In this document: one piece after another, positions 1-64,000 of the stretch
Layout of the letters: each line of letters starts with the position of its first letter
Numbering within the stretch: the stretch's first letter is position 1
NCBI GenBank assembly: GCA_018828145.1
Contig: JAHJWO010000054.1
Span: 248,001 to 312,000 of the forward strand
Direction of reading: 5' to 3'
From: Alphaproteobacteria bacterium
Lineage (GTDB): Bacteria; Pseudomonadota; Alphaproteobacteria; Rhizobiales; Devosiaceae
Length of the DNA: 64,000 nt
Program-made: the position numbers and the translations under genes
The notes under the pieces: generated by a model
Database searches by the model: none
The model's input: only the letters and a program-made list of their open reading frames with translations
Told to the model about the DNA's origin: nothing

Positions 1-205
1 TCTCAATGACTGGTCCGTGCCGGAGATCGACGCAGCCATGCGCGCGCTCGCAGAAGCTAAGGGACTCAAGCTCGGCAAGCTGGCGCAGCCGCTGCGCGCC
101 GCCCTCACCGGACGCACCGTTTCCCCGGGCATTTTCGAGGTTATGGTGCTGATCGGACGGGACGAAAGTATGGCTCGTCTCGGGGATCAAATCGGCGCTG
201 TCTAG
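1..205 (+). CDS. gltX: Glutamyl-tRNA synthetase, C-terminal fragment
   Basis: Partial gene; the 5' part lies outside the window and the visible reading frame starts at base 2. The last 67 residues (a [12 protein letters not shown] stretch, then [15 protein letters not shown] and [14 protein letters not shown]) match the anticodon-binding C-terminus of bacterial GluRS, which charges tRNA-Glu for translation and tetrapyrrole synthesis. It ends in TAG about 150 bases before gltA on the same strand, a neighbourhood common in Hyphomicrobiales. A short hairpin follows the stop. Some alphaproteobacteria carry two GluRS paralogues and the fragment cannot tell which this is. Confidence 0.88.
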
Positions 206-216
206 TGCTATTAGGA

Positions 217-235
217 GGGTAAGCCTTGCTTACCC
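217..235 (+). terminator. Hairpin after gltX, no clear U-tract
   Basis: GGGTAAGC-CTT-GCTTACCC forms an 8-bp perfect stem 12 bases after the gltX stop. No run of T follows, so it may be a Rho-assisted terminator or an RNA-stability hairpin rather than a classical intrinsic terminator. Confidence 0.4.
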
Positions 236-355
236 ATTGGTTGCCTCGGGCGGGCAAAAGCTGATACCTGTCCAAAGCAGCCACGACTGCCCAGTTTACG
301 GCCCCACCCGACCGAATCTTGCTGTTTGGAACAAGGGGCCTTCGAGGAGAGCTAA

Positions 356-1645
356 ATGACCGATAAAGTCGCCAAACTCGTCATCGGGGACCAGACGCAC
401 GAATTTCCAGTGCTGTCCGGAACCGTGGGGCCGGATGTCATCGACATCAGATCGCTCTACGCCAAGACCGGCATGTTCACCTACGATCCGGGCTTCACCT
501 CGACGGCCGCGTGCGACAGCGCCATCACCTATATCGACGGCGACAAGGGCCAGCTGCTCTACCGTGGCTATCCCATCGAGCAGCTTTCCGAAAAGAGCAG
601 CTATATCGAAGTCTGCTACCTGCTGCTCTACGGCGAACTGCCCAACAAGGCGCAGCTCGAAGAGTTCAGCGAACTGGTGACGCGCCACACCATGGTGCAT
701 GAGCAGATGCACTATTTCTACCGCGGCTTCCGCCGCGATGCGCATCCCATGGCCATCATGACCGGCGTGGTCGGCGCCATGGCCGCCTTCTACCATGACT
801 CCACCGACATCACCGATCCGCAGCAGCGCGAGATCGCCTCGATCCGCATGATCGCCAAGATGCCGACGATCGCCGCCATGGCCTACAAATATTCGGTCGG
901 CCAGCCTTTCGTCTATCCGCGCAACGACCTCGATTACGCGTCCAACTTCCTGCATATGTGCTTCTCGGTCCCGGCCGAGCCCTTCCAGATCAATCCCACC
1001 ATTGCCAAGGCGATGGACCTGATCTTCACCCTGCATGCCGATCACGAGCAGAACGCCTCGACCTCGACCGTGCGCCTCGCCGGCTCGTCCGACGCCAATC
1101 CCTTTGCCTGTATCGCTGCGGGCGTTGCCTGCCTGTGGGGCCCAGCCCATGGTGGTGCCAACGAAGCGGCGCTCAACATGCTCAAGGAAATCGGCACGGT
1201 CGACCGCATTCCCGAATTCATCGCGCGTGCCAAGGACAAGGGCGACAGCTTCAAGCTGATGGGCTTCGGTCACCGCGTCTACAAAAACTTCGATCCGCGC
1301 GCGACCGTGATGCAGAAGACCGCCAAGGAAGTGCTCGACCTGCTCGGTGTGCACAACAATCCGACGCTCCAGGTGGCCCAGGAGCTCGAGAAGATCGCGC
1401 TCGAAGACCCCTACTTCATTGAACGCAAGCTCTACCCCAATGTCGATTTCTATTCGGGCATCATCCTCGAGGCGATCGGCTTCCCCACCTCGATGTTCAC
1501 CGTGCTGTTCTCGGTCGCCCGTACCGTTGGCTGGATCAGCCAGTGGAAGGAAATGATCGGCGATCCGCAAAAGAAGATCGGCCGCCCGCGCCAGCTCTAT
1601 GACGGAGCCCCCGCGCGCGATTACGAAGCGCTCAACGGCCGCTGA
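356..1645 (+). CDS. gltA: Citrate synthase
   Basis: Condenses acetyl-CoA with oxaloacetate to citrate, the entry step of the TCA cycle in the cytosol. The 429-residue length is that of the type II hexameric Gram-negative enzyme. The catalytic triad is visible: His265 in GPAHGGANE, His306 in GFGHRVYKN and Asp364 in NVDFYSG. The ATG at 356 has a GAGGAG ribosome site about 9 bases upstream. Its 3' end overlaps the convergent lpxB by 25 bases, so the last eight codons of each gene are antisense to the other. Confidence 0.97.
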
Positions 1646-2769
1646 TAGTGTGCAAGGACCCGGTCCGCCGGGTCCTGACGAGGAAAGCGGTCTTCGCCGC
1701 GTTCCATAAGGGTTGAAAGCTCGCCAAAGGCCGCAATCTGGTCCTGGCGGGCTTTTTTGTTGTCCAGCAGGTCGCGTACGGCGGCTGTCAGGGCATCCGC
1801 ATCCGGCTGCGCCTGCACCCGCTCGGGCACAGCCCCCCGGCCCAGGATGATATTGGGCAGTGACACGGAAGGCGAGCCCAGCTTGGCGTAGAACCGCGCC
1901 TGATGGCCGTCCATGACGTAGCTGACCACGCTGGGGACCTGCGCCAGCGCCAGTTCCAGCGTCACCGTCCCGGAGACAGCCAGGGCCATGACCGCCTGGT
2001 CATAGAGCTCTCCGCGCGCGGCCCTGTCGGCAACAACGCGCACGGGCACCGCCCAGTTGGCCACTTCACGCTCCAGGCGGGCCTTGAGCGACGGCAGCGT
2101 GGGAATGACCATCCCATCGACGGCGGCATGGCCCGCCAGCCGCTCGGCCACCTGCCGGAACAGCGGCATGTGCCGGCGCAATTCGCCGTCCCGGCTGCCG
2201 GGCAGCAAGACCAGCGGTCCGCGGTCGACTGCTTTTCGGCTCAGGCGCTCACCCAGCACGGGATGACCGACATAACTCGTCGGCGGACCGCCCAGGCGCT
2301 CCATCACCGCCGGCTCGAATGGCAGCACCGCCAGCACCTCCGCAAACAGCGGCTTGAGCTTGGCGGCCCGTTGCGGCGCACGGGCCCAGACGGAAGGGGC
2401 GACATAAAGGATTAGCCGGCCGGCAAATCCCAGCGACTTGAGACGCCGCGCCACGAGCTTGGAAAAGTCCTGGGAATCGACCAGCACGGCAATATCCGGC
2501 TTGGCCTTGCGGATGGCCCGCGCTGTCTGTTCCACGCGCCACAGCAACAGCGGCAGGCGCAGCAGCACATCGCTGATGCCCATCACCGCCAGATCGCTCA
2601 TGGGAAACAGCGAGCGCAGGCCCTCGGCCTGCAGCTCCGTGCCCCCCACGCCGCTGAAAGCCAGCGGCACACGCTGCCTCAGCCGGCGCACCAGATCGGC
2701 GGCAATGCGGTCGCCCGAAGGCTCGCCCGCCAGGATGAACAGCTTGAGCCGGTCGCTTGGCTCGGACAT
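1621..2769 (-). CDS. lpxB: Lipid-A-disaccharide synthase
   Basis: Family 19 glycosyltransferase that joins UDP-2,3-diacylglucosamine to lipid X, giving the lipid A disaccharide at the inner face of the cytoplasmic membrane. 382 residues, normal length. It opens with [18 protein letters not shown] and has the family block LLLLPGSR-type ([16 protein letters not shown]) near residue 190. Its ATG directly abuts the TAG of lpxA, implying translational coupling. It is the last gene of the minus-strand envelope block; lpxI, which often sits between lpxA and lpxB in relatives, is absent here. Confidence 0.96.
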
Positions 2770-3579
2770 CTACTCTGCGGAATGGCCGTTGCGCGGCATC
2801 AGGATCGGGCGATCCGAAGCGGCGGCAATGAAGGAAACGACGTCCTGCACCAGATGGTCGTCCTTGAACAGCTCGGCGGCATCCTCGACGCGCTCGCGCA
2901 ATGTGCCCTCGCTGGCAAAGATCAGCCGGTAGGCGGCACGCAGCCGATGGATCGCCTCGCGATCGAACTTGCGACGCTTGAGACCCACGAGGTTGAGACC
3001 GGTGAGCGAGGCGCGATTGCCCACGGCCATGCCATAGGGGATCACGTCGCCATCGACCATCGACTGCGCGCCGATAAAGGCATGCGAGCCGATGCGGGTG
3101 AACTGATGGATCACGCAGGTGCCGCCGAAGATCACATTGTCGCCGATCTGGCAGTGACCGGCGATCCCCACATAATTGGCCATGATAACATTGTTGCCGA
3201 TGATGGCATCGTGCGCCACATGTGCGCTCGCCATGATCAGGCAGTCATTGCCGATCCGCGTCTCCATGCCACCACCTTCCGTTCCCGGATTGATGGTCAC
3301 CGACTCGCGGATCGTGCAGCGCTCGCCGATGATCAGACGCGACTCTTCGCCGTGATACTTGAGATCCTGCGGCTTGTGGCCGATCGAGGCGAACGGATAG
3401 ATCTGGCTGCCCGCGCCGACCTCGGTATGGCCGTCGATGGAGACATGCGAGACCAGCTCGACATTGTCATGCAGCACGACATTGTCGCCGACGATGCAAT
3501 AGGGGCCGATCTTGACGCCATTGCCCAGTCGCGCGCGCGGGCCGACAATCGCTGTCGGGTGAACGCTGGGTCCGCTCAC
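2770..3579 (-). CDS. lpxA: UDP-N-acetylglucosamine O-acyltransferase
   Basis: First step of lipid A synthesis: transfers a 3-hydroxyacyl chain from acyl carrier protein to the 3-OH of UDP-GlcNAc. 269 residues with imperfect hexapeptide repeats (left-handed beta helix) through about residue 190 and the usual helical C-terminal domain. The AHVAHD motif puts the likely catalytic histidine at residue 123 (His125 in E. coli). The start is GTG, which overlaps the fabZ stop as GTGA. It belongs to the lpxD-fabZ-lpxA-lpxB operon. Confidence 0.96.
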   Translation of the reverse strand: MSGPSVHPTAIVGPRARLGNGVKIGPYCIVGDNVVLHDNVELVSHVSIDGHTEVGAGSQIYPFASIGHKPQDLKYHGEESRLIIGERCTIRESVTINPGTEGGGMETRIGNDCLIMASAHVAHDAIIGNNVIMANYVGIAGHCQIGDNVIFGGTCVIHQFTRIGSHAFIGAQSMVDGDVIPYGMAVGNRASLTGLNLVGLKRRKFDREAIHRLRAAYRLIFASEGTLRERVEDAAELFKDDHLVQDVVSFIAAASDRPILMPRNGHSAE

Positions 3580-4052
3580 GAATTGGCCTCGATGATCATC
3601 GCGGTGATTTCGGCTTCCGCAATGATCGTGCCATCGACGATCGCTTTGGCCTCATAGCGGCCGACATTGCGACGACGCTGAATCTTGGCGATGTGGAACT
3701 CGATCGTGTCGCCCGGCCCCGCCGGCTTGCGGAACTTGGCTTTGTCGACGCCCAGCATCAGCACGATGTTCTTCTTGCCGCCGCCCGCGTCATGCTTGAT
3801 CACGATGGCCCCGGCCGTCTGGGCCATGCCTTCGATGATCAGCACGCCCGGAAAGATCGGGTTCTCGGGGAAGTGGCCCTGGAAGATCGGTTCGTTGAAC
3901 GTGACATTCTTGATGCCGATGGCAGTCTCGTCGCCGTCGATCTTGATGATCTTGTCGATCATCAGGAAGGGATAGCGGTGTGGCAGGCTCTTGAGGATTT
4001 CGGCAATGCTCATTGCCCCGAGCTCGGTGCTCGTTGGTGCGTTGTCGGTCAT
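3576..4052 (-). CDS. fabZ: 3-hydroxyacyl-ACP dehydratase FabZ
   Basis: Dehydrates 3-hydroxyacyl-ACP in fatty acid elongation and so competes with LpxA/LpxD for the same acyl-ACP pool; its place between lpxD and lpxA is the classic arrangement. Hot-dog fold, 158 residues. The active-site His60 (GHFPENPIFPG) and Glu74 (LIIEGMAQTAG) have the 14-residue spacing known for FabZ. The gene overlaps both lpxD (upstream) and lpxA (downstream) by 4 bases. Confidence 0.97.
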   Translation of the reverse strand: MTDNAPTSTELGAMSIAEILKSLPHRYPFLMIDKIIKIDGDETAIGIKNVTFNEPIFQGHFPENPIFPGVLIIEGMAQTAGAIVIKHDAGGGKKNIVLMLGVDKAKFRKPAGPGDTIEFHIAKIQRRRNVGRYEAKAIVDGTIIAEAEITAMIIEANS

Positions 4053-5077
4053 CCCCGCTTGTCCCCCTTGGAAAGTTTGCGCATCGTGGCGAGTTCACGC
4101 CAAAAATCTCTTATATCCTGAGCTGGCGCACCGGCAAGTTTGCTGCCCGGCGGCCAATCCTTGGTAACGGCGGCACGGCCATGCACCACCGAGCCGGCCC
4201 CGATGGTCAGGTGACCCGAGGTCCCCACCCCACCGCCCAGCAGCACGCCGTCGCCCACCACGGTCGAGCCGGATAACCCGCTCATCGCGGCAATCAGGCA
4301 GTTGCGGCCGATCTTGCAGTTGTGGCCGATCTGCACGAGGTTATCGATCTTGGTGCCTTCGCCGATCATCGTGTCGCCAAGCGCGCCGCGATCGATCGTG
4401 GAATTGGCGCCGATCTCCACCCTGTCCTGTATCAGCACCCGGCCAAGCTGCGGCACCTTGCGGTTGGACTGGCCGAAATCCAGCCAGCCAAAGCCCTCAG
4501 TGCCGATACGGACGCCGGAATGGATGACCACGTCATTGCCGAGATGGGCGCAATCGATGGTGCAATTGGCGGCAATGACGCAGTTGCGGCCGATGGTGAC
4601 CCCGGCCCCGATCACCGTATTGGCGCCGATCACCGTACCCCGCCCGATCTCCACGCCCGGACCGATCACCACATTGGAGCCAGTCAGGACGTCGCGCTCA
4701 AACACCGGCGCCCCAAGATCATCCCGGCCGGCAGCGATGATCGAGCGCGTGTTCGAAGGATAGAGGTAGTCCAACACGTCCGCGAACAGCTGGTGTGGCT
4801 TGTCGCAGACAATGGCCATGCTGTGGGCCGGCACAAGGTCACGCAGCGAGGCCAGCACGATGACCGCGCCCGCCGATGTCGCGCGCAACTGCTCGCCATA
4901 GCTGGAATGGGCCGCCAGGGCGAGGTCGCCGCCGACCGCCAGGTCGAGCTCGGTGACCCCGGATATGGAGAGGTCCGGATCAGCCAGCCCCGCCAGGAGG
5001 TCGCGCCGGTTGAGCTCGGTGAGAATGCTGCCGATAGTGAACGGGCCGGCAAAGCGATGAAAGCGGGTGTCGACCAT
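4049..5077 (-). CDS. lpxD: UDP-3-O-(3-hydroxyacyl)glucosamine N-acyltransferase
   Basis: Third lipid A step: N-acylates the deacetylated UDP-glucosamine intermediate from acyl-ACP. 342 residues: an N-terminal uridine-binding domain to about residue 100, then a left-handed beta helix of hexapeptide repeats from about residue 130. His252 in VQIGHNCKIG corresponds to the catalytic histidine of the family. ATG at 5077 with a weak ribosome site. A strong hairpin with a U-tract lies between it and bamA, so lpxD may have its own promoter or depend on readthrough. Confidence 0.96.
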   Translation of the reverse strand: MVDTRFHRFAGPFTIGSILTELNRRDLLAGLADPDLSISGVTELDLAVGGDLALAAHSSYGEQLRATSAGAVIVLASLRDLVPAHSMAIVCDKPHQLFADVLDYLYPSNTRSIIAAGRDDLGAPVFERDVLTGSNVVIGPGVEIGRGTVIGANTVIGAGVTIGRNCVIAANCTIDCAHLGNDVVIHSGVRIGTEGFGWLDFGQSNRKVPQLGRVLIQDRVEIGANSTIDRGALGDTMIGEGTKIDNLVQIGHNCKIGRNCLIAAMSGLSGSTVVGDGVLLGGGVGTSGHLTIGAGSVVHGRAAVTKDWPPGSKLAGAPAQDIRDFWRELATMRKLSKGDKRG

Positions 5078-5086
5078 CAGTCAGTG

Positions 5087-5133
5087 TCACTTAAAAAGCA
5101 TTGAGCCGCGGCGCTACCGCCCCGCGGCTCAAT
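5087..5133 (-). terminator. Intrinsic terminator or attenuator between bamA and lpxD
   Basis: Read on the minus strand, ATTGAGCCGCGG and CCGCGGCTCAAT form a perfect 12-bp stem with a 10-base loop (5100-5133), followed by GCTTTTTAAG. It sits 23 bases after the bamA stop and ahead of lpxD, inside what is usually one operon. Confidence 0.72.
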
Positions 5134-5155
5134 GAACTGTCTCACGCCACGGCGG

Positions 5156-7276
5156 CTAGAACAAGGTCGACATGGTCAACTGGAAGACCTGGGTGCGGTC
5201 TGCGGTCGACTTGTTCAGCACGTGGGCGAAGTCGCCACGCAGCGGGCCAAACGGGCTGTCCCAGATCAGCGAGGCGCCGATCGAAGTCCGCCATGGCACG
5301 TCGATGCTGTTCGGATCCACGGTATTGCCACCGAGGCGCGGAACATTGACGCCATCAACCCAGGCCGCATCGGCCCAGATCGCGCCGGACACGCCGTAGT
5401 TCTCAGGCAGGCCGGGGATGGGGAACTGGATTTCCGCCGAAGCGCCGGCATAGGCCACCGCACCGAGATATTCACCATTCGCCAGGCGCGGCCCCAGGCC
5501 ACGGCCTTCAAAGCCGCGGATCAGCTGGGAACCCGGGGAGAAGGCTTCCACGGCGTGAACGCCATTGCCACTCAGGTCGTTGATGATGCCAGCCTGGCCA
5601 CGGACGCTGCCGACAATGCCGCTATCGTCAAGCAGGGGCACATAGTAGCGGGCACGCGCTTCACTGCGGATCAGGCTGTGATCCCAACCGACATACTGCT
5701 GGGTGAAGGTCGCATAGAGACCCTCAGTCGGCTTCTTGACGTCGTCCACGCCATTCCAGGTCAGCGTGTAGCCAACGAAGGCCTTGTAGAATTCCTGACC
5801 GTCATTAACGAGCAGGGAGTTGTCGGGGTTGTTGTCCTTGATGACCTTGCGTTCACCGCCGACAAACAGCGTGGCCGAGAGATCGCTGGTCAGCGGCACG
5901 CCGGCACGCAGCTGGCCACCCGTGGACTGCGACCCATAGACGGTCGCGGTATTTTCGTCGTCGATGCGATGATAGACGTCGATACCCGTCGCAACCTTGA
6001 GCCCCATGAAGCGCGGCTCGGTGAACGAGAAGTCGAAGGTACGGCCGGCCTGCGAAGCGCCGATGGCAGCGCGCAGATACTGGCCACGACCCAGGAAGTT
6101 GCGTTCGGTCAGCGACACTTCACCCAGGATACCGTCCTGCGTGGAGTAGCCGGCCGTGGCGCCATATTCACCGGTCGAGGCTTCCGTCACGGCAATGTTG
6201 ATCACCACGCGGTCGGCCGACGAGCCCGGGCCCGTCGTCACGTTGACCGACGAGAAGAAGCCAAGCGCATCGATGTTCTTGCGACCACGAACCACGAGGG
6301 CACGATTGAAGGCATCGCCTTCGGCAAATTCCAGCTCACGGCGGATGACAAAGTCGCGGGTCTTGGTATTGCCGGTGATGTTGATGCGCTCGACATAAAG
6401 GCGTGCACCCTCGTCAACCAGGTAGGTCACGTTGAACGTGCCATTGGCAACGTCGCGATCAAGACGGGCACGGACATCCACGAAGGAATAGCCCTGCACG
6501 GTGGCCTCGTAGGCCATTTCCTCGATCGTTTCCTGCAGATCGGAAACCGAGTAGCTACGACCGTCCGCCGTCTGCACGGTGCCGCGCAGCGCGTCGGTGT
6601 TCAAGCCCGAGATGCTGGTCTCGATGCCGACATTGGCGAATTCGTACTTCTGGCCCTCGTTGATGGTGAAGTTGATGAAATACGCATTGCGCGCTGCATC
6701 ATATTCACCAACCGAGGTGACCTGCGCATCGGGATAGCCCCGGTTCGCGTAATAGAGGCGGATGCGCTCGCGGTCGACGGCAAGCTTCTGCTCGTCGTAG
6801 CTGTCATCCTTGAACAGCCAGCTCAGGATACCCGTTTCCTTGGTGAGCATCGTGCTCTTGAGGCTGTTGCCGGCAAAGGCGTTGTTGCCGGTGAAGTTGA
6901 TCGCAGCGATACCCGCGCGAGTGCCTTCATTGACCACGAAGACGACGCGGACGCGGCCATCGGCGGTGGCTTCAGTGCGCGATGTCACGGAAACGGAAAG
7001 GAACCCGTCGCGGTCATAGGCCTGGCGGATGCTCTCGATATCCGAGGCCACACGCTGCTGCGAGTAGATGCCGGAGGCCGACACATCGACCATGGCGAGG
7101 AGTTGGGAATCCGAGAAGCGGCGATTGCCCTCGAACAGCACGGAACCGACGAGTTGTTCCTGAGCCTGAGCAGTCACAACGCCAAGAAGCGGAATGCTGG
7201 GTCCTGCGAGCGGCGCTGCACCCAGAATCGCAAGCGCCAGAAAAGCGCCGCGCATCAGCTTGGTGGGATGGATCAT
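5156..7276 (-). CDS. bamA: Outer membrane protein assembly factor BamA
   Basis: Core of the beta-barrel assembly machine in the outer membrane. From the chosen ATG (7276) the protein has 706 residues: a signal peptide ending near VVTAQAQ, POTRA domains (starting LVGSVLFEGNRRFSD) over roughly residues 40-385 and a 16-strand barrel. The barrel shows the lid-type motif LIRGFEGRG near residue 590, and the chain ends in aromatic Phe (MSTLF), the usual outer-membrane C-terminal signature. The start is preferred over upstream codons because AGAAGG lies 10 bases before it and the signal peptide begins there. It follows rseP in the canonical order. Confidence 0.96.
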   Translation of the reverse strand: MIHPTKLMRGAFLALAILGAAPLAGPSIPLLGVVTAQAQEQLVGSVLFEGNRRFSDSQLLAMVDVSASGIYSQQRVASDIESIRQAYDRDGFLSVSVTSRTEATADGRVRVVFVVNEGTRAGIAAINFTGNNAFAGNSLKSTMLTKETGILSWLFKDDSYDEQKLAVDRERIRLYYANRGYPDAQVTSVGEYDAARNAYFINFTINEGQKYEFANVGIETSISGLNTDALRGTVQTADGRSYSVSDLQETIEEMAYEATVQGYSFVDVRARLDRDVANGTFNVTYLVDEGARLYVERINITGNTKTRDFVIRRELEFAEGDAFNRALVVRGRKNIDALGFFSSVNVTTGPGSSADRVVINIAVTEASTGEYGATAGYSTQDGILGEVSLTERNFLGRGQYLRAAIGASQAGRTFDFSFTEPRFMGLKVATGIDVYHRIDDENTATVYGSQSTGGQLRAGVPLTSDLSATLFVGGERKVIKDNNPDNSLLVNDGQEFYKAFVGYTLTWNGVDDVKKPTEGLYATFTQQYVGWDHSLIRSEARARYYVPLLDDSGIVGSVRGQAGIINDLSGNGVHAVEAFSPGSQLIRGFEGRGLGPRLANGEYLGAVAYAGASAEIQFPIPGLPENYGVSGAIWADAAWVDGVNVPRLGGNTVDPNSIDVPWRTSIGASLIWDSPFGPLRGDFAHVLNKSTADRTQVFQLTMSTLF

Positions 7277-7449
7277 ATTATTATTGCCTTCTGCGACCAG
7301 GCCCGGAGAATCGCCATGCACAGCGCTCCCCCAAGCTAACTCCATTGCACCGTTTTACCGTCTTTTTAACCAAGGACAAGGCGCAAGCCTCGACGCGGTT
7401 AGCAAATGATTGGTGCTCTTGTATTCCTGCAACACCTTGCGAACCAAGG

Positions 7450-7465
7450 TTAACAGCATGTTAAC
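7450..7465. promoter_or_regulatory. Possible CtrA box upstream of bamA
   Basis: TTAA-CAGCATG-TTAAC matches the full CtrA consensus TTAA-N7-TTAAC and is nearly symmetric. It overlaps the rseP stop codon and lies about 175-190 bases before the bamA start. Binding is an inference from the motif only. Confidence 0.4.
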
Positions 7466-8597
7466 GCAAGATTCCGAAGTGAGCGAAGATCGTATCGTTA
7501 AAGAGCGTGAACACCATGAGCGCAAGCACCAGGGCAAATCCAAATCGGAACCCTATTTCTTGCACCTTCATGCTGAGCGGACGCCCCCTGACGGCTTCAA
7601 CCAGATAGTACAGAAGATGGCCGCCGTCGAGCATGGGTACAGGTAAAAGGTTGAAAATTCCGATATTTAGCGAGAGCAGCGCCGTGAGATTGATCAGGGC
7701 GATAATGCCCAGTGTCGCCACTTCCCCGGAAACCTTGGCGACCTTGACCGGCCCGCCCAGTTGCTCGACGTCGCCGCGCCCGACAAAGAAATCGCCGAGA
7801 AAGGCCGCCGTGCGCTGGATGATGAAGCGAATCTCCTCGACAGTCATGCCGATCGCCTCGACCGGACCGGGTCGATAGAGACTCACATCGGTATCAGCCA
7901 CGTCCCGGCTCACCCCGATTCTGCCGATCTTCTGCATATTGCCGAAGCGGTCTTCGATCTCGGCGACGTCGGGCACCAGCACGATTGTCTCGGCGCTGCC
8001 GCCGCGGTCGAGTTCGATCGTCACCTCACGTGCGGGGCTGGTGGCGACGAGTCGCTGGAAATCCTCGAACCCCCGGACGACATAACCATCCACCGAGACG
8101 ATAACGTCGCCCGGCTCAAGCCCCGCCGCCTCGGCGACCGAGCCGGCAATGACCTCGCCGACGACGGGTGGAATGGTGTAGCGGCCATAGCCCAGCAGCA
8201 GGGCATAGAGGATGACAAAGGTCAGGATGACATTGGCGATCGGCCCCGCAGCCACGACCGCGATCCGCTGCCAGACATTCTTGTTGGCAAACAGCTTCGG
8301 CGCCAGGTCGGGATCGGCATTTGCCACCACATCGGCATCCGTCACGCTGGCCGCATTGGAATCACCAACGAAGCGCACATAGCCGCCCAACGGGATCGCC
8401 GAGATGCGCCAGCGCGTCCCGTGCTTGTCGTTCCAGCCGATCACTTCGCGCCCGAAGCCGATCGAGAAGGTCTGGATCGCCACCCCGTTCCAGCGCGCCA
8501 CCAGATAATGCCCCATCTCGTGCACGAACACGATGACGGTCAGCACCGCCAGGAACGGCACCACATAGGACAATAGCCAGTAGATGAATTCGAACAT
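7461..8597 (-). CDS. rseP: Site-2 zinc metalloprotease RseP (MmpA)
   Basis: Intramembrane M50 protease that cleaves transmembrane substrates such as anti-sigma factors and, in Caulobacter (as MmpA), the polarity factor PodJ. 378 residues with four membrane segments. HEMGH at residues 26-30 gives the zinc ligands; a PDZ domain (VAEAAGLEPGDVIVSVDG) lies near residues 140-220; LDGGHLLYYLVEA near residue 325 holds the conserved LDG third-ligand motif. ATG at 8597. It is directly upstream of bamA. Confidence 0.95.
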   Translation of the reverse strand: MFEFIYWLLSYVVPFLAVLTVIVFVHEMGHYLVARWNGVAIQTFSIGFGREVIGWNDKHGTRWRISAIPLGGYVRFVGDSNAASVTDADVVANADPDLAPKLFANKNVWQRIAVVAAGPIANVILTFVILYALLLGYGRYTIPPVVGEVIAGSVAEAAGLEPGDVIVSVDGYVVRGFEDFQRLVATSPAREVTIELDRGGSAETIVLVPDVAEIEDRFGNMQKIGRIGVSRDVADTDVSLYRPGPVEAIGMTVEEIRFIIQRTAAFLGDFFVGRGDVEQLGGPVKVAKVSGEVATLGIIALINLTALLSLNIGIFNLLPVPMLDGGHLLYYLVEAVRGRPLSMKVQEIGFRFGFALVLALMVFTLFNDTIFAHFGILR

Positions 8598-8634
8598 GGT
8601 GTTCCTTGCTTACGCGGCTGCCCGCGGCATCTGC

Positions 8635-9495
8635 CTACCAGTAGAGCAGTCCTTCGGCGACCGCGCCGTATCCGGCATGCAGCGTCCCCACCAGCAGCAC
8701 GAACAAGATGCCGAATGTGAGGCTGTCGAGCCGATCCATCAGGCCGCCATGGCCCGGGATGATGTCGCCGCTGTCCTTGATCCGGAAATGCCGCTTGACC
8801 GCACTCTCGCTGAGATCGCCCAGCTGGCCCAGTACGCTGATCGTCGCGGACAGCACCAGCCCGATCCACCAGGGCGAATCCGTCACCAGGACCCACACCA
8901 GCAGCCCTGCCCCGGTCCCCAGTGCCAGTCCGCCCGCGGCGCCCGACCAGGTCTTGGACGGCGAAATCTCAGGCGCCAGCTTTTCGCCACCGATCTGTCG
9001 CCCGGTGAAGAAGGCCGCAGAATCCGTCATCCACACCACGGTGCCGAGATAAACTCCTGCCCAAACCCCCGCCACCGTCTCCCCGCGCATGGCCAGCGCA
9101 GCGACGATTATGGCGCCATAGACAATTAGGCCGAGGACCCGCCAAGGCGCTTCCTCGCCCCGCATGGCGATGGCGACGGCACAGGCCAGGCCAATGACCG
9201 TCATCGTCCCCAGCGGCCCAAAGACCGGGTAGATTAGCCCCGATAGCGCCACCAGCCCGATCAGCACCATGCCGCCCGGGGTCAGCGGCGAGCGCGTCAC
9301 CATGGTCTCCCACTCGCGATAGGCGCCGCCGAAGACGGCGCCCACCACGGCGGCAAACACATAGCTGCCGATATAGAGCGCCGTGGCGGTCAGGGTAACG
9401 AGGACGGCTGCCGACAGCAGGCGCGGCCCGAGATCAGACCAGCTACGGCGGCGACCTGGCGCAGGCTCTGTCGCGTGATGGTCCGGATCGCTCAA
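8635..9495 (-). CDS. cdsA: Phosphatidate cytidylyltransferase
   Basis: Makes CDP-diacylglycerol from phosphatidic acid and CTP in the inner membrane, the branch point for all phospholipids. 286 residues, polytopic. The CDS signature is intact around residues 234-260 (SAVKRHFRIKDSGD, then PGHGGLMDRLD), and SPSKTWSGAAGG lies upstream of it. The only start consistent with the N-terminus is TTG, overlapping the uppS stop as TTGA. dxr, which separates cdsA and rseP in several relatives, is missing; only 37 bases lie between the genes. Confidence 0.95.
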   Translation of the reverse strand: MSDPDHHATEPAPGRRRSWSDLGPRLLSAAVLVTLTATALYIGSYVFAAVVGAVFGGAYREWETMVTRSPLTPGGMVLIGLVALSGLIYPVFGPLGTMTVIGLACAVAIAMRGEEAPWRVLGLIVYGAIIVAALAMRGETVAGVWAGVYLGTVVWMTDSAAFFTGRQIGGEKLAPEISPSKTWSGAAGGLALGTGAGLLVWVLVTDSPWWIGLVLSATISVLGQLGDLSESAVKRHFRIKDSGDIIPGHGGLMDRLDSLTFGILFVLLVGTLHAGYGAVAEGLLYW

Positions 9496-10253
9496 GGTTG
9501 TTTCGCCTCGATACCGCCGAAGCGCCGGTCGCGCAGCGCGAAGGTTTCGAGCACCCGGACGAAACTGGCTTCATCGAAGTCGGGCCAGTATTCGTCGACG
9601 AAGACGAATTCGGAATAGGCGGCCTGCCAGAGCAGGAAATTTGAAATGCGCTGCTCGCCGCTGGTGCGGATGATGAGGTCCGGATCGGGCAGGCCCGCCG
9701 TATAGAGCGCTCCGGCTATCGTTTCCTCGGTGATCGCCTCGGGCGACAGGCGCCCGGCGGCAACTTCACGCGCAATGCGCCGCGTGGCGTCGGCGATCTC
9801 GGCCTTGCCGCCATAGTTGAAGGCGACGATCAGCACGAGGCCGGTATTGCTGGCCGTCTTGGCTTCGACATCCTCGATCAGCCGCACCAGGCTGGACTCC
9901 AGCCCCTCGCGGCTGCCGATGATGCGAACCCGCACATTATTGCGGATCAGATTCTGTAGATCAGATGCAACAAAACGGCGCAGCAGGTTGAAGATAAACG
10001 ATATCTCGTCCTTGGGGCGCGTCCAGTTTTCAGACGAGAAGCTGAACACCGTCAGATGCGCCACGCCATAGCGAATGCAGAGCTGGACCAGGTTGCGGAG
10101 CGCCTTGACGCCCTCGATATGCCCCTCGGTCCGGCGCTTGCCGCGGGCCTTGGCCCAGCGGCCATTGCCGTCCATGATCACGCCAAGATGGTTTGGAATG
10201 CGCAAGCGCGGACGCTGCTCAATATCGGCTGTGATGGCTGGATCGATGGACAT
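9492..10253 (-). CDS. uppS: Isoprenyl transferase (undecaprenyl diphosphate synthase)
   Basis: Cis-prenyltransferase that builds the C55 carrier lipid for peptidoglycan and LPS. 253 residues. The family opening GVIMDGNGRWA carries the catalytic Asp28, and the C-terminal substrate and metal block RTSGEQRISNFLLWQ-AYSEFVF is present. ATG at 10253; overlaps cdsA by 4 bases and follows frr by 27 bases. Confidence 0.97.
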   Translation of the reverse strand: MSIDPAITADIEQRPRLRIPNHLGVIMDGNGRWAKARGKRRTEGHIEGVKALRNLVQLCIRYGVAHLTVFSFSSENWTRPKDEISFIFNLLRRFVASDLQNLIRNNVRVRIIGSREGLESSLVRLIEDVEAKTASNTGLVLIVAFNYGGKAEIADATRRIAREVAAGRLSPEAITEETIAGALYTAGLPDPDLIIRTSGEQRISNFLLWQAAYSEFVFVDEYWPDFDEASFVRVLETFALRDRRFGGIEAKQP

Positions 10254-10280
10254 CTACGCCTCCGGCGCAGCTCAGCCGAC

Positions 10281-10838
10281 TTAGACCTGCATGATTTCCG
10301 CTTCTTTGGCCGCCACCACCTGGTCGATTTCCGCGACCGCGGCGTCGGTTGCCTTCTGCACCAGGTCCGCCTGCGCGCGCGCATCGTCCTGGCTCAGATC
10401 GCCATCCTTCTCGGCCTTCTTGAGCGCATCCATGCCGTCGCGACGGATGTGGCGCACTGCCACGCGGGCCGCCTCGGCATAGTTATGCGCAACCTTGGAC
10501 AGGTCGCGGCGGCGCTCTTCGTTGAGCTCGGGTAGCGGCACGCGGATCACCTGCCCCTCCCCCATCGGATTGAGGCCCAGGCCGCTGTCGCGAATGGCCT
10601 TTTCGACCACCATGGCCAGCGAACGATCCCAGACCTGCACGCTCAGCATGCGCGGCTCCGGCACCGTCACCGTGGCCAGCTGGCTCAGCGGCGTGCGCGA
10701 GCCATAGGCTTCCACCATCACCGGCTCCAGCAGGCTCGCGCTGGCACGGCCCGTGCGCAGCCCGGCAAGTTCGTCACGCAGCGACGTGATCGACTTCTGC
10801 ATGCGGGTTTTGAGTTCGGCGAGATTGTAGGCCATCAT
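10281..10838 (-). CDS. frr: Ribosome recycling factor
   Basis: Splits post-termination ribosomes together with EF-G. 185 residues, the standard length, with the conserved [18 protein letters not shown] and the helical C-terminus ([17 protein letters not shown]). Two consecutive ATG codons occur at the start; AAGGA lies 4 or 7 bases away, so translation may begin at 10838 or 10835. It follows pyrH by 14 bases, the universal pyrH-frr pairing. Confidence 0.97.
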
Positions 10839-10852
10839 TTCGTCCTTCTAGG

Positions 10853-11572
10853 CTAGATCGGCTTGCCGACGCGGGTGCTGCGAACGCGCCCGGCCAGAAC
10901 GCCGGACAGGCCCTCCTTGTCGTCGAGCGAATACACGATTATCGGCATGTTGTTGTCGCGGGCAAGGGCGAAGGCCGCCGTATCCATCACCCGCAGGTTC
11001 TGGCTGATCACATCGTCATGGCTGATCTGCTCATAGCGGGTCGCCGTCGGGTCCTTATTGGGATCGGCCGAATAGACGCCATCGACATTGGTGCCCTTGA
11101 GCACGATGTCGCATTCCAGCTCGATCGCCCGCAGGGCAGCAGCCGTATCGGTAGTGAAGAACGGGTTGCCGATGCCGCCACCCAGCACGACCACGTAACC
11201 GTCCTCGAGCGCCGCCTTGGCAGCGCGAGCGGTATAGGTGTCGGCGACGGATGGCATGGTTGTGGCGCTGAACACCTTGGCCTTGACGCCAATGGCGGTC
11301 AGGGCGCCGGCCAGCGCCAGTGCGTTGATGACGGTACCCAGCGTGCCCATCATGTCGGCGGTAACCCGGTCGCCGCCATTGGCGGCTACGGCCATGCCGC
11401 GAAAGATGTTGCCGCCACCGGTCACAATGGCCATTTCGACGCCGGTCTGCGCCACGTCGGCGATCTGGCGGGCCACGCCGTCGAGAAATTCGGGTTGAAT
11501 GCCAAACTGCTGGTCGCCAGACAGCGCTTCGCCCGAAACCTTGAGCAAAATGCGTTTGTAGGCAGGCGCCAT
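10853..11572 (-). CDS. pyrH: UMP kinase
   Basis: Hexameric bacterial UMP kinase (UMP to UDP), the regulated step of pyrimidine nucleotide supply. 239 residues; amino-acid-kinase fold with KRILLKVSGEAL at the start, VTGGGNIFRG near residue 55 and KGTNVDGVYSADP near residue 160. The ATG at 11572 is chosen over an in-frame TTG two codons earlier because AGAGGGG lies at normal distance before it. Confidence 0.97.
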   Translation of the reverse strand: MAPAYKRILLKVSGEALSGDQQFGIQPEFLDGVARQIADVAQTGVEMAIVTGGGNIFRGMAVAANGGDRVTADMMGTLGTVINALALAGALTAIGVKAKVFSATTMPSVADTYTARAAKAALEDGYVVVLGGGIGNPFFTTDTAAALRAIELECDIVLKGTNVDGVYSADPNKDPTATRYEQISHDDVISQNLRVMDTAAFALARDNNMPIIVYSLDDKEGLSGVLAGRVRSTRVGKPI

Positions 11573-11739
11573 CGGCAAACCCCTCTTTGGAATACGCGGC
11601 GGGGCACCGAATCCGGCGACGCCCGACAGACATTAAGGCAAAAGCAACTTCAAAAGAAAGCGGCGCGCCAGTTGAAATACAAATTACAGCGGGCTTCTGC
11701 GCTCAATCCCGGGCCAAATCATGACCGTTCGGGAGAGCG

Positions 11740-11765
11740 GCGGGCGGGCCCTTGGGTCCACCCGC
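11740..11765 (-). terminator. Hairpin between tsf and pyrH
   Basis: On the minus strand GCGGGTGGACCC pairs with GGGCCCGCCCGC across a 2-3 base loop (one mismatch, one G-U). It lies 18 bases after the tsf stop and has no T-run, so it is probably a processing or partial-termination hairpin. Confidence 0.35.
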
Positions 11766-11782
11766 AATTGTCTGCGGCGGAA

Positions 11783-12709
11783 TTACTTCACGCCGGCCGT
11801 GGCAGCGACTTCGGCAGCAAAGTCGGTCTCGACCTTCTCGATGCCCTCGCCCAGTGCAAAGCGCACGAACTTGGTCAGCTTGATCGGGGCGCCAACGTCC
11901 TTTTCAGCATTCTTGATCGCATCGCGGACCTTGGTCTCGCCGTCGATCACGAAGGTCTGCGCCAGGAGCGTGACTTCTTCGAAATACTTGCGCATGCGGC
12001 CATCGACCATCTTCTCGGCGATCTCGGCCGACTTGCCCGATTCCTTGACCTGTTCGAGGATGATGGCGCGCTCGCGAGCCACCACGTCCTGGTCCAGGTC
12101 TTCCGGATCGATCGACAGCGGATTGGTCGCTGCGATATGCATGGCAAGCTGCTTGCCCAGGGCGGACAGCGCGGTCTTGTCGCCGGTCGATTCGAGCGCC
12201 ACGAGGATGCCCATGCGGCCCAGGCCAGCCTTGACGGCATTGTGGACATAGCTCTCGACCACGCCATCGGAGACCGAAACGGTCTGCGTGCGTCGCAGGT
12301 TCATGTTCTCGCCGATCTTGGCGATGGCTTCGGTCAGCTCGGCCGAAACCGAGTGGCCCGAACCGGGGAACGGCATTTCGCCGAGCTTGACCACGTCGCC
12401 ATCGGCGTCGAGGGCCAGCTTTGCGACATTGGCAACGATCGCCTGGAACTGCTCGTTGCGGGCAACGAAGTCGGTTTCCGAGTTCACTTCGACAACGGCA
12501 GCCTTGGTGCCGGCGGTGGCAACGCCAACGAGGCCTTCGGCCGCAACGCGGTCAGCCTTCTTGGCAGCCTTGGCCAGGCCACGCGTGCGCAGCCAGTCGA
12601 CCGCGGCTTCCATGTCGCCATTGGTTTCGGCCAGGGCCTTCTTGCAGTCCATCATCCCGACGCCGGTCGAGTCACGGAGCTGCTTGACCATTCCTGCAGT
12701 GATTTCCAT
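11783..12709 (-). CDS. tsf: Elongation factor Ts
   Basis: Nucleotide-exchange factor for EF-Tu. 308 residues. The start [16 protein letters not shown] followed by GMMDCKKAL is the family N-terminal UBA-like domain, and the [10 protein letters not shown] core motif is at about residue 80. The ATG at 12709 is selected because AGAGGTG precedes it and because homology begins exactly there; an open frame runs upstream but looks non-coding. It follows rpsB after 70 bases. Confidence 0.97.
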
Positions 12710-12779
12710 GGGTTCACCTCTTGGCGACCCCATTTCCGGGGTCGCATGGTTCAAATCAGTATGAATAAGCGACAGGCGC

Positions 12780-13559
12780 TTAGTTGGCGGCGGCCGCCGG
12801 AGCCTCTTCGCCCGGCAGATCTTCAGCCGGAGCACGATCGGCAGCACCGAGATCGGCACCCAGGGCCGACGACGAGCGGCCGATGCCGTCGATGGCAGCC
12901 TTGGAGATCAGCGACACATAGAGCTCGAGGGCGCGCGAGGCGTCGTCATTGCCCGGGATCGCATAATCGACCGTATCGGGATCGCAATTGGTGTCGACGA
13001 TGGCTACGACCGGAATGCCCAGGCGACGGGCTTCCTTGATCGCGTTGGCTTCCTTGTTGGTGTCGATGACGAACAGGAGCGAGGGCAGGTTGCCCATGTC
13101 CTTGATGCCGCCCAGGTCGCGCTCGAGGCGTTCCTGCTCGCGGCTCATCATCAGGCGTTCCTTCTTGGTACGCAGCGCCAGGGCGTCTTCGCTCATCGAC
13201 TCGAGTTCGCGCAGGCGCGAGATCGAGTTCGAGATGGTCTGCCAGTTGGTCAGCGTGCCGCCGAGCCAGCGGGAATTGACGAAGTACTGGGCGGACTGCT
13301 TGGCAGCCTCGGCCACCAGCGGTGCGGCCTGGCGCTTGGTGCCGACGAACAGCACGCGGCCACCGTCAGCGACGGTGTCGCTGACCAGCTGCAGCGCACG
13401 GCTCAGGGCCGGCACGGTCTGGCTCAGGTCGAGAATGTGGATATCGTTGCGAACGCCGAAGATGTAGCGTTCCATCTTGGGGTTCCAGCGATGCTTCTGG
13501 TGACCGAAGTGGACGCCTGCTTCAAGCAGTTGACGCATAGAAAAATCGGGCAGTGCCAT
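12780..13559 (-). CDS. rpsB: 30S ribosomal protein S2
   Basis: Component of the small subunit needed for S1 docking. 259 residues, starting [21 protein letters not shown]. The family segments [10 protein letters not shown] and [21 protein letters not shown] are present. It has the Ala/Pro/Glu-rich C-terminal tail seen in alphaproteobacteria. The ATG at 13559 has AAGGAG 9 bases upstream. It is the first gene of the minus-strand translation/envelope block. Confidence 0.97.
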
Positions 13560-14139
13560 GATGGCTGCTCCTTGTTTACCGGTTGATGCCGCCACGGGGC
13601 CTTGCGGCGGTTGCCCGCCACCGGATGGATCTTCGGAACGCCCGAAAAGCCTGCCTCGTGTGTGAAATCGCGCTGACACGCAGTCAAACGCAGGGGCGAT
13701 ATAGGCGATGAGCCGCAAAAGAGCAAGGCCCGCGCCAAAGCGCCGCCTGCAACGCGGTTGTCATGGACTGACGGACCCCGAGGCGGCTTTCGTCTCTGAG
13801 TAGATAAATACGAGACGATAGCCGTCCCGGGGCTGCCGGTTTTTGGAACAGGACCGGTTATCGCGCCACATGAACGCTCGCCATGTTGCGGCCGGCTCTC
13901 GAACCTGAGGGAGACAGCGACGTCCCCTCCCGACATCTCCCGGCCACTGGTCGCTGCAGCGCCGCCGTATCCCGGAAGATGGGAGGATTGTGCCACGGTA
14001 TTTGGCGAGGGGGATAAGTTCGCCGAGCTTTCCGTCGACACCTCGCTGCAGGGCAAGCGGCGTGGGGGAACTTGTTGACATACAAGGATCGTGCGGAATA
14101 ATTCACTTCCGGAAACACTCATTACCCAAGGAGAGGCTG
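13560..14139. other. 580-bp intergenic region between rpsB and arsR-type gene
   Basis: Divergent promoter region. The rpsB leader lies at the left end and the ArsR-gene promoter at the right end (14075-14102). The middle part (about 13740-14060) contains only short open frames without ribosome sites or recognisable motifs; I see no gene in it. It could hold decayed sequence. Confidence 0.5.
14075..14114 (+). promoter_or_regulatory. Promoter and operator-like palindrome of the ArsR operon
   Basis: TTGACA (14075-14080), a 16-base spacer and AATAAT (14097-14102) make a strong sigma-70 type promoter. The palindrome TTCCGGAA (14107-14114) follows at the expected start of transcription, within the 13-mer TTCACTTCCGGAA. 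The same 13-mer, with one change, occurs in the promoter of the NTF2-fold gene at 15033-15045. Confidence 0.6.
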
Positions 14140-14487
14140 GTGGTTCGTGATCCACTGAGCATGACCTTCGCAGCCCTTGCCGATCCGACGCGACGTGCGA
14201 TTCTGGCGCGCCTGTCCGTGGGTGAAGCATCGGTCGCTGAACTCGCCGAACCCTTCGACATGACCATGCGCGCCGTTTCCAGCCACATCGCCGTGCTCGA
14301 AGCGGCTGGCCTGGTTTCGCGAGGACGCGATGCCCAGCGTCGCCCCAGTCGCATTCGCCTCGATCCGCTCGCTGACATCGACGGATGGCTGGAAGACTAT
14401 CGCAAGCTTTGGACACGGCGTTTCGATAAGTTGGACAAGCACCTGGCCAATCGCTCGAAGCACGATGATGGTGATCATGGCGGGTGA
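14140..14487 (+). CDS. ArsR-family transcriptional regulator
   Basis: Winged-helix repressor of about 115 residues. LADPTRRAILARL, then MRAVSSHIAVLEAAGLVSRGRDAQRR, is the typical ArsR helix-turn-helix and wing of the subgroup that pairs with AHSA1/SRPBCC proteins. No metal-binding cysteine pair is visible, so a metal sensor role is not supported. The start is GTG at 14140 with AAGGAG 6 bases upstream; an ATG at 14161 is the alternative. It overlaps the next gene by 11 bases. Autoregulation through TTCCGGAA is an inference. Confidence 0.88.
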   Translation: MVRDPLSMTFAALADPTRRAILARLSVGEASVAELAEPFDMTMRAVSSHIAVLEAAGLVSRGRDAQRRPSRIRLDPLADIDGWLEDYRKLWTRRFDKLDKHLANRSKHDDGDHGG

Positions 14488-14944
14488 GCCCCTTCAATCG
14501 GCTTCCGGGGTCATTCTCATCGAGCGTGTCTTTGCCGCCCCACGCGCGCTTGTCTTTGCCAGCTGGACCCACGCCGACGACGCGGCCGAGTGGTTTGCGC
14601 CGGACGGCTTTACCGCCATTCATTGTGAGATGGATGCAACGCCAGGCGGGGAATGGCGGATCGACTTCCGGTCGCTCGATGGGCAGTTGCACACCGAATA
14701 TGGCGTGTTTCTCGAAGTAATTGCGGCTGAACGCCTGGTGTTCACCCTCACTCAGAAAAGCGGCGACAAGTCCGGTCCGCAGACTACTGTTACCGTGACG
14801 TTCAGCGATATCGATGGCGGCACACGGATGCGCTTCAGGCAATCGGGCCATATCGGAGTCGAAGCGCTCAATGCCAATTCCGATGGCTGGCGCGGCTGTT
14901 TCGAACAGCTCGCACAGTTGCTCAAGATCCTCCAATCAGCTTGA
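14477..14944 (+). CDS. SRPBCC (AHSA1-like) domain protein
   Basis: 155 residues with the START/Bet v1-like fold of the Activator of Hsp90 ATPase homologue 1 family. Visible marks are FAAPRALVFASWTHADDAAEWFAP at the N-terminus (split here as family text), TPGGEWRIDFRS in the middle and the closing helix GWRGCFEQLAQLL. These small proteins bind hydrophobic ligands and are nearly always co-transcribed with an ArsR-type repressor, as here (11-base overlap). The ligand is unknown. Confidence 0.87.
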   Translation: MAGEPLQSASGVILIERVFAAPRALVFASWTHADDAAEWFAPDGFTAIHCEMDATPGGEWRIDFRSLDGQLHTEYGVFLEVIAAERLVFTLTQKSGDKSGPQTTVTVTFSDIDGGTRMRFRQSGHIGVEALNANSDGWRGCFEQLAQLLKILQSA

Positions 14945-15032
14945 AGCCAATCGCGGGCCGAGCATAGGCCACCCATTCTCACTGTGATGCCCCGCGAGCC
15001 CTCGATGCAGCAGCCCCTCATTTACGGAACTA

Positions 15033-15062
15033 TTTACTTCCGGAATGAATCGTTTCTATAAT
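15033..15062 (+). promoter_or_regulatory. Promoter with TTCCGGAA operator upstream of the NTF2-fold gene
   Basis: A perfect TATAAT occurs at 15057-15062, with TTACTT about 17 bases upstream. TTTACTTCCGGAA (15033-15045) fills the start of the spacer and repeats the element found at the ArsR promoter. A half-site TTTACGGAACT lies at 15021-15031. The position would let a repressor block RNA polymerase. Confidence 0.55.
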
Positions 15063-15126
15063 TGGAAGGGGTGCACGCAGCGTGACCCGGACGACCTCTA
15101 GAAATATGGACAGCGAGGAGTACACA

Positions 15127-15543
15127 GTGACTGACTTTGCGCCGCTCAACTCGAATGTGGGCGAAATCGAAACCATCATCCGCAACTGGGAACATGCCAT
15201 CCAGACTGGCGATATGGCCGCCATCATCGAACGGCACGCGGACGATATCGTGATGTACGACGTTCCCGAGCCGCTACAGTCGAAAGGCATCGAAGCCTAT
15301 CGAAGGACTTGGGATCTGTTTTTCCACTTTGGTGCACCAGGGCCCGGCGTCTTCGTCATCGAGGACCTTGAGATTTCCGCCGGCGAGGATGTGGCCTTCG
15401 CCTTTGGGCTGCTGCGTATCGGCGGCTCGGAAGAGCCGGTTTGCCGCCTTACCCTCGGTCTGCAGAAGCGCGCGGGCCAATGGGTGATCTCCCATGAACA
15501 TCATTCCGGGCCGCATGCCCTTGAACCCTCAAAGACCGCATGA
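15127..15543 (+). CDS. SnoaL-like / NTF2-fold protein
   Basis: 138 residues with the cone-shaped NTF2-like fold. The N-terminal helix IETIIRNWEHAIQTGDMAAIIERHADDIVMYDVPEP-type pattern and the closing strand QWVISHEHHSG are typical of the SnoaL/DUF4440 group (ketosteroid-isomerase-like). Substrate and reaction are unknown. The GTG at 15127 is chosen because GAGGAG sits 6 bases upstream; ATG at 15106 is possible. The gene stands alone but shares an operator-like repeat with the ArsR operon and so probably belongs to the same regulon. Confidence 0.82.
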   Translation: MTDFAPLNSNVGEIETIIRNWEHAIQTGDMAAIIERHADDIVMYDVPEPLQSKGIEAYRRTWDLFFHFGAPGPGVFVIEDLEISAGEDVAFAFGLLRIGGSEEPVCRLTLGLQKRAGQWVISHEHHSGPHALEPSKTA

Positions 15544-15900
15544 CTCCACGACTGTCGGCGGTGCCCAAAATGCGAGCCATCGCTCATGCTCCGGGGTGGA
15601 TGAAAAGCGCAGAATCGGCAAAATGCTCACGGATCTGTTAGGGAACCGCACACACCCCCTCCTGCATTATCCCTGCATAGACCCGCGCATCGACGCGGGG
15701 GCAAGGGTGAAAACCCCCAAGCGGAGGAGGATGGGCCCCGGCTCGCCTCCCCCGCGCTTTTTGTCTCCCCCCATTTTAAGACCTTACGCACTGCCGACCT
15801 GCGTTGGGCAATGGGCACCATCTTCTCAATAAACACGGTGTCATCCCGGCCTTGAGCCGGGCGTTCAATGGATTCGAGCGCCGTGTGGCATCGTGGGAGA
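15544..15900. other. 357-bp intergenic region
   Basis: No gene seen. It contains GC-rich hairpins (for example around 15680-15700, CCGCGC...GCGGG) and, at 15843-15865, a copy of the common alphaproteobacterial intergenic repeat CATCCCGGCCTTGAGCCGGG. The right end is the 3' side of the minus-strand gene at 15901. Confidence 0.5.
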
Positions 15901-16218
15901 TTAGGTCTTGCCCCGACTACCCGTCGACGGAAGCGGCGCGAGCCGAAGGGTCTCAAACCAGTCTCGAAAATCAGCGACACCATGGAGGTAGGCGCCAGGG
16001 CTGGCTTGCAAGTCTGCCCCGGCGAGCAACTTGATCGCTTCCCACGCAGGCCAATCCTCGATCCTTACGTCCGTGCCCGACGTCTGATCGGCAAGTAGCC
16101 AAGTATCTGCCCATTTGCTTGCATCCGCAGGGGAAAGATGGCCGTCTACAAGAGCGGCAAGCTTGCTCAGGATGACCAACCGGGGCGGCAAATCTGCTTT
16201 GGTGACGGTGCTCTTCAT
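15901..16218 (-). CDS. Small conserved-looking hypothetical protein downstream of dnaE
   Basis: 105 residues, starting MKSTVTKADLPPRLV, largely helical, rich in Trp and Asp (WADTWLLADQ, IEDWPAWEAIKLLAGADL, YLHGVADFRDWFETLRL). The pattern of leucine-zipper-like start, a WA..W segment and a closing DFRDW resembles small uncharacterised proteins of Hyphomicrobiales, but I cannot name a family. The ATG lies 4 bases after the dnaE stop, so it is probably translated from the dnaE message. Codon use is like its neighbours. Confidence 0.7.
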   Translation of the reverse strand: MKSTVTKADLPPRLVILSKLAALVDGHLSPADASKWADTWLLADQTSGTDVRIEDWPAWEAIKLLAGADLQASPGAYLHGVADFRDWFETLRLAPLPSTGSRGKT

Positions 16219-16222
16219 CGAT

Positions 16223-19678
<3,456 letters not shown>

Positions 19679-19819
19679 GACACGCCCTTTATGACCGTCC
19701 CGGCGCGCAGATCATACCGCTACCGGACCGCAATCCACAGGCGGCGCTGGCGCCGTCTCTTTTCGCCGCGTCTGCAAAGGGCAAAACCAGGGTCCACTCT
19801 TGCTGAAAACGCCTCAGGG

Positions 19820-19918
19820 TCACACGAGTCGGGCCAGCACATCCATCCAGGTCAGCGAACCTATGGTGAAGGCGCCCAGCGTGACGAATGCGGCGAAGTC
19901 CTTGATGAAAGTGAGCAT
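19820..19918 (-). CDS. Putative SOS-induced 32-residue membrane protein
   Basis: Very small gene: MLTFIKDFAAFVTLGAFT at the start and SLTWMDVLARLV at the end, 32 residues. It is predicted to have one membrane-spanning helix (about residues 8-27) with a positively charged N-terminal region. The ATG at 19918 has GGGAGA 5 bases upstream; a second ATG at 19924 is too close to that site. Its promoter carries a consensus alphaproteobacterial LexA box, and it lies upstream of dnaE. Size, topology and regulation recall SidA, the tiny SOS division inhibitor of Caulobacter; homology is not shown. Unknown function. Confidence 0.62.
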   Translation of the reverse strand: MLTFIKDFAAFVTLGAFTIGSLTWMDVLARLV

Positions 19919-19948
19919 CTGCATCTCCCGTGTTGCTATAATGTTCTT

Positions 19949-19977
19949 ATAAGTTCGTCTTTTGTTCCTGTCCAGTG
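19949..19977 (-). promoter_or_regulatory. Promoter with LexA (SOS) box
   Basis: On the minus strand TGGACA, a 17-base spacer and TATAAG form a good sigma-70 promoter. Inside the spacer is GAAC-AAAAGAC-GAAC (19953-19967), an exact match to the alphaproteobacterial LexA consensus GAAC-N7-GAAC. The box ends 35 bases before the ATG at 19918. LexA bound there would block the polymerase. Confidence 0.68.
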
Positions 19978-20059
19978 TGACAAGCGGGAACAGCGGGGAT
20001 TGGGCCTGCTTGGTTAGCAAAGTGTTAGGAAAGGTTCACGACGCGTTACGCGTCGGGCG

Positions 20060-20073
20060 TTGACGATCGTCAA
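20060..20073. promoter_or_regulatory. 14-bp perfect palindrome upstream of membrane-anchored hypothetical gene
   Basis: TTGACGATCGTCAA is a perfect palindrome 49 bases before the start at 20122. It could be an operator, or its first half could serve as a -35 element; no regulator gene is adjacent. Confidence 0.35.
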
Positions 20074-20121
20074 GGCGACCACCCCGAAGATACATCACAA
20101 TGTGCCTTATGGAGGGAGCCA

Positions 20122-20718
20122 ATGGCGGCGTGGTTAGGCTGGTTCATGGATGGCACGAACTTGGGGTCTCTGGTCGCCGCGGCGAGCGCCGCTGGTGCAC
20201 TATGGCAATACCGTCGGAACAGCCTCCGCCATAAGGACGACCTTGCTCAACGGCAGGCCGTCACCGCCGTGCAGGAGACGCTGGCGCTGCTGAACGACCC
20301 GGAGGCGCAGCGCGCGCTCTCCGCCCTGGATTACTCCGAACCCACAACCATGCGCGCCCTCCGGCTGCATGCGGCCACCTACGAGACCGATCCGGCCAGT
20401 GCTTTTTCCGAAGACGAGAAGAAGGCGCGCGACAATATGGACCAGCTGCTGACTCGCCTAGAAATGATCGACTTCCTCATTGAGAGAAACGTTATCGCCA
20501 AGGCGGACTTCAGGAAGCAGTTTGCCTATTGGCTGGAACTGCTGGGCGAGATCCCTGACCGGCACGATACTCTTGTGCATTTCAGCGACACCAACCGAAG
20601 AACGCTCTGGGCCTATATACGCACCTATCGCTTTCTCGGCGTGATCAGCTTGTTCGCCCGGTATGACCGGGCATCGAAGGCCTCAGGAACAACCGAAGCG
20701 CTTTTCGTCGCACGCTGA
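20122..20718 (+). CDS. Hypothetical protein with N-terminal membrane helix
   Basis: 198 residues. A single hydrophobic helix at about residues 10-28 (DGTNLGSLVAAASAAGALW) is followed by a basic segment and a mostly helical cytoplasmic domain rich in charged residues (DLLTRLEMIDFLIE-type, FRKQFAYWLELLGEIPD). The pattern resembles DUF4760-like membrane-anchored proteins, but the match is too weak to assert. GGAGGGAG lies 4 bases before the ATG. No operon partner. Function unknown. Confidence 0.78.
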   Translation: MAAWLGWFMDGTNLGSLVAAASAAGALWQYRRNSLRHKDDLAQRQAVTAVQETLALLNDPEAQRALSALDYSEPTTMRALRLHAATYETDPASAFSEDEKKARDNMDQLLTRLEMIDFLIERNVIAKADFRKQFAYWLELLGEIPDRHDTLVHFSDTNRRTLWAYIRTYRFLGVISLFARYDRASKASGTTEALFVAR

Positions 20719-20761
20719 CTGTCAGCCCCTCTTGCCTGTCCCCGACAACTCAAGCTAGATT

Positions 20762-20777
20762 TGAGGTACGTACCTCA
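20762..20777. promoter_or_regulatory. 16-bp perfect palindrome in the promoter of the PPOX gene
   Basis: TGAGGTACGTACCTCA is a perfect 16-bp palindrome located just after a weak promoter (TTGCCT, 18 bases, TAGATT) and 50 bases before the ATG at 20828. Position and symmetry suggest a repressor operator; the TetR-family gene at 21559 is the nearest candidate regulator. Confidence 0.5.
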
Positions 20778-20827
20778 CGATGACCGGGTCAACCGGTCGG
20801 CGAGCAGCAACGAGGTTGGAGGAGCCG

Positions 20828-21466
20828 ATGATCCGTCCCGAACATGTCATTGCCGATGAAGCGGCCCTGCGCAGCCTGTTTCCGGCCACCCACACCCTGG
20901 CGACGCTCAAGGTCCAGCGCGCGCTTGACGAGCACGCCCGGGCCTTCATCGCGCGCTCGCCCTTCCTCTGCATCGGCACGCAGGACATGGCGGGCAATGC
21001 CGATGTGAGCCCGCGCGGCGATCCGACGGGCTTCGTCCAGATCCTCGATTCTCGGACCCTCGCCATCCCCGACCGGCCGGGCAATAACCGCCTCGACAGC
21101 CTGAGCAACATCATCGCCAATCCGCGTGTCGGCCTGCTGTTCATCATCCCCGGCTATGACGACACCCTGCGCGTCAACGGCACGGCCCGCCTCGTCACCG
21201 ATCCGGCCCTGCTCGAAACCATGCGCGTCAATGACCGCACACCCCGGCTCGCCATCGTCGTCAGCGTCGACGAGGTCTTCCTGCACTGCGCCAAGGCCTT
21301 CCGCCGCTCCCATCTCTGGGACCCGGCCCATTTCCAGGACCGCAGCGAAATGTCCTCGCTGTCCAAGATCATCCTCGACCAGACCAATGGCGCCCCGGAC
21401 GATGACGCCAAGATGCGCCAGATCGATGCCGATCTCGAGGTGGAATACAGCAAGACGCTCTATTGA
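20828..21466 (+). CDS. Pyridoxamine 5'-phosphate oxidase-family FMN-binding protein
   Basis: 212 residues, split-barrel flavin-binding fold of the MSMEG_1061-like subgroup: FLCIGTQDMAGNADVSPRGDP, then LAIPDRPGNNRLDSLSNIIANPRVGLLF are its hallmark blocks. The true substrate is unknown; family members bind FMN or F420. The ATG at 20828 has GGAGGAG 3-4 bases upstream and gives the right N-terminus. It precedes a TetR regulator on the same strand. A paralogue is at 43848. Confidence 0.87.
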   Translation: MIRPEHVIADEAALRSLFPATHTLATLKVQRALDEHARAFIARSPFLCIGTQDMAGNADVSPRGDPTGFVQILDSRTLAIPDRPGNNRLDSLSNIIANPRVGLLFIIPGYDDTLRVNGTARLVTDPALLETMRVNDRTPRLAIVVSVDEVFLHCAKAFRRSHLWDPAHFQDRSEMSSLSKIILDQTNGAPDDDAKMRQIDADLEVEYSKTLY

Positions 21467-21558
21467 CGGAGATCCTGACGTAGGCCCTTTCAGCGGCGGG
21501 ATGGCGCGCCGCGCCGCAGCATGCATACTCCCCTCTCCTTCCACCCGTATTCGTGACC

Positions 21559-22116
21559 ATGCCGCGCCCCAAGACCGTCTCCGACCACGACGTTCTCACC
21601 GCAGCCCTGCAGGTGCTCGGCAGCCGCGGGCCCGGCTTCACCCTGTCCGACCTGGCCGAGCATGTCGGCTTGTCGCGCGCCACGCTGATCCAGCGCTTTG
21701 GCGATCGCAACGCCATCCTCATCCGGATGGCGGAGCATGAAGTGGCGGAAACCCACGCCTGGCTGGACAGCCTGCCGGTCGAGACGGGGCCGGACGCCCT
21801 TTGGCACTTTCTCGAACAGATCGTGGGCAGCATGGGCAGCGGCGAGGGCTTTGCCGTACGGGTAACGGTGGCCGCGCTCGAAATGGAGAACCATACTCTC
21901 CGCAATCTGGCCGGAGAGCGCTATGCCCTGGTCCAGCAGGCAATTGCCGCGCGGCTGCCGCCCGCCCCGGATCGGGACCAGACGGCGGTGCATCTGCACA
22001 CCGTCATTGCCGGCGCCACCATGCAATGGGTCGCCTCGGACGGCACGACAGGGCTCTCTGCCTTCGTGCTCCAACGCCTGCGCTGGGCGATTGACCATCT
22101 CCCGCCCTCGACTTGA
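21559..22116 (+). CDS. TetR/AcrR-family transcriptional regulator
   Basis: 185 residues from the ATG (a GTG two codons earlier is an alternative). The N-terminal helix-turn-helix is clear: DVLTAALQVLGSRGPGFTLSDLAEHVGLSRATLIQRFGDR-type order over residues 10-50. The C-terminal ligand domain is divergent, as usual. It lies between the PPOX gene and the exported hydrolase, both of which have palindromic promoter elements it might bind; this is inference from position. The weak ribosome site makes the exact start uncertain. Confidence 0.85.
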   Translation: MPRPKTVSDHDVLTAALQVLGSRGPGFTLSDLAEHVGLSRATLIQRFGDRNAILIRMAEHEVAETHAWLDSLPVETGPDALWHFLEQIVGSMGSGEGFAVRVTVAALEMENHTLRNLAGERYALVQQAIAARLPPAPDRDQTAVHLHTVIAGATMQWVASDGTTGLSAFVLQRLRWAIDHLPPST

Positions 22117-22158
22117 CAATCCTTGCATCCATTTATAACCAATATGTAGGTTATAAAT
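22113..22158 (+). promoter_or_regulatory. Promoter with long inverted repeat before the hydrolase gene
   Basis: TTGACA at 22113-22118 overlaps the TetR stop. The perfect inverted repeat ATTTATAACC-N8-GGTTATAAAT (22131-22158) covers the -10 region and the likely start of transcription, ending 11 bases before the ATG. This is a classic repressor arrangement. Confidence 0.62.
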
Positions 22159-22169
22159 AGGAGCGGCGG

Positions 22170-23099
22170 ATGCGACGGCGCAGCTTCATGGCTGGGGCCC
22201 TGGTGCTGGGCGGCCTGCCACTCGCGCATGGAGACGAGGCGATTCAGAGCCAAACCACGCAGGTAAGGGTTGCCGATGGCGTCACACTGGCCACCAAGGC
22301 GACGGGGCAGCCGCAGTTGGGGACTATCTTGCTCGCCATGGGCTCCACCGCCTCAATGGTCTGGTGGCCAGAAGGCATGGTGACCGGGCTTGCCGAGGCC
22401 GGCTATCGGGTTATCCAGTTCGACCATCGCGACACCGGGCAGTCGACGACCAACGCACCGGGCGATCTGCAATACGACATCTTCGACCTGGCGGCGGACC
22501 TGATCGCCATCCTCGACGCCTACGAGGTCGAGGCCGCCCACCTGGTGGGCATGTCGCTGGGCGGCTATGTCGCCCAGATCGCGGCGCTCACCCATCGTGA
22601 GCGGGTCCTTTCCCTCACCCTGATCGCCAGTGAGCCGCTCGGCATGCCCTATCAGGGCGAGGGCATCGATCCCCGGTTCATGGACCATTTCGCCACCATG
22701 GCCGAGCTGGACTGGTCTGATCATGCGGCGGTCGGCCAGTTCATGCTGCGGGTTGCCGAACTCAGCGCCGGCTCGGCCGTCCCCTTTGACCGGGAGGCAG
22801 CGCAGCGCCGTATCGAGCGGGAGCTTCACCGCACCAGCAGCATGCAGAGCGCCTTCAACCACGCCATGGTCACGGGCGATCTGGAACCGCACCTCAACGC
22901 CAGCAACCTGGATCTGCCGGTATTGCTGATCCACGGCAGCGAGGACCCGATCATCTCCGTCGCCGCCGCCCATGCGAGCGCCACCGCGATCACAGGGTCG
23001 CAGCTGCTGCTGCTCGACCGCCGCGGTCACGAACTGCTGGAGCAGGACATCCCAAGCGTCGTCGAGGTCATCCTGTCGCTGGCCGGGCGCAGCAAATAG
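22170..23099 (+). CDS. Alpha/beta hydrolase, probably Tat-exported
   Basis: 309 residues. The N-terminus MRRRSFMAGALVLGGLPLAHG looks like a short Tat signal (twin arginine then hydrophobic stretch), so the enzyme may be periplasmic. The fold core shows the nucleophile elbow GMSLGG (Ser near residue 129), the acid in HGSEDPI (about 255) and the catalytic His in RRGHELLE (about 288). The substrate is not predictable; esterase or lactonase chemistry is likely. AGGAG lies 6 bases before the ATG, and an operator-like repeat covers the promoter. Confidence 0.86.
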   Translation: MRRRSFMAGALVLGGLPLAHGDEAIQSQTTQVRVADGVTLATKATGQPQLGTILLAMGSTASMVWWPEGMVTGLAEAGYRVIQFDHRDTGQSTTNAPGDLQYDIFDLAADLIAILDAYEVEAAHLVGMSLGGYVAQIAALTHRERVLSLTLIASEPLGMPYQGEGIDPRFMDHFATMAELDWSDHAAVGQFMLRVAELSAGSAVPFDREAAQRRIERELHRTSSMQSAFNHAMVTGDLEPHLNASNLDLPVLLIHGSEDPIISVAAAHASATAITGSQLLLLDRRGHELLEQDIPSVVEVILSLAGRSK

Positions 23100-23100
23100 C

Positions 23101-24342
23101 TCAGCGATCGCCAGCCGCTTCCGCATTCAGCTCTGCCAGGCGCTTCAGCAATAGCCGGCGCTCCGGCTCTTGTCTGCATATCTGCAGGGCCCGGCCATAG
23201 GCCGCCACCGCCGCATCCCGGTGTCCCAGCTGGTGCAGCAGCACGGCTTCCGCGACATGGGCCAGGTGGTAGTCGGCCAGTTCCCCGGTGTCGAGCAAGG
23301 CCTGCACCATGGGCAAGGCCACGTCCGGCCCGCGCACCATGCTGATGGCGATGGCCCGGTTCAGCTGCACGATGGGCGACGGCGCCGCGCGCTGCAGCAC
23401 GCCATAGAGTCCCACGATTTCGGTCCAGTCGGTCTCGGCGGCCGTCGGGGCCGCGGTGTGCACGGCCGCTATGGCGCCCTGCAGGGCATAGGGCCCGACC
23501 TGGCGCGAGGCAAAGGCCCGCTCGACGAGGCCCCTGCCCTCGGCGATCATGTCGCGATCCCAGAGGGTACGATCCTGATCGGCCAGCAGCACGACATCGC
23601 CATCCGCCGTCTGTCGGGAGGCGCGCCGGGCCTCGTTGAGCAGCATCAGTCCGAGCAGGCCGAGCACCTCGCCATCGGGCAGCAGCTGGGCCACCATGCG
23701 CCCCAGCCTGATCGCTTCCGACGACAGGTCGGCCCGCATGATGGTCTCGCCCGAATAGGCTGAATAGCCTTGGTTGAAGACCAGGTAGATCACCCGCAAG
23801 ACGCTGTCGAGCCGCGCCGGAAGCTCGGCGCTGGAAGGGATTTCATAGGGCAGCCCGGCTTCCTTGATCCGCAGCTTGGCCCGCACGATGCGCTGCGCCA
23901 AGGTTGGCGTCCGCACGAGGAATGCGCGCGCAATCTCCTCGGTGGTCAGCCCACAGACCTCGCGCAAGGTCAGCGCCACCTGTGCCTCCGGCAACAGCAC
24001 CGGGTGGCAGCAGGTGAACATGAGCCGCAACCGGTCATCCGGCAGGTCGGCATCATCGGCAACCAGGTCCTCGGCTTCCATGGCGAGCAGATCCACCTGC
24101 GCCGCATCGAACCGCTTGCGCCGTCGCAGCCGATCGAGCGCCCTGAACCGCCCGGCAGACACCAGCCAGGCACCCGGATTCTCCGGCATGCCCTCGACCG
24201 GCCATTTCTGTGCCGCGGCAAGAAATGCGTCGTGCAAGGCCTCTTCCGCCAGGTCGAAATCGCGCAACAGCCGGATCAGCGTGGCCAGCACCTTGCGCGA
24301 CTGCTGCCGCCAGACCAGTTCGAGATCGGCCGGTTGCGCCAT
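23101..24342 (-). CDS. ECF-type RNA polymerase sigma factor with C-terminal extension (DUF6596)
   Basis: 413 residues from the chosen ATG (MAQPADLELVWRQQS). Region 2 (ATLIRLLRDFDLAEEALHDAFLAA) and region 4 (TLREVCGLTTEEIARAFLV) form a normal ECF core to about residue 180; a long TPR-like helical domain (YLVFNQGYSAYSGE, QLNRAIAISMVRGP) follows. This is the ECF42-type architecture, where the extension is thought to control activity in place of an anti-sigma factor and the partner is a DGPF protein. Exactly that gene lies one base upstream, so the two are translationally coupled. Confidence 0.9.
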   Translation of the reverse strand: MAQPADLELVWRQQSRKVLATLIRLLRDFDLAEEALHDAFLAAAQKWPVEGMPENPGAWLVSAGRFRALDRLRRRKRFDAAQVDLLAMEAEDLVADDADLPDDRLRLMFTCCHPVLLPEAQVALTLREVCGLTTEEIARAFLVRTPTLAQRIVRAKLRIKEAGLPYEIPSSAELPARLDSVLRVIYLVFNQGYSAYSGETIMRADLSSEAIRLGRMVAQLLPDGEVLGLLGLMLLNEARRASRQTADGDVVLLADQDRTLWDRDMIAEGRGLVERAFASRQVGPYALQGAIAAVHTAAPTAAETDWTEIVGLYGVLQRAAPSPIVQLNRAIAISMVRGPDVALPMVQALLDTGELADYHLAHVAEAVLLHQLGHRDAAVAAYGRALQICRQEPERRLLLKRLAELNAEAAGDR

Positions 24343-24343
24343 G

Positions 24344-24706
24344 TCATGCCGTGCTGCGCTTGAGCACGCCGACAGGCCGCACTTCGATCGAGCCAACGCT
24401 TGCCAGAGGCATCCGCCCTGCCAGCTGAATAGCCTCGTTGAGATCCCGCGCCTCGACGAGAATAAAGCCGCTCAGATGTTCCTTGGTTTCCATGAACGGA
24501 CCATCGGTGGTGGTCAGCGCACCATTCCACCGCCGCACGGTCGTGGCCTCCGCCGGGCTCTTGAGCGGCTCGGCCGTGATGAAGTGGCCGCTGGCCCTGA
24601 GCTCATCGTCATAGTCGAGCATGCCGTCTCCGAAACTGTCCCGTTCCGCCTGGCTCATCACGGCGAACTTGGATTCATCGAGATAGATCAGAAACATATA
24701 CTGCAT
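24344..24706 (-). CDS. YCII-related (DGPF) domain protein, ECF42 partner
   Basis: 120 residues starting MQYMFLIYLDESKF. The family motif TTDGPFMETKEHLSGFILVEA is at residues 69-89, given here as its known DGPF core. Proteins of this kind are encoded next to ECF42 sigma factors and are their likely targets or partners; the molecular activity is unknown. The ATG at 24706 has AGGAGG at a normal distance. It ends one base before the sigma factor start. Confidence 0.88.
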   Translation of the reverse strand: MQYMFLIYLDESKFAVMSQAERDSFGDGMLDYDDELRASGHFITAEPLKSPAEATTVRRWNGALTTTDGPFMETKEHLSGFILVEARDLNEAIQLAGRMPLASVGSIEVRPVGVLKRSTA

Positions 24707-24864
24707 GCCGGCCTCCTGGGCGCGCGGGTTGACGCTCCCTAGCCGAACAGCCTCGCCCCATTTCGACAAGGGCGGAATTTCTTTTTTGTCGCGTCGAAGG
24801 CGGCACGTCCCGGTCGATGAACTGCAAAGCACGCGGCGTGGTGCCGCTGCAGCGAGTTCAACCG

Positions 24865-25020
24865 ATGATGATCGACATTCTCATGGCTGCCACTGTGACC
24901 AGACTGGATCTGAACAACCCGTCCCGCCCCCCCGACCTGTCCCCCGCCGACCGCCTCCGCTTCGACCTTGGCCTCATCGGCTTTGCGCTGCTTTACGTGG
25001 TGCTGAGAATGCATTGGTGA
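24865..25020 (+). CDS. Possible small membrane protein
   Basis: About 51 residues from the ATG at 24865, ending in a hydrophobic helix (LGLIGFALLYVVLRMHW). The N-terminal half is polar and proline-rich. It lies convergent to pyrF and divergent from the DGPF gene. The ribosome site is weak and the frame may be chance, so this is a low-confidence call; the hydrophobic tail is the only support. Confidence 0.3.
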   Translation: MMIDILMAATVTRLDLNNPSRPPDLSPADRLRFDLGLIGFALLYVVLRMHW

Positions 25021-25040
25021 ACGGCGCGGGCGGCGGCCTG

Positions 25041-25943
25041 CTAGGCCAGCTTGCGGCCGGCGCTGGCATAGTCATAGGCGATGGCGGCCTTGAAGCCCGT
25101 GATCCGGTCCAGCACGAGCGCGCGATAGTCGGCCGCCGAGATGCCGCGGTCCTCCACCCGGCTCAGGCCGCGCGAAACCGGCACCAGCAGGTCGCCCGGC
25201 GTATCGCCCCGCAGCGAATGGATCGCCGCCGGATCGCCGCCCTGGGCGCCCAGGCCGGGCGCCAGAATGATGGTGCGCGGCAGCGGCTGGCGCAGGCGTC
25301 GCCCTTCATTGGGCACCGTCGCCCCGATCACCGCGCCGACCACGCCCAGGCCAGGCGAAGCCGGATCGGCCTTGCCATAGCCCCCGATCAGCTCGGCCAC
25401 GCGGTCCGAGATCAGCCGGTTGCCGGCCATCCGGTCCTGCAGCCAGCTGGCGCCGGGATTGGAGGTGCGGCACAGCACGAACAGCCCCTTGCCATGGCGC
25501 GTGGCGCAATCCACGAAAGGTTCGAGCGTATCGGGCCCCATCAGCGGATTGACCGTCAGGCAATCGGCCTCGAAGTCCCCGCTTCCGCCGGCGGCGGCCG
25601 GGGTGAGGTAGGCCCGCGCATAGGCAGCGGCCGTCGCGCCGATATCGCCCCGCTTGGCATCGAGAATGACGGCAATGCCCGCCTCCCGCGCCCGCTTCAT
25701 GCCGGACGACAGCGCCGCAAGCCCCGCAAGGCCACAGGCTTCGAAATAGGCCGACTGAAACTTGACGAACCCGACCTGCCCCTCGACCACGTCGAGGGTG
25801 AAATTCACATAGTCGGCAATCCAGGAACTCTCCTCGCCAAAGAACTCCGGAAGATCCGCCAATGACGGGTCAATGCCGACAACAAGATCGCCAGAGCACG
25901 CGACGTTGTCTTGGACCAGCTCGCTCCAGGTCGAAATACTCAT
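25041..25943 (-). CDS. pyrF: Orotidine 5'-phosphate decarboxylase, type 2
   Basis: Last step of UMP synthesis. 300 residues, the longer type 2 form rather than the roughly 230-residue type 1 usual in many alphaproteobacteria. The active-site motif ILDAKRGDIGATAAAYA is near residue 92 (Lys and Asp of DAKRGDI are catalytic), with VNPLMGPDTLEPF further on and the phosphate-binding VPVSRGL near the end. Single gene; ATG at 25943. Confidence 0.94.
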   Translation of the reverse strand: MSISTWSELVQDNVACSGDLVVGIDPSLADLPEFFGEESSWIADYVNFTLDVVEGQVGFVKFQSAYFEACGLAGLAALSSGMKRAREAGIAVILDAKRGDIGATAAAYARAYLTPAAAGGSGDFEADCLTVNPLMGPDTLEPFVDCATRHGKGLFVLCRTSNPGASWLQDRMAGNRLISDRVAELIGGYGKADPASPGLGVVGAVIGATVPNEGRRLRQPLPRTIILAPGLGAQGGDPAAIHSLRGDTPGDLLVPVSRGLSRVEDRGISAADYRALVLDRITGFKAAIAYDYASAGRKLA

Positions 25944-26108
25944 GCCGTACCCCCTTCACGTTGCGGCCATGGCCCGGTGAGATCAATAGAAGGCGCCATA
26001 TCGGCCAGGCAGCTACTACCGCCTACTAAGCGATCTCCAGGCGTGAGACCATCTGAATAAAGTGGCATGGCCACATCTCCCGCTGCCTCATCAACTTCTG
26101 CACGGCGT

Positions 26109-26133
26109 GGAACGGCCACCCCCCGGTACCGTT
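26109..26133 (+). promoter_or_regulatory. General-stress (EcfG) type promoter of the Mn-catalase gene
   Basis: GGAAC (26109-26113), a 16-base spacer and CGTT (26130-26133) match exactly the alphaproteobacterial EcfG promoter GGAAC-N16/17-CGTT. It lies 29 bases before the start codon at 26163. Confidence 0.68.
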
Positions 26134-26162
26134 GGCCCCTCTTCAACAGAGGAGTGCCGCGA

Positions 26163-27089
26163 ATGTTCATGCGCGTTGACAGACTCATTACTGAACTGCC
26201 GCCACCGAAGAAACAGGACCCCAATGCCGCTGCGGCCCTGCAGGAGCTCCTGGGCGGCAAGTATGGCGAGATGTCCACCCTCGGGAACTACATGTTCCAG
26301 AGCTTCAACTTCCGCAGCAAGGACAAGCTCAGGCCATTCTACAGTCTGGTCGCCTCGATCACCGCCGAGGAGCTTGCCCATGTGGAGCTCGTGAGCAACG
26401 GCGTGGCGATGATCAACAACGGGCCGGAAAAGCCCAAGGGCGACAAGGGGGACGGCGGCGACATCTCAAAAACGCCCTTCGAGGCCATGGCCGACATCCG
26501 GCTGGCATCGGCATTCCTGTCCAACGGCGGCGGCGCAACGCCCGTGAACAGCAACGGCGTGTCCTGGAACAACGATTTCATCACCACCACCGGCAATGTC
26601 ATCTTCGATCTGCTGCACAACTTCCACCTCGAATGCGGCGCTCGCCTTCACAAGCTGCGCGTCTATGAGACCTTGAGCGACCCGACGGGACGCGAAGTGT
26701 GCGGCTACCTGCTGGTGCGCGGCTCGGTGCATGCGCATTCCTATGCGCTTGCCCTCAAGAAGCTCACCGGCGTCGAGGTCGACAAATTCCTCCCCACGCC
26801 GAACATCCCCCTGTCCAAGATACCCGAGTGCCAGAAGTATCTCGACGAAGGCTCACATCGCCGCCTCTATACGTGGAGCCCGGATGACTACAAGGAAATC
26901 TCCGGCATCTGGTCCAACGACGAGGTGGCCTTGCCGACCGACCCTCCGGGTCCGCTGGAGGTCGTCGAAGGCATGCCGGAGGGCGGCAAGATGCAGCAGC
27001 TGCAGGGCGTTCCCTCGGCCTTCACCCCGGACTACGCGCCCGAGGAATTCTACGAGATTGCCTCGAAGCTCTACAAGGCATCGCGCTGA
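26163..27089 (+). CDS. Manganese catalase
   Basis: Non-haem di-manganese catalase (KatN/YdbD family) that splits hydrogen peroxide. 308 residues. Metal-ligand regions are visible: ITAEELAHVELV near residue 75 and NFHLECGARLHKLRVYE near residue 160, with a further VHAHSYALALKKLTG at about 190. The C-terminal tail is long and proline-rich. The ATG at 26163 follows GAGGAG by 8 bases. The EcfG-type promoter indicates induction in the general stress response. Confidence 0.94.
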   Translation: MFMRVDRLITELPPPKKQDPNAAAALQELLGGKYGEMSTLGNYMFQSFNFRSKDKLRPFYSLVASITAEELAHVELVSNGVAMINNGPEKPKGDKGDGGDISKTPFEAMADIRLASAFLSNGGGATPVNSNGVSWNNDFITTTGNVIFDLLHNFHLECGARLHKLRVYETLSDPTGREVCGYLLVRGSVHAHSYALALKKLTGVEVDKFLPTPNIPLSKIPECQKYLDEGSHRRLYTWSPDDYKEISGIWSNDEVALPTDPPGPLEVVEGMPEGGKMQQLQGVPSAFTPDYAPEEFYEIASKLYKASR

Positions 27090-27155
27090 CAGTGGGACGG
27101 GGTGGCATGCCGCCCCGTCCGTTGCTGATTCCTCATCCAAACCGAAGGCGCGTTC

Positions 27156-28319
27156 ATGCCCCTCCTCATAATATTCCGCTTCGTCTTCATGCTGCTGTCG
27201 CTGTGCCTGCTCGGCGTGGCAGCCTACCTGCTGTGGAACTGGTACGATGGCGACCTGGTCCGGCAGGCCGACGGCGACCTGATCCGCATTCGCACCGACT
27301 GGTTCCTTTGGGCGGGCATTGCCCTGCTCGGCCTGTCCTTGCTCGGACGTCCCCTGATTTCCCCCTTGCTGGGCAAGGCGGACACAGACCCGACATCGGC
27401 GGTGCGCAGCGGCGGGACCATGGTCGCAGGCGCCAGCGGCTCCAACCTTTACGTCGAACAGCTGGGTTCTGCCGAAGCTCCGCCGATTGTGCTTGTGCAC
27501 GGTTGGGCGATGGACAGCACGATCTGGTTCTATGCCAAGCGGGACCTGTCCCGGAACTTCCGCGTATTGTGCTGGGATCTTCCGGGCATGGGCAGATCGA
27601 CACCGGCATCCCCTTCGGCAATCGGCCTCACCGAATTCGCTCAGGACCTGCGAACCGTGATCGGCCTGGCGGGCGACCAGAAGGTCGTGCTGGTCGGCCA
27701 CAGTATTGGCGGGATGACGATCCAGACCCTGGCACGCGACGACCCGGCCTTCTTCAATGCCCATGTCGCCGGCACGGTTCTGGTCAATACGACCTATACC
27801 AACCCGCTAAAGACCATGATTTTGAGCGGCCTTGCCCAGGCCATCCGCTGGCCCTTGCTCGAGCCCCTGATGCGCCTCGCCATCCTGTTGCAGCCGCTGG
27901 TCTGGTTGAGCGCCTGGCAAAGCTATCTCAGCGGCAGCGCCCACATGGCAAACCGCCTCGGTTTCGGGAAATATGTCACGCGCAGCCAGCTCGAGCATAC
28001 GACGCTGCTGTCCACCCGCAATTCTCCGGGCAACATCCACCGGGGCAACCTGGCCATGTTTCGCTGGGATGCGACAAAGGCCATGGCCCACATCACCTCG
28101 CCCTTGCTGGTTCTGGCCGGGGACCTGGATATCGTGACCAAGCCCGAGGCGGGTCGGACGATCGCACATGACCATGGCCATGGCATCTATTCAGGCTTCG
28201 AGGGCGCAAACCATATGGGCTTTCTGGAGCGCCCGGATGCCTACAATGCCGCAATCGCAGATTTCGCGGCGACGGCCCACGCGGGTCCAGCACCGCAGCC
28301 TGTCGGCAGCAGTGTGTGA
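27156..28319 (+). CDS. Membrane-anchored alpha/beta hydrolase
   Basis: 387 residues. Two N-terminal membrane segments (LLIIFRFVFMLLSLCLLGVAA and WAGIALLGLSLLG) are followed by a hydrolase domain from about residue 90: oxyanion loop LVHGWAMDS, nucleophile elbow GHSIGG (Ser near residue 178), acid in LAGDLDIVT and His in GANHMGFLE. The substrate is unknown. It follows Mn-catalase by 66 bases and may be co-transcribed with it, then a hairpin ends the unit. Confidence 0.88.
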   Translation: MPLLIIFRFVFMLLSLCLLGVAAYLLWNWYDGDLVRQADGDLIRIRTDWFLWAGIALLGLSLLGRPLISPLLGKADTDPTSAVRSGGTMVAGASGSNLYVEQLGSAEAPPIVLVHGWAMDSTIWFYAKRDLSRNFRVLCWDLPGMGRSTPASPSAIGLTEFAQDLRTVIGLAGDQKVVLVGHSIGGMTIQTLARDDPAFFNAHVAGTVLVNTTYTNPLKTMILSGLAQAIRWPLLEPLMRLAILLQPLVWLSAWQSYLSGSAHMANRLGFGKYVTRSQLEHTTLLSTRNSPGNIHRGNLAMFRWDATKAMAHITSPLLVLAGDLDIVTKPEAGRTIAHDHGHGIYSGFEGANHMGFLERPDAYNAAIADFAATAHAGPAPQPVGSSV

Positions 28320-28356
28320 CCAATTCTACGCAGCGTTAGGAATTCCCCCCAACAAA

Positions 28357-28380
28357 AAGGCCCGGATTACTCCGGGCCTT
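28357..28380 (-). terminator. Terminator between clpA and the hydrolase gene
   Basis: AAGGCCCGGA-TTAC-TCCGGGCCTT is a perfect 10-bp stem. On the minus strand it is followed by TTTTTGTT, giving an intrinsic terminator for clpA; on the plus strand only CTGTTCT follows, so it works mainly for clpA. Confidence 0.85.
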
Positions 28381-28385
28381 CTGTT

Positions 28386-30725
<2,340 letters not shown>

Positions 30726-30734
30726 ATGATGTTC

Positions 30735-31109
30735 CTATTGCTTTTCCATCACGCATTGCAGCGGATGCTGGTTCTTGCGTGCCGTATCCATGACCCGTGT
30801 GACCTTGGTCTCGGCCACTTCGTATGGATATACGCCGCACTCACCCACCCCCTTCTGGTGAACGTGCAGCATGATCTGCATGGCCTCTTCACGCGATTTG
30901 TTGAAGACGTCCTGCAAGACCAGAACGACGAACTCCATCGGCGTGTAGTCGTCGTTGAGCAGAAGCACCCGATAGAGGTTCGGACGCTTGGTTTTGGGCC
31001 GGGTCTTGGTGATGGTCCCGGTTTCGGTGCCGCCCTTGCCGTCCCCACCACCCTTGCCGGGATCATCCTCCTTCGGCCCGGCATGGGCAGGCACAGGCGC
31101 CAGACGCAT
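30735..31109 (-). CDS. clpS: ATP-dependent Clp protease adapter ClpS
   Basis: N-recognin that binds N-terminal Phe, Leu, Trp or Tyr and hands substrates to ClpA. The core is clear: [18 protein letters not shown], then [23 protein letters not shown]; the ND and DYTPM residues form the N-end pocket and His in HVHQKG gates it. From the ATG at 31109 it has 124 residues; an ATG at 31157 would add 16 residues but has no ribosome site. The N-terminal linker is Gly/Lys-rich and disordered. Coupled to clpA. Confidence 0.93.
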
Positions 31110-31514
31110 CGCGACTGGGGCCTCATCGGTCAAAGCGAGGAGGTCATTGAAATTCATGGCAAGACATCTGTCGTAGTGGAAACGAAGCAGCATGGTGAGG
31201 AGCATTATGTAGGCAAAAACAGCGCCGTGTTAAGGGGCATCGTGTCCCGAATTCGTGATGAGCCAAAAGCCCCGGATTTGGCGGCTTTCGCCGCGCCCGG
31301 TCGTGAACCTCCGCCCTGACGCTGCCCTGCCATGCGTCTGCAATCTTCCCGCCAGCGACACAAGCCGCCGCCGATCGACACCCGGCCCGCTCGCCTGTGG
31401 AGTCCGCTGTCGCAGCGGCGACGAATCGCTGCCCGCATGTGCTAACAGTGGCCTGACAAGTTGCGTGCGTGCCTCCCGATCGACCGGGACGTGACCCGCC
31501 GATCCGGAGACCCG
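31110..31514. other. 405-bp region upstream of clpS and the HerA-like gene
   Basis: Divergent promoter region. Short open frames occur on both strands but none has a ribosome site or recognisable sequence. Apart from the promoter regions for clpS and the ATPase gene I see nothing in it. Confidence 0.45.
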
Positions 31515-33026
31515 ATGAAGGTAGCAATCGACATGGGCGCCACCACGGGCGCCGCGCCCGCGACGCTCGACCTCGAGGAGCTGCTCGCCACCCGCCTGCT
31601 CGTCCAGGGCAATTCCGGCTCGGGCAAGTCTCACCTGCTGCGCCGCCTGCTCGAGCAGTCCGCTCCCTGGGTGCAGCAATGCATCATCGATCCGGAGGGC
31701 GATTTCACCACCCTGTCCGAGCGCTATGGCCATACCGTTGTCGACGCCACCCGCACCGAGGCCGAGCTGACCCGCATCGCCGCCCGCGTGCGCCAGCACC
31801 GCGTTTCCGTCGTGCTCAATCTCGAAGGGCTCGATGTCGAGCAGCAGATGCGCGCCGCCGCCGCCTTTCTCGGCGGCATGTTCGATGCCGATCGCGACTA
31901 CTGGTATCCCGTCCTCGTCGTCGTCGACGAAGCCCAGCTCTTTGCGCCCGCCGTGGCCGGCGAAGTTTCAGACGAAGCGCGCAAGCTTTCGCTCGGCGCC
32001 ATGACCAACCTGATGTGCCGCGGCCGCAAGCGCGGTCTGGCGGGCGTCATCGCCACCCAGCGCCTCGCCAAGCTGGCCAAGAATGTCGCCGCCGAAGCCT
32101 CCAACTTCCTCATGGGCCGCACCTTTCTCGATATCGACATGGCCCGCGCCGCTGACCTCCTGGGCATGGAAAAGCGCCAGGCCGAGCAGTTCCGCGACCT
32201 GGCCCGCGGCCATTTCGTCGCCCTCGGCCCCGCCATTTCCCGCCGGCCCCTGCCGGTCACCATCGGCGCAGTCGAAACCTCGGCCCGTTCCTCGAGCCCC
32301 AAGCTCACCCCCCTGCCCGAGGCGCCGGTCGACGCGGCCGATCTCATCTTCACCGCCTCGCCCGAAGAGCAGGCGCGTCCGGTCACCCGCCGGCCGGCAC
32401 CGCCTCCGCCGCCCTCGACCAACGAGTTGCTGGCCCAGCTCTCGCGCCCCCGTGCCCCGGCCGAGGAAGCCCCGCAGAGCCTCTTTCCCGAAATCGACGA
32501 GGCCGAGCGCGACCGGCAGATCGACGCCATCATGGCCGAATTGCTGGGCGACCCCGATGCCAGCTTCCGCACCGTCGCCGTGCTCTATCAGGATTTCCTG
32601 GTGCGCTGCCGCATCCGCCGCGTCCCCGGCGAGCCCCCGGCCCTGCCCGCCTTCAAGCGCAAGCTGGCCGTCGCCCGCGTGGCGCCCGATGCCGAAGTCG
32701 CCAGCAGCGATGCCTGGCGGCAGGCGCTTGCCATGTCCGAGGCGCTGACCGACGACGTGCAGGGCGTGTTCCTGGTGCTGGCGCAGGCCGCCGTCACCGG
32801 CGCCCCCTGCCCCTCCGACGCCACCCTGGCTCGCCTCTACGGCACCCACTCGGCCAGCCGCGCCCGGCGCCTGCTGACCTGGTTCGAGGAACGCGGCCTG
32901 CTGGTGGTCCGCCTCGACTTCCGCAACAACCGCGTCGTCGCCTTCCCCGACCTCGGCGCCGAAACCGCCCCCGGCGATCCCAACGGCCCCGACGCCATGA
33001 TCGACGAGCGCGGCGCAGCCGAGTAG
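31515..33026 (+). CDS. HerA/FtsK-like ATPase with DUF87-type core
   Basis: 503 residues. N-terminal P-loop ATPase: Walker A GNSGSGKS at residues 32-39, Walker B VLVVVDEAQL near residue 145, then a CRGRKRGLAGVIATQRLAKL block typical of HerA/VirB4-like translocases (arginine-finger region). After about residue 260 comes a proline-rich linker and a helical C-terminal domain with a winged-helix-like end (YGTHSASRARRLLTWFEERGLL). HerA proteins pump DNA, but no NurA partner is adjacent, so a role is not assigned. The ATG at 31515 follows GGAGA. Confidence 0.82.
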   Translation: MKVAIDMGATTGAAPATLDLEELLATRLLVQGNSGSGKSHLLRRLLEQSAPWVQQCIIDPEGDFTTLSERYGHTVVDATRTEAELTRIAARVRQHRVSVVLNLEGLDVEQQMRAAAAFLGGMFDADRDYWYPVLVVVDEAQLFAPAVAGEVSDEARKLSLGAMTNLMCRGRKRGLAGVIATQRLAKLAKNVAAEASNFLMGRTFLDIDMARAADLLGMEKRQAEQFRDLARGHFVALGPAISRRPLPVTIGAVETSARSSSPKLTPLPEAPVDAADLIFTASPEEQARPVTRRPAPPPPPSTNELLAQLSRPRAPAEEAPQSLFPEIDEAERDRQIDAIMAELLGDPDASFRTVAVLYQDFLVRCRIRRVPGEPPALPAFKRKLAVARVAPDAEVASSDAWRQALAMSEALTDDVQGVFLVLAQAAVTGAPCPSDATLARLYGTHSASRARRLLTWFEERGLLVVRLDFRNNRVVAFPDLGAETAPGDPNGPDAMIDERGAAE

Positions 33027-33039
33027 CCCGGAATTCTCA

Positions 33040-33151
33040 GTCGACACCCTCCCCCTTGTGGGGAGGGATCAAGGGTGGGGGTGTTTGGCCCGGATATTCG
33101 GGCCAACCGCCACCCCCTCCCAGCCTCCCCCATCATGGGGGAGGTGCCGCT
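33040..33151. repeat. 112-bp intergenic repeat, copy 1
   Basis: Begins GTCGACACCCTCCCCCTT and ends GGGGGAGGTGCCGCT. It contains three nested hairpins (CCCTCCCC...GGGGAGGG, GGCCCGGATATTCGGGCC and CCTCCCCCATCATGGGGGAGG). A copy of the same length and about 90% identity lies at 39627-39738. Here it separates the ATPase gene from the convergent tctA end. Confidence 0.8.
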
Positions 33152-33177
33152 GAGCGGGCGTGACGTCATCGGGACCC

Positions 33178-34683
33178 TCAGTCGTCCTCGACAAACACCT
33201 CGTTGCGCTTCTTCCTTATGCTCGGCAGCACCGCCACGATCACCGCCAGCAGCGCCAGCCCCAGCAGCGTCGCCGAGATGGGGCGCTCGATGAAGATCAT
33301 CGGATCGCCGCGCGAAATGATCATCGCCCGCCGCAGATGCTCTTCCAGCAGAGGCCCCAGCACGAAGCCGAGCAGCAGCGGCGCCGGCTCGCAGCCGAAG
33401 CGGATCAGCAGGTAGCCCACGATGCCGAAGAAGGCGATCGCGTAGATGTCGTAGATATTCTGGTTGATCGAGAAGGTGCCGATGCAGGCAAACAGCACGA
33501 TGGCCGGGAACAGCACGCGATAGGGGATGGAGAGCATCTTCACCCACAGCCCGATCAGCGGCAGGTTGAGGATGACCAGCAGCAGGTTGCCGATCCACAT
33601 CGAGGCGATGATGCCCCAGAACAGCGCCGGCTCCTGGTTGATGACATTGGGGCCGGGCGTGATGCCCTGCAGGATGAAGGCCCCGATCATCAGCGCCATC
33701 ACCGGATGGGCCGGAATGCCCAGCGTCATCAGCGGGATGAAGCTGGTCTGCGCCGCCGCATTATTGGCCGATTCCGGTCCGGCCACGCCCTCGATGGCCC
33801 CATGCCCGAACTCTTCCGGCGTCTTGGAGAGCCGCTTTTCCGCCGAATAGGAGGCAAAGGAGGAGAGGATATGCCCCCCTCCCGGCAATACGCCCAGGAC
33901 CGAGCCAAGAGCCGTGCCGCGCAGCACTGGCCCGATGATCCGCCGGATATCGTCCTTGGTCAGCCATAGTCCGCTGACCTTGCTGACCCCGACCTCGCGC
34001 TCCTTCTCGTTTTCGAGATTGCGCAGGATCTCGGCCACGCCGAAGACGCCCACCGCCACCGCCACGAAATTGAGCCCCCCGAACAGCTCGCGCACCCCGA
34101 AGGTGAAGCGCGGCGTGCCGGTATAGATATCCTGCCCCACCATGCCCAGCAGCAGCCCCAGCACGATCATCGCCAGCGCCTTGAGGATCGAGCCATGCGC
34201 CAGGGCGATCGAGACCAGGAGGCCCAGCACGATCAGCGAGAAATATTCCGGCGCCCCGAAATTGAGCGCCGCGCGGGCCAGTGGCGGCGCGAAGAAGGCC
34301 AGCAGCAGCGTCGCCACCGTGCCGGCAAAGAACGAGCCGAGGGCCGCCGTGGCCAGTGCCGCGCCCGCCCGGCCCTTGCGGGCCATCTGGTAGCCGTCGA
34401 TCGCGGTCACCGCCGAGGAGCTTTCCCCCGGCAGGTTGATCAGGATCGCCGTGGTCGAGCCGCCATATTGTGCGCCGTAATAGATGCCCGCCAGCATGAT
34501 CAGCGAGGTTTCTGGCCCCAGCGTGAAGGTGATGGGCAGCAGCATGGCGATGGTCGCCGTCGGGCCGATGCCCGGCAGCACGCCCACCAGCGTGCCCAGC
34601 AGCACGCCGATGAAGCAGTAGAGAATATTGATCGGGTCAAGCGCGACCGAAAAGCCCAGGGCAAGCGAGGATAGCAGGTCCAT
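33178..34683 (-). CDS. tctA: Tripartite tricarboxylate transporter, large permease
   Basis: Twelve-helix permease of the TTT family that moves a carboxylate with a cation gradient. 501 residues; the family blocks GTLVGVLPGIGPTATIAMLLP (residues near 35) and YGGSTTAILINLPGE (near 72), and the repeat VLPGGGHILSSFASY near 265, are all present. It is the last gene of tctC-tctB-tctA (15-base gap from tctB). The substrate, citrate or another di- or tricarboxylate, is not fixed by sequence. Confidence 0.94.
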   Translation of the reverse strand: MDLLSSLALGFSVALDPINILYCFIGVLLGTLVGVLPGIGPTATIAMLLPITFTLGPETSLIMLAGIYYGAQYGGSTTAILINLPGESSSAVTAIDGYQMARKGRAGAALATAALGSFFAGTVATLLLAFFAPPLARAALNFGAPEYFSLIVLGLLVSIALAHGSILKALAMIVLGLLLGMVGQDIYTGTPRFTFGVRELFGGLNFVAVAVGVFGVAEILRNLENEKEREVGVSKVSGLWLTKDDIRRIIGPVLRGTALGSVLGVLPGGGHILSSFASYSAEKRLSKTPEEFGHGAIEGVAGPESANNAAAQTSFIPLMTLGIPAHPVMALMIGAFILQGITPGPNVINQEPALFWGIIASMWIGNLLLVILNLPLIGLWVKMLSIPYRVLFPAIVLFACIGTFSINQNIYDIYAIAFFGIVGYLLIRFGCEPAPLLLGFVLGPLLEEHLRRAMIISRGDPMIFIERPISATLLGLALLAVIVAVLPSIRKKRNEVFVEDD

Positions 34684-34698
34684 CTGGTCTCTCCCGGC

Positions 34699-35160
34699 CT
34701 AGAAGCGCAGCCAGGGGCCGAACCAGGGCAATTGCAGCCCCAGCCCCACCACGAAGATCAGCAGGCACAGCACGCAGAGCCCCACGCTGACCACCAGCGC
34801 CGCCAGCAGCGAGTTGCGCCGGCTCGACAGCGCCGTCGCAAAGCCCGAAATCAGCACGACCGGCACGAAGCCCAGCCCGCGTATCGTCGTGGCAAAGAAC
34901 AGGATCGTGCCCAGCACCAGGGCAATGCCGCGCCACGGCCAGGCCGGCGGCGCCTCCGCATCCGGCTTGCCGATGCCCGTGGCGGCGACCGCCACCCCCA
35001 GCGCCACCAGCACCCCGCCCAGCACGACGGGCATGAAGCCCGGCCCCATGCGGAACGGCGTGCCGAAATCGTATTTCATGGCTTCGAGCGCGAAATAGCC
35101 GCCCAGGGCGACGAACAGCGCCCCCGAGGCAAGGTCGTTCCGTGATGCATTCAGTGCCAT
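34699..35160 (-). CDS. tctB: Tripartite tricarboxylate transporter, small permease
   Basis: 153 residues with four membrane helices, as in TctB. The first helix region LASGALFVALGGYFALEAMKYDFGTPFRMGPGFMP-type pattern and RGLGFVPVVLISGFATAL are typical. It pairs with TctA in the membrane. ATG at 35160 with AGGGGAGAGGG before it. A stem-loop separates it from the binding-protein gene upstream. Confidence 0.92.
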   Translation of the reverse strand: MALNASRNDLASGALFVALGGYFALEAMKYDFGTPFRMGPGFMPVVLGGVLVALGVAVAATGIGKPDAEAPPAWPWRGIALVLGTILFFATTIRGLGFVPVVLISGFATALSSRRNSLLAALVVSVGLCVLCLLIFVVGLGLQLPWFGPWLRF

Positions 35161-35180
35161 TGTCCCTCTCCCCTGTGAAA

Positions 35181-35205
35181 ACCCCCGGCCCGTGGGGCCG
35201 AGGGT
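35181..35205 (-). terminator. Stem-loop between tctC and tctB
   Basis: On the minus strand ACCCTCGGCCC-CAC-GGGCCGGGGGT forms an 11-bp stem (one G-U) followed by TTTTC. It sits right after tctC and would give partial termination or 3' protection, so that the binding protein is made in excess over the permeases. Confidence 0.6.
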
Positions 35206-35230
35206 CCTTTTTCTCTTCCGGCTGGTCGGC

Positions 35231-36214
35231 TTACTGCGCCGAAACGCCGGCCGCCGCGATCACTTCAGCCCACAGGCCGATCTGGCCTTCAAGCTTCTGT
35301 GCCAGCGCGGCGGGAGTGGCCTCGCTTGCCTGCACCGGATAGGTGCCCAGCTCGGCAAAGCTGGTGCCGACCGTTTCGCTGGTCAGGGCCTTCTGCAGAG
35401 AAGCGGCCAGGCGATCGATAATGGCCTGATCCGTGCCGGCGGGCGCATAAAGCCCGTGCCAGATGCCCAGCTCGAAATTCTCCACCCCGCCTTCGGCCAT
35501 GGTCGGCACGTCGGGCAGCACGGCGATGCGCGAAGACGTCGTCACCGCATAGGCCTTGATCTCGCCGGCCAGGATCTGGCTGGTCGTGTTGGTGGTCTGG
35601 TCGCACATCATGTCGATCTGCCCGCCCAGCAGGTCGGTCATGGCCGGGCCGGTCCCCTGGTAGGGCACTTCGGTCATCTTGGTGTCGAGCGCATCCATGA
35701 ACAGCAGGCCGCAGAGCTGGCTTGCCGCGCCGATGCCAGCATTGGCATAGGTGATGTCTTCGCCGTTTTCCTTGACATGGGCGATGAGGTCTTCGAGCGT
35801 CGCGGGCTCGAAATCCTTGCGCGCCACGATGGTCATCGGCACTTCGGTGACCAGCCCGATCGGGGCAAAGTCGGTCATCGGGTCATAGGGCAGGCTGGCA
35901 TAGAGCGCCGGGGCGGTCGACATGCCGATATGGTGCAGCAGCAGCGTATAGCCGTCATTGGCGGCAGCAGCCACCTGGCCGGCACCCAGCGTACCGCCGG
36001 CGCCGCCGACATTCTGCACCACAACCTGCTGGCCAAGGTCTTCGCTCATGGCCGCGGCAACCAGGCGCGTCACCGTGTCGGTGGGGCCGCCGGCCGCGAA
36101 GGGCACGACGATGGTCACGGGCTGGTTCGGATAGTCCTGTGCCATGACAGTAACGGCGCTGAGCGCCGAGCCGGTCACAAGGCCCGCGGCCAGAATCTTG
36201 ACGATGGTCTTCAT
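35231..36214 (-). CDS. tctC: Tripartite tricarboxylate transporter substrate-binding protein
   Basis: Periplasmic Bug-family receptor, 327 residues. A cleavable signal peptide ends at VMAQD (about residue 26); the Bug fold starts YPNQPVTIVVPFAAGGPTDT and contains the ligand-loop region GIGAASQLCGLLF. It captures the substrate for TctAB. The first gene of the operon, preceded by a sigma-54 type promoter and two inverted repeats and divergent from the DctB-like kinase. Confidence 0.94.
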   Translation of the reverse strand: MKTIVKILAAGLVTGSALSAVTVMAQDYPNQPVTIVVPFAAGGPTDTVTRLVAAAMSEDLGQQVVVQNVGGAGGTLGAGQVAAAANDGYTLLLHHIGMSTAPALYASLPYDPMTDFAPIGLVTEVPMTIVARKDFEPATLEDLIAHVKENGEDITYANAGIGAASQLCGLLFMDALDTKMTEVPYQGTGPAMTDLLGGQIDMMCDQTTNTTSQILAGEIKAYAVTTSSRIAVLPDVPTMAEGGVENFELGIWHGLYAPAGTDQAIIDRLAASLQKALTSETVGTSFAELGTYPVQASEATPAALAQKLEGQIGLWAEVIAAAGVSAQ

Positions 36215-36273
36215 AGAGTTGTCCTCCCATTGGTTTTGATCCCGGCGTTTTCCCCGGGGGTCGCCTTCAGCAA

Positions 36274-36289
36274 TGCAAGCCGCGTGCCA
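36274..36289 (-). promoter_or_regulatory. Sigma-54 promoter of tctCBA
   Basis: On the minus strand TGGCAC-GCGGC-TTGCA matches the sigma-54 consensus TGGCAC-N5-TTGCW at every defined position (-24 GG, -12 GC). It lies 60 bases before the tctC start, with transcription expected near 36263. Confidence 0.85.
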
Positions 36290-36343
36290 CGCGCCAAACG
36301 CAATGCTGATATGCTTTTTCTCTTGAACGCAACGACCAAACCG

Positions 36344-36392
36344 GCAAGAACTTGCTCAGGTTCGGCCAGGTTATCGGCAACTTCTTGCCGAT
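36344..36392. promoter_or_regulatory. Two upstream activator sites, probable DctD binding
   Basis: Two inverted repeats share GCAA-N4-TTGC: GCAAGAACTTGC (36344-36355) and ATCGGCAA-CTTC-TTGCCGAT (36373-36392). Their centres are 33 bases apart (about three helical turns), 70-100 bases upstream of the sigma-54 promoter. This is the classic enhancer arrangement for an NtrC-type activator. Confidence 0.66.
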
Positions 36393-36407
36393 TGGCCGAG
36401 CGGAAAC

Positions 36408-38269
36408 ATGCCAGTGGCCCTTCGATCCACATTGCGGAACTGGTTTGGTCGCCGCCACCTGGTGTTCGGCACTCTCGGCCTGCTGGCGGTCACGCTGATC
36501 GCCTGGTTCGCCTTCGAGACCACCCTCAACGCCAGGATCCACGATTCCCGCGAACAGGCCCAGCGCCGCCTCGCTCTGTTCGAGCGCACGCTGGAAGCCA
36601 TCATCGAGCGCTTCCATTACCTGCCCGTGGCCATTTCCCAGGCGCGCGAAACCCGCGCGGCACTGGCCAACCCCGATGATGCTGCCGCCGTCGAGGCAGC
36701 CAACGGCTTTCTCTCCAAGCTCAACGAGACGGCGGGCGCCGGCGAGATCTTCCTCATGGAGAACAATGGCGCCGTGGTCGCCGCCAGCAATTGGTGGACC
36801 CTCACCAGCCTCGTCGGCACCAATTATTCCTTCCGCCCCTATTTCGCCGAGGCCCTGCGGCTCGGCCGCGCCGAATATTACGCCTTCGGCATTTCCACCA
36901 ATGTGCCGGGCTATTTCCTCTCCCAGCGCGTCGATGGACCCGATGGTCCGCTGGGCGTCGCCGTCACCAAGATCAATCTGGGCGAGATCGAAGCCGCCTG
37001 GTGGCGCTCGGGCGAGCTGATCGGCATTGTCGACGTCAATGACGTGGTGATCCTCTCCACCCGCCCCGACTGGCGCTATCGCCCACTTCAGTCCATTTCC
37101 CGCGCCCGGATTGAGAGTATTTCCAGCCAGCAGCGCTATGGCGAAAACGGCGTCGACAATACCGGCATCATCACCGACCGCTGGTTTTCGCGTGGGGCGG
37201 AATTCGCCCTGCTGGCCGGCAACGATCCGGAAACCTCGGGCTATTTCATCCTGCAGGAACTCCGCCTGCCCAAGCATGGCTGGCAGCTGATCGCCTTCAC
37301 GCCGCTTGCCCCGCTCTATGGCGGCGCCTGGACCGCCGCCGCTGCTGCCGGCCTTGGCGCCGCCGCGCTGCTGCTCATCGTCGTGCTGCTGGTCCAGCGC
37401 CGCCGCATCATTGCCCAGCGCCTGGCCGATCACGAGCGGCTGGAACAGCGCGTCGCCGAGCGCACCGAGGACCTGCACATCGCCAATGCCGCCCTGCGCG
37501 AGGAAATCGCCGATCGGATTCGCGCCGAAAATGCCCAGCGCGAGGCCCAGGCCGGGCTGGTCCAGGCCGCCAAGATGGCCAGTCTCGGCCAGGCCCTGGC
37601 CGGCGTCGCCCATGAGGTGAGCCAGCCTGTCGCCGCGCTGACCACCCACATTGCCAGTGCCCGCCTCGTCGCCGCCCAGAAGCAGGATGCCGATATCGGC
37701 TCGATCCTCTCCACCATGGACCGGGTGGTCGATCGCCTCGCCGCCCTCACCGGCCACCTCAAGACCTTTGCCCGCAAGGAAACCCGCATCGAGATGCAGG
37801 CCGACCTGGGCGCGGTCCTTGCCAATGCCCTGGACCTGGTCGATCACAAGCTGCGCGCCTTCGGCATCGACGTCGAATATACCCGCCACCGCGGCCAGCT
37901 TCTGGTCACCGGCAATCCGGTCCACCTCGAACAGGTCTTCATTAACCTCATCGCCAATGCCGCCGACGCCATGGAGCACACCGCCATCCGCGTCCTGTCC
38001 ATCGGCATCCGCGCCAAGGGCCGCAATGTCGAGGTCGCCGTCTCTGATACCGGGTCGGGCATTCCCGAGGGGGAGCTGGCCAACCTCTTCGACCCCTTCT
38101 ATTCCACCAAGGAGGCCGGGCGCGGGCTGGGCCTGGGCCTCTCCATCTCCTACGGGCTGGTGCGCGACATCGGTGGCGCCATCACCGTCGCCAGCGTTCC
38201 CGGCAAGGGTAGCACCTTCACCGTGCGCCTCCCGCTCACCCAGACAGCAAGAACCGAAGGGCAACAGGC

Positions 38270-38273
<4 letters not shown>
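36408..38273 (+). CDS. DctB-type sensor histidine kinase
   Basis: 621 residues. First membrane helix at about 16-34, a periplasmic double-PDC sensor (about 40-300; SYRPYFAEA-like FRPYFAEALRLG), a second membrane helix at about 305-327, a coiled coil, then HisKA with the phospho-acceptor His in GVAHEVSQPVAAL and HATPase_c with N box NLIANAADAM and G boxes DTGSGIP and GLGLGLS. It senses an extracellular carboxylate in DctB. It is divergent from tctC and overlaps the regulator gene. Confidence 0.93.
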
Positions 38274-39619
<1,346 letters not shown>

Positions 39620-39626
39620 AAGTGTA

Positions 39627-39738
39627 GTCGACACCCTCCCCCTTGCGGGAAGGGATCAAGGGTGGGGGGTGTTTAGCCCGGATATCCGGGCCACCCGCCA
39701 CCCCCTCCCACCCTCCCCCATCGAGGGGGAGGTGCTGC
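39627..39738. repeat. 112-bp intergenic repeat, copy 2
   Basis: Same length and layout as 33040-33151 (GTCGACACCCTCCCCCTT at the start, three hairpins, GGGGGAGGTGCTGCT at the end). A related hairpin, CCTCCCCCTTGATGGGGGAGG, follows at 39783-39803. The two copies bracket the Tct/Dct locus. Confidence 0.8.
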
Positions 39739-39848
39739 TTTTGTGGATTGAACTCGATCGTGCCCCCCAGAGTGGAGAGAAACCTCCCCCTTGATGGGGG
39801 AGGCAGGAGGGGGTGGGGCCACGCTCGCCGAGCGCTGAGGGGCCCGAC

Positions 39849-40712
39849 CTACCCCACCAGTTCCACCCTGAACCCATATCGTCCCGTCGCCCCGGCCCCG
39901 AGCACATCGCCATAGGGCCGCTCCGCCAGGTCATCGCTGCCCCCAACCTCTGCCGCTGTCCCATGCCAGGGCTCGAGGCACACAAACGGCGCCCCTGGCT
40001 TGGACCACAGCGCGAAATTCGGCAGATTCTCCCACGTAAACCGGATCGCCTTGCTGCCCGCCCCATAGCGCAGTCCTGCCCCGGCCCCCTCGGGAAACAG
40101 CATGGCATCGCTGGCAAACAGCTCATGCTCCAGCACCAGCTCGCCCGCCTGGAACGGCGATGGCAGCCGCTCGGGCTTCACCAGTCCGCCCGACAGTCGC
40201 ACCAGCGGCGGCTCGCCGCCGTTCTCCAGCACCACACGGTGCTCCAGCCCCTCGCAGCCCGGCAGCGGCCACACAAAGGCCGGGTGAAAACCGATCCCGA
40301 ACGGCATCGGCCGGTGATCGAGATTGCTCACTTCGGCCGTGACACTCACCGCCCGGCCCACTACCCGATGCTCCAGCGCCAGCCGGAAGGCGAACGGATA
40401 GATCGACTGACTCGCCTGGCTCGAACGCAGCTCGAACCGGCAGTAATCCGCCCCGCTCTCCACGAGGTCGAATTCGCTGCGCCGCGCAAAGCCGTGCTGC
40501 CCCATCGGATAGCGCTGTCCGTCTATGCTGACATGATCATTGGGCGCCCTTCCCACCATCGGAAACAGCACGGGCGAGCGTCCATTCCAGAAGGCCGCAT
40601 CGCCATCCCACAGCCAGCTGAGCCCGTCGCTGGTCACGATCGACTGCATCTCCGATCCCAGCGGGGAGACTTCTACGGTGACGTGCTCATTGCCGATCCG
40701 GGTCAGTTGCAT
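39849..40712 (-). CDS. Aldose 1-epimerase family protein
   Basis: 287 residues, galactose-mutarotase-like beta-sandwich of the LacX/YihR-like group. Visible blocks are SPLGSEMQSI, FPMVGRAPND, MGQHGFARRSEF (conserved His), GIGFHPAFVWPL (second His) and CLEPWHGTAAE (acid Glu). It probably interconverts sugar anomers; the sugar is unknown. Single gene between a repeat and hrpB, divergent from hrpB. Confidence 0.9.
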   Translation of the reverse strand: MQLTRIGNEHVTVEVSPLGSEMQSIVTSDGLSWLWDGDAAFWNGRSPVLFPMVGRAPNDHVSIDGQRYPMGQHGFARRSEFDLVESGADYCRFELRSSQASQSIYPFAFRLALEHRVVGRAVSVTAEVSNLDHRPMPFGIGFHPAFVWPLPGCEGLEHRVVLENGGEPPLVRLSGGLVKPERLPSPFQAGELVLEHELFASDAMLFPEGAGAGLRYGAGSKAIRFTWENLPNFALWSKPGAPFVCLEPWHGTAAEVGGSDDLAERPYGDVLGAGATGRYGFRVELVG

Positions 40713-40777
40713 GCGCGAGGGTCTCCGAAGCTGACGAAACTATTGCCCTACCCTCGCCGATCCGCCATGAACCGGCA

Positions 40778-43234
40778 ATGCCCGCATCCCTGCCGCCCCT
40801 CCCGATCGACGATGCCCTGCCCGCGCTGCACGCCGCGCTCGCCGATGGCCCATACGCCGTCCTCGTCGCCCCGCCCGGCGCCGGCAAGACCACGCGCGTC
40901 CCGCTCGCTTTGCTCAACGCCCCCTGGCGCGCGGATCACCGTATCATCGTGCTCGAACCGCGCCGCCTCGCCGCCCGGGCCGCCGCCGCCCAGATGGCGC
41001 GCCTGCTCGGCGAAGAGGTCGGCCAGACCGTGGGCTATCGCGTCCGCATGGACAGCCGGGTCACCGGCAAAACCCGTATCGAGATCGTTACCGAAGGCGT
41101 CTTCACCCGCATGCTGCTGGACGATCCCGAACTCACCGGCATTGCCGCCGTGCTGTTCGACGAGTTCCACGAACGTAGCCTGGATGGCGATCTGGGCCTT
41201 GCCCTCACTCTCGATGCCGCCGCCCTGCGCCCCGACCTGCGCGTCCTCGTCATGTCGGCCACCATTGACGGGGCCCGCGTCGCCCGGCTGCTGCATGATG
41301 CGCCCGTCATCGAGAGCCTCGGCCGCGCCTTCCCGGTTGAAACCATCCACCGCGAGCCCGACCCGCTGCAGCGCCTCGAGGACCAGGTCACCAATGCCGT
41401 GCTCGCCGCCCTGCGCGAACATGAAGGCTCCGCCCTCGTCTTCCTGCCCGGCCAGGGCGAGATCACCCGCGTCGCCGAACGCCTCGCCACCCGCGTGCCC
41501 GCCAATACCGATATCGCCCCGCTCTATGGCCAGCTCACCGCCGCCGAGCAAGATCGCGCCATCCGCCCGGCCGAGCCCGGCCGCCGCAAGGTCGTGCTCG
41601 CCACCTCCATCGCCGAAACCTCCCTCACCATTGATGGCGTCCGCATCGTCATCGACAGCGGCTTCCGCCGCGTCCCGGTCTATGAGCCGGGCACGGGCCT
41701 CACCACGCTCGCCACCACCCGCGTCTCCCGCGCCGGCGCCGACCAGCGCCGCGGCCGCGCCGGCCGCACCAGCCCCGGCGTCGCCATCCGCCTGTGGAAC
41801 CAGGGCCAGACCGCCGCGCTCGAGCCCTTCGACACGCCGGAAATCCTCGCCGCCGACCTCGCGGGCTTTGCCCTCGACCTGGCCGCCTGGGGTGTTTCCG
41901 ACCCAGCCGCCCTGCTCTTTCTCGATCCCCCGCCCGCCCCCGCCTGGTCCGAGGCCGTGTCCCTGCTCAAGTCGCTCGACGCGCTCGACGCCACCAGCCG
42001 CCTCACCGCCGACGGCAAGGCCCTCGCCCGCCTGCCGCTGCATCCGCGCCTGGCGCACATGGTGGTCGCCGCTGCCGCGGAAGATGATGCCCTCACCGCC
42101 GCCGAACTCGCCGTGCTCATCGGCGAACGCGGCCTGGGCGGCGACAGCATCGACCTCGCCCATCGGCTCGACCGCTTCCGCACCGAGCGCTCGAAACGCG
42201 CCGACGATGCCCGTGCCCTGGCGCGTCGCTGGGCCGCGCAAGCAAACGGCAAGCATGCTGCCAGCAATCTGCCGGCAGGCTGGCACCTTGCCCGCGCCTA
42301 TCCCGACCGCGTCGCCCAGGCCACCAGCCGCGGCAAGTTCCGCCTCGCCAATGGCCGCCAGGCCAGTCTCGAGCTGACCGAAGCCCTTGCCGCATCACCC
42401 TTTCTCGTCGTCACCGACATAACCGGTGCCGCCGCCACCGCCCGCATTCGCGGCGCCGCTGCGCTCGACCGCGCCGATCTCGAAAATCTCTTTGCCGCTC
42501 ATATCGTTAGCGAGACTGTCCTCACCTTCGACGAGCCGTCGGCCAGCGTCCGCGCCCGCCGCATCCGGCGCCTCGGTGCCCTCCGCCTCGCCGATGAACC
42601 CGTCGCCGTCGAAGACCCCGAAGCCGCGGCTCTTCTCCTGGCCGAAGCCGCCGCCCGCCGTGGCCTTGATGCCCTGCCCTGGAGCCGCGAGCAGAAGGCC
42701 TGGCGCGCCCGCGCCAATTTCCTGCGCGGCACGCTGGGCGACGACTGGCCCGACCTCAGCGCCGAAACCCTGGCGCCCAGCGTCGCCGAGTGGCTGGCGC
42801 CGGCCCTGTTCGGCCTGACCAAACTCTCTGAGATCACCGGCGACCACCTGCGCACCGCGCTCGACCTGCTGCTGCCCTATGCCCGCCGCCAGGAGATCGA
42901 GGCCCTGCTTCCCAGTCACTTCACCGCCCCGACCGGCAATGCCGTGCCGATCGACTATTCCGCCGAGGGCGGCCCAGCCATCGAGATCCGCGTGCAGGAA
43001 CTGTTCGGGCTCACCCGCCATCCCACCATCGCCCAGGGCCGCATCCGCCTGCTGCTGGTACTGCTCTCCCCGGCCCACCGCCCGATCCAGACCACCCGCG
43101 ACCTGCCCGGCTTCTGGAGCGGCTCCTGGGCCGACGTCGCCAAGGATCTCAAGGGCCGCTATCCCCGCCACCCCTGGCCCGACGATCCCGCCCGGGCCGC
43201 GCCCACGGCACGAGCGAAGCCGCGGGGGACGTGA
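40778..43234 (+). CDS. hrpB: ATP-dependent helicase HrpB
   Basis: DEAH-box RNA helicase, 818 residues, the normal size. Walker A PPGAGKTTRVPLALL near residue 32, DEFHER (motif II) near residue 128, SAT in VMSATID near 165, and motif VI QRRGRAGRTSPG near residue 325, then the HA2/ratchet region and the HrpB-specific C-terminal domain. Its cellular role in alphaproteobacteria is poorly known. ATG at 40778; no operon partner. Confidence 0.95.
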   Translation: MPASLPPLPIDDALPALHAALADGPYAVLVAPPGAGKTTRVPLALLNAPWRADHRIIVLEPRRLAARAAAAQMARLLGEEVGQTVGYRVRMDSRVTGKTRIEIVTEGVFTRMLLDDPELTGIAAVLFDEFHERSLDGDLGLALTLDAAALRPDLRVLVMSATIDGARVARLLHDAPVIESLGRAFPVETIHREPDPLQRLEDQVTNAVLAALREHEGSALVFLPGQGEITRVAERLATRVPANTDIAPLYGQLTAAEQDRAIRPAEPGRRKVVLATSIAETSLTIDGVRIVIDSGFRRVPVYEPGTGLTTLATTRVSRAGADQRRGRAGRTSPGVAIRLWNQGQTAALEPFDTPEILAADLAGFALDLAAWGVSDPAALLFLDPPPAPAWSEAVSLLKSLDALDATSRLTADGKALARLPLHPRLAHMVVAAAAEDDALTAAELAVLIGERGLGGDSIDLAHRLDRFRTERSKRADDARALARRWAAQANGKHAASNLPAGWHLARAYPDRVAQATSRGKFRLANGRQASLELTEALAASPFLVVTDITGAAATARIRGAAALDRADLENLFAAHIVSETVLTFDEPSASVRARRIRRLGALRLADEPVAVEDPEAAALLLAEAAARRGLDALPWSREQKAWRARANFLRGTLGDDWPDLSAETLAPSVAEWLAPALFGLTKLSEITGDHLRTALDLLLPYARRQEIEALLPSHFTAPTGNAVPIDYSAEGGPAIEIRVQELFGLTRHPTIAQGRIRLLLVLLSPAHRPIQTTRDLPGFWSGSWADVAKDLKGRYPRHPWPDDPARAAPTARAKPRGT

Positions 43235-43269
43235 GCTGGGGGGTACGCCGACTTCCTCCCATAAAAAAA

Positions 43270-43289
43270 GCCCCGGATCACTCCGGGGC
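43270..43289 (-). terminator. Terminator of msrB
   Basis: GCCCCGGA-TCAC-TCCGGGGC is a perfect 8-bp stem; on the minus strand TTTTTTTAT follows, so it ends msrB transcription and also lies between msrB and the convergent hrpB. Confidence 0.87.
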
Positions 43290-43295
43290 CCCTTC

Positions 43296-43700
43296 TTACG
43301 CAGCAGGACTAAAGTTCAGCGCCACACCGTTGATGCAATAGCGCAATCCGGTCGGCGGCGGACCATCGGGGAAGACATGCCCCAGATGGCTGCCGCAGGT
43401 GGCGCAATGCACCTCGGTGCGCACCATGCCGAAGCTCTTGTCGGTCGTCGTTTCCACTGAGCCCGGCAATGGATCATTGAAGCTCGGCCAGCCGGTGCCG
43501 CTCTCGAATTTCAGCGTCGAGGCAAACAGCGGGGTATCGCAGCCCGCGCAGGCAAAGGTGCCCTGCCGCTCTTCGTGCAGCAGCGCACAGCTGCCCGGGC
43601 GCTCCGTGCCATGGTTGCGCATCACCTGATACTGTTCCGGCGTCAGCTTCGCGCGCCACTCCGCATCGGTGCGGGTCACCTTGAAGGCGTGGGTGTCCAT
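43296..43700 (-). CDS. msrB: Peptide-methionine (R)-S-oxide reductase
   Basis: Repairs methionine-R-sulfoxide in proteins. 134 residues. Zinc-binding pairs CAGC and CATC are present; the catalytic Cys is in RYCINGVALNF, and SGTGWPSFNDPLPG is the family signature. There is no signal peptide, so it acts in the cytosol. Two adjacent ATG codons occur; the one at 43700 has AGGAG at a better distance (6 bases) than 43703. Confidence 0.95.
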   Translation of the reverse strand: MDTHAFKVTRTDAEWRAKLTPEQYQVMRNHGTERPGSCALLHEERQGTFACAGCDTPLFASTLKFESGTGWPSFNDPLPGSVETTTDKSFGMVRTEVHCATCGSHLGHVFPDGPPPTGLRYCINGVALNFSPAA

Positions 43701-43847
43701 CATTTGCTCCTTCCGGGCGCCTCCGAACAGGAAGCGCCACAAACTAAAGTCTCGTCGCACTGTCATTCGGCCAACATATAGGATGAGTTACACCCCGCCC
43801 ATAGACCCCTTGCATCACATCGGCCTGAAGGGCCCGAAGGCGTTCCG

Positions 43848-44462
43848 ATGACCATCGTTACCTCCCTTGAGCAGCTTGAAGCGCTCTATGCGCCCGCTCC
43901 CGCCGCCGCCTCCACCGTCAAGGTGGCCCGCCGCATGACGCCGGAATATCGACGCCTCGTGGAAGCCAGCCCCTTTGCCGCGCTCGCCACCGTCGGCCCC
44001 GAGGGTATCGATTGCTCTCCACGCGGCGACCAGCCCGGCTTTGTCCGCATCCATGACGACGAAACGCTGATGATGCCCGACCGGCGCGGCAACAACCGCA
44101 TCGATTCGCTGCGCAACATCGTGCGCGATCCGCGCTGTGCCTTTCTCTTCCTCCTGCCCGGTAGCGGCACCACCTTCCGCGCCAATGGCCGCGCACATCT
44201 CAGCATCGACCCCGCCCTGCTGGCGAGTTTCGAGGTCGAGGGCAAGGCGCCGCGCTCGGTCATCGTCATGCAGATCGACGAACTCTATTTCCAGTGCGCC
44301 CGGGCCATCGTGCGCTCCGACCTGTGGAACCCGGCCCGCCATCTCGACCCGAAAACCCTGCCGACACCGGGCGAAATCCTCGCCCGCATGACCGACAACC
44401 AGGTCGGCGGAACGGCCTATGACCAGGCCTGGCCGGAGCGCGCCAACCAGACGATGTGGTGA
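43848..44462 (+). CDS. Pyridoxamine 5'-phosphate oxidase-family FMN-binding protein
   Basis: 204 residues, the same MSMEG_1061-like subgroup as the gene at 20828: FAALATVGPEGIDCSPRGDQ and LMMPDRRGNNRIDSLRNIVRDPRCAFLF are the hallmark blocks. The two paralogues share their order of blocks but differ elsewhere. It is convergent with the FMN reductase gene (7-base gap between stops). Possibly it handles a flavin-dependent detoxification; the substrate is unknown. Confidence 0.88.
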   Translation: MTIVTSLEQLEALYAPAPAAASTVKVARRMTPEYRRLVEASPFAALATVGPEGIDCSPRGDQPGFVRIHDDETLMMPDRRGNNRIDSLRNIVRDPRCAFLFLLPGSGTTFRANGRAHLSIDPALLASFEVEGKAPRSVIVMQIDELYFQCARAIVRSDLWNPARHLDPKTLPTPGEILARMTDNQVGGTAYDQAWPERANQTMW

Positions 44463-44469
44463 AGGCGGC

Positions 44470-45063
44470 TCAGGCCGCCTTCAGCTCCGCCGCATCCCGG
44501 CCGGCCTTCAGCGTTTCGGCATACCAGGCCAGTTCCTCCAGCATCGTCTCGACCGTCGGCGCCAGATACGGATAGTCGGCGAAGTCCTTGCCATCGCGGA
44601 TCAGGCCGAGGAAGGGCTCCATGTTGACATGGACCGCCCGGTTGAGCGGCACCATGCTGAGCTCCACCACGATATTGCGCAGATGCTCGACCGCCCGCGC
44701 CTCACCCACGGCGCCATAAGCGACAAAGGCGGCCGGCTTGCGCGCCGGCTCGGCAAACACGAAGTCCAGCGCATTCTTGAGCACGCCGGATATCGAGTGA
44801 TTGTATTCCGCGGTGACGAACACATAGCCATCCAGTTCCGCCAGCTTGCTCGACCACTTCTTGGCCTCGGGCGTATCGATCGGCACGAAACGCGGCGAGG
44901 CGACCGATTCGAAGAAGGGCAGCGGATAATCGCGCAGGTCGACGATTTCAGTGGTGATGTCGGTCCGGCCGGCAGCCAGGTCAGTCACCCAGCGCGCCAC
45001 CCGCTCGCCGAAGCGGCCTTCGCGGGTGGTGGAAATGACGATGCCGATGCGGGGCTTGCTCAT
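44470..45063 (-). CDS. NADPH-dependent FMN reductase / quinone reductase
   Basis: 197 residues with a flavodoxin-like fold. PRIGIVISTTREGRFGERVA binds the FMN phosphate; VTAEYNHSISGVLKNALDFV is the family signature (about residue 80). Such enzymes reduce quinones, azo compounds or chromate. The ATG at 45063 gives the correct N-terminus. It is divergent from an HxlR regulator, a common pairing in electrophile or quinone responses, so HxlR probably controls it. Confidence 0.9.
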   Translation of the reverse strand: MSKPRIGIVISTTREGRFGERVARWVTDLAAGRTDITTEIVDLRDYPLPFFESVASPRFVPIDTPEAKKWSSKLAELDGYVFVTAEYNHSISGVLKNALDFVFAEPARKPAAFVAYGAVGEARAVEHLRNIVVELSMVPLNRAVHVNMEPFLGLIRDGKDFADYPYLAPTVETMLEELAWYAETLKAGRDAAELKAA

Positions 45064-45188
45064 GGATTTGGTCTCTTTTATTGACTGAGGAACGATTCGA
45101 TATCTAGTCACTTAGCGTAACTCACTCTATGTTGGTGACTGTCCACAGACCGCGCAAGACGGCACTTTTTTCTCTCCGGAGGCACCGG
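45064..45188. promoter_or_regulatory. Divergent promoter region, FMN reductase / HxlR
   Basis: 125 bases between the two starts. It contains a 6-bp inverted repeat (AGTCAC at 45106-45111, GTGACT at 45135-45140) and a short TTA-GCG-TAA core at 45113-45121 between its arms, which could be the HxlR site. No experimentally known motif is matched. Confidence 0.35.
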
Positions 45189-45587
45189 ATGGAAACCCCG
45201 ATTACCCCGACGGAACCACCCCACACCTTCGCGGAATGCACCCGCGTCGCCGTCCCGATGATCCAGGTCCTCGGCCGTATCAGCGGTCGCTGGTCGCTCT
45301 ACGTCATCATGGCCTTGATGCGTGGCCCGATGCGCTTTTCCGAGCTGCGCCGTCAGGTGCACGGCGTTTCCCAAAAGATGCTGACCCAGACCCTGCGGGA
45401 GCTGGAGGAAGATGGCATCGTGCATCGCACGGTCACACCGATCATTCCCCCGCGCGTCGATTACGAACTCACCGACATGGGTCGCGAACTCCAGGCGCCG
45501 CTGACTGCCATCAGCGAGTGGACCGAGCGCAATGGCGATCGGGTTGCTCGGGCCCGCGAACGCTATGCGGCGGCCAAGGGCATCTGA
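45189..45587 (+). CDS. HxlR-family transcriptional regulator
   Basis: 132 residues, single winged-helix domain: VLGRISGRWSLYVIMALMRG-type opening, FSELRRQVHGVSQKMLTQTLRELEEDGIVHR as recognition helix and wing, and VDYELTDMGRELQAPL at the end. HxlR proteins bind divergent promoters, often as redox or electrophile sensors. One Cys (FAECTRVA) sits near the N-terminus at the position used for sensing in YodB/HypR; inference only. GGAGG precedes the ATG at 45189. Confidence 0.92.
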   Translation: METPITPTEPPHTFAECTRVAVPMIQVLGRISGRWSLYVIMALMRGPMRFSELRRQVHGVSQKMLTQTLRELEEDGIVHRTVTPIIPPRVDYELTDMGRELQAPLTAISEWTERNGDRVARARERYAAAKGI

Positions 45588-45656
45588 ACCTGTTCTGTCA
45601 CCCGCCAGTCATGCTCTACCGATAGGCAGGAGCATCGATCTTTCCAGAGGCGGGAA

Positions 45657-46448
45657 ATGACCCTCAAATTCGTGGTGATGAGCGACCTGCATGTGATGCC
45701 GGAGGGCGAGTTGTCCATGACGCTCCCTACCGGCGCCCGGCTGCAGCAAGCCGTCGATGCGGTGATTGCCCGCTATCATGATGCCGATTTCTGCGTGCTG
45801 GCCGGCGACCTGGCCGATCTGGGCCAGGCGGCGGCCTATGAGCACCTCAAGGCCATCATCGCCCACATCCCCATCCCGGTGCATATCACCCTGGGCAACC
45901 ACGATGACCGCGCTACCTTTGTCTCCGTCTTCGGCAAGGGCCTGCTGGCCGAAACCGGCAAGGTCGACAAGATCATCGACGTCAAGGGCTACCGCATCAT
46001 CCTGCTCGATTCGTCCGAACCGGGCCGCGTCGATGGCGTATTGGATGCCGGCCAGATCGCCTGGCTGCATGCCCGGCTGGCCGAAGCCATGGACCGTCCG
46101 GTGATCGTGATTCTCCACCACAATGCCAATGCCCTGCATATCGAGGCGGACAATATCCGCATGCTCGAGCCGGACGCCTTCATCGATGCGCTCAAGACCC
46201 ATCCCGACATCCGCCAGGTCATCGCCGGCCATGTGCACCTGACCTCGACCGCGACCTGGCGCGGCCTGCCCTTCACCACGCTGGCAGGCGGGCACTATTC
46301 GGTCAGTGTCGACCAGCCGCACGTCCCGATGCGCTACCTCTCCGGCCCTGGCCAGATGGCCTTCGTCATCGGCACGCCCGATAGCACCACGGTGCTGTTC
46401 GATGACTTCATCGACGGCAATGCAGAGATTTTTGTCGGGGACGACTGA
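45657..46448 (+). CDS. Metallophosphoesterase (CpdA/GpdQ-like)
   Basis: 263 residues, calcineurin-like two-metal fold: MSDLHVMP, LAGDLADLG, LGNHDDR, LHHNAN, AGHVHL, the complete set of metal-binding blocks (Asp-x-His, GDxx, GNHD, H, GHxH). This subgroup hydrolyses cyclic nucleotides (CpdA) or glycerophosphodiesters (GpdQ); sequence alone does not decide. Start ATG 45657 with AGAGG upstream. No operon partner. Confidence 0.92.
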   Translation: MTLKFVVMSDLHVMPEGELSMTLPTGARLQQAVDAVIARYHDADFCVLAGDLADLGQAAAYEHLKAIIAHIPIPVHITLGNHDDRATFVSVFGKGLLAETGKVDKIIDVKGYRIILLDSSEPGRVDGVLDAGQIAWLHARLAEAMDRPVIVILHHNANALHIEADNIRMLEPDAFIDALKTHPDIRQVIAGHVHLTSTATWRGLPFTTLAGGHYSVSVDQPHVPMRYLSGPGQMAFVIGTPDSTTVLFDDFIDGNAEIFVGDD

Positions 46449-46558
46449 TCCCCTGGGCTGCAAAGGTGCGCCGCAAATGAAGAGCCCTTGGGTCGAGCCC
46501 GAGGGTGACGATTTGTGGGGTGAAACGATCAGGCAAGCGCCCGGCTTCTCAGTCGGGT

Positions 46559-46723
46559 CTTTTCGTCAGGCCGAGTCGAAAACGGTGATCGGCGAGAGTG
46601 ATGAGCTTTCTTGGAGAAGGTCCGGAGAGCTACGCTCGCAGGGCTATGAGCGCAGCGTACGCTTTGCTACGTGAGCACCGGAAGCGCAGCCGATTGCCGT
46701 GTGCAGACCGGCATCACGAAAAG
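46559..46723. repeat. Structured element A next to tRNA-Val
   Basis: A 165-bp block framed by CTTTTCGT and ACGAAAAG. Inside are CAGGCCGAG-T-CGAAA near the left end, TACGTGAGCACCGG-A-AGCGCAGC, and GACCGGCATC near the right end. Element B at 60473-60590 has the same internal blocks but different framing arms (TTTCAGGT/ACCTGAAA). It lies just downstream of the minus-strand tRNA-Val(CAC). Confidence 0.66.
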
Positions 46724-46728
46724 GGGAT

Positions 46729-46803
46729 TGGTGGGAGTAACAAGGATTGAACTTGTGACCCTTCGCGTGTGAAGCGAATGCTCTCCCGCTGAGCTATACT
46801 CCC
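46729..46803 (-). tRNA. tRNA-Val (anticodon CAC)
   Basis: 75 bases including an encoded CCA end. 7-bp acceptor stem GGGAGTA/TACTCCC, D-loop block AGCTCAGCGGGAGAGC, anticodon loop TTCACAC (CAC, reads GUG) and T-loop GTTCAATCC. Part of a tandem with the next tRNA-Val gene. Confidence 0.96.
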
Positions 46804-46831
46804 ATCGCCAAAGGCGAAAGTCTTAGAGAGA

Positions 46832-46906
46832 TGGTGGGCGTAACAAGGATCGAACTTGTGACCCCCTCGATGTCAACGAGGTGCTCTCCCGCTGAGCTAT
46901 ACGCCC
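46832..46906 (-). tRNA. tRNA-Val (anticodon GAC)
   Basis: 75 bases with encoded CCA. Acceptor stem GGGCGTA/TACGCCC, D-arm AGCTCAGCGGGAGAGC, anticodon loop TTGACAT (GAC, reads GUC and GUU), T-loop GTTCGATCC. It precedes the CAC isoacceptor by 28 bases on the same transcript. A possible promoter, TTGACC (46980-46975) and GTCTAT (46957-46952) with 17-base spacing, lies upstream. Confidence 0.96.
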
Positions 46907-46951
46907 ATCTCTCCGGGAAGGAAGAACCGCTAAGCCCTTCCAGTGGCGCGG

Positions 46952-46987
46952 ATAGACCATAAAACCCGGTTTGGGGTCAAGTGGTCT
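46952..46987 (-). promoter_or_regulatory. Possible tRNA-Val promoter and inverted repeat
   Basis: ATAGACCA and TGGTCTAT form an 8-bp inverted repeat with a 20-base loop after cpdR; the loop holds TTGACC, which with GTCTAT 17 bases on could be the tRNA promoter. Terminator of cpdR and promoter of the tRNA genes may overlap here. Confidence 0.4.
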
Positions 46988-47012
46988 ATTTGGCCTTGTG
47001 GAAATTCCGTGA

Positions 47013-47372
47013 TCAGGCGGCCAGCAGGCGCTCGACTTCGTTGACCAAATCCTTGAGGTGGAACGGCTTGGAGAGCACCGATGCATCCTTGGGCGCATCG
47101 CTGTCCGGGTTCAGCGCCACGGCGGCAAAGCCGGTGATGAACATCACCTTGAGATCGGGGTCGAGCTCGGTGGCGCGGCGGGCCAGCTCGATGCCGTCCA
47201 TTTCCGGCATCACGATATCGCTGAGCAGCAGGGAAAAGGGCTCCTCGCGCAGCCGCTCATAGGCAGAGAGCCCGTTGTCGAACGAAACGACTTCATAGCC
47301 CGCGTTCTTGAGCGCACGCGTCAGGAAGGAACGCATGTCATTGTCGTCTTCTGCGAGCAGAATTCGCTTCAT
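47013..47372 (-). CDS. cpdR: Single-domain response regulator CpdR
   Basis: 119 residues, receiver domain only: acidic pocket AEDDND, phospho-acceptor Asp52 in LLSDIVMPEMDG, FITGF and the KPF lysine. The sequence matches CpdR, which in its unphosphorylated form primes the ClpXP protease for cell-cycle substrates and is dephosphorylated through the CckA-ChpT relay. It ends in Ala-Ala, the ClpXP recognition end known for Caulobacter CpdR. ATG at 47372 with GGAGA upstream. Confidence 0.95.
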   Translation of the reverse strand: MKRILLAEDDNDMRSFLTRALKNAGYEVVSFDNGLSAYERLREEPFSLLLSDIVMPEMDGIELARRATELDPDLKVMFITGFAAVALNPDSDAPKDASVLSKPFHLKDLVNEVERLLAA

Positions 47373-47763
47373 GGAAATCTCCGGCCGTTCGATTTGCGCC
47401 GCTGGATGGGTTTTATCCGGCCCGGCGCATCGCGAAACACACTGCACGCCAGTTTGGCATGATTGAGTCGCATTGTAGCCCGCGATGTTTAAGCGAAGTT
47501 TGCCGTTCTGCAACTCTTTGAGCCGTCCCGGAGGGTAAATCGCTCCTGTGGAGCGATTTAAGGCGAGAAGCCCATGAGGGCTATGCCCGAATGGCTAGAG
47601 CGATGCCGCACAACGAAGTCAGGGCGAGAAGGCCATGAGGCCTATGCCCGAATGACTATAGGCTCAGTTCCCGATTTTGCGAGAATCTGGACAAGTCGGG
47701 CGCAAACGGCCACACTCATTGGGTAAATCAGTGGGGCGCCGCAAACGGCGCCTGGGAGGCAGC
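47373..47763. other. 391-bp intergenic region between cpdR and the amidohydrolase gene
   Basis: No gene. It holds the cpdR promoter region (one GAGTC, a CcrM-type GANTC, at about 47463), a hairpin-plus-tail repeat (47537-47597) and a second copy of the tail (47621-47658). Confidence 0.6.
47537..47658. repeat. Hairpin-plus-tail repeat (REP-like), tandem copies
   Basis: AAATCGCTCC-TGT-GGAGCGATTT (47537-47559) is a 10-bp perfect hairpin. It is followed by a 38-base tail containing GGCGAGAAGCCCATGAGGG and TATGCCCGAATGGCTA; the tail recurs at 47621-47658 with compensating changes (GCCC/GGGC becomes GGCC/GGCC). A third hairpin-plus-tail copy lies at 54673-54733. Confidence 0.72.
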
Positions 47764-48660
47764 GTGCGGTCCGACTATTGGGATCAGCCAGCATTTGAAA
47801 CGATCCGGCCCCGCCGGCTGGTGGCGCCGCTGGTGTTCAACTCCGCCCATTCCGGCCGCGTCTATCCCGAGCGATTCATGGCCATGACCCGGCTGGATCA
47901 CCTCTCAATCCGCCAATCGGAAGATGCCTGGGTCGATGAACTCTTCGCCCGAGCCCCTCATCTGGGTGCGCCCCTGCTGCGCGCGCATTTCCCCCGGGCC
48001 TATCTCGACGTCAATCGCGAGCCCTGGGAACTCGATCCGACAATGTTCGTCGAACCCCTGTCGGACCGCTTCAACACCACCTCCCCGCGCGTCGCGGCGG
48101 GCCTGGGCACGCTGGCCCGCGTCGTGGCGGAGAACAAGCCGATCTATCGCGACCGCCTGACGCTCGAGGATGCGCGCATGCGCATTGAGGGCATCTACCA
48201 CCCCTATCACGCAGCCCTGCAGAAGCTGCTGAGCGAAGCTATCGGCGCCTTTGGCGTGGCCCTGCTGATCGATTGCCACTCCATGCCGCGCATCACCCGC
48301 ACCAATGACAAGGCGGCGCCGGACATTGTGTTGGGCGACCGCTACGGCACCACCTGCGCGCCAATGCTGGTCGATCTGGTCGAGACCATCTTCACCAGCG
48401 CCGGCCTGCGTGTCGCCCGCAACCGGCCCTATGCCGGCGGCTTTGCCACTCGCACCTATGGCCGCCCGCAACACGGCGTGCATGCCCTGCAGATCGAGAT
48501 CAGCCGGCACCTCTATATGAACGAGGTCACGCTGGCCAAGAATGAGGGCTTCGATCCCATCCGCGCCCTGCTCGACCGCCTGATCTTCACCCTGATCGGC
48601 CTCGATCTCGTCGCCCTGGCCGGCAGCCAGCCCGTGGCGGAAAAAGCCGCAGCGGAATAG
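47764..48660 (+). CDS. N-formylglutamate amidohydrolase family protein
   Basis: 298 residues from a GTG start (GGGAGG 4 bases upstream). Family hallmarks: FNSAHSGRVYP near the N-terminus, FPRAYLDVNREPWELD, YHPYHAALQKLL, LLIDCHSMPR (metal His), LGDRYGTTCAP and the closing QIEISRHLYM. It may hydrolyse N-formyl-L-glutamate or related amides (HutG/HigC-like); no hut genes are nearby, so the substrate is open. Single gene upstream of the D,D-carboxypeptidase. Confidence 0.9.
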   Translation: MRSDYWDQPAFETIRPRRLVAPLVFNSAHSGRVYPERFMAMTRLDHLSIRQSEDAWVDELFARAPHLGAPLLRAHFPRAYLDVNREPWELDPTMFVEPLSDRFNTTSPRVAAGLGTLARVVAENKPIYRDRLTLEDARMRIEGIYHPYHAALQKLLSEAIGAFGVALLIDCHSMPRITRTNDKAAPDIVLGDRYGTTCAPMLVDLVETIFTSAGLRVARNRPYAGGFATRTYGRPQHGVHALQIEISRHLYMNEVTLAKNEGFDPIRALLDRLIFTLIGLDLVALAGSQPVAEKAAAE

Positions 48661-48896
48661 CCCCGCCTCTCTCGCCCAACCCACCTGCTGAGCCGCTGGC
48701 GGCGGATTGATCACCCAGCCGTGACCACGTTTCCACACCCTCGCCCAAATCGTTGGCATTTTACGGATTCGTAACGGGGCTGCCCTATCCTTCAGGGATT
48801 AGTGGATCGTCCGGGCGCGTGGGGCTCACCCGGATATCCGAGCAGTTGTGTTGCGTACGGGCGCAGAGTTGCCCGAGAGTAAAGTTGGAGTACCGG

Positions 48897-50480
48897 GTGG
48901 CTTCCCAGGCGAAATCCCCATGGCGCGCTGTATTTTTGCGCGCCTTTGCCGCAGTTCTGATCGCCCTCGCGGTCACCGTCCCGACCATGGCGCCAGCGCA
49001 GGCCATTGAAAACCTGCGCAAATACGCCGGCATCGTGGTCGACGCCAAGTCCGGTCACGTCCTCTACGAAGAGGCCGCCGACAGCCGGCGCTATCCCGCT
49101 TCCGTCGCCAAGGTGATGACGCTCTACGTGCTCTTCCAGGAGCTGAGCGCCGGCAACCTCAAGCTTTCCACCAAGATGACTGTGTCGCGCCATGCGGCCG
49201 CAGCCGTGCCCACCAAGCTGGGCCTGCGCGCCGGCGCCACCATCACGGTGGAAGACGCCATCAAGTCGCTGGTGACCCTGTCGGCCAATGACATGGCCCG
49301 CGTCATCGCCGAACACATTTCCGGCACCGAATCCAAATTCGCCGAACGCATGACCGCCACGGCCCGCGCCCTGGGCATGCGCAGCACCACCTATCGCAAT
49401 GCCTCGGGCCTGCCCGATGGCGGCCAGGTCACCACCGTGCGCGACCAGGCTATCCTGGGCATCGCCGTCTACCAGCACTTCCCGAGCTATTACGAGTTCT
49501 TCCAGACCACCAGCTTCCGCTATGGCAAGTCGACCTACGGCAACCACAACCGCGTGCTGGGCTATATGGGCGCCGTCGACGGCATCAAGACCGGCTATAT
49601 CAACGCCGCCGGTTCCAACCTGCTGACCGCCGCCCGCAAGGACGGCCGCCACATCGTCGTCGTCGCCTTCGGCTTCAATTCCGCCGGCGCGCGCGACGAA
49701 AAGGTGCGCCAGCTCGTCGCCAACTACCTCTCCAAGGGCCGTCGCGGCGATTACCTGCAGACCGCCATGATCCCGGTCCCGGGCCGCCAGGGCAATGTGC
49801 AGGTTGCCGTTGCCCAGCCGACCCGCCCCGTCTTCGTCATGCCCATGCCCCTGCCCGGCTTCCGCCTTGCCCAGCTCGTCGCCGCCAATGGCGCCCAGCC
49901 GCAGGCGCCGGCTATCCAGCCCATGCCCGAAGTGGTCGTGGCCAGCGCCGCGCCTCAGCCTGCGCCCATGCCGGCCGATCTGGGCCTGCAGCCGGCTGTC
50001 CAGGCCGCCAATACCCTCGCCGCGCCCTCCCAGGCGCCGCAGCCCGCCTATCCCAGCCAGGACATCATCGGCGCCTGGCTCAGCGAAAGCTACAATCTGG
50101 GCGCCCCTCCGGCGGCCCTGGGCCAGACCGTGCCCTCCGCCCCGCTCGGCATCCAGCCGCCCGCCGAAGTCGGCGCACCCAGCCAGCCGGTCGACCTGCT
50201 GACCTCGGGCAGCGTGCAGACCGCCGATGCCGCGCCTGGTGGCTGGGTTGTGCAGATCGGCGCCGGCCCCTCCGAGGGCAGCGCCCGCGCCATGTTGTCC
50301 GATGCCGCCGGCAAGGTCGGCACGCTGGGCGACTTCCGCTCCTATGTGGAGCGCTTCGAAAAGAACGGCCAGACCTTCTTCCGCGCCCGCTTCGTCGGTT
50401 TCGGCGGACGCGATGATGCGACGGCCATGTGCAACCAGCTCAAGCAGCAGAATCTCAGCTGCCTGGCCATGCAGAGCTGA
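48897..50480 (+). CDS. D-alanyl-D-alanine carboxypeptidase with SPOR domain
   Basis: 527 residues. Signal peptide (RAFAAVLIALAVTVPTMAPAQA) to about residue 36, then the S11 penicillin-binding domain with the SxxK motif SVAK, SxN motif SAN and KTG motif in IKTGYI. After about residue 295 comes a long Pro/Ala/Gln linker and a C-terminal SPOR domain (WVVQIGAGPSEGSARAML) that binds denuded septal glycan. This suggests trimming of pentapeptides at the division site. The GTG at 48897 has TTGGAG 6 bases upstream and yields a proper signal peptide. Confidence 0.93.
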   Translation: MASQAKSPWRAVFLRAFAAVLIALAVTVPTMAPAQAIENLRKYAGIVVDAKSGHVLYEEAADSRRYPASVAKVMTLYVLFQELSAGNLKLSTKMTVSRHAAAAVPTKLGLRAGATITVEDAIKSLVTLSANDMARVIAEHISGTESKFAERMTATARALGMRSTTYRNASGLPDGGQVTTVRDQAILGIAVYQHFPSYYEFFQTTSFRYGKSTYGNHNRVLGYMGAVDGIKTGYINAAGSNLLTAARKDGRHIVVVAFGFNSAGARDEKVRQLVANYLSKGRRGDYLQTAMIPVPGRQGNVQVAVAQPTRPVFVMPMPLPGFRLAQLVAANGAQPQAPAIQPMPEVVVASAAPQPAPMPADLGLQPAVQAANTLAAPSQAPQPAYPSQDIIGAWLSESYNLGAPPAALGQTVPSAPLGIQPPAEVGAPSQPVDLLTSGSVQTADAAPGGWVVQIGAGPSEGSARAMLSDAAGKVGTLGDFRSYVERFEKNGQTFFRARFVGFGGRDDATAMCNQLKQQNLSCLAMQS

Positions 50481-50561
50481 TCACACCGAACAATGAGACG
50501 GCGCCGCTGAAGCGCCGTCCCCCCAGGGAAGCAAATTGGTGCCTGTGTTTGGAGTAGCCCA

Positions 50562-50834
50562 ATGAGCGAACGTACTGCCCTCACCGAGCTGGCCAATTTT
50601 GTCGGCCGCTCGAGCCTGGCCTCGGAAAATATGGCTGTGCGCAACCGCGCCCTGGCCGGCATTACCGGGCGCATCCTGCCGCGCAAGCGCAGCGTCGGCG
50701 ACCTCTTGGGCGTCGTGCTGGCCCTCTCCTCGCGCACACGGCGCATGGTGCAGGATCCCGTCAGCATCGACCTTGACGTCTTCGCACCCGGCGGCGCCCG
50801 CGCCATCCGCCTCAGCCTGGGCAGCCAGCGCTAG
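50562..50834 (+). CDS. Small hypothetical protein
   Basis: 90 residues, basic and mostly helical, with no membrane segment; the middle RILPRKRSVGDLLGVVLALSS is amphipathic. ATG at 50562 with GGAG 8 bases upstream. Located between the SPOR-domain carboxypeptidase and convergent mipZ (3-base gap between the stops). I do not recognise a family. Codon use is like its neighbours, so I take it as a real gene. Confidence 0.7.
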   Translation: MSERTALTELANFVGRSSLASENMAVRNRALAGITGRILPRKRSVGDLLGVVLALSSRTRRMVQDPVSIDLDVFAPGGARAIRLSLGSQR

Positions 50835-50837
50835 CCT

Positions 50838-51683
50838 TCAGGCCGACAGCAGGATCGGCTCGGCCACCCGCTTCTCGATCAGCGGCAGGTTGAGTGCCGA
50901 AACCAGGTTGCGATATTCCTGCCGCGCACTGACATGGGACACCGAGGACGTCTCGCCCTCCTCGTCCAGCGGATCGAATACCGTGGTGCCGCTGGGAAAC
51001 AGCGACCGGAAGATCACCCGCTCCGCAATCCCGTCCGCCATGCGGCAGCCAAACCGCGTCGCAATCCCTTCCAGCGTGGTATGCACCTGCCGCGCATTGC
51101 GCGAGGACAGCATCGAGATGCGGTTGCGCACCAGCACCCAGTCGATGGTCTCGCCCCCGATCGCCAGCCGCTCCGACCGCGCCCGCTGCACCAGCCGCGC
51201 ATAATGGCTCGTCTCCACCGGCAGCCCGGTTTCCGGATCGGTGCGCGCCAGCACGTTGAGATCGATCAGGCTGTCATTGACCGGCGTCACCAGCGTGTCG
51301 GCCAGCGAATGCGCCAGCCGCGTCAGGTTGGTGTCAAAGCCCGGCGTATCGATGATCAGGAAGTCGACACCGCGCTCCACCTCGCCCACTGCGCGGCGGA
51401 ACACCTCGAACTCGGCCTTCTGGTTTTCCTTGACCGAGTCGCCCCAGGCCGACGGCAGGTGGAAATGCGTTGGATTGGGCAGCTTCCGCCCGGTCTCCTG
51501 GGCATGCATGCGCCGGTTGCGCAGGTAATGCGTCAGCGTCTGCTGGCGGCTGTCCACGTCGATCGTGGCGACGCGATGGCCCGCATAGAGCAGGTAGACG
51601 GCAAGGTGAAACGCGGTGGTCGATTTGCCCGACCCGCCCTTTTCATTCCCCACCACAATGACATGCGCACCATCACGCGCCAT
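50838..51683 (-). CDS. mipZ: Division-plane positioning ATPase MipZ
   Basis: ParA/MinD-type ATPase that forms a bipolar gradient from ParB/parS and inhibits FtsZ near the poles, placing the division site in alphaproteobacteria that lack MinCD. 281 residues from the ATG at 51683: deviant Walker A NEKGGSGKST (residues 13-22), switch II LIIDTPGFD near 115 and the conserved NRISMLSSRN segment. The match to MipZ is closer than to ParA. A TTAA-N7-TTAA site lies 56 bases upstream. Confidence 0.93.
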   Translation of the reverse strand: MARDGAHVIVVGNEKGGSGKSTTAFHLAVYLLYAGHRVATIDVDSRQQTLTHYLRNRRMHAQETGRKLPNPTHFHLPSAWGDSVKENQKAEFEVFRRAVGEVERGVDFLIIDTPGFDTNLTRLAHSLADTLVTPVNDSLIDLNVLARTDPETGLPVETSHYARLVQRARSERLAIGGETIDWVLVRNRISMLSSRNARQVHTTLEGIATRFGCRMADGIAERVIFRSLFPSGTTVFDPLDEEGETSSVSHVSARQEYRNLVSALNLPLIEKRVAEPILLSA

Positions 51684-51738
51684 CGCCCGCCCCCAAATCA
51701 GTGAATTCTCCACTTGCTGCTAACAAGGCCCGGCATGG

Positions 51739-51753
51739 TTAACGGGGCGTTAA
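51739..51753. promoter_or_regulatory. Possible CtrA box upstream of mipZ
   Basis: TTAA-CGGGGCG-TTAA, 56-70 bases before the mipZ start, matches the CtrA half-site spacing TTAA-N7-TTAA. Motif-based inference. Confidence 0.4.
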
Positions 51754-51775
51754 TGCCGCCGCAAACTTGCTGCGC

Positions 51776-52474
51776 CTAGTGCCGGAGCAGCCGGTCGCGG
51801 GCCTCGTTGATCTTGGAGGCGAGATAGCTCGACCCGCCATGGTCGGGATGCACGGCCTTCATCAGCTCCCGATGCGCCGCCCGAATCGCCTCGTCCGAGG
51901 CTCCCGGCTGCAGCCCGAGCACCTCATAGGCCTCTGCCAGCGGGTCGGCAGCGGTCTCGGGCGCGGCGGCATCAGCCGTCTGGGATTCGGCGAAATATTC
52001 CCGCCAGCCGCTGCGGTTGGCATCCAGCCAGCTTTCGAGCAGGCTCAAGCTGTCGCTGTCACCCTCCACCTCGGCCAGCAGCGTGCGCACGTCCATCTCG
52101 CCCAGGTCCATCAGGTCCGCGCCCGCGAACTGGCCGTTCAGCACCCGGCCCGTGACGGCGCCGGTATCGTGGTCCAGCTCCATGGCGAAGCGGTAGCTCT
52201 TGACCTTGGAGACATTCCCCCCGTCCTCGGCCGCGCTCTCGAACGAGAATGGGCCCAGCCGTCCGCTGCGCAGCACCGAAAAGGCCACCGCGCCGACAAA
52301 AATGGCGATATCGATCCGGCGCGCCAGCAGCATGAACACCGCCACCATGGCCGCGCCGATGCCCACCACCCAGCGCAGCCCCCGCATCAGCTGCCGCCGC
52401 CCCAGTTTGCGCATGTATTGATAGGCGGCCAGCGCCGCCAGCAGCAGCGCTCCGCCGATGAAGAAATAGGTCAT
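51776..52474 (-). CDS. Membrane-anchored J-domain (DnaJ) protein
   Basis: 232 residues. Two N-terminal membrane helices (about 4-20 and 33-50, with LMRGLRWVVGIGAAMVAVFML), a middle acidic region and a C-terminal J domain with AYEVLGLQPGASDEAIRAAHR and the essential HPD in KAVHPDHGGS. The layout is that of TIM14/Pam18- and DjlC-like co-chaperones that recruit DnaK to the membrane. It overlaps the VWA gene by 4 bases and is translated after it. Confidence 0.9.
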   Translation of the reverse strand: MTYFFIGGALLLAALAAYQYMRKLGRRQLMRGLRWVVGIGAAMVAVFMLLARRIDIAIFVGAVAFSVLRSGRLGPFSFESAAEDGGNVSKVKSYRFAMELDHDTGAVTGRVLNGQFAGADLMDLGEMDVRTLLAEVEGDSDSLSLLESWLDANRSGWREYFAESQTADAAAPETAADPLAEAYEVLGLQPGASDEAIRAAHRELMKAVHPDHGGSSYLASKINEARDRLLRH

Positions 52475-53190
52475 CTTGGCAACTGCGCCAGCAAGGCCTG
52501 CGCCTGGCCGCTGCCCTGCAGCTTGAGCAGGTCCCTGCCGCCGCTGGCATAGGCCGCCACCGCCTTGAGCAGCGCCGCCAGCTCCTGGGGTGCCGAAGCA
52601 TCAAAGCGGGCATAGGCGCCCTTGGTGAGCCGAGCGAATTCGCGGAACGCCGCTTCGACCCGCGCGTCCCGTCCCTCCTGGAAGACGAACATCGGGCAGC
52701 CGAGCAGGCCCAGCTGTCCGGCCTTCTCGGCCAGGTCATCGACATTTTCCTCGATGGCATCGCCGACATAGACCACGGCATTGATCCGCCTCTTGGCATG
52801 CTCCGTGCGGGCATGCGCGAACACCTTGGAAATCTGCGTATTGCCCCCCTGGCAGGCAATGCCGGTCATCAGCTTGGCCAGCGCATTGGCATCCACCACC
52901 CATTTCGAGGCCCGGCACTCGCCGAAGCCGCGGAAATACAGCAGTTGCACCTGCAGCGCACTGGCCTTGGGAATCGCCCGGAACATTTCGGCCTGCAGCG
53001 AACAGGCCAGGTCCCAGGTCGGTTGCCGGCTCATTGTCGCGTCCAGCGCGAACAGCAGCCTGCCGTCCTGCGCCGCTCCGGGCCGCGCCATCTGCCCGAC
53101 CTTCTGCACGAAGGCCGCGATATCGCCGCTCACCTTGCCCTGCTCGGGCAGGCCCGCTCTATGTCGTGCTATGGCGTCCTTGTCTGTCAT
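52471..53190 (-). CDS. VWA-domain protein
   Basis: 239 residues with a von Willebrand factor A fold: LLFALDATMSRQPTW carries the MIDAS-like start (DATMS, a variant of DxSxS), a middle Thr/Ser block (GGNTQISKVF) and VVYVGDAIEEN (third MIDAS motif). No membrane segment. Function unknown; VWA proteins bind metal and partner proteins. Overlap with the J-domain gene implies a shared job. A similar pair order cannot be checked here. Confidence 0.85.
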   Translation of the reverse strand: MTDKDAIARHRAGLPEQGKVSGDIAAFVQKVGQMARPGAAQDGRLLFALDATMSRQPTWDLACSLQAEMFRAIPKASALQVQLLYFRGFGECRASKWVVDANALAKLMTGIACQGGNTQISKVFAHARTEHAKRRINAVVYVGDAIEENVDDLAEKAGQLGLLGCPMFVFQEGRDARVEAAFREFARLTKGAYARFDASAPQELAALLKAVAAYASGGRDLLKLQGSGQAQALLAQLPR

Positions 53191-53256
53191 GGCTTGAATA
53201 TGTGGCCCCCCCGGCCCTGCCGCAAGCCCGCTGGCCGCGTCCCACGCAGAGGTGAC

Positions 53257-53682
53257 CTAAATGAGGCCCAGCTTGGCCAAGTCCGCCGCCAGCGCCAGCG
53301 ATTCGGCATTCTCGTTGGCGCCAAGGTCGGGTGGCGCATCCTCGGGGCGCAGATAGCGCCATCCCTGGAATGGCCGCTTGGGATAGGGCACGGTGCGCAC
53401 CATGTCCGGAGCCATGATGATGTCGCAATAGTCGATGCCTTCGGCATTGGTATGGCGCGCCAGCCGCAGGATCGGCTGCCGGCAGACCACCTGCCCGGCG
53501 ATGACCCAGTAGATCGAGGCCTTACCCTCCATCTCCGTCGCGCGCTTGGGCATCATGCGGGTGCGGTGCACATGCACGTCCTCGCCATAGTCGGCATCCC
53601 ACCAATGCGCCCGCTCATTGCGATAGCTTTCGAGCTCTTCAAGGCTCGATACGCCCACGCAGAGCTTGATCATGTGGATCAT
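53257..53682 (-). CDS. DUF1489-family protein
   Basis: 141 residues, opening MIHMIKLCVGVSSLEEL, then YWVIAGQVVCRQPILRLA and MVRTVPYPKRPFQGWRYL. This is the pattern of the alphaproteobacterial DUF1489 family, function unknown. It overlaps the GST gene by 4 bases (ATGA) and is cotranscribed with it. Confidence 0.87.
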   Translation of the reverse strand: MIHMIKLCVGVSSLEELESYRNERAHWWDADYGEDVHVHRTRMMPKRATEMEGKASIYWVIAGQVVCRQPILRLARHTNAEGIDYCDIIMAPDMVRTVPYPKRPFQGWRYLRPEDAPPDLGANENAESLALAADLAKLGLI

Positions 53683-54356
53683 GCCAGCATTCCGGGTTTG
53701 ACGCGGCCCTGGATGACGTCGATCTCGTCATCATCCACGATCCACGGCTCGCGCAGCGCCAGGGTCAGCCATTCCTGGAAGGCCGGCAGGCTGTAGATGG
53801 CCTCGACATAGCCACCCAGCAGGTCCGACACCGGCAGGGCATAGGTGCGGATGCGCGTCGCCACCGGCGCGAACATGGCGTCGGCCGCCGTGAAGGCGCC
53901 GAACAGGAAGGGTCCCCCCGACTGGGCGAGGCGCTCGCCCCACAGGGTTTCCAGCCGATGCAGGTCGCGCGCCACCGCGTCGCAATTGACCTTGCCGGGA
54001 TGGGAGGCCCGCAGGTTCATCGGCGCATGGCTGCGCAGCGCCTGGAACGACGCATGCATCTCGGCGGCCGCGGCGCGCGCCAGTGCCCGCTGGCCCCGGT
54101 CTTCCGGCCAGATTGTCTTGTCGGGAAAACTGTCCGCCACATATTCGATGATCGCGATGGTCTCGGGAATGACCAGGTCGCCATCGATCAGCACCGGCAC
54201 CTTGCCGGTCGGCGAACGCTCGGCCAGCACGTCGCGCCAGCCTTCGCCCGAAAGCAGCAGGACTTCATCCTCGAAGGGGATGTCGAAATGCTTCAGCACC
54301 AGCCAGGGCCGCAGCGACCAGGTCGAATAATTGCGGTTGCCGATCAACAGCTTCAT
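53679..54356 (-). CDS. Glutathione S-transferase
   Basis: 225 residues: N-terminal thioredoxin-like domain with NRNYSTWSLRPWL (active-site Ser region, as in the Beta/Zeta-type bacterial GSTs), GKVPVLIDGDLVIPETIAI (cis-Pro and the GSH-binding Glu-Thr/Ser pair) and an all-helical C-terminal domain. It conjugates glutathione to electrophiles; substrate open. The ATG at 54356 has AGGAGG 6 bases upstream. First gene of a pair with DUF1489. Confidence 0.92.
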   Translation of the reverse strand: MKLLIGNRNYSTWSLRPWLVLKHFDIPFEDEVLLLSGEGWRDVLAERSPTGKVPVLIDGDLVIPETIAIIEYVADSFPDKTIWPEDRGQRALARAAAAEMHASFQALRSHAPMNLRASHPGKVNCDAVARDLHRLETLWGERLAQSGGPFLFGAFTAADAMFAPVATRIRTYALPVSDLLGGYVEAIYSLPAFQEWLTLALREPWIVDDDEIDVIQGRVKPGMLA

Positions 54357-54438
54357 GCGATGCCTCCTGTTCAAAAAAGAAGGGCGCCCAGTGGCACGGG
54401 CGCCCTTCCGAATTGCTGCTCGTGAATAACTCTAGCGC

Positions 54439-54540
54439 CTAGACGCCAGCAACGACGGAGAAAACCAATCCCATTGAGAACAGGCAAACCATAGTCCAGC
54501 TTGCTGCTCGCCACATAGTGGCCTTCGGTTGACTACGCAT
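54439..54540 (-). CDS. Small membrane protein, 33 residues
   Basis: MRSQPKATMWRAASWTMVCLF at the start, GLVFSVVAGV at the end: a basic N-terminus followed by a single hydrophobic segment. The ATG at 54540 has AAGGAG 5 bases upstream, the strongest single support. It lies between the GST gene and a repeat, divergent from nothing. Function unknown; too short for most gene finders. Confidence 0.55.
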   Translation of the reverse strand: MRSQPKATMWRAASWTMVCLFSMGLVFSVVAGV

Positions 54541-54865
54541 AATCGCTCCTTGTCAGCCGTTCACTCCGGGACGTCGGCGTTGCTCGCCTACAGCACCCGG
54601 TAGCAAATCGTTAACTGCGTCATAAATGCTTTGCAAGCGGCCAAGTTGCCACACTTCTCACCGGCCACAGGCAAAATCGCTCCAGTGGAGCGATTTTAGG
54701 TGGGAAGGCCATGAGGGCTAGGCCCGAATGGCTCGCAATTCTTCAGCAGTTCCAATAACCAGCCTGCCGCCAACACAAGAAACGGTCCCAAGGCCAAGCC
54801 GTTGCCCGACGACCCGGCCCCGCTGACAATGCGGTTAAACGCCCAAGACCCAATTCCACGGCTTT
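54541..54865. other. 325-bp intergenic region
   Basis: No further gene. It holds the upstream region of the 33-residue gene and the third copy of the hairpin-plus-tail repeat (54673-54733); the rest (54734-54865) is unremarkable. Confidence 0.5.
54673..54733. repeat. Hairpin-plus-tail repeat (REP-like), third copy
   Basis: AAAATCGCTCC-AGT-GGAGCGATTTT is an 11-bp perfect hairpin, followed by a tail containing GGGAAGGCCATGAGGGCTA and GGCCCGAATGGCT, close to the tails at 47560-47597 and 47621-47658. Confidence 0.72.
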
Positions 54866-55438
54866 TTAATCACCGCGTCCGGATTGCTCCGCCGCGAGCC
54901 GCGCAAAGACTGACGGCCCGGACCGCGCTTCCCACGCGGCTATGACCCGGGTCACATTCTCCTGCGCGTCACCGTCGGTATGAACCTCGTGATCGTAGCT
55001 CTTGCCGACATGAATGGTGTGGAAATCCTGCTCGGCACTCCCCACCGGCCGGTCCCCGCGCGCCTTTTCCCGAGAGATGAGCAGCGGCAAGGGGCAATGG
55101 ACCCCGACAAAGAACACGTCGAACGGTGCGAATAGCCGTACGAGGTCGTCCAGCCAGCCATCGCTGTCCAGGATATGCTCCAGCACCAGGTTGTTTCCCG
55201 CACCGGCATAGGCGGCCAGCGAGCGATGGAACCCGTCAAAGAAGGCTGGACGGGCCGCCTTCCAGTCAAACTCGCCAGCCTTGAAGCGCGCCGTCGGAAG
55301 CACGCCTGCATCGCGCAGGTGATCGATGGAAATGTGCCAGAACGGCAGGCCGATCCGGGCCTGTATGCCGCGTGCAATGGTCGATTTCCCGCTGCTCGAC
55401 GCGCCATGCAGGAAGATGATCTTGCCCGGCTCCGCCAC
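54866..55438 (-). CDS. Chloramphenicol phosphotransferase-like P-loop kinase
   Basis: 190 residues from a GTG. Walker A GASSSGKST near residue 12, WHISIDHLRDAG (Asp near 38 aligned with the catalytic Asp of CPT), HCPLPLLISREKARGDR and a lid with the CPT-type pattern RGDRPVGSAEQDFHTIHVGKSYDHEV. These kinases phosphorylate chloramphenicol in Streptomyces, but most members act on unknown hydroxyl substrates. A GTG at 55459 is possible. It follows mgtE at its stop and is probably cotranscribed. Confidence 0.85.
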   Translation of the reverse strand: MAEPGKIIFLHGASSSGKSTIARGIQARIGLPFWHISIDHLRDAGVLPTARFKAGEFDWKAARPAFFDGFHRSLAAYAGAGNNLVLEHILDSDGWLDDLVRLFAPFDVFFVGVHCPLPLLISREKARGDRPVGSAEQDFHTIHVGKSYDHEVHTDGDAQENVTRVIAAWEARSGPSVFARLAAEQSGRGD

Positions 55439-55440
55439 GG

Positions 55441-56856
55441 CTAGAACAGCCCGAACCACAGCCCGGCAATGCCCAGGAAGGCGAAGAAGCCCACCACGTC
55501 GGTGATCGTCGTCACGAACACCGCCGATGCAATGGCCGGGTCCGCCTTGAACTTGTCGAGCATCAGCGGGATCAGTATGCCCGCCGTGCCGGCCACGATC
55601 AGGTTGATCACCATGGCGAGGGCAATGACGATGCCAAGCTGCATGTCGTTGAAGCGTAGCCAGGTGACCAGCCCGATCAGGATGGCAAAGATCACGCCAT
55701 TGACGAAACCGACGATCACCTCGCGCCCGATCAGCCGCCGCAGCCGCCGCCCGTCCAGTTCACGCATGGCCAGCGCGCGCACGGTCACCGTCATGGTCTG
55801 CGTGCCGGCATTGCCGCCCATCGAGGCGACGATCGGCATCAGCACGGCCAGGGCCACCATCTGGTCGATGGTCGCCCCGAACAGACCGATGACAAAGGAG
55901 ACCCCCACCGCCGTGAACAGGTTGACCACCAGCCACGGCACACGGCTGCGCACCGTGTCGATCGTGGTGTCCGAAATATCCTCGTCGCCGACGCCGGCCA
56001 GCAGCTTGATGTCCTCATCGGCTTCCTCGTGGATCACGTCCACGATGTCGTCGATAGTCAGCACGCCGACCAGCCGCTTGCTCTCGTCGACCACGCCCAC
56101 TTCGACCAGATCGTAGCGCTCGAAGTCGCGTGCCGCCTCTTCCTGGTCCTCGTTGGCGTCCACCAGCACGAAATTGGTGTTCATCAGCGCTTCGATCGAG
56201 GTGGCGCGCTGCGCCCGCAGGAACTTGTCCAGCGGCAGGGTCCCGAGCACCTGATAGGAGGCGTCGACCACATAGATCTGGTAGAATTCGTCCGGCAGGT
56301 CGGGCTCGCTGCGCAGGTAGTCGATCGTCTGCCCCACCGTCCAGAATGGCGGGATGGCGATGAAATCGGTCTGCATCCGCCGCCCGGCGGAATCATCGGG
56401 AAAATCGAGGCTGCGCTTGAGGCTCAGCCGCTCGAAGGTCGGCAGCTTGGCCAGGACCTCGTCCCGGTCCTCCTGCTCGAGATCCTCGAGAATCGCCACG
56501 GCGTCGTCGCTGTCGAGCCCGGCCACACCCCGCGCGATTTCCGCGTTGGCCAGCTCGTCCATCAGCTCCATGCGGACCGATTCGTCGACTTCGGTCAGTG
56601 CCGAATAGTCAAAACGATCGCCCAGCAGCCGCACCAGGTGCAGCCGCTCATCGGCATCGAGCGATTCGAGCACATCGCCCACATCGGCCGCATGCAGCGG
56701 CTCCATGACGGTGGCGACATCGTCATCCCGGTTGGCGGCCAGATAGGCGCGCAGCCGCTCCATCCAGAGCGTGCTGATGCGATCTTCGCGATCGCGGAAC
56801 GCATTGGGGTCCATCCCGGCCTCTGGGCCGGGCGCTGTCTCGGGATCTGTGCTCAT
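55441..56856 (-). CDS. mgtE: Magnesium transporter MgtE
   Basis: 471 residues: an N-terminal helical domain of repeats (about 30-145, LHLVRLLGDRF and so on), two CBS domains (about 150-270), a plug helix and five membrane helices from about residue 300. The conserved pore segment GGNAGTQTMTVTVRALA is present. It is a Mg2+ channel gated by cytosolic Mg2+. Codon use matches neighbours. No M-box leader was seen upstream. Confidence 0.95.
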   Translation of the reverse strand: MSTDPETAPGPEAGMDPNAFRDREDRISTLWMERLRAYLAANRDDDVATVMEPLHAADVGDVLESLDADERLHLVRLLGDRFDYSALTEVDESVRMELMDELANAEIARGVAGLDSDDAVAILEDLEQEDRDEVLAKLPTFERLSLKRSLDFPDDSAGRRMQTDFIAIPPFWTVGQTIDYLRSEPDLPDEFYQIYVVDASYQVLGTLPLDKFLRAQRATSIEALMNTNFVLVDANEDQEEAARDFERYDLVEVGVVDESKRLVGVLTIDDIVDVIHEEADEDIKLLAGVGDEDISDTTIDTVRSRVPWLVVNLFTAVGVSFVIGLFGATIDQMVALAVLMPIVASMGGNAGTQTMTVTVRALAMRELDGRRLRRLIGREVIVGFVNGVIFAILIGLVTWLRFNDMQLGIVIALAMVINLIVAGTAGILIPLMLDKFKADPAIASAVFVTTITDVVGFFAFLGIAGLWFGLF

Positions 56857-56959
56857 TGGAGGCCCTTGTGTGACCGGGTTTCGGGGCAGGCCAAGCTGTA
56901 GCCAATTGGCTCGCGATGCGCCAGACTAGGGGGAAGAGATTCAGGATGGTCAGGCGCAC

Positions 56960-57325
56960 ATGACGAACGATCTCGACCAGGCATTCATTCGCATCGAGCA
57001 ACTGGCCCGACAGCGCGCTTTGCCCGGCATCGCGCGAGCCACCAGCAATGGCACGCCGGCGCTCAAGGTTCACGACAATGATTTCGCCCAACTGCTCGAC
57101 GCCACCACGCTCGTGCTGCAGTGCCCGCCCGACCAGAAGGCACTGCTGATGGAAATCTCGCCAGATATCTACTTTGAGACCGATCCCTATATCGGCGAGC
57201 CCGCCCTGCTCATCCACCTCGACGCCATCACCGATGAAGAGCTGTCGCTCCGACTCGAAGACGCCTGGTGTTTCGAAGCGCCGCCCAGCCTGGCGGCCCA
57301 TCGCACGGCTCGCCCCTCCAGCTAG
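56960..57325 (+). CDS. MmcQ/YjbR-like small protein
   Basis: 121 residues. The layout LVLQCPPDQKALLMEISPDIYFETDPY, then IGEPALLIHLDAITDEELSLRLEDAWCF is the MmcQ/YjbR fold (DNA-binding-like, function unknown). No operon partner; divergent from mgtE. ATG at 56960 with a weak ribosome site. Confidence 0.77.
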   Translation: MTNDLDQAFIRIEQLARQRALPGIARATSNGTPALKVHDNDFAQLLDATTLVLQCPPDQKALLMEISPDIYFETDPYIGEPALLIHLDAITDEELSLRLEDAWCFEAPPSLAAHRTARPSS

Positions 57326-57434
57326 GCTATCAGCAATCCGGATTTCGTTGGCCGCATCTTTGCCTCAAAGGGGCCGTTAGCTCACGGCCGTGTGAAGACC
57401 AAGATCAATCAGAGGTTCATCCAAAGGAGATCCC

Positions 57435-57581
57435 ATGTCCCGAAAACTGCTCGCGCCACTTGCCGTGGTGATGGCTCTTGCGCTGGCCGCGTGTGGCGAG
57501 GCCCCGCCGGCCGATAACAGCACCGCCCCCCCGGCCGATGCCGCTCCCACCACCGAGCCGGTAACGCCGCCCGCCAGCTAG
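57435..57581 (+). CDS. Small lipoprotein
   Basis: 48 residues: a signal peptide of basic start and hydrophobic stretch, lipobox LAAC with the acylated Cys20, then a Pro/Ala/Thr-rich mature tail. ATG at 57435 with AAAGGAG 5-6 bases upstream. Similar small proline-rich lipoproteins are common in Hyphomicrobiales; function unknown. It is followed by an intrinsic terminator and is a single-gene unit. Confidence 0.8.
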   Translation: MSRKLLAPLAVVMALALAACGEAPPADNSTAPPADAAPTTEPVTPPAS

Positions 57582-57592
57582 CGCGCGAAATC

Positions 57593-57620
57593 AGGGCCGC
57601 CCAAGGGCGGCCCTTTCTTT
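57593..57620 (+). terminator. Intrinsic terminator of the lipoprotein gene
   Basis: AGGGCCGCCC-AA-GGGCGGCCCT (57593-57614) is a 10-bp perfect stem followed by TTCTTTT, 12 bases after the lipoprotein stop. Confidence 0.87.
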
Positions 57621-57634
57621 TGCCCGGCGCGGCG

Positions 57635-57659
57635 TGAACCTCGCGGTGTCCGCAGCGTT
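57635..57659 (+). promoter_or_regulatory. Possible EcfG-type promoter before the small-protein pair
   Basis: TGAAC (57635-57639), a 16-base spacer and CGTT (57656-57659), one base off the GGAAC-N16-CGTT consensus. It lies 29 bases before the start at 57689. The mismatch lowers confidence. Confidence 0.4.
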
Positions 57660-57688
57660 ACTGGTCCCACAGGGATCAGGAGGGTCAC

Positions 57689-57919
57689 ATGACCACCCCA
57701 ACATCAACCGGCCGCGATGGCCTGCCGACCGGTTCGAACACGTCGAAAACGCATGATGTGGCCGATCCGCATCCGGCGACCGAAGAACACTATGACCGGC
57801 AGGAGCGACCCGGCGGTGCCAACCCGCCTCGCAAGGACATCGGCCCCAACAGCGGCAAGCATGATGGCAAGGCGCCTCCCAAGCCCCGCAATGTCGAGGA
57901 CGAGGGTCCGCGGCGATGA
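57689..57919 (+). CDS. Small disordered hypothetical protein
   Basis: 76 residues, rich in Pro, Gly, Asp, Lys and Arg with no hydrophobic segment, so probably disordered. AGGAGGG 6-7 bases before the ATG supports expression. It overlaps the next gene by 4 bases (ATGA), so the two are translationally coupled. No family recognised. Several EcfG targets are small disordered proteins, but the regulatory link rests on one imperfect motif. Confidence 0.72.
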   Translation: MTTPTSTGRDGLPTGSNTSKTHDVADPHPATEEHYDRQERPGGANPPRKDIGPNSGKHDGKAPPKPRNVEDEGPRR

Positions 57920-58146
57920 CCGAGCTGCTGCGCTCCGAACCCGACATCACCCTCGAAGACGATCTGATCGAAGCCCTCGAACGATTCATCGCGCATCGGG
58001 ACGAGCCGCCGCGTGGTCGCATGACGCATAATGACGCCCTCAATGTCATCCTGCGCGATTGGCTAATCGGCCAGGGCTATCTCGATCTTCCGCCCGATCA
58101 GGGCACCATCACGACGGCGCTCGAGGCCGCCAAGGTCCCCGACTAG
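57916..58146 (+). CDS. Small helical hypothetical protein
   Basis: 76 residues, acidic and mostly helical: ITLEDDLIEALERFIAHRD, then THNDALNVILRDWLIGQGYL. Short two-helix proteins of this type resemble ribbon-helix-helix-like or toxin-antitoxin partners, yet no clear family is seen and the partner gene encodes a disordered protein. Overlaps 57689-57919 by 4 bases. Convergent with the hybrid kinase gene (4-base gap). Confidence 0.72.
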   Translation: MTELLRSEPDITLEDDLIEALERFIAHRDEPPRGRMTHNDALNVILRDWLIGQGYLDLPPDQGTITTALEAAKVPD

Positions 58147-58150
58147 GCCT

Positions 58151-60037
58151 TCACCGCACGATCTCCCAGATCGCGTCATGCAGCTGGTTCTGGGAGAATG
58201 GCTTGGACAGTTTCGGCAGGCGCCGTCCGGCGCCCTCGGGCAGCTCCGCATAGCCTGTGGCGATCAGCACCGGCATGCCCGGCCATTTCCCAGCCACCAC
58301 CTCGGCCAGCTGGGCACCGGTCATCTTGGGCATGGCGTGGTCGGATATCACGAGGTCAAACGTCGCTTCCTCCAGCCGCGACAGCGCCTCCGCCGCCGAC
58401 GTGGCCTCCACCACCTCGTGGCCCAGATCCTCCAGCATCGTCGCGGTGTTCATAAGCACCAGATAGTCGTCGTCCACCGCCAGTACGCGCAGCCGGCGCT
58501 GCTCTGGCTCGGCGGCCACCACCGCTACCGGCGCCGGCGTCTGCACGCCCGTCTCAGGCTGCGCCACCGGCAGCCAGAGTTCGGCCACCGTCCCCTCGCC
58601 CGGCTTGCTCCTCAGCTCGAGCCGCCCGCCCGATTGCTCGGCAATGCCATGCACCATGGAGAGGCCCAGCCCGGTCCCCTTGCCAACGCCCTTGGTGGTG
58701 AAGAACGGCTCGCGTGCCCGCGCCAGAACCGCTTCATCCATGCCCTCGCCGCTGTCGGCAATGCTGAGCCGCACGAAATCGCCATCCTGAGTGGCCGAGA
58801 TTCGAATCGTGCCGCCCCCCGGCATGGCGTCGCGCGCATTGACCGTGAGGTTGAGGATTGCCGTGGCCAGGTGATTGGGGTCGCTCAGCGCCGGCGGCAG
58901 ATTGCTGGGAAAGGCAATATCCACCGCGATCATGGCGCCCAGCGAGCTGCTCAGCATCTCCTGCATCGAACGGACCAGGTCCGCCACATCCACCGGCTGG
59001 ATCGCCATGTCCTGGCGCCGCGCAAAGGCCAGCATGCTGCGCGTCAGCGCCGCCCCGCGTTCCGCGCCCTGCCGGGCATTGTCCAGCAGCCGCAAGGCCT
59101 GCGGGTCATCCGGAAGCCGCTTGCGCAGCAGTTCGAGGCTGCTCAGCACCGCCATCAGCAGATTGTTGAAGTCATGCGCCACGCCCCCGGTGAGCTGGCC
59201 GATGGCCTCCATCTTCTGGGATTGCAGCAGCTGCTCGCGCGCCGTCTCCAGCTCCTGCTGCACCCGCATCCGCTCGGTAATGTCCCGCGTGATCTTGGCG
59301 AACCCGATCAGGCTGCCATCCGGATCGCGGATGGCGTCGATCACCACATGCGCCATGAACCGGGTGCCGTCCTTGCGGACGCGCCAGCCTTCCTTTTCGA
59401 ACTTGCCGGTCTCCCGCGCGACCTCCAGCGCCCGGGCCGGCGCCCCCGATGCCCGGTCCTCCTGCGTATAGAAGCGCTCGAAATGCTGCCCGACGATCTC
59501 CTCGGGCGTATAACCCTTGATCCGCTCGGCCCCGGCATTCCAGTTGGTGACGAGGCCATCGGGGCTGATCATGTAGAGCGCATAGTCGGTAACGCCCAGC
59601 ACCAGGCGCCGGAACATGTCCTGCGAGCGCGCCAGCTCGATCTCCGCACGGCGCCGGTCGGTGATGTCGCGGGTGATCTTGGCAAAGCCCAGCAGGGCCC
59701 CGTCCTGGCCCATGATCGGATCGATCACCGCATGGGCCCAGAAGCGCGTGCCATCCTTGCGCAGCCGCCAGCCCTGCGTCTCGAACCGTCCCGCGCTGGC
59801 CGCCACCTGCAAGGCGTGATCAGGCAGCCCCCTCGCCAGGTCCTCTGGCGTGTAGAACATCGAAAAGTGCTTACCCAGCACTTCGTGTTCCTCATAGCCC
59901 TTGAAGCGCTTTGCGCCGGCATTCCAGCTCGACACCAGTCCTTCGGGTGTCAGCATATAGATGCCGTAATCCGTAATGGCCTCGACCAGCAGACGATATT
60001 GTTCAGCGGATGGAGCCGCCAATTCAATCGATGTCAT
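58151..60037 (-). CDS. PAS-PAS hybrid histidine kinase with receiver domain
   Basis: 628 residues, soluble: two PAS-PAC units (about 12-135 and 140-262) that are closely similar to each other, a HisKA with the acceptor His in GVAHDFNNLL (HWE-unlike, classic), HATPase_c (NLTVNARDAMP, DSGEGMD, GLGLSMVHG) and a C-terminal receiver (phospho-Asp in LVISDHAMPK). The PAS cores carry no clear haem or flavin signature. The C-terminal receiver makes a phosphorelay likely. No partner regulator is adjacent. Confidence 0.93.
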   Translation of the reverse strand: MTSIELAAPSAEQYRLLVEAITDYGIYMLTPEGLVSSWNAGAKRFKGYEEHEVLGKHFSMFYTPEDLARGLPDHALQVAASAGRFETQGWRLRKDGTRFWAHAVIDPIMGQDGALLGFAKITRDITDRRRAEIELARSQDMFRRLVLGVTDYALYMISPDGLVTNWNAGAERIKGYTPEEIVGQHFERFYTQEDRASGAPARALEVARETGKFEKEGWRVRKDGTRFMAHVVIDAIRDPDGSLIGFAKITRDITERMRVQQELETAREQLLQSQKMEAIGQLTGGVAHDFNNLLMAVLSSLELLRKRLPDDPQALRLLDNARQGAERGAALTRSMLAFARRQDMAIQPVDVADLVRSMQEMLSSSLGAMIAVDIAFPSNLPPALSDPNHLATAILNLTVNARDAMPGGGTIRISATQDGDFVRLSIADSGEGMDEAVLARAREPFFTTKGVGKGTGLGLSMVHGIAEQSGGRLELRSKPGEGTVAELWLPVAQPETGVQTPAPVAVVAAEPEQRRLRVLAVDDDYLVLMNTATMLEDLGHEVVEATSAAEALSRLEEATFDLVISDHAMPKMTGAQLAEVVAGKWPGMPVLIATGYAELPEGAGRRLPKLSKPFSQNQLHDAIWEIVR

Positions 60038-60262
60038 CTGACCCCCAAGGTAACGCGAGGAAACGCCGCACTACCCATTCCGGTTCCACCGGCCCCTCGC
60101 GAGCTTGGAGCAGCGCGAGCCCCGCTGGCAAGAGCCGGGGCGCTCGAAACGGCAAGGCATGGCAATCAACTGGGGAACATTTGGGCAAAAAAACAACGGG
60201 CGCCGATATCACTCAGCTAACCCGTTGCGTTTTATTGCAGATCGACCCCGAGGGGAAGATTT

Positions 60263-60347
60263 TGGTGCGGTCGAGAAGACTCGAACTTCCACGTCTTGCG
60301 ACACAGCGACCTCAACGCTGCGCGTCTACCAATTCCGCCACGACCGC
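60263..60347 (-). tRNA. tRNA-Leu (anticodon GAG)
   Basis: 85 bases including encoded CCA, with the long variable arm of type II tRNAs. Acceptor stem GCGGTCG/CGACCGC, anticodon loop TTGAGGT (GAG, reads CUC and CUU), T-loop GTTCGAGTC. Promoter-like TTGAGG (60416-60411) and TACATC (60393-60388), 17 bases apart, lie upstream. Confidence 0.95.
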
Positions 60348-60462
60348 ACGCTTTGGTAGAGCCACGCCCGGGGGCGAAGCGAGTGGGGATGTAGCAAAGG
60401 TCTCCCGGAACCTCAAGCAATTAAATCGAGATTTCCCGTAGGGACTTCGTGGCGGGCACGAT

Positions 60463-60600
60463 GGGCGTCGCATTTCAGGTCAGGCCGAGCCGAAAGGCGC
60501 GGTTTGCGAGCACCGGAGCGGAGCGTACCGAAATGTACGTGAGCACCGGAGCGCAGCAGACCGGGGCTTGCAGGCCGGCATCACCTGAAAGGCGATGCCC
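60463..60600. repeat. Structured element B between the FliN-like gene and tRNA-Leu
   Basis: 138 bp with 18-base complementary arms (60463-60480 and 60583-60600; 16 Watson-Crick pairs, 1 G-U, 1 mismatch). Inside: CAGGCCGAG-C-CGAAA, two tandem copies of GTGAGCACCGGAGC-type blocks and CAGGCCGGCATC. The inner blocks match element A at 46559-46723; the arms differ. Confidence 0.68.
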
Positions 60601-60834
60601 TTAGCCGCGGCGGTAGATTTTTTCGGAGATCAGTACCCGCAGGTGTCCGTCCTCGACGCTCACTTCCCCATGGGCAATCAGGGTATTGTTGGCGTAGATG
60701 TTGAGCGGATCGTTTTCGTCGGCATCGAGCTCGATCACCGCGCCGCGGCCCATCCGCAGCAGGTGATGGATCGGCATCGTCGTCGCGCCAAGCTCGACGG
60801 TGATGTCCACTTCAATATTGTCTAGTGTGTTCAT
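60601..60834 (-). CDS. Orphan FliN/SpoA-domain protein
   Basis: 77 residues forming essentially one SpoA (FliM/FliN C-terminal) domain: [20 protein letters not shown], then [24 protein letters not shown] and [11 protein letters not shown]. SpoA domains build the flagellar switch C-ring or type III sorting platform. No flagellar gene is nearby and FliN itself is longer, so this may be a second, short FliN. The ATG at 60834 gives the complete domain. It is divergent from lipB (75-base gap). Confidence 0.82.
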
Positions 60835-60909
60835 AGATATGGATTGAACCCGTTCCGGCGCCGACATAATGGCGCCGCTGAATCTGTTACAGGCAACTCT
60901 CTGGCAAGC

Positions 60910-61674
60910 ATGGTTATGGAAGCGTTAACGACGAGCGCCGCGGACTGCGAAATCAGTAGCAAATTGGCACGCAGCGATGCCCGGCCGGTGCAGTGGATCA
61001 TTTCGCCCGAGCCGGTGCCCTACCCGCCGGCGCTGGAAACCATGCGCGCCCGCGCCGCCGCCATTGCCGCGGGCGAGGCCGAGGAGGCCATATGGCTGCT
61101 CGAACACCCCCCGCTCTATACCGCCGGCACCTCCGCTCTCGCGGCCGACCTGCTGTCCGATCGCTTCCCCGTCTATGATGCTGGCCGGGGCGGCCAATAT
61201 ACCTATCATGGCCCGGGCCAGCGCGTGGCCTATGTCATGCTGGACCTCACCCGGCGCGGGCGCGACATCCGCTGCCTCGTCAAGGGGCTCGAAAGCTGGG
61301 TGATCGATACCCTGGCCGCCCACAACATCGTCGGCGAGCGCCGCGAGGGCCGCATCGGCGTCTGGGTCCGGCGGCCGGACAAGGGCGTGCTCAGGGAAGA
61401 CAAGATCGCCGCCATCGGCGTCCGCGTCTCCAAATGGGTGACCTTCCACGGCATTTCGCTCAACGTCATGCCCGATCTCGGCCATTATGACGGCATCGTG
61501 CCCTGTGGCATTTCCGACCAAGGCGTCACCAGCTTTGAGGATCTGGGCCAGCTGGCCTCCATGCCCGAGGTCGACTCGGTGCTCCGCACCGCTTTCGAGC
61601 GCCATTTCGGCCCCACCATTTCCGCAACAGAGGAAAGCCTTGTCAGCACTGGTCTGCATGGCCTAGTTGCGTAA
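60910..61674 (+). CDS. lipB: Octanoyl transferase LipB
   Basis: Transfers octanoate from octanoyl-ACP to lipoyl domains, first step of lipoate synthesis. 254 residues. [43 protein letters not shown] (catalytic Lys) and [11 protein letters not shown] (catalytic Cys about 199) are all present. The start is uncertain (ATG 60910 or 60916); no clear ribosome site. Single gene. Confidence 0.95.
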
Positions 61675-61704
61675 CATTCAATCGCGCCGCCCTGGAGGGA
61701 CGAG

Positions 61705-62241
61705 ATGACCTTGGACGACCTGAAACGACTCTTTACGCGCCAGACCCTGTTCCGGCTCGACGCGATCCTGTCGCCCAAGCTGGTGCCCATCCTCTATGCC
61801 CTGGGCTTGGCCGGCATCCTGCTCTGGGCCATCAGCCATCTGTTCTGGAGCTTCGGCTTCGGTTTCGGCACCGGCCTCTGGGGCCTGCTCGAAATCGCCG
61901 TCTTCGGCCTGCTGTCCCTGGTCGGCCTGCGCATTGCCTGCGAGGCGCTGCTGGTGTGGTTCAAGGCCCATGAATCGAGCGGCGAGACGGTCAACCGCTC
62001 CCGCTATTCGGCATCCCTGCTCGACGAGGTCCGCGAAGCCATCCGCGACCTGGCTGAAGAGGGCGAAGACGCCGACTATGCCGAGGCCGAAGAATACATT
62101 ACCCCCGCCACCGAGCCCGCACCCTATGTGACGCCGGCAACGCCCGCCACACCGGAACCACCCCGTGCCCCGGCCACCACCTCCGGCGAAGTCTTCAAGC
62201 CCCGCCGCACCGCCAAGCGCACCCCACCGCCCAAGGTGTGA
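61705..62241 (+). CDS. DUF4282-type membrane protein
   Basis: 178 residues: a short amphipathic start, two membrane helices (about 27-45 and 58-80), then a cytoplasmic Pro/Ala/Thr/Glu-rich tail. The pattern fits the DUF4282 family, which has unknown function. GGAGGGACGAG precedes the ATG. It follows lipB by 30 bases and may be cotranscribed. Confidence 0.8.
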   Translation: MTLDDLKRLFTRQTLFRLDAILSPKLVPILYALGLAGILLWAISHLFWSFGFGFGTGLWGLLEIAVFGLLSLVGLRIACEALLVWFKAHESSGETVNRSRYSASLLDEVREAIRDLAEEGEDADYAEAEEYITPATEPAPYVTPATPATPEPPRAPATTSGEVFKPRRTAKRTPPPKV

Positions 62242-62294
62242 GCCCCGGGGAACCCCGCGATGGCAGCAACGCCCGCTGCCTGACCCCCATCGGA

Positions 62295-62385
62295 CGTCAC
62301 CCTCGGGCTTGACCCGAGGGCTCGGTACTTGCGGAGTGCCCATCAAGATAAGTGCCCTCGGGTCAAGCCCGAGCGTGACGATCTG
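62295..62385. repeat. Long inverted repeat of the CTCGGGCTTGACCCGAG type
   Basis: Two 27-base arms (62295-62321 and about 62352-62379) that are complementary but for one base. Each arm itself contains the common intergenic repeat CTCGGGCTTGACCCGAGGG. A related single copy is at 46484-46508. It lies after the DUF4282 gene. Confidence 0.7.
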
Positions 62386-62426
62386 TGGTGGGCAGGGGCA
62401 CCGGTTGAGGCAACGGCAAGAACAAA

Positions 62427-62460
62427 AAAGGCCGCCGGGACATCCATCCCGGCGGCCTTT
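62427..62460 (-). terminator. Bidirectional terminator between doxX and the DUF4282 gene
   Basis: AAAGGCCGCCGGGA-CATCCA-TCCCGGCGGCCTTT is a 14-bp perfect stem. T-runs flank it on both strands (TTTTTTGTT on the minus strand), so it can end transcription from either side. Confidence 0.9.
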
Positions 62461-62478
62461 CTCATTCACCCAACAAGC

Positions 62479-62856
62479 TTACTTGTTGTTGACGCTCCAG
62501 GCGCCCGGACCGGAAAACACCAGGTACAGGAACACGAAGCAGAACAGGATCGGGGCATCGCCACCGTTATTCGTCGGGTACAGGCTGTTGGGAGCGTGGA
62601 CCATCCAATAGGCCACGGCCATGGTGCCCGAGGCGATGAGGGCGGCCGGACGGGTGAAGAAGCCGGCAATGATCATCACGCCGGTGCTCAGCTCGATAAG
62701 GCCGGCAGCGCCGAACAGGCTCATCAGCGGCGGCGACATTTCGGTGGCGGGGAAGCCGAACAGCTTCTGGGTACCATGCAGGAGAAACAGCAGGCCGGCG
62801 ACGATGCGCAGCACGGCGAGGGCCTGCGGCGCATATGCGGAGAGACGATCGAACAT
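62479..62856 (-). CDS. DoxX-family membrane protein
   Basis: 125 residues with four membrane helices. LRIVAGLLFLLHGTQKLFGFP and GAAGLIELSTGVMIIAGFFTRPAALIA are the DoxX hallmarks. Members take part in sulfur or thiol oxidation or in unknown redox roles; function here is open. ATG at 62856. Single gene, divergent from rimO. Confidence 0.9.
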   Translation of the reverse strand: MFDRLSAYAPQALAVLRIVAGLLFLLHGTQKLFGFPATEMSPPLMSLFGAAGLIELSTGVMIIAGFFTRPAALIASGTMAVAYWMVHAPNSLYPTNNGGDAPILFCFVFLYLVFSGPGAWSVNNK

Positions 62857-63095
62857 TGAGTTTCCTTTGAATCAACTGGCCGCGCTGGCGCAGCAGCCGA
62901 ACCCATAGCCGCCGCAACCCTCAGTGAAAACTAAACAATTCGTAACGCAGCGTTCGCTGATCGGCACCAATCACCCCGCGGCCATCCGTCACGATCAGGC
63001 CTGCCCCGCGCCATGCGGGGGGCAGTCACATTGCGTAACCGTCAAACATTCTGTATGACGCGCGCAACCATTCCCACATCGGAAATACCGCTCAC

Positions 63096-64000
63096 ATGAG
63101 CCAAGCGCCAAAAATTGGCCTCGTCAGCCTCGGCTGCCCCAAAGCCCTCGTCGACAGCGAGCGCATCATGTCGACCCTGCGCAGCCAGGGCTATTCGTTC
63201 AGCCGCGACTATGCCGGCGCCGACATCGTCCTCGTCAACACCTGCGGCTTTCTCGACAGCGCCAAGCAGGAATCGCTCGAAGCCATCGGCGAAGCCCTCA
63301 GCGAGAACGGCCGCGTCATCGTCACCGGCTGCCTGGGCGTCGAGGAAGAGCTGATCCGCGCCACCCATCCCTCGGTGCTCGCCATTTCCGGCCCGCATCA
63401 GTATGAGAACGTCGTTTCGGCCGTGCACGAGCATCTGCCGCCCGTGCCCAACAGGTTCGTCGACCTGGTGCCCGAGACCGGCCTCAAGCTCACCCCGCGC
63501 CACTACGCCTATCTCAAGATTTCCGAAGGCTGCAACAATCGCTGCTCCTTCTGCATCATCCCCCAGATCCGCGGCGACCTGGCAAGCCGGCCTGCCGCCG
63601 GCATCCTGGGCGAGGCCGAGGGCCTGATCCGCTCGGGCGTCAAGGAGCTGCTGGTCATCTCCCAGGATACCAGCGCCTATGGCGTCGATATCCGCTATGC
63701 CGAGAGCAATTATCGCGGGCGCCCGGTCAAGGCGAAGTTCTACGACCTGGCCAAGGAGCTGGGCCAGCTCGGCGCCTGGGTACGCCTGCACTATGTCTAT
63801 CCCTATCCCCATGTCGACCAGGTGATGGAGCTGATGGCCGAAGGCCTCGTCCTGCCCTATCTCGACATTCCCTTCCAGCACGCCTCCCCCAAGGTGCTCA
63901 AGGCCATGCGCCGTCCTGCCCACCAGGACAAGACGCTCAACCGCATTCTGAAGTGGCGTGAGCAGGTCCCCGATCTCACGGTCCGCTCCAACTTCATCGT
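63096..64000 (+). CDS. rimO: Ribosomal protein S12 methylthiotransferase RimO, 5' part
   Basis: Radical SAM enzyme that adds methylthio to Asp89 of S12. Partial: 301 codons visible, continuing beyond the window. The start [22 protein letters not shown] is the UPF0004 domain with its first Cys; VLVNTCGF and VTGCLG give the other two Cys of that cluster. The radical SAM motif CNNRCSFC is near residue 142, and [19 protein letters not shown] near 252 completes the match. ATG at 63096, which gives the family N-terminus. Confidence 0.95.

Follow-up and report, generated by a model that had tools for sequence, protein, structure and literature searches.

A frame of 32 codons directly upstream of dnaE in the window (the whole 64,000-nucleotide stretch of DNA that was analysed; G+C 64%, genome 4.4 Mb) is, with good confidence, a divergent sidA gene, which would be repressed by LexA and released by DNA damage and whose product probably stalls septation at FtsW. 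The real news of the analysis is the arrangement, judged from the regions surveyed: a LexA-type box, a short hydrophobic frame and dnaE, found in this order across the class. The features of the locus, which lies on the minus strand throughout, are as follows.

19969–19974, minus strand: −35 hexamer TGGACA, 17 nt from the −10 hexamer; its GAC is invariant in 39 genus promoters
19953–19967, minus strand: LexA-type box GAACAAAAGACGAAC (GAAC-N7-GAAC), wholly within the promoter spacer
19946–19951, minus strand: −10 hexamer TATAAG, supported by the promoter alignment
19943–19946, minus strand: third GAAC half-site (TATAAGAAC), six bases past the second and fused to the end of the −10 hexamer; AAGAAC in 37 of 39 genus promoters
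19925–19929, minus strand: ribosome-binding site GGGAG, 6 nt 5' of the ATG at 19918–19916
19820–19918, minus strand: 32-codon frame, MLTFIKDFAAFVTLGAFTIGSLTWMDVLARLV and stop, a single hydrophobic helix; SidA-family microprotein as judged by translation, conservation, pN/pS and profile link
16223–19678, minus strand: dnaE, DNA polymerase III alpha subunit, 1151 aa (NF004226, 1429.6 bits, cut-off 1002)

The sequence-only reading of this DNA had placed a GAAC-N7-GAAC box inside the spacer of a TGGACA-17-TATAAG promoter, after which came a ribosome site and, upstream of dnaE, a frame of 32 codons with one hydrophobic helix, and these elements are present as claimed. The stop codon of the frame ends at 19820, and the start of dnaE at 19678 is 141 nt downstream. 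A start giving 34 residues was rejected: the in-frame ATG at 19924 touches the ribosome-binding site and is not conserved, hence 32 codons are the better reading. In the alignment of 39 genus promoters, the half-sites stand out against the variable N7, and GGAG of the ribosome-binding site is conserved in most rows. A promoter scan of 19600–20200 found no promoter; its pattern requires a T as the last base of the −10 hexamer, where TATAAG has G.

Downstream of the microprotein gene, before dnaE, lies TGTGGATTG (CAATCCACA on the plus strand) at 19731–19739 (plus strand). Of the 39 genus spacers, 34 have this sequence unchanged and 38 have TGTGGA. The element resembles the DnaA box, agreeing with its consensus at 7 of 9 positions, and is possibly a control element of dnaE. 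On the other side of the microprotein gene, a divergent frame of 198 aa (20122–20718, plus strand) shares its upstream region; the sole match of this frame is a sub-threshold one to DUF4760 (17.6 bits, cut-off 25). The product of a gene at 23101–24396 (minus strand) is a sigma factor that has sigma-70 regions 2 and 4 and, at its C terminus, a DUF6596 domain.

Conservation of the frame beside dnaE and of the LexA box, which the sequence-only reading had left to be checked in relatives, was found in the genus. The G+C content, the genome size and the relatives hint at a Devosia-type member of the Hyphomicrobiales. The genus set comprised 40 genomes: 37, including that of the window, from a search of 61 genomes (the frame was matched in all 37), and three more from a search of the order. 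All but one of the 40 have an intact frame, and 32 of these 39 have the strict GAAC-N7-GAAC box, namely 31 of 38 rows located by script, and L220 (in L028 the box is at a shifted place). The other seven (L021, L035–L038, L215 and L216) have no exact second half-site, the first being kept and the second one base off. As judged by the 39 sequences, the frame evolves as a protein, with a pN/pS of 0.233, compared with values of 1.18 and 3.64 when the two alternative frames are read. Seventeen residues, including K6, D7, F17, W24 and D26, are invariant in an alignment of 25 members.

The frame might serve mainly as a leader, i.e. an upstream reading frame that tunes dnaE expression. Such a role would fit the position of dnaE, which lies 60–168 nt past the stop in 39 of the 40 genus loci (the exception is L017, where dnaE did not appear within reach), and the result of the terminator scan, which gave no terminator-like site between the two genes in the window. 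However, the amino-acid constraint on the frame is strong, and the protein made by the Caulobacter counterpart is known to act in trans. Moreover, in the fortieth genome (G025, locus L221) other DNA replaces the promoter, the LexA box and the start of the frame, while the dnaE start follows as usual. Given these points, a leader role is regarded as very unlikely. Since the insertion removed the promoter and the dnaE start is still there, dnaE persists without the LexA promoter. In the window, the layout suggests that dnaE may be read through from the LexA-controlled promoter and thus be SOS-linked.

Locus L221 represents a natural loss of the sidA-like gene, with the inserted DNA in its first 150 bases. 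The minus strand of the insert has the start of a frame that by eye resembles an OrfA or transposase of the IS3 type; a Pfam search with a 25-residue fragment of the inserted DNA gave no match.

Box statistics alone were rejected as evidence, as the window has two GAAC-N7-GAAC matches where 1.19 would be expected, which is no better than chance; in the genome the pattern occurs 126 times versus 72 for the reversed pattern. Taken as a whole set, i.e. intact frame, coding constraint and conserved half-sites, the locus is far beyond chance by sequence comparison. One lexA gene scores over the model cut-off in this genome (181.1 bits; C50:236641–237348), ~31 kb from the microprotein locus and outside the window. 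It is preceded by a GAAC-N7-GAAC box in each orientation (C50:236576–236590, plus strand, and 236601–236615, minus strand), and the motif also lies 35 nt ahead of the matched region of one dnaE2-like gene on C18, whose score of 581 bits is below the DnaE cut-off. As both genes carry the motif, it is very likely that LexA of this genome reads it, and putative LexA control of the microprotein gene is well supported. In C. crescentus, lexA (CC1902) also lies near dnaE (CC1926), according to a passage of PMC1839093; the proximity of lexA to sidA–dnaE in both genomes may reflect an old neighbourhood of SOS genes.

SidA is described, in passages of the respective papers, as an inner-membrane protein of 29 aa that acts on FtsW (PMC4211646) and as being under LexA (PMC12700426). 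Passages of three papers give sidA as CCNA_02004 (PMC10769358), dnaE as CC1926 and recN as CC1983 (PMC1839093), and recN as ccna_02062 (PMC12700426). The two recN numbers differ by an offset of ~79, which places sidA beside dnaE, in agreement with the loci seen here. These were read in four named Caulobacter genomes reached through their S-layer protein (G711–G714; loci L207–L210). The crescentin model PF19220, used as a marker for Caulobacter, had no match over its cut-off in 37 genomes. All four have a dnaE-upstream frame of 29 residues, MIR[VI]ARESLALVSVA[GS]FVWMMCTVA[QN]LVA, and a box, GAACATCTTGTGAAC, that begins 64 nt before the ATG. The one sequence submitted, from L207, scored 73.7 bits against the curated model NF033228, 'cell division inhibitor SidA' (cut-off 35).

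The 32-residue frame had no match to any Pfam or NCBIfam model, NF033228 included, at E 1 or better, which fits the earlier suggestion that it is too small for standard annotation. It was not over the cut-off of NF033228, whose best match anywhere in this genome has E 0.96. Among 387 class genomes, NF033228 exceeded its cut-off in one (G626, family f104) and gave a match at E 1 or better in 136, most of them chance-like. Frames upstream of dnaE in f104 also fall below the cut-off (21.4 and 18.1 bits); hence the model looks too narrow to define the family. Among the matches listed in a search of open-licence PMC, no title or abstract start reports SidA outside Caulobacter. A search with the genus profile was made of 297 genomes of the order. 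Within the family, four sister genera were sampled; three of them (g26, g28 and g29) gave clear matches, and the single g27 genome gave none. Outside the family there were many weak matches, for part of which the locus was read. A box precedes L053, L055, L057, L059–L061, L063 and L064 (E 0.04–0.14), and dnaE follows at 134–605 nt in these loci except L063. Neither was seen at L065, L068 or L062, the last of which is close to the end of its contig; weak matches of those read that were without dnaE or box were set aside as chance.

The survey of the class, in which dnaE was matched in 377 of 387 genomes, covered 30 dnaE-upstream regions selected automatically and 30 and 40 hand-chosen stretches, the latter 40 mostly from larger genomes, with each family represented by roughly one or two. 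Two of these 40 (G337 and G600) were picked after a profile match beside dnaE, so that the sample is not random. Six of the 100 regions were without the dnaE motif and were dropped, leaving 94 regions from 65 families, the window included. In this chosen sample, the strict box was present within 700 nt in 22 of 94 regions, representing 14 of 65 families, and absent from 72. By script, a short hydrophobic frame follows the strict box in 21 of the 22; in the remaining region (L187) the script gave none, and a frame was met through the SidA model. The strict control motifs CAAG and CTTG were found in one region each, with no short hydrophobic frame behind. When one mismatch was allowed, a frame followed 6 of 64 sites for three controls versus 27 of 55 for GAAC. 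The opposite orientation, GTTC, gave nine strict sites, three with a frame, all in regions that also hold a GAAC box.

To our knowledge, an SOS division inhibitor has been recognised in few alphaproteobacteria. A locus rule that asks for a GAAC-N7-GAAC box, then a short hydrophobic frame, then dnaE yields candidates in 14 of the 65 sampled families, and the spread of natural variants would show which residues of a minimal division inhibitor matter. A broader view is put forward tentatively, with the balance somewhat against it: SidA would be the ancestral SOS division brake of Alphaproteobacteria, written LexA box–sidA–dnaE, with one LexA-controlled transcript that halts septation and raises the replicative polymerase, and with members that drift so fast as to be recognisable only by locus and box.

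The sequence-only reading had left it undecided whether the microprotein was related or convergent to SidA. The common dnaE-upstream position, the same box, the near-equal length and a profile similarity via intermediates point to relatedness. Three sets were compared by hhalign: the window's family (29 rows), 15 chosen intermediates, and Caulobacter with f104 (6 rows). The window's family matched the intermediates with E 5.1e-11, Caulobacter with f104 matched the same intermediates with E 9.5e-9, and the two ends matched each other directly with E 1e-4. In each of the three comparisons, none of 200 plain column shuffles and none of 200 shuffles keeping the hydropathy class was as good. When seven less alike survey frames were put back among the intermediates, the E values were 5.3e-10 and 8.4e-9; with these seven alone as intermediates they were 2e-5 and 4.7e-6, and none of 100 shuffles was as good in any of these four comparisons. 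Comparisons with three Caulobacter rows gave weaker results: E 0.027 at a probability of 1.8% for the genus by itself, and E 8e-6 at 83.7% for alignment A3.

In searches of whole Caulobacter genomes with a Caulobacter-free profile, sidA ranked first in G711 (E 0.015) and G713 (E 0.38), second in G714 (E 0.40) and fourth in G712 (E 1.12). With 20.6 bits, one Caulobacter sequence outscored all of 2000 composition shuffles, and among 2000 class-keeping shuffles a single one equalled it, the others scoring lower; two variants scored 16.6 and 16.2 bits. The direct similarity to Caulobacter SidA is weak, 21% in one alignment. Convergence would mean that an unrelated SOS microprotein has arisen next to dnaE; short helices do look alike, and the direct similarity to SidA is modest, as seen from the E values of 1e-4 and, for the genus alone, 0.027. 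A chance likeness of this kind would, however, have to account for the same neighbour and box, the near-equal length, a graded series of intermediates and the failure of every hydropathy-keeping shuffle to reach the score, and it is considered highly improbable. Homology of the 32-residue frame to SidA is thus well supported by the profiles. The box inside the promoter, the coding selection, the conservation, the position in common with SidA and the profile homology are all shown by the sequences themselves.

As a divergent SidA, the microprotein would be expected to work as follows. LexA bound to the box in the promoter spacer would block RNA polymerase; on DNA damage, activated RecA would cause self-cleavage of LexA and the promoter would fire. 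Such LexA-dependent induction is suggested by SidA biology, as are the membrane insertion and orientation of the product: the 32 residues would enter the inner membrane as one helix, with the charged Lys6-Asp7 on the cytoplasmic side. The inserted helix would then stall late septation or septal wall synthesis until repair is done, most likely through binding to FtsW in the manner of SidA, division arrest and target being predicted by analogy with SidA. A model that also puts SidA on FtsW TM7, on another face than YneA, is of low confidence (a passage of PMC13396833).

Several known systems can be compared with this locus. SidA of C. crescentus is, like the present microprotein, a tiny single-helix protein (29 versus 32 aa) encoded directly upstream of dnaE with a box in front. 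It differs in having Arg-Glu and Trp-Met-Met in Caulobacter where Lys-Asp and Thr-Trp-x-Asp are present here, in extra half-sites in tandem after the box in the four Caulobacter loci, and in being detected by NF033228, which does not detect the window's frame.

TisB is a LexA-controlled protein of ~29 residues with one charged amphipathic helix and an antisense RNA antitoxin. The microprotein could be a membrane-depolarising SOS toxin of this kind, or it could be a membrane microprotein under LexA control that descends from SidA but has since taken on another function; length, regulation and the single helix are common to TisB, and length and regulation are not enough to tell the two apart. 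However, none of the 39 genus sequences has a charged residue in positions 8–25, unlike the charged helix of TisB, and no Rfam family reached its gathering score in 19000–20700, a search that an undescribed RNA would escape. The locus and the profile are, moreover, those of SidA. A toxin or a changed function is accordingly judged unlikely, and both the TisB-like and the leader-peptide readings are ranked below a divergent SidA.

DidA of C. crescentus is, by its description in a passage of PMC4211646, a small membrane inhibitor of the same divisome as SidA, but is SOS-independent and targets FtsN. YneA, SosA and ChiZ, from other phyla, are likened to SidA by role: they are DNA-damage-induced small membrane division inhibitors, of which YneA binds FtsW and SosA and ChiZ have been modelled, with low confidence, on FtsW TM7 (a passage of PMC13396833).
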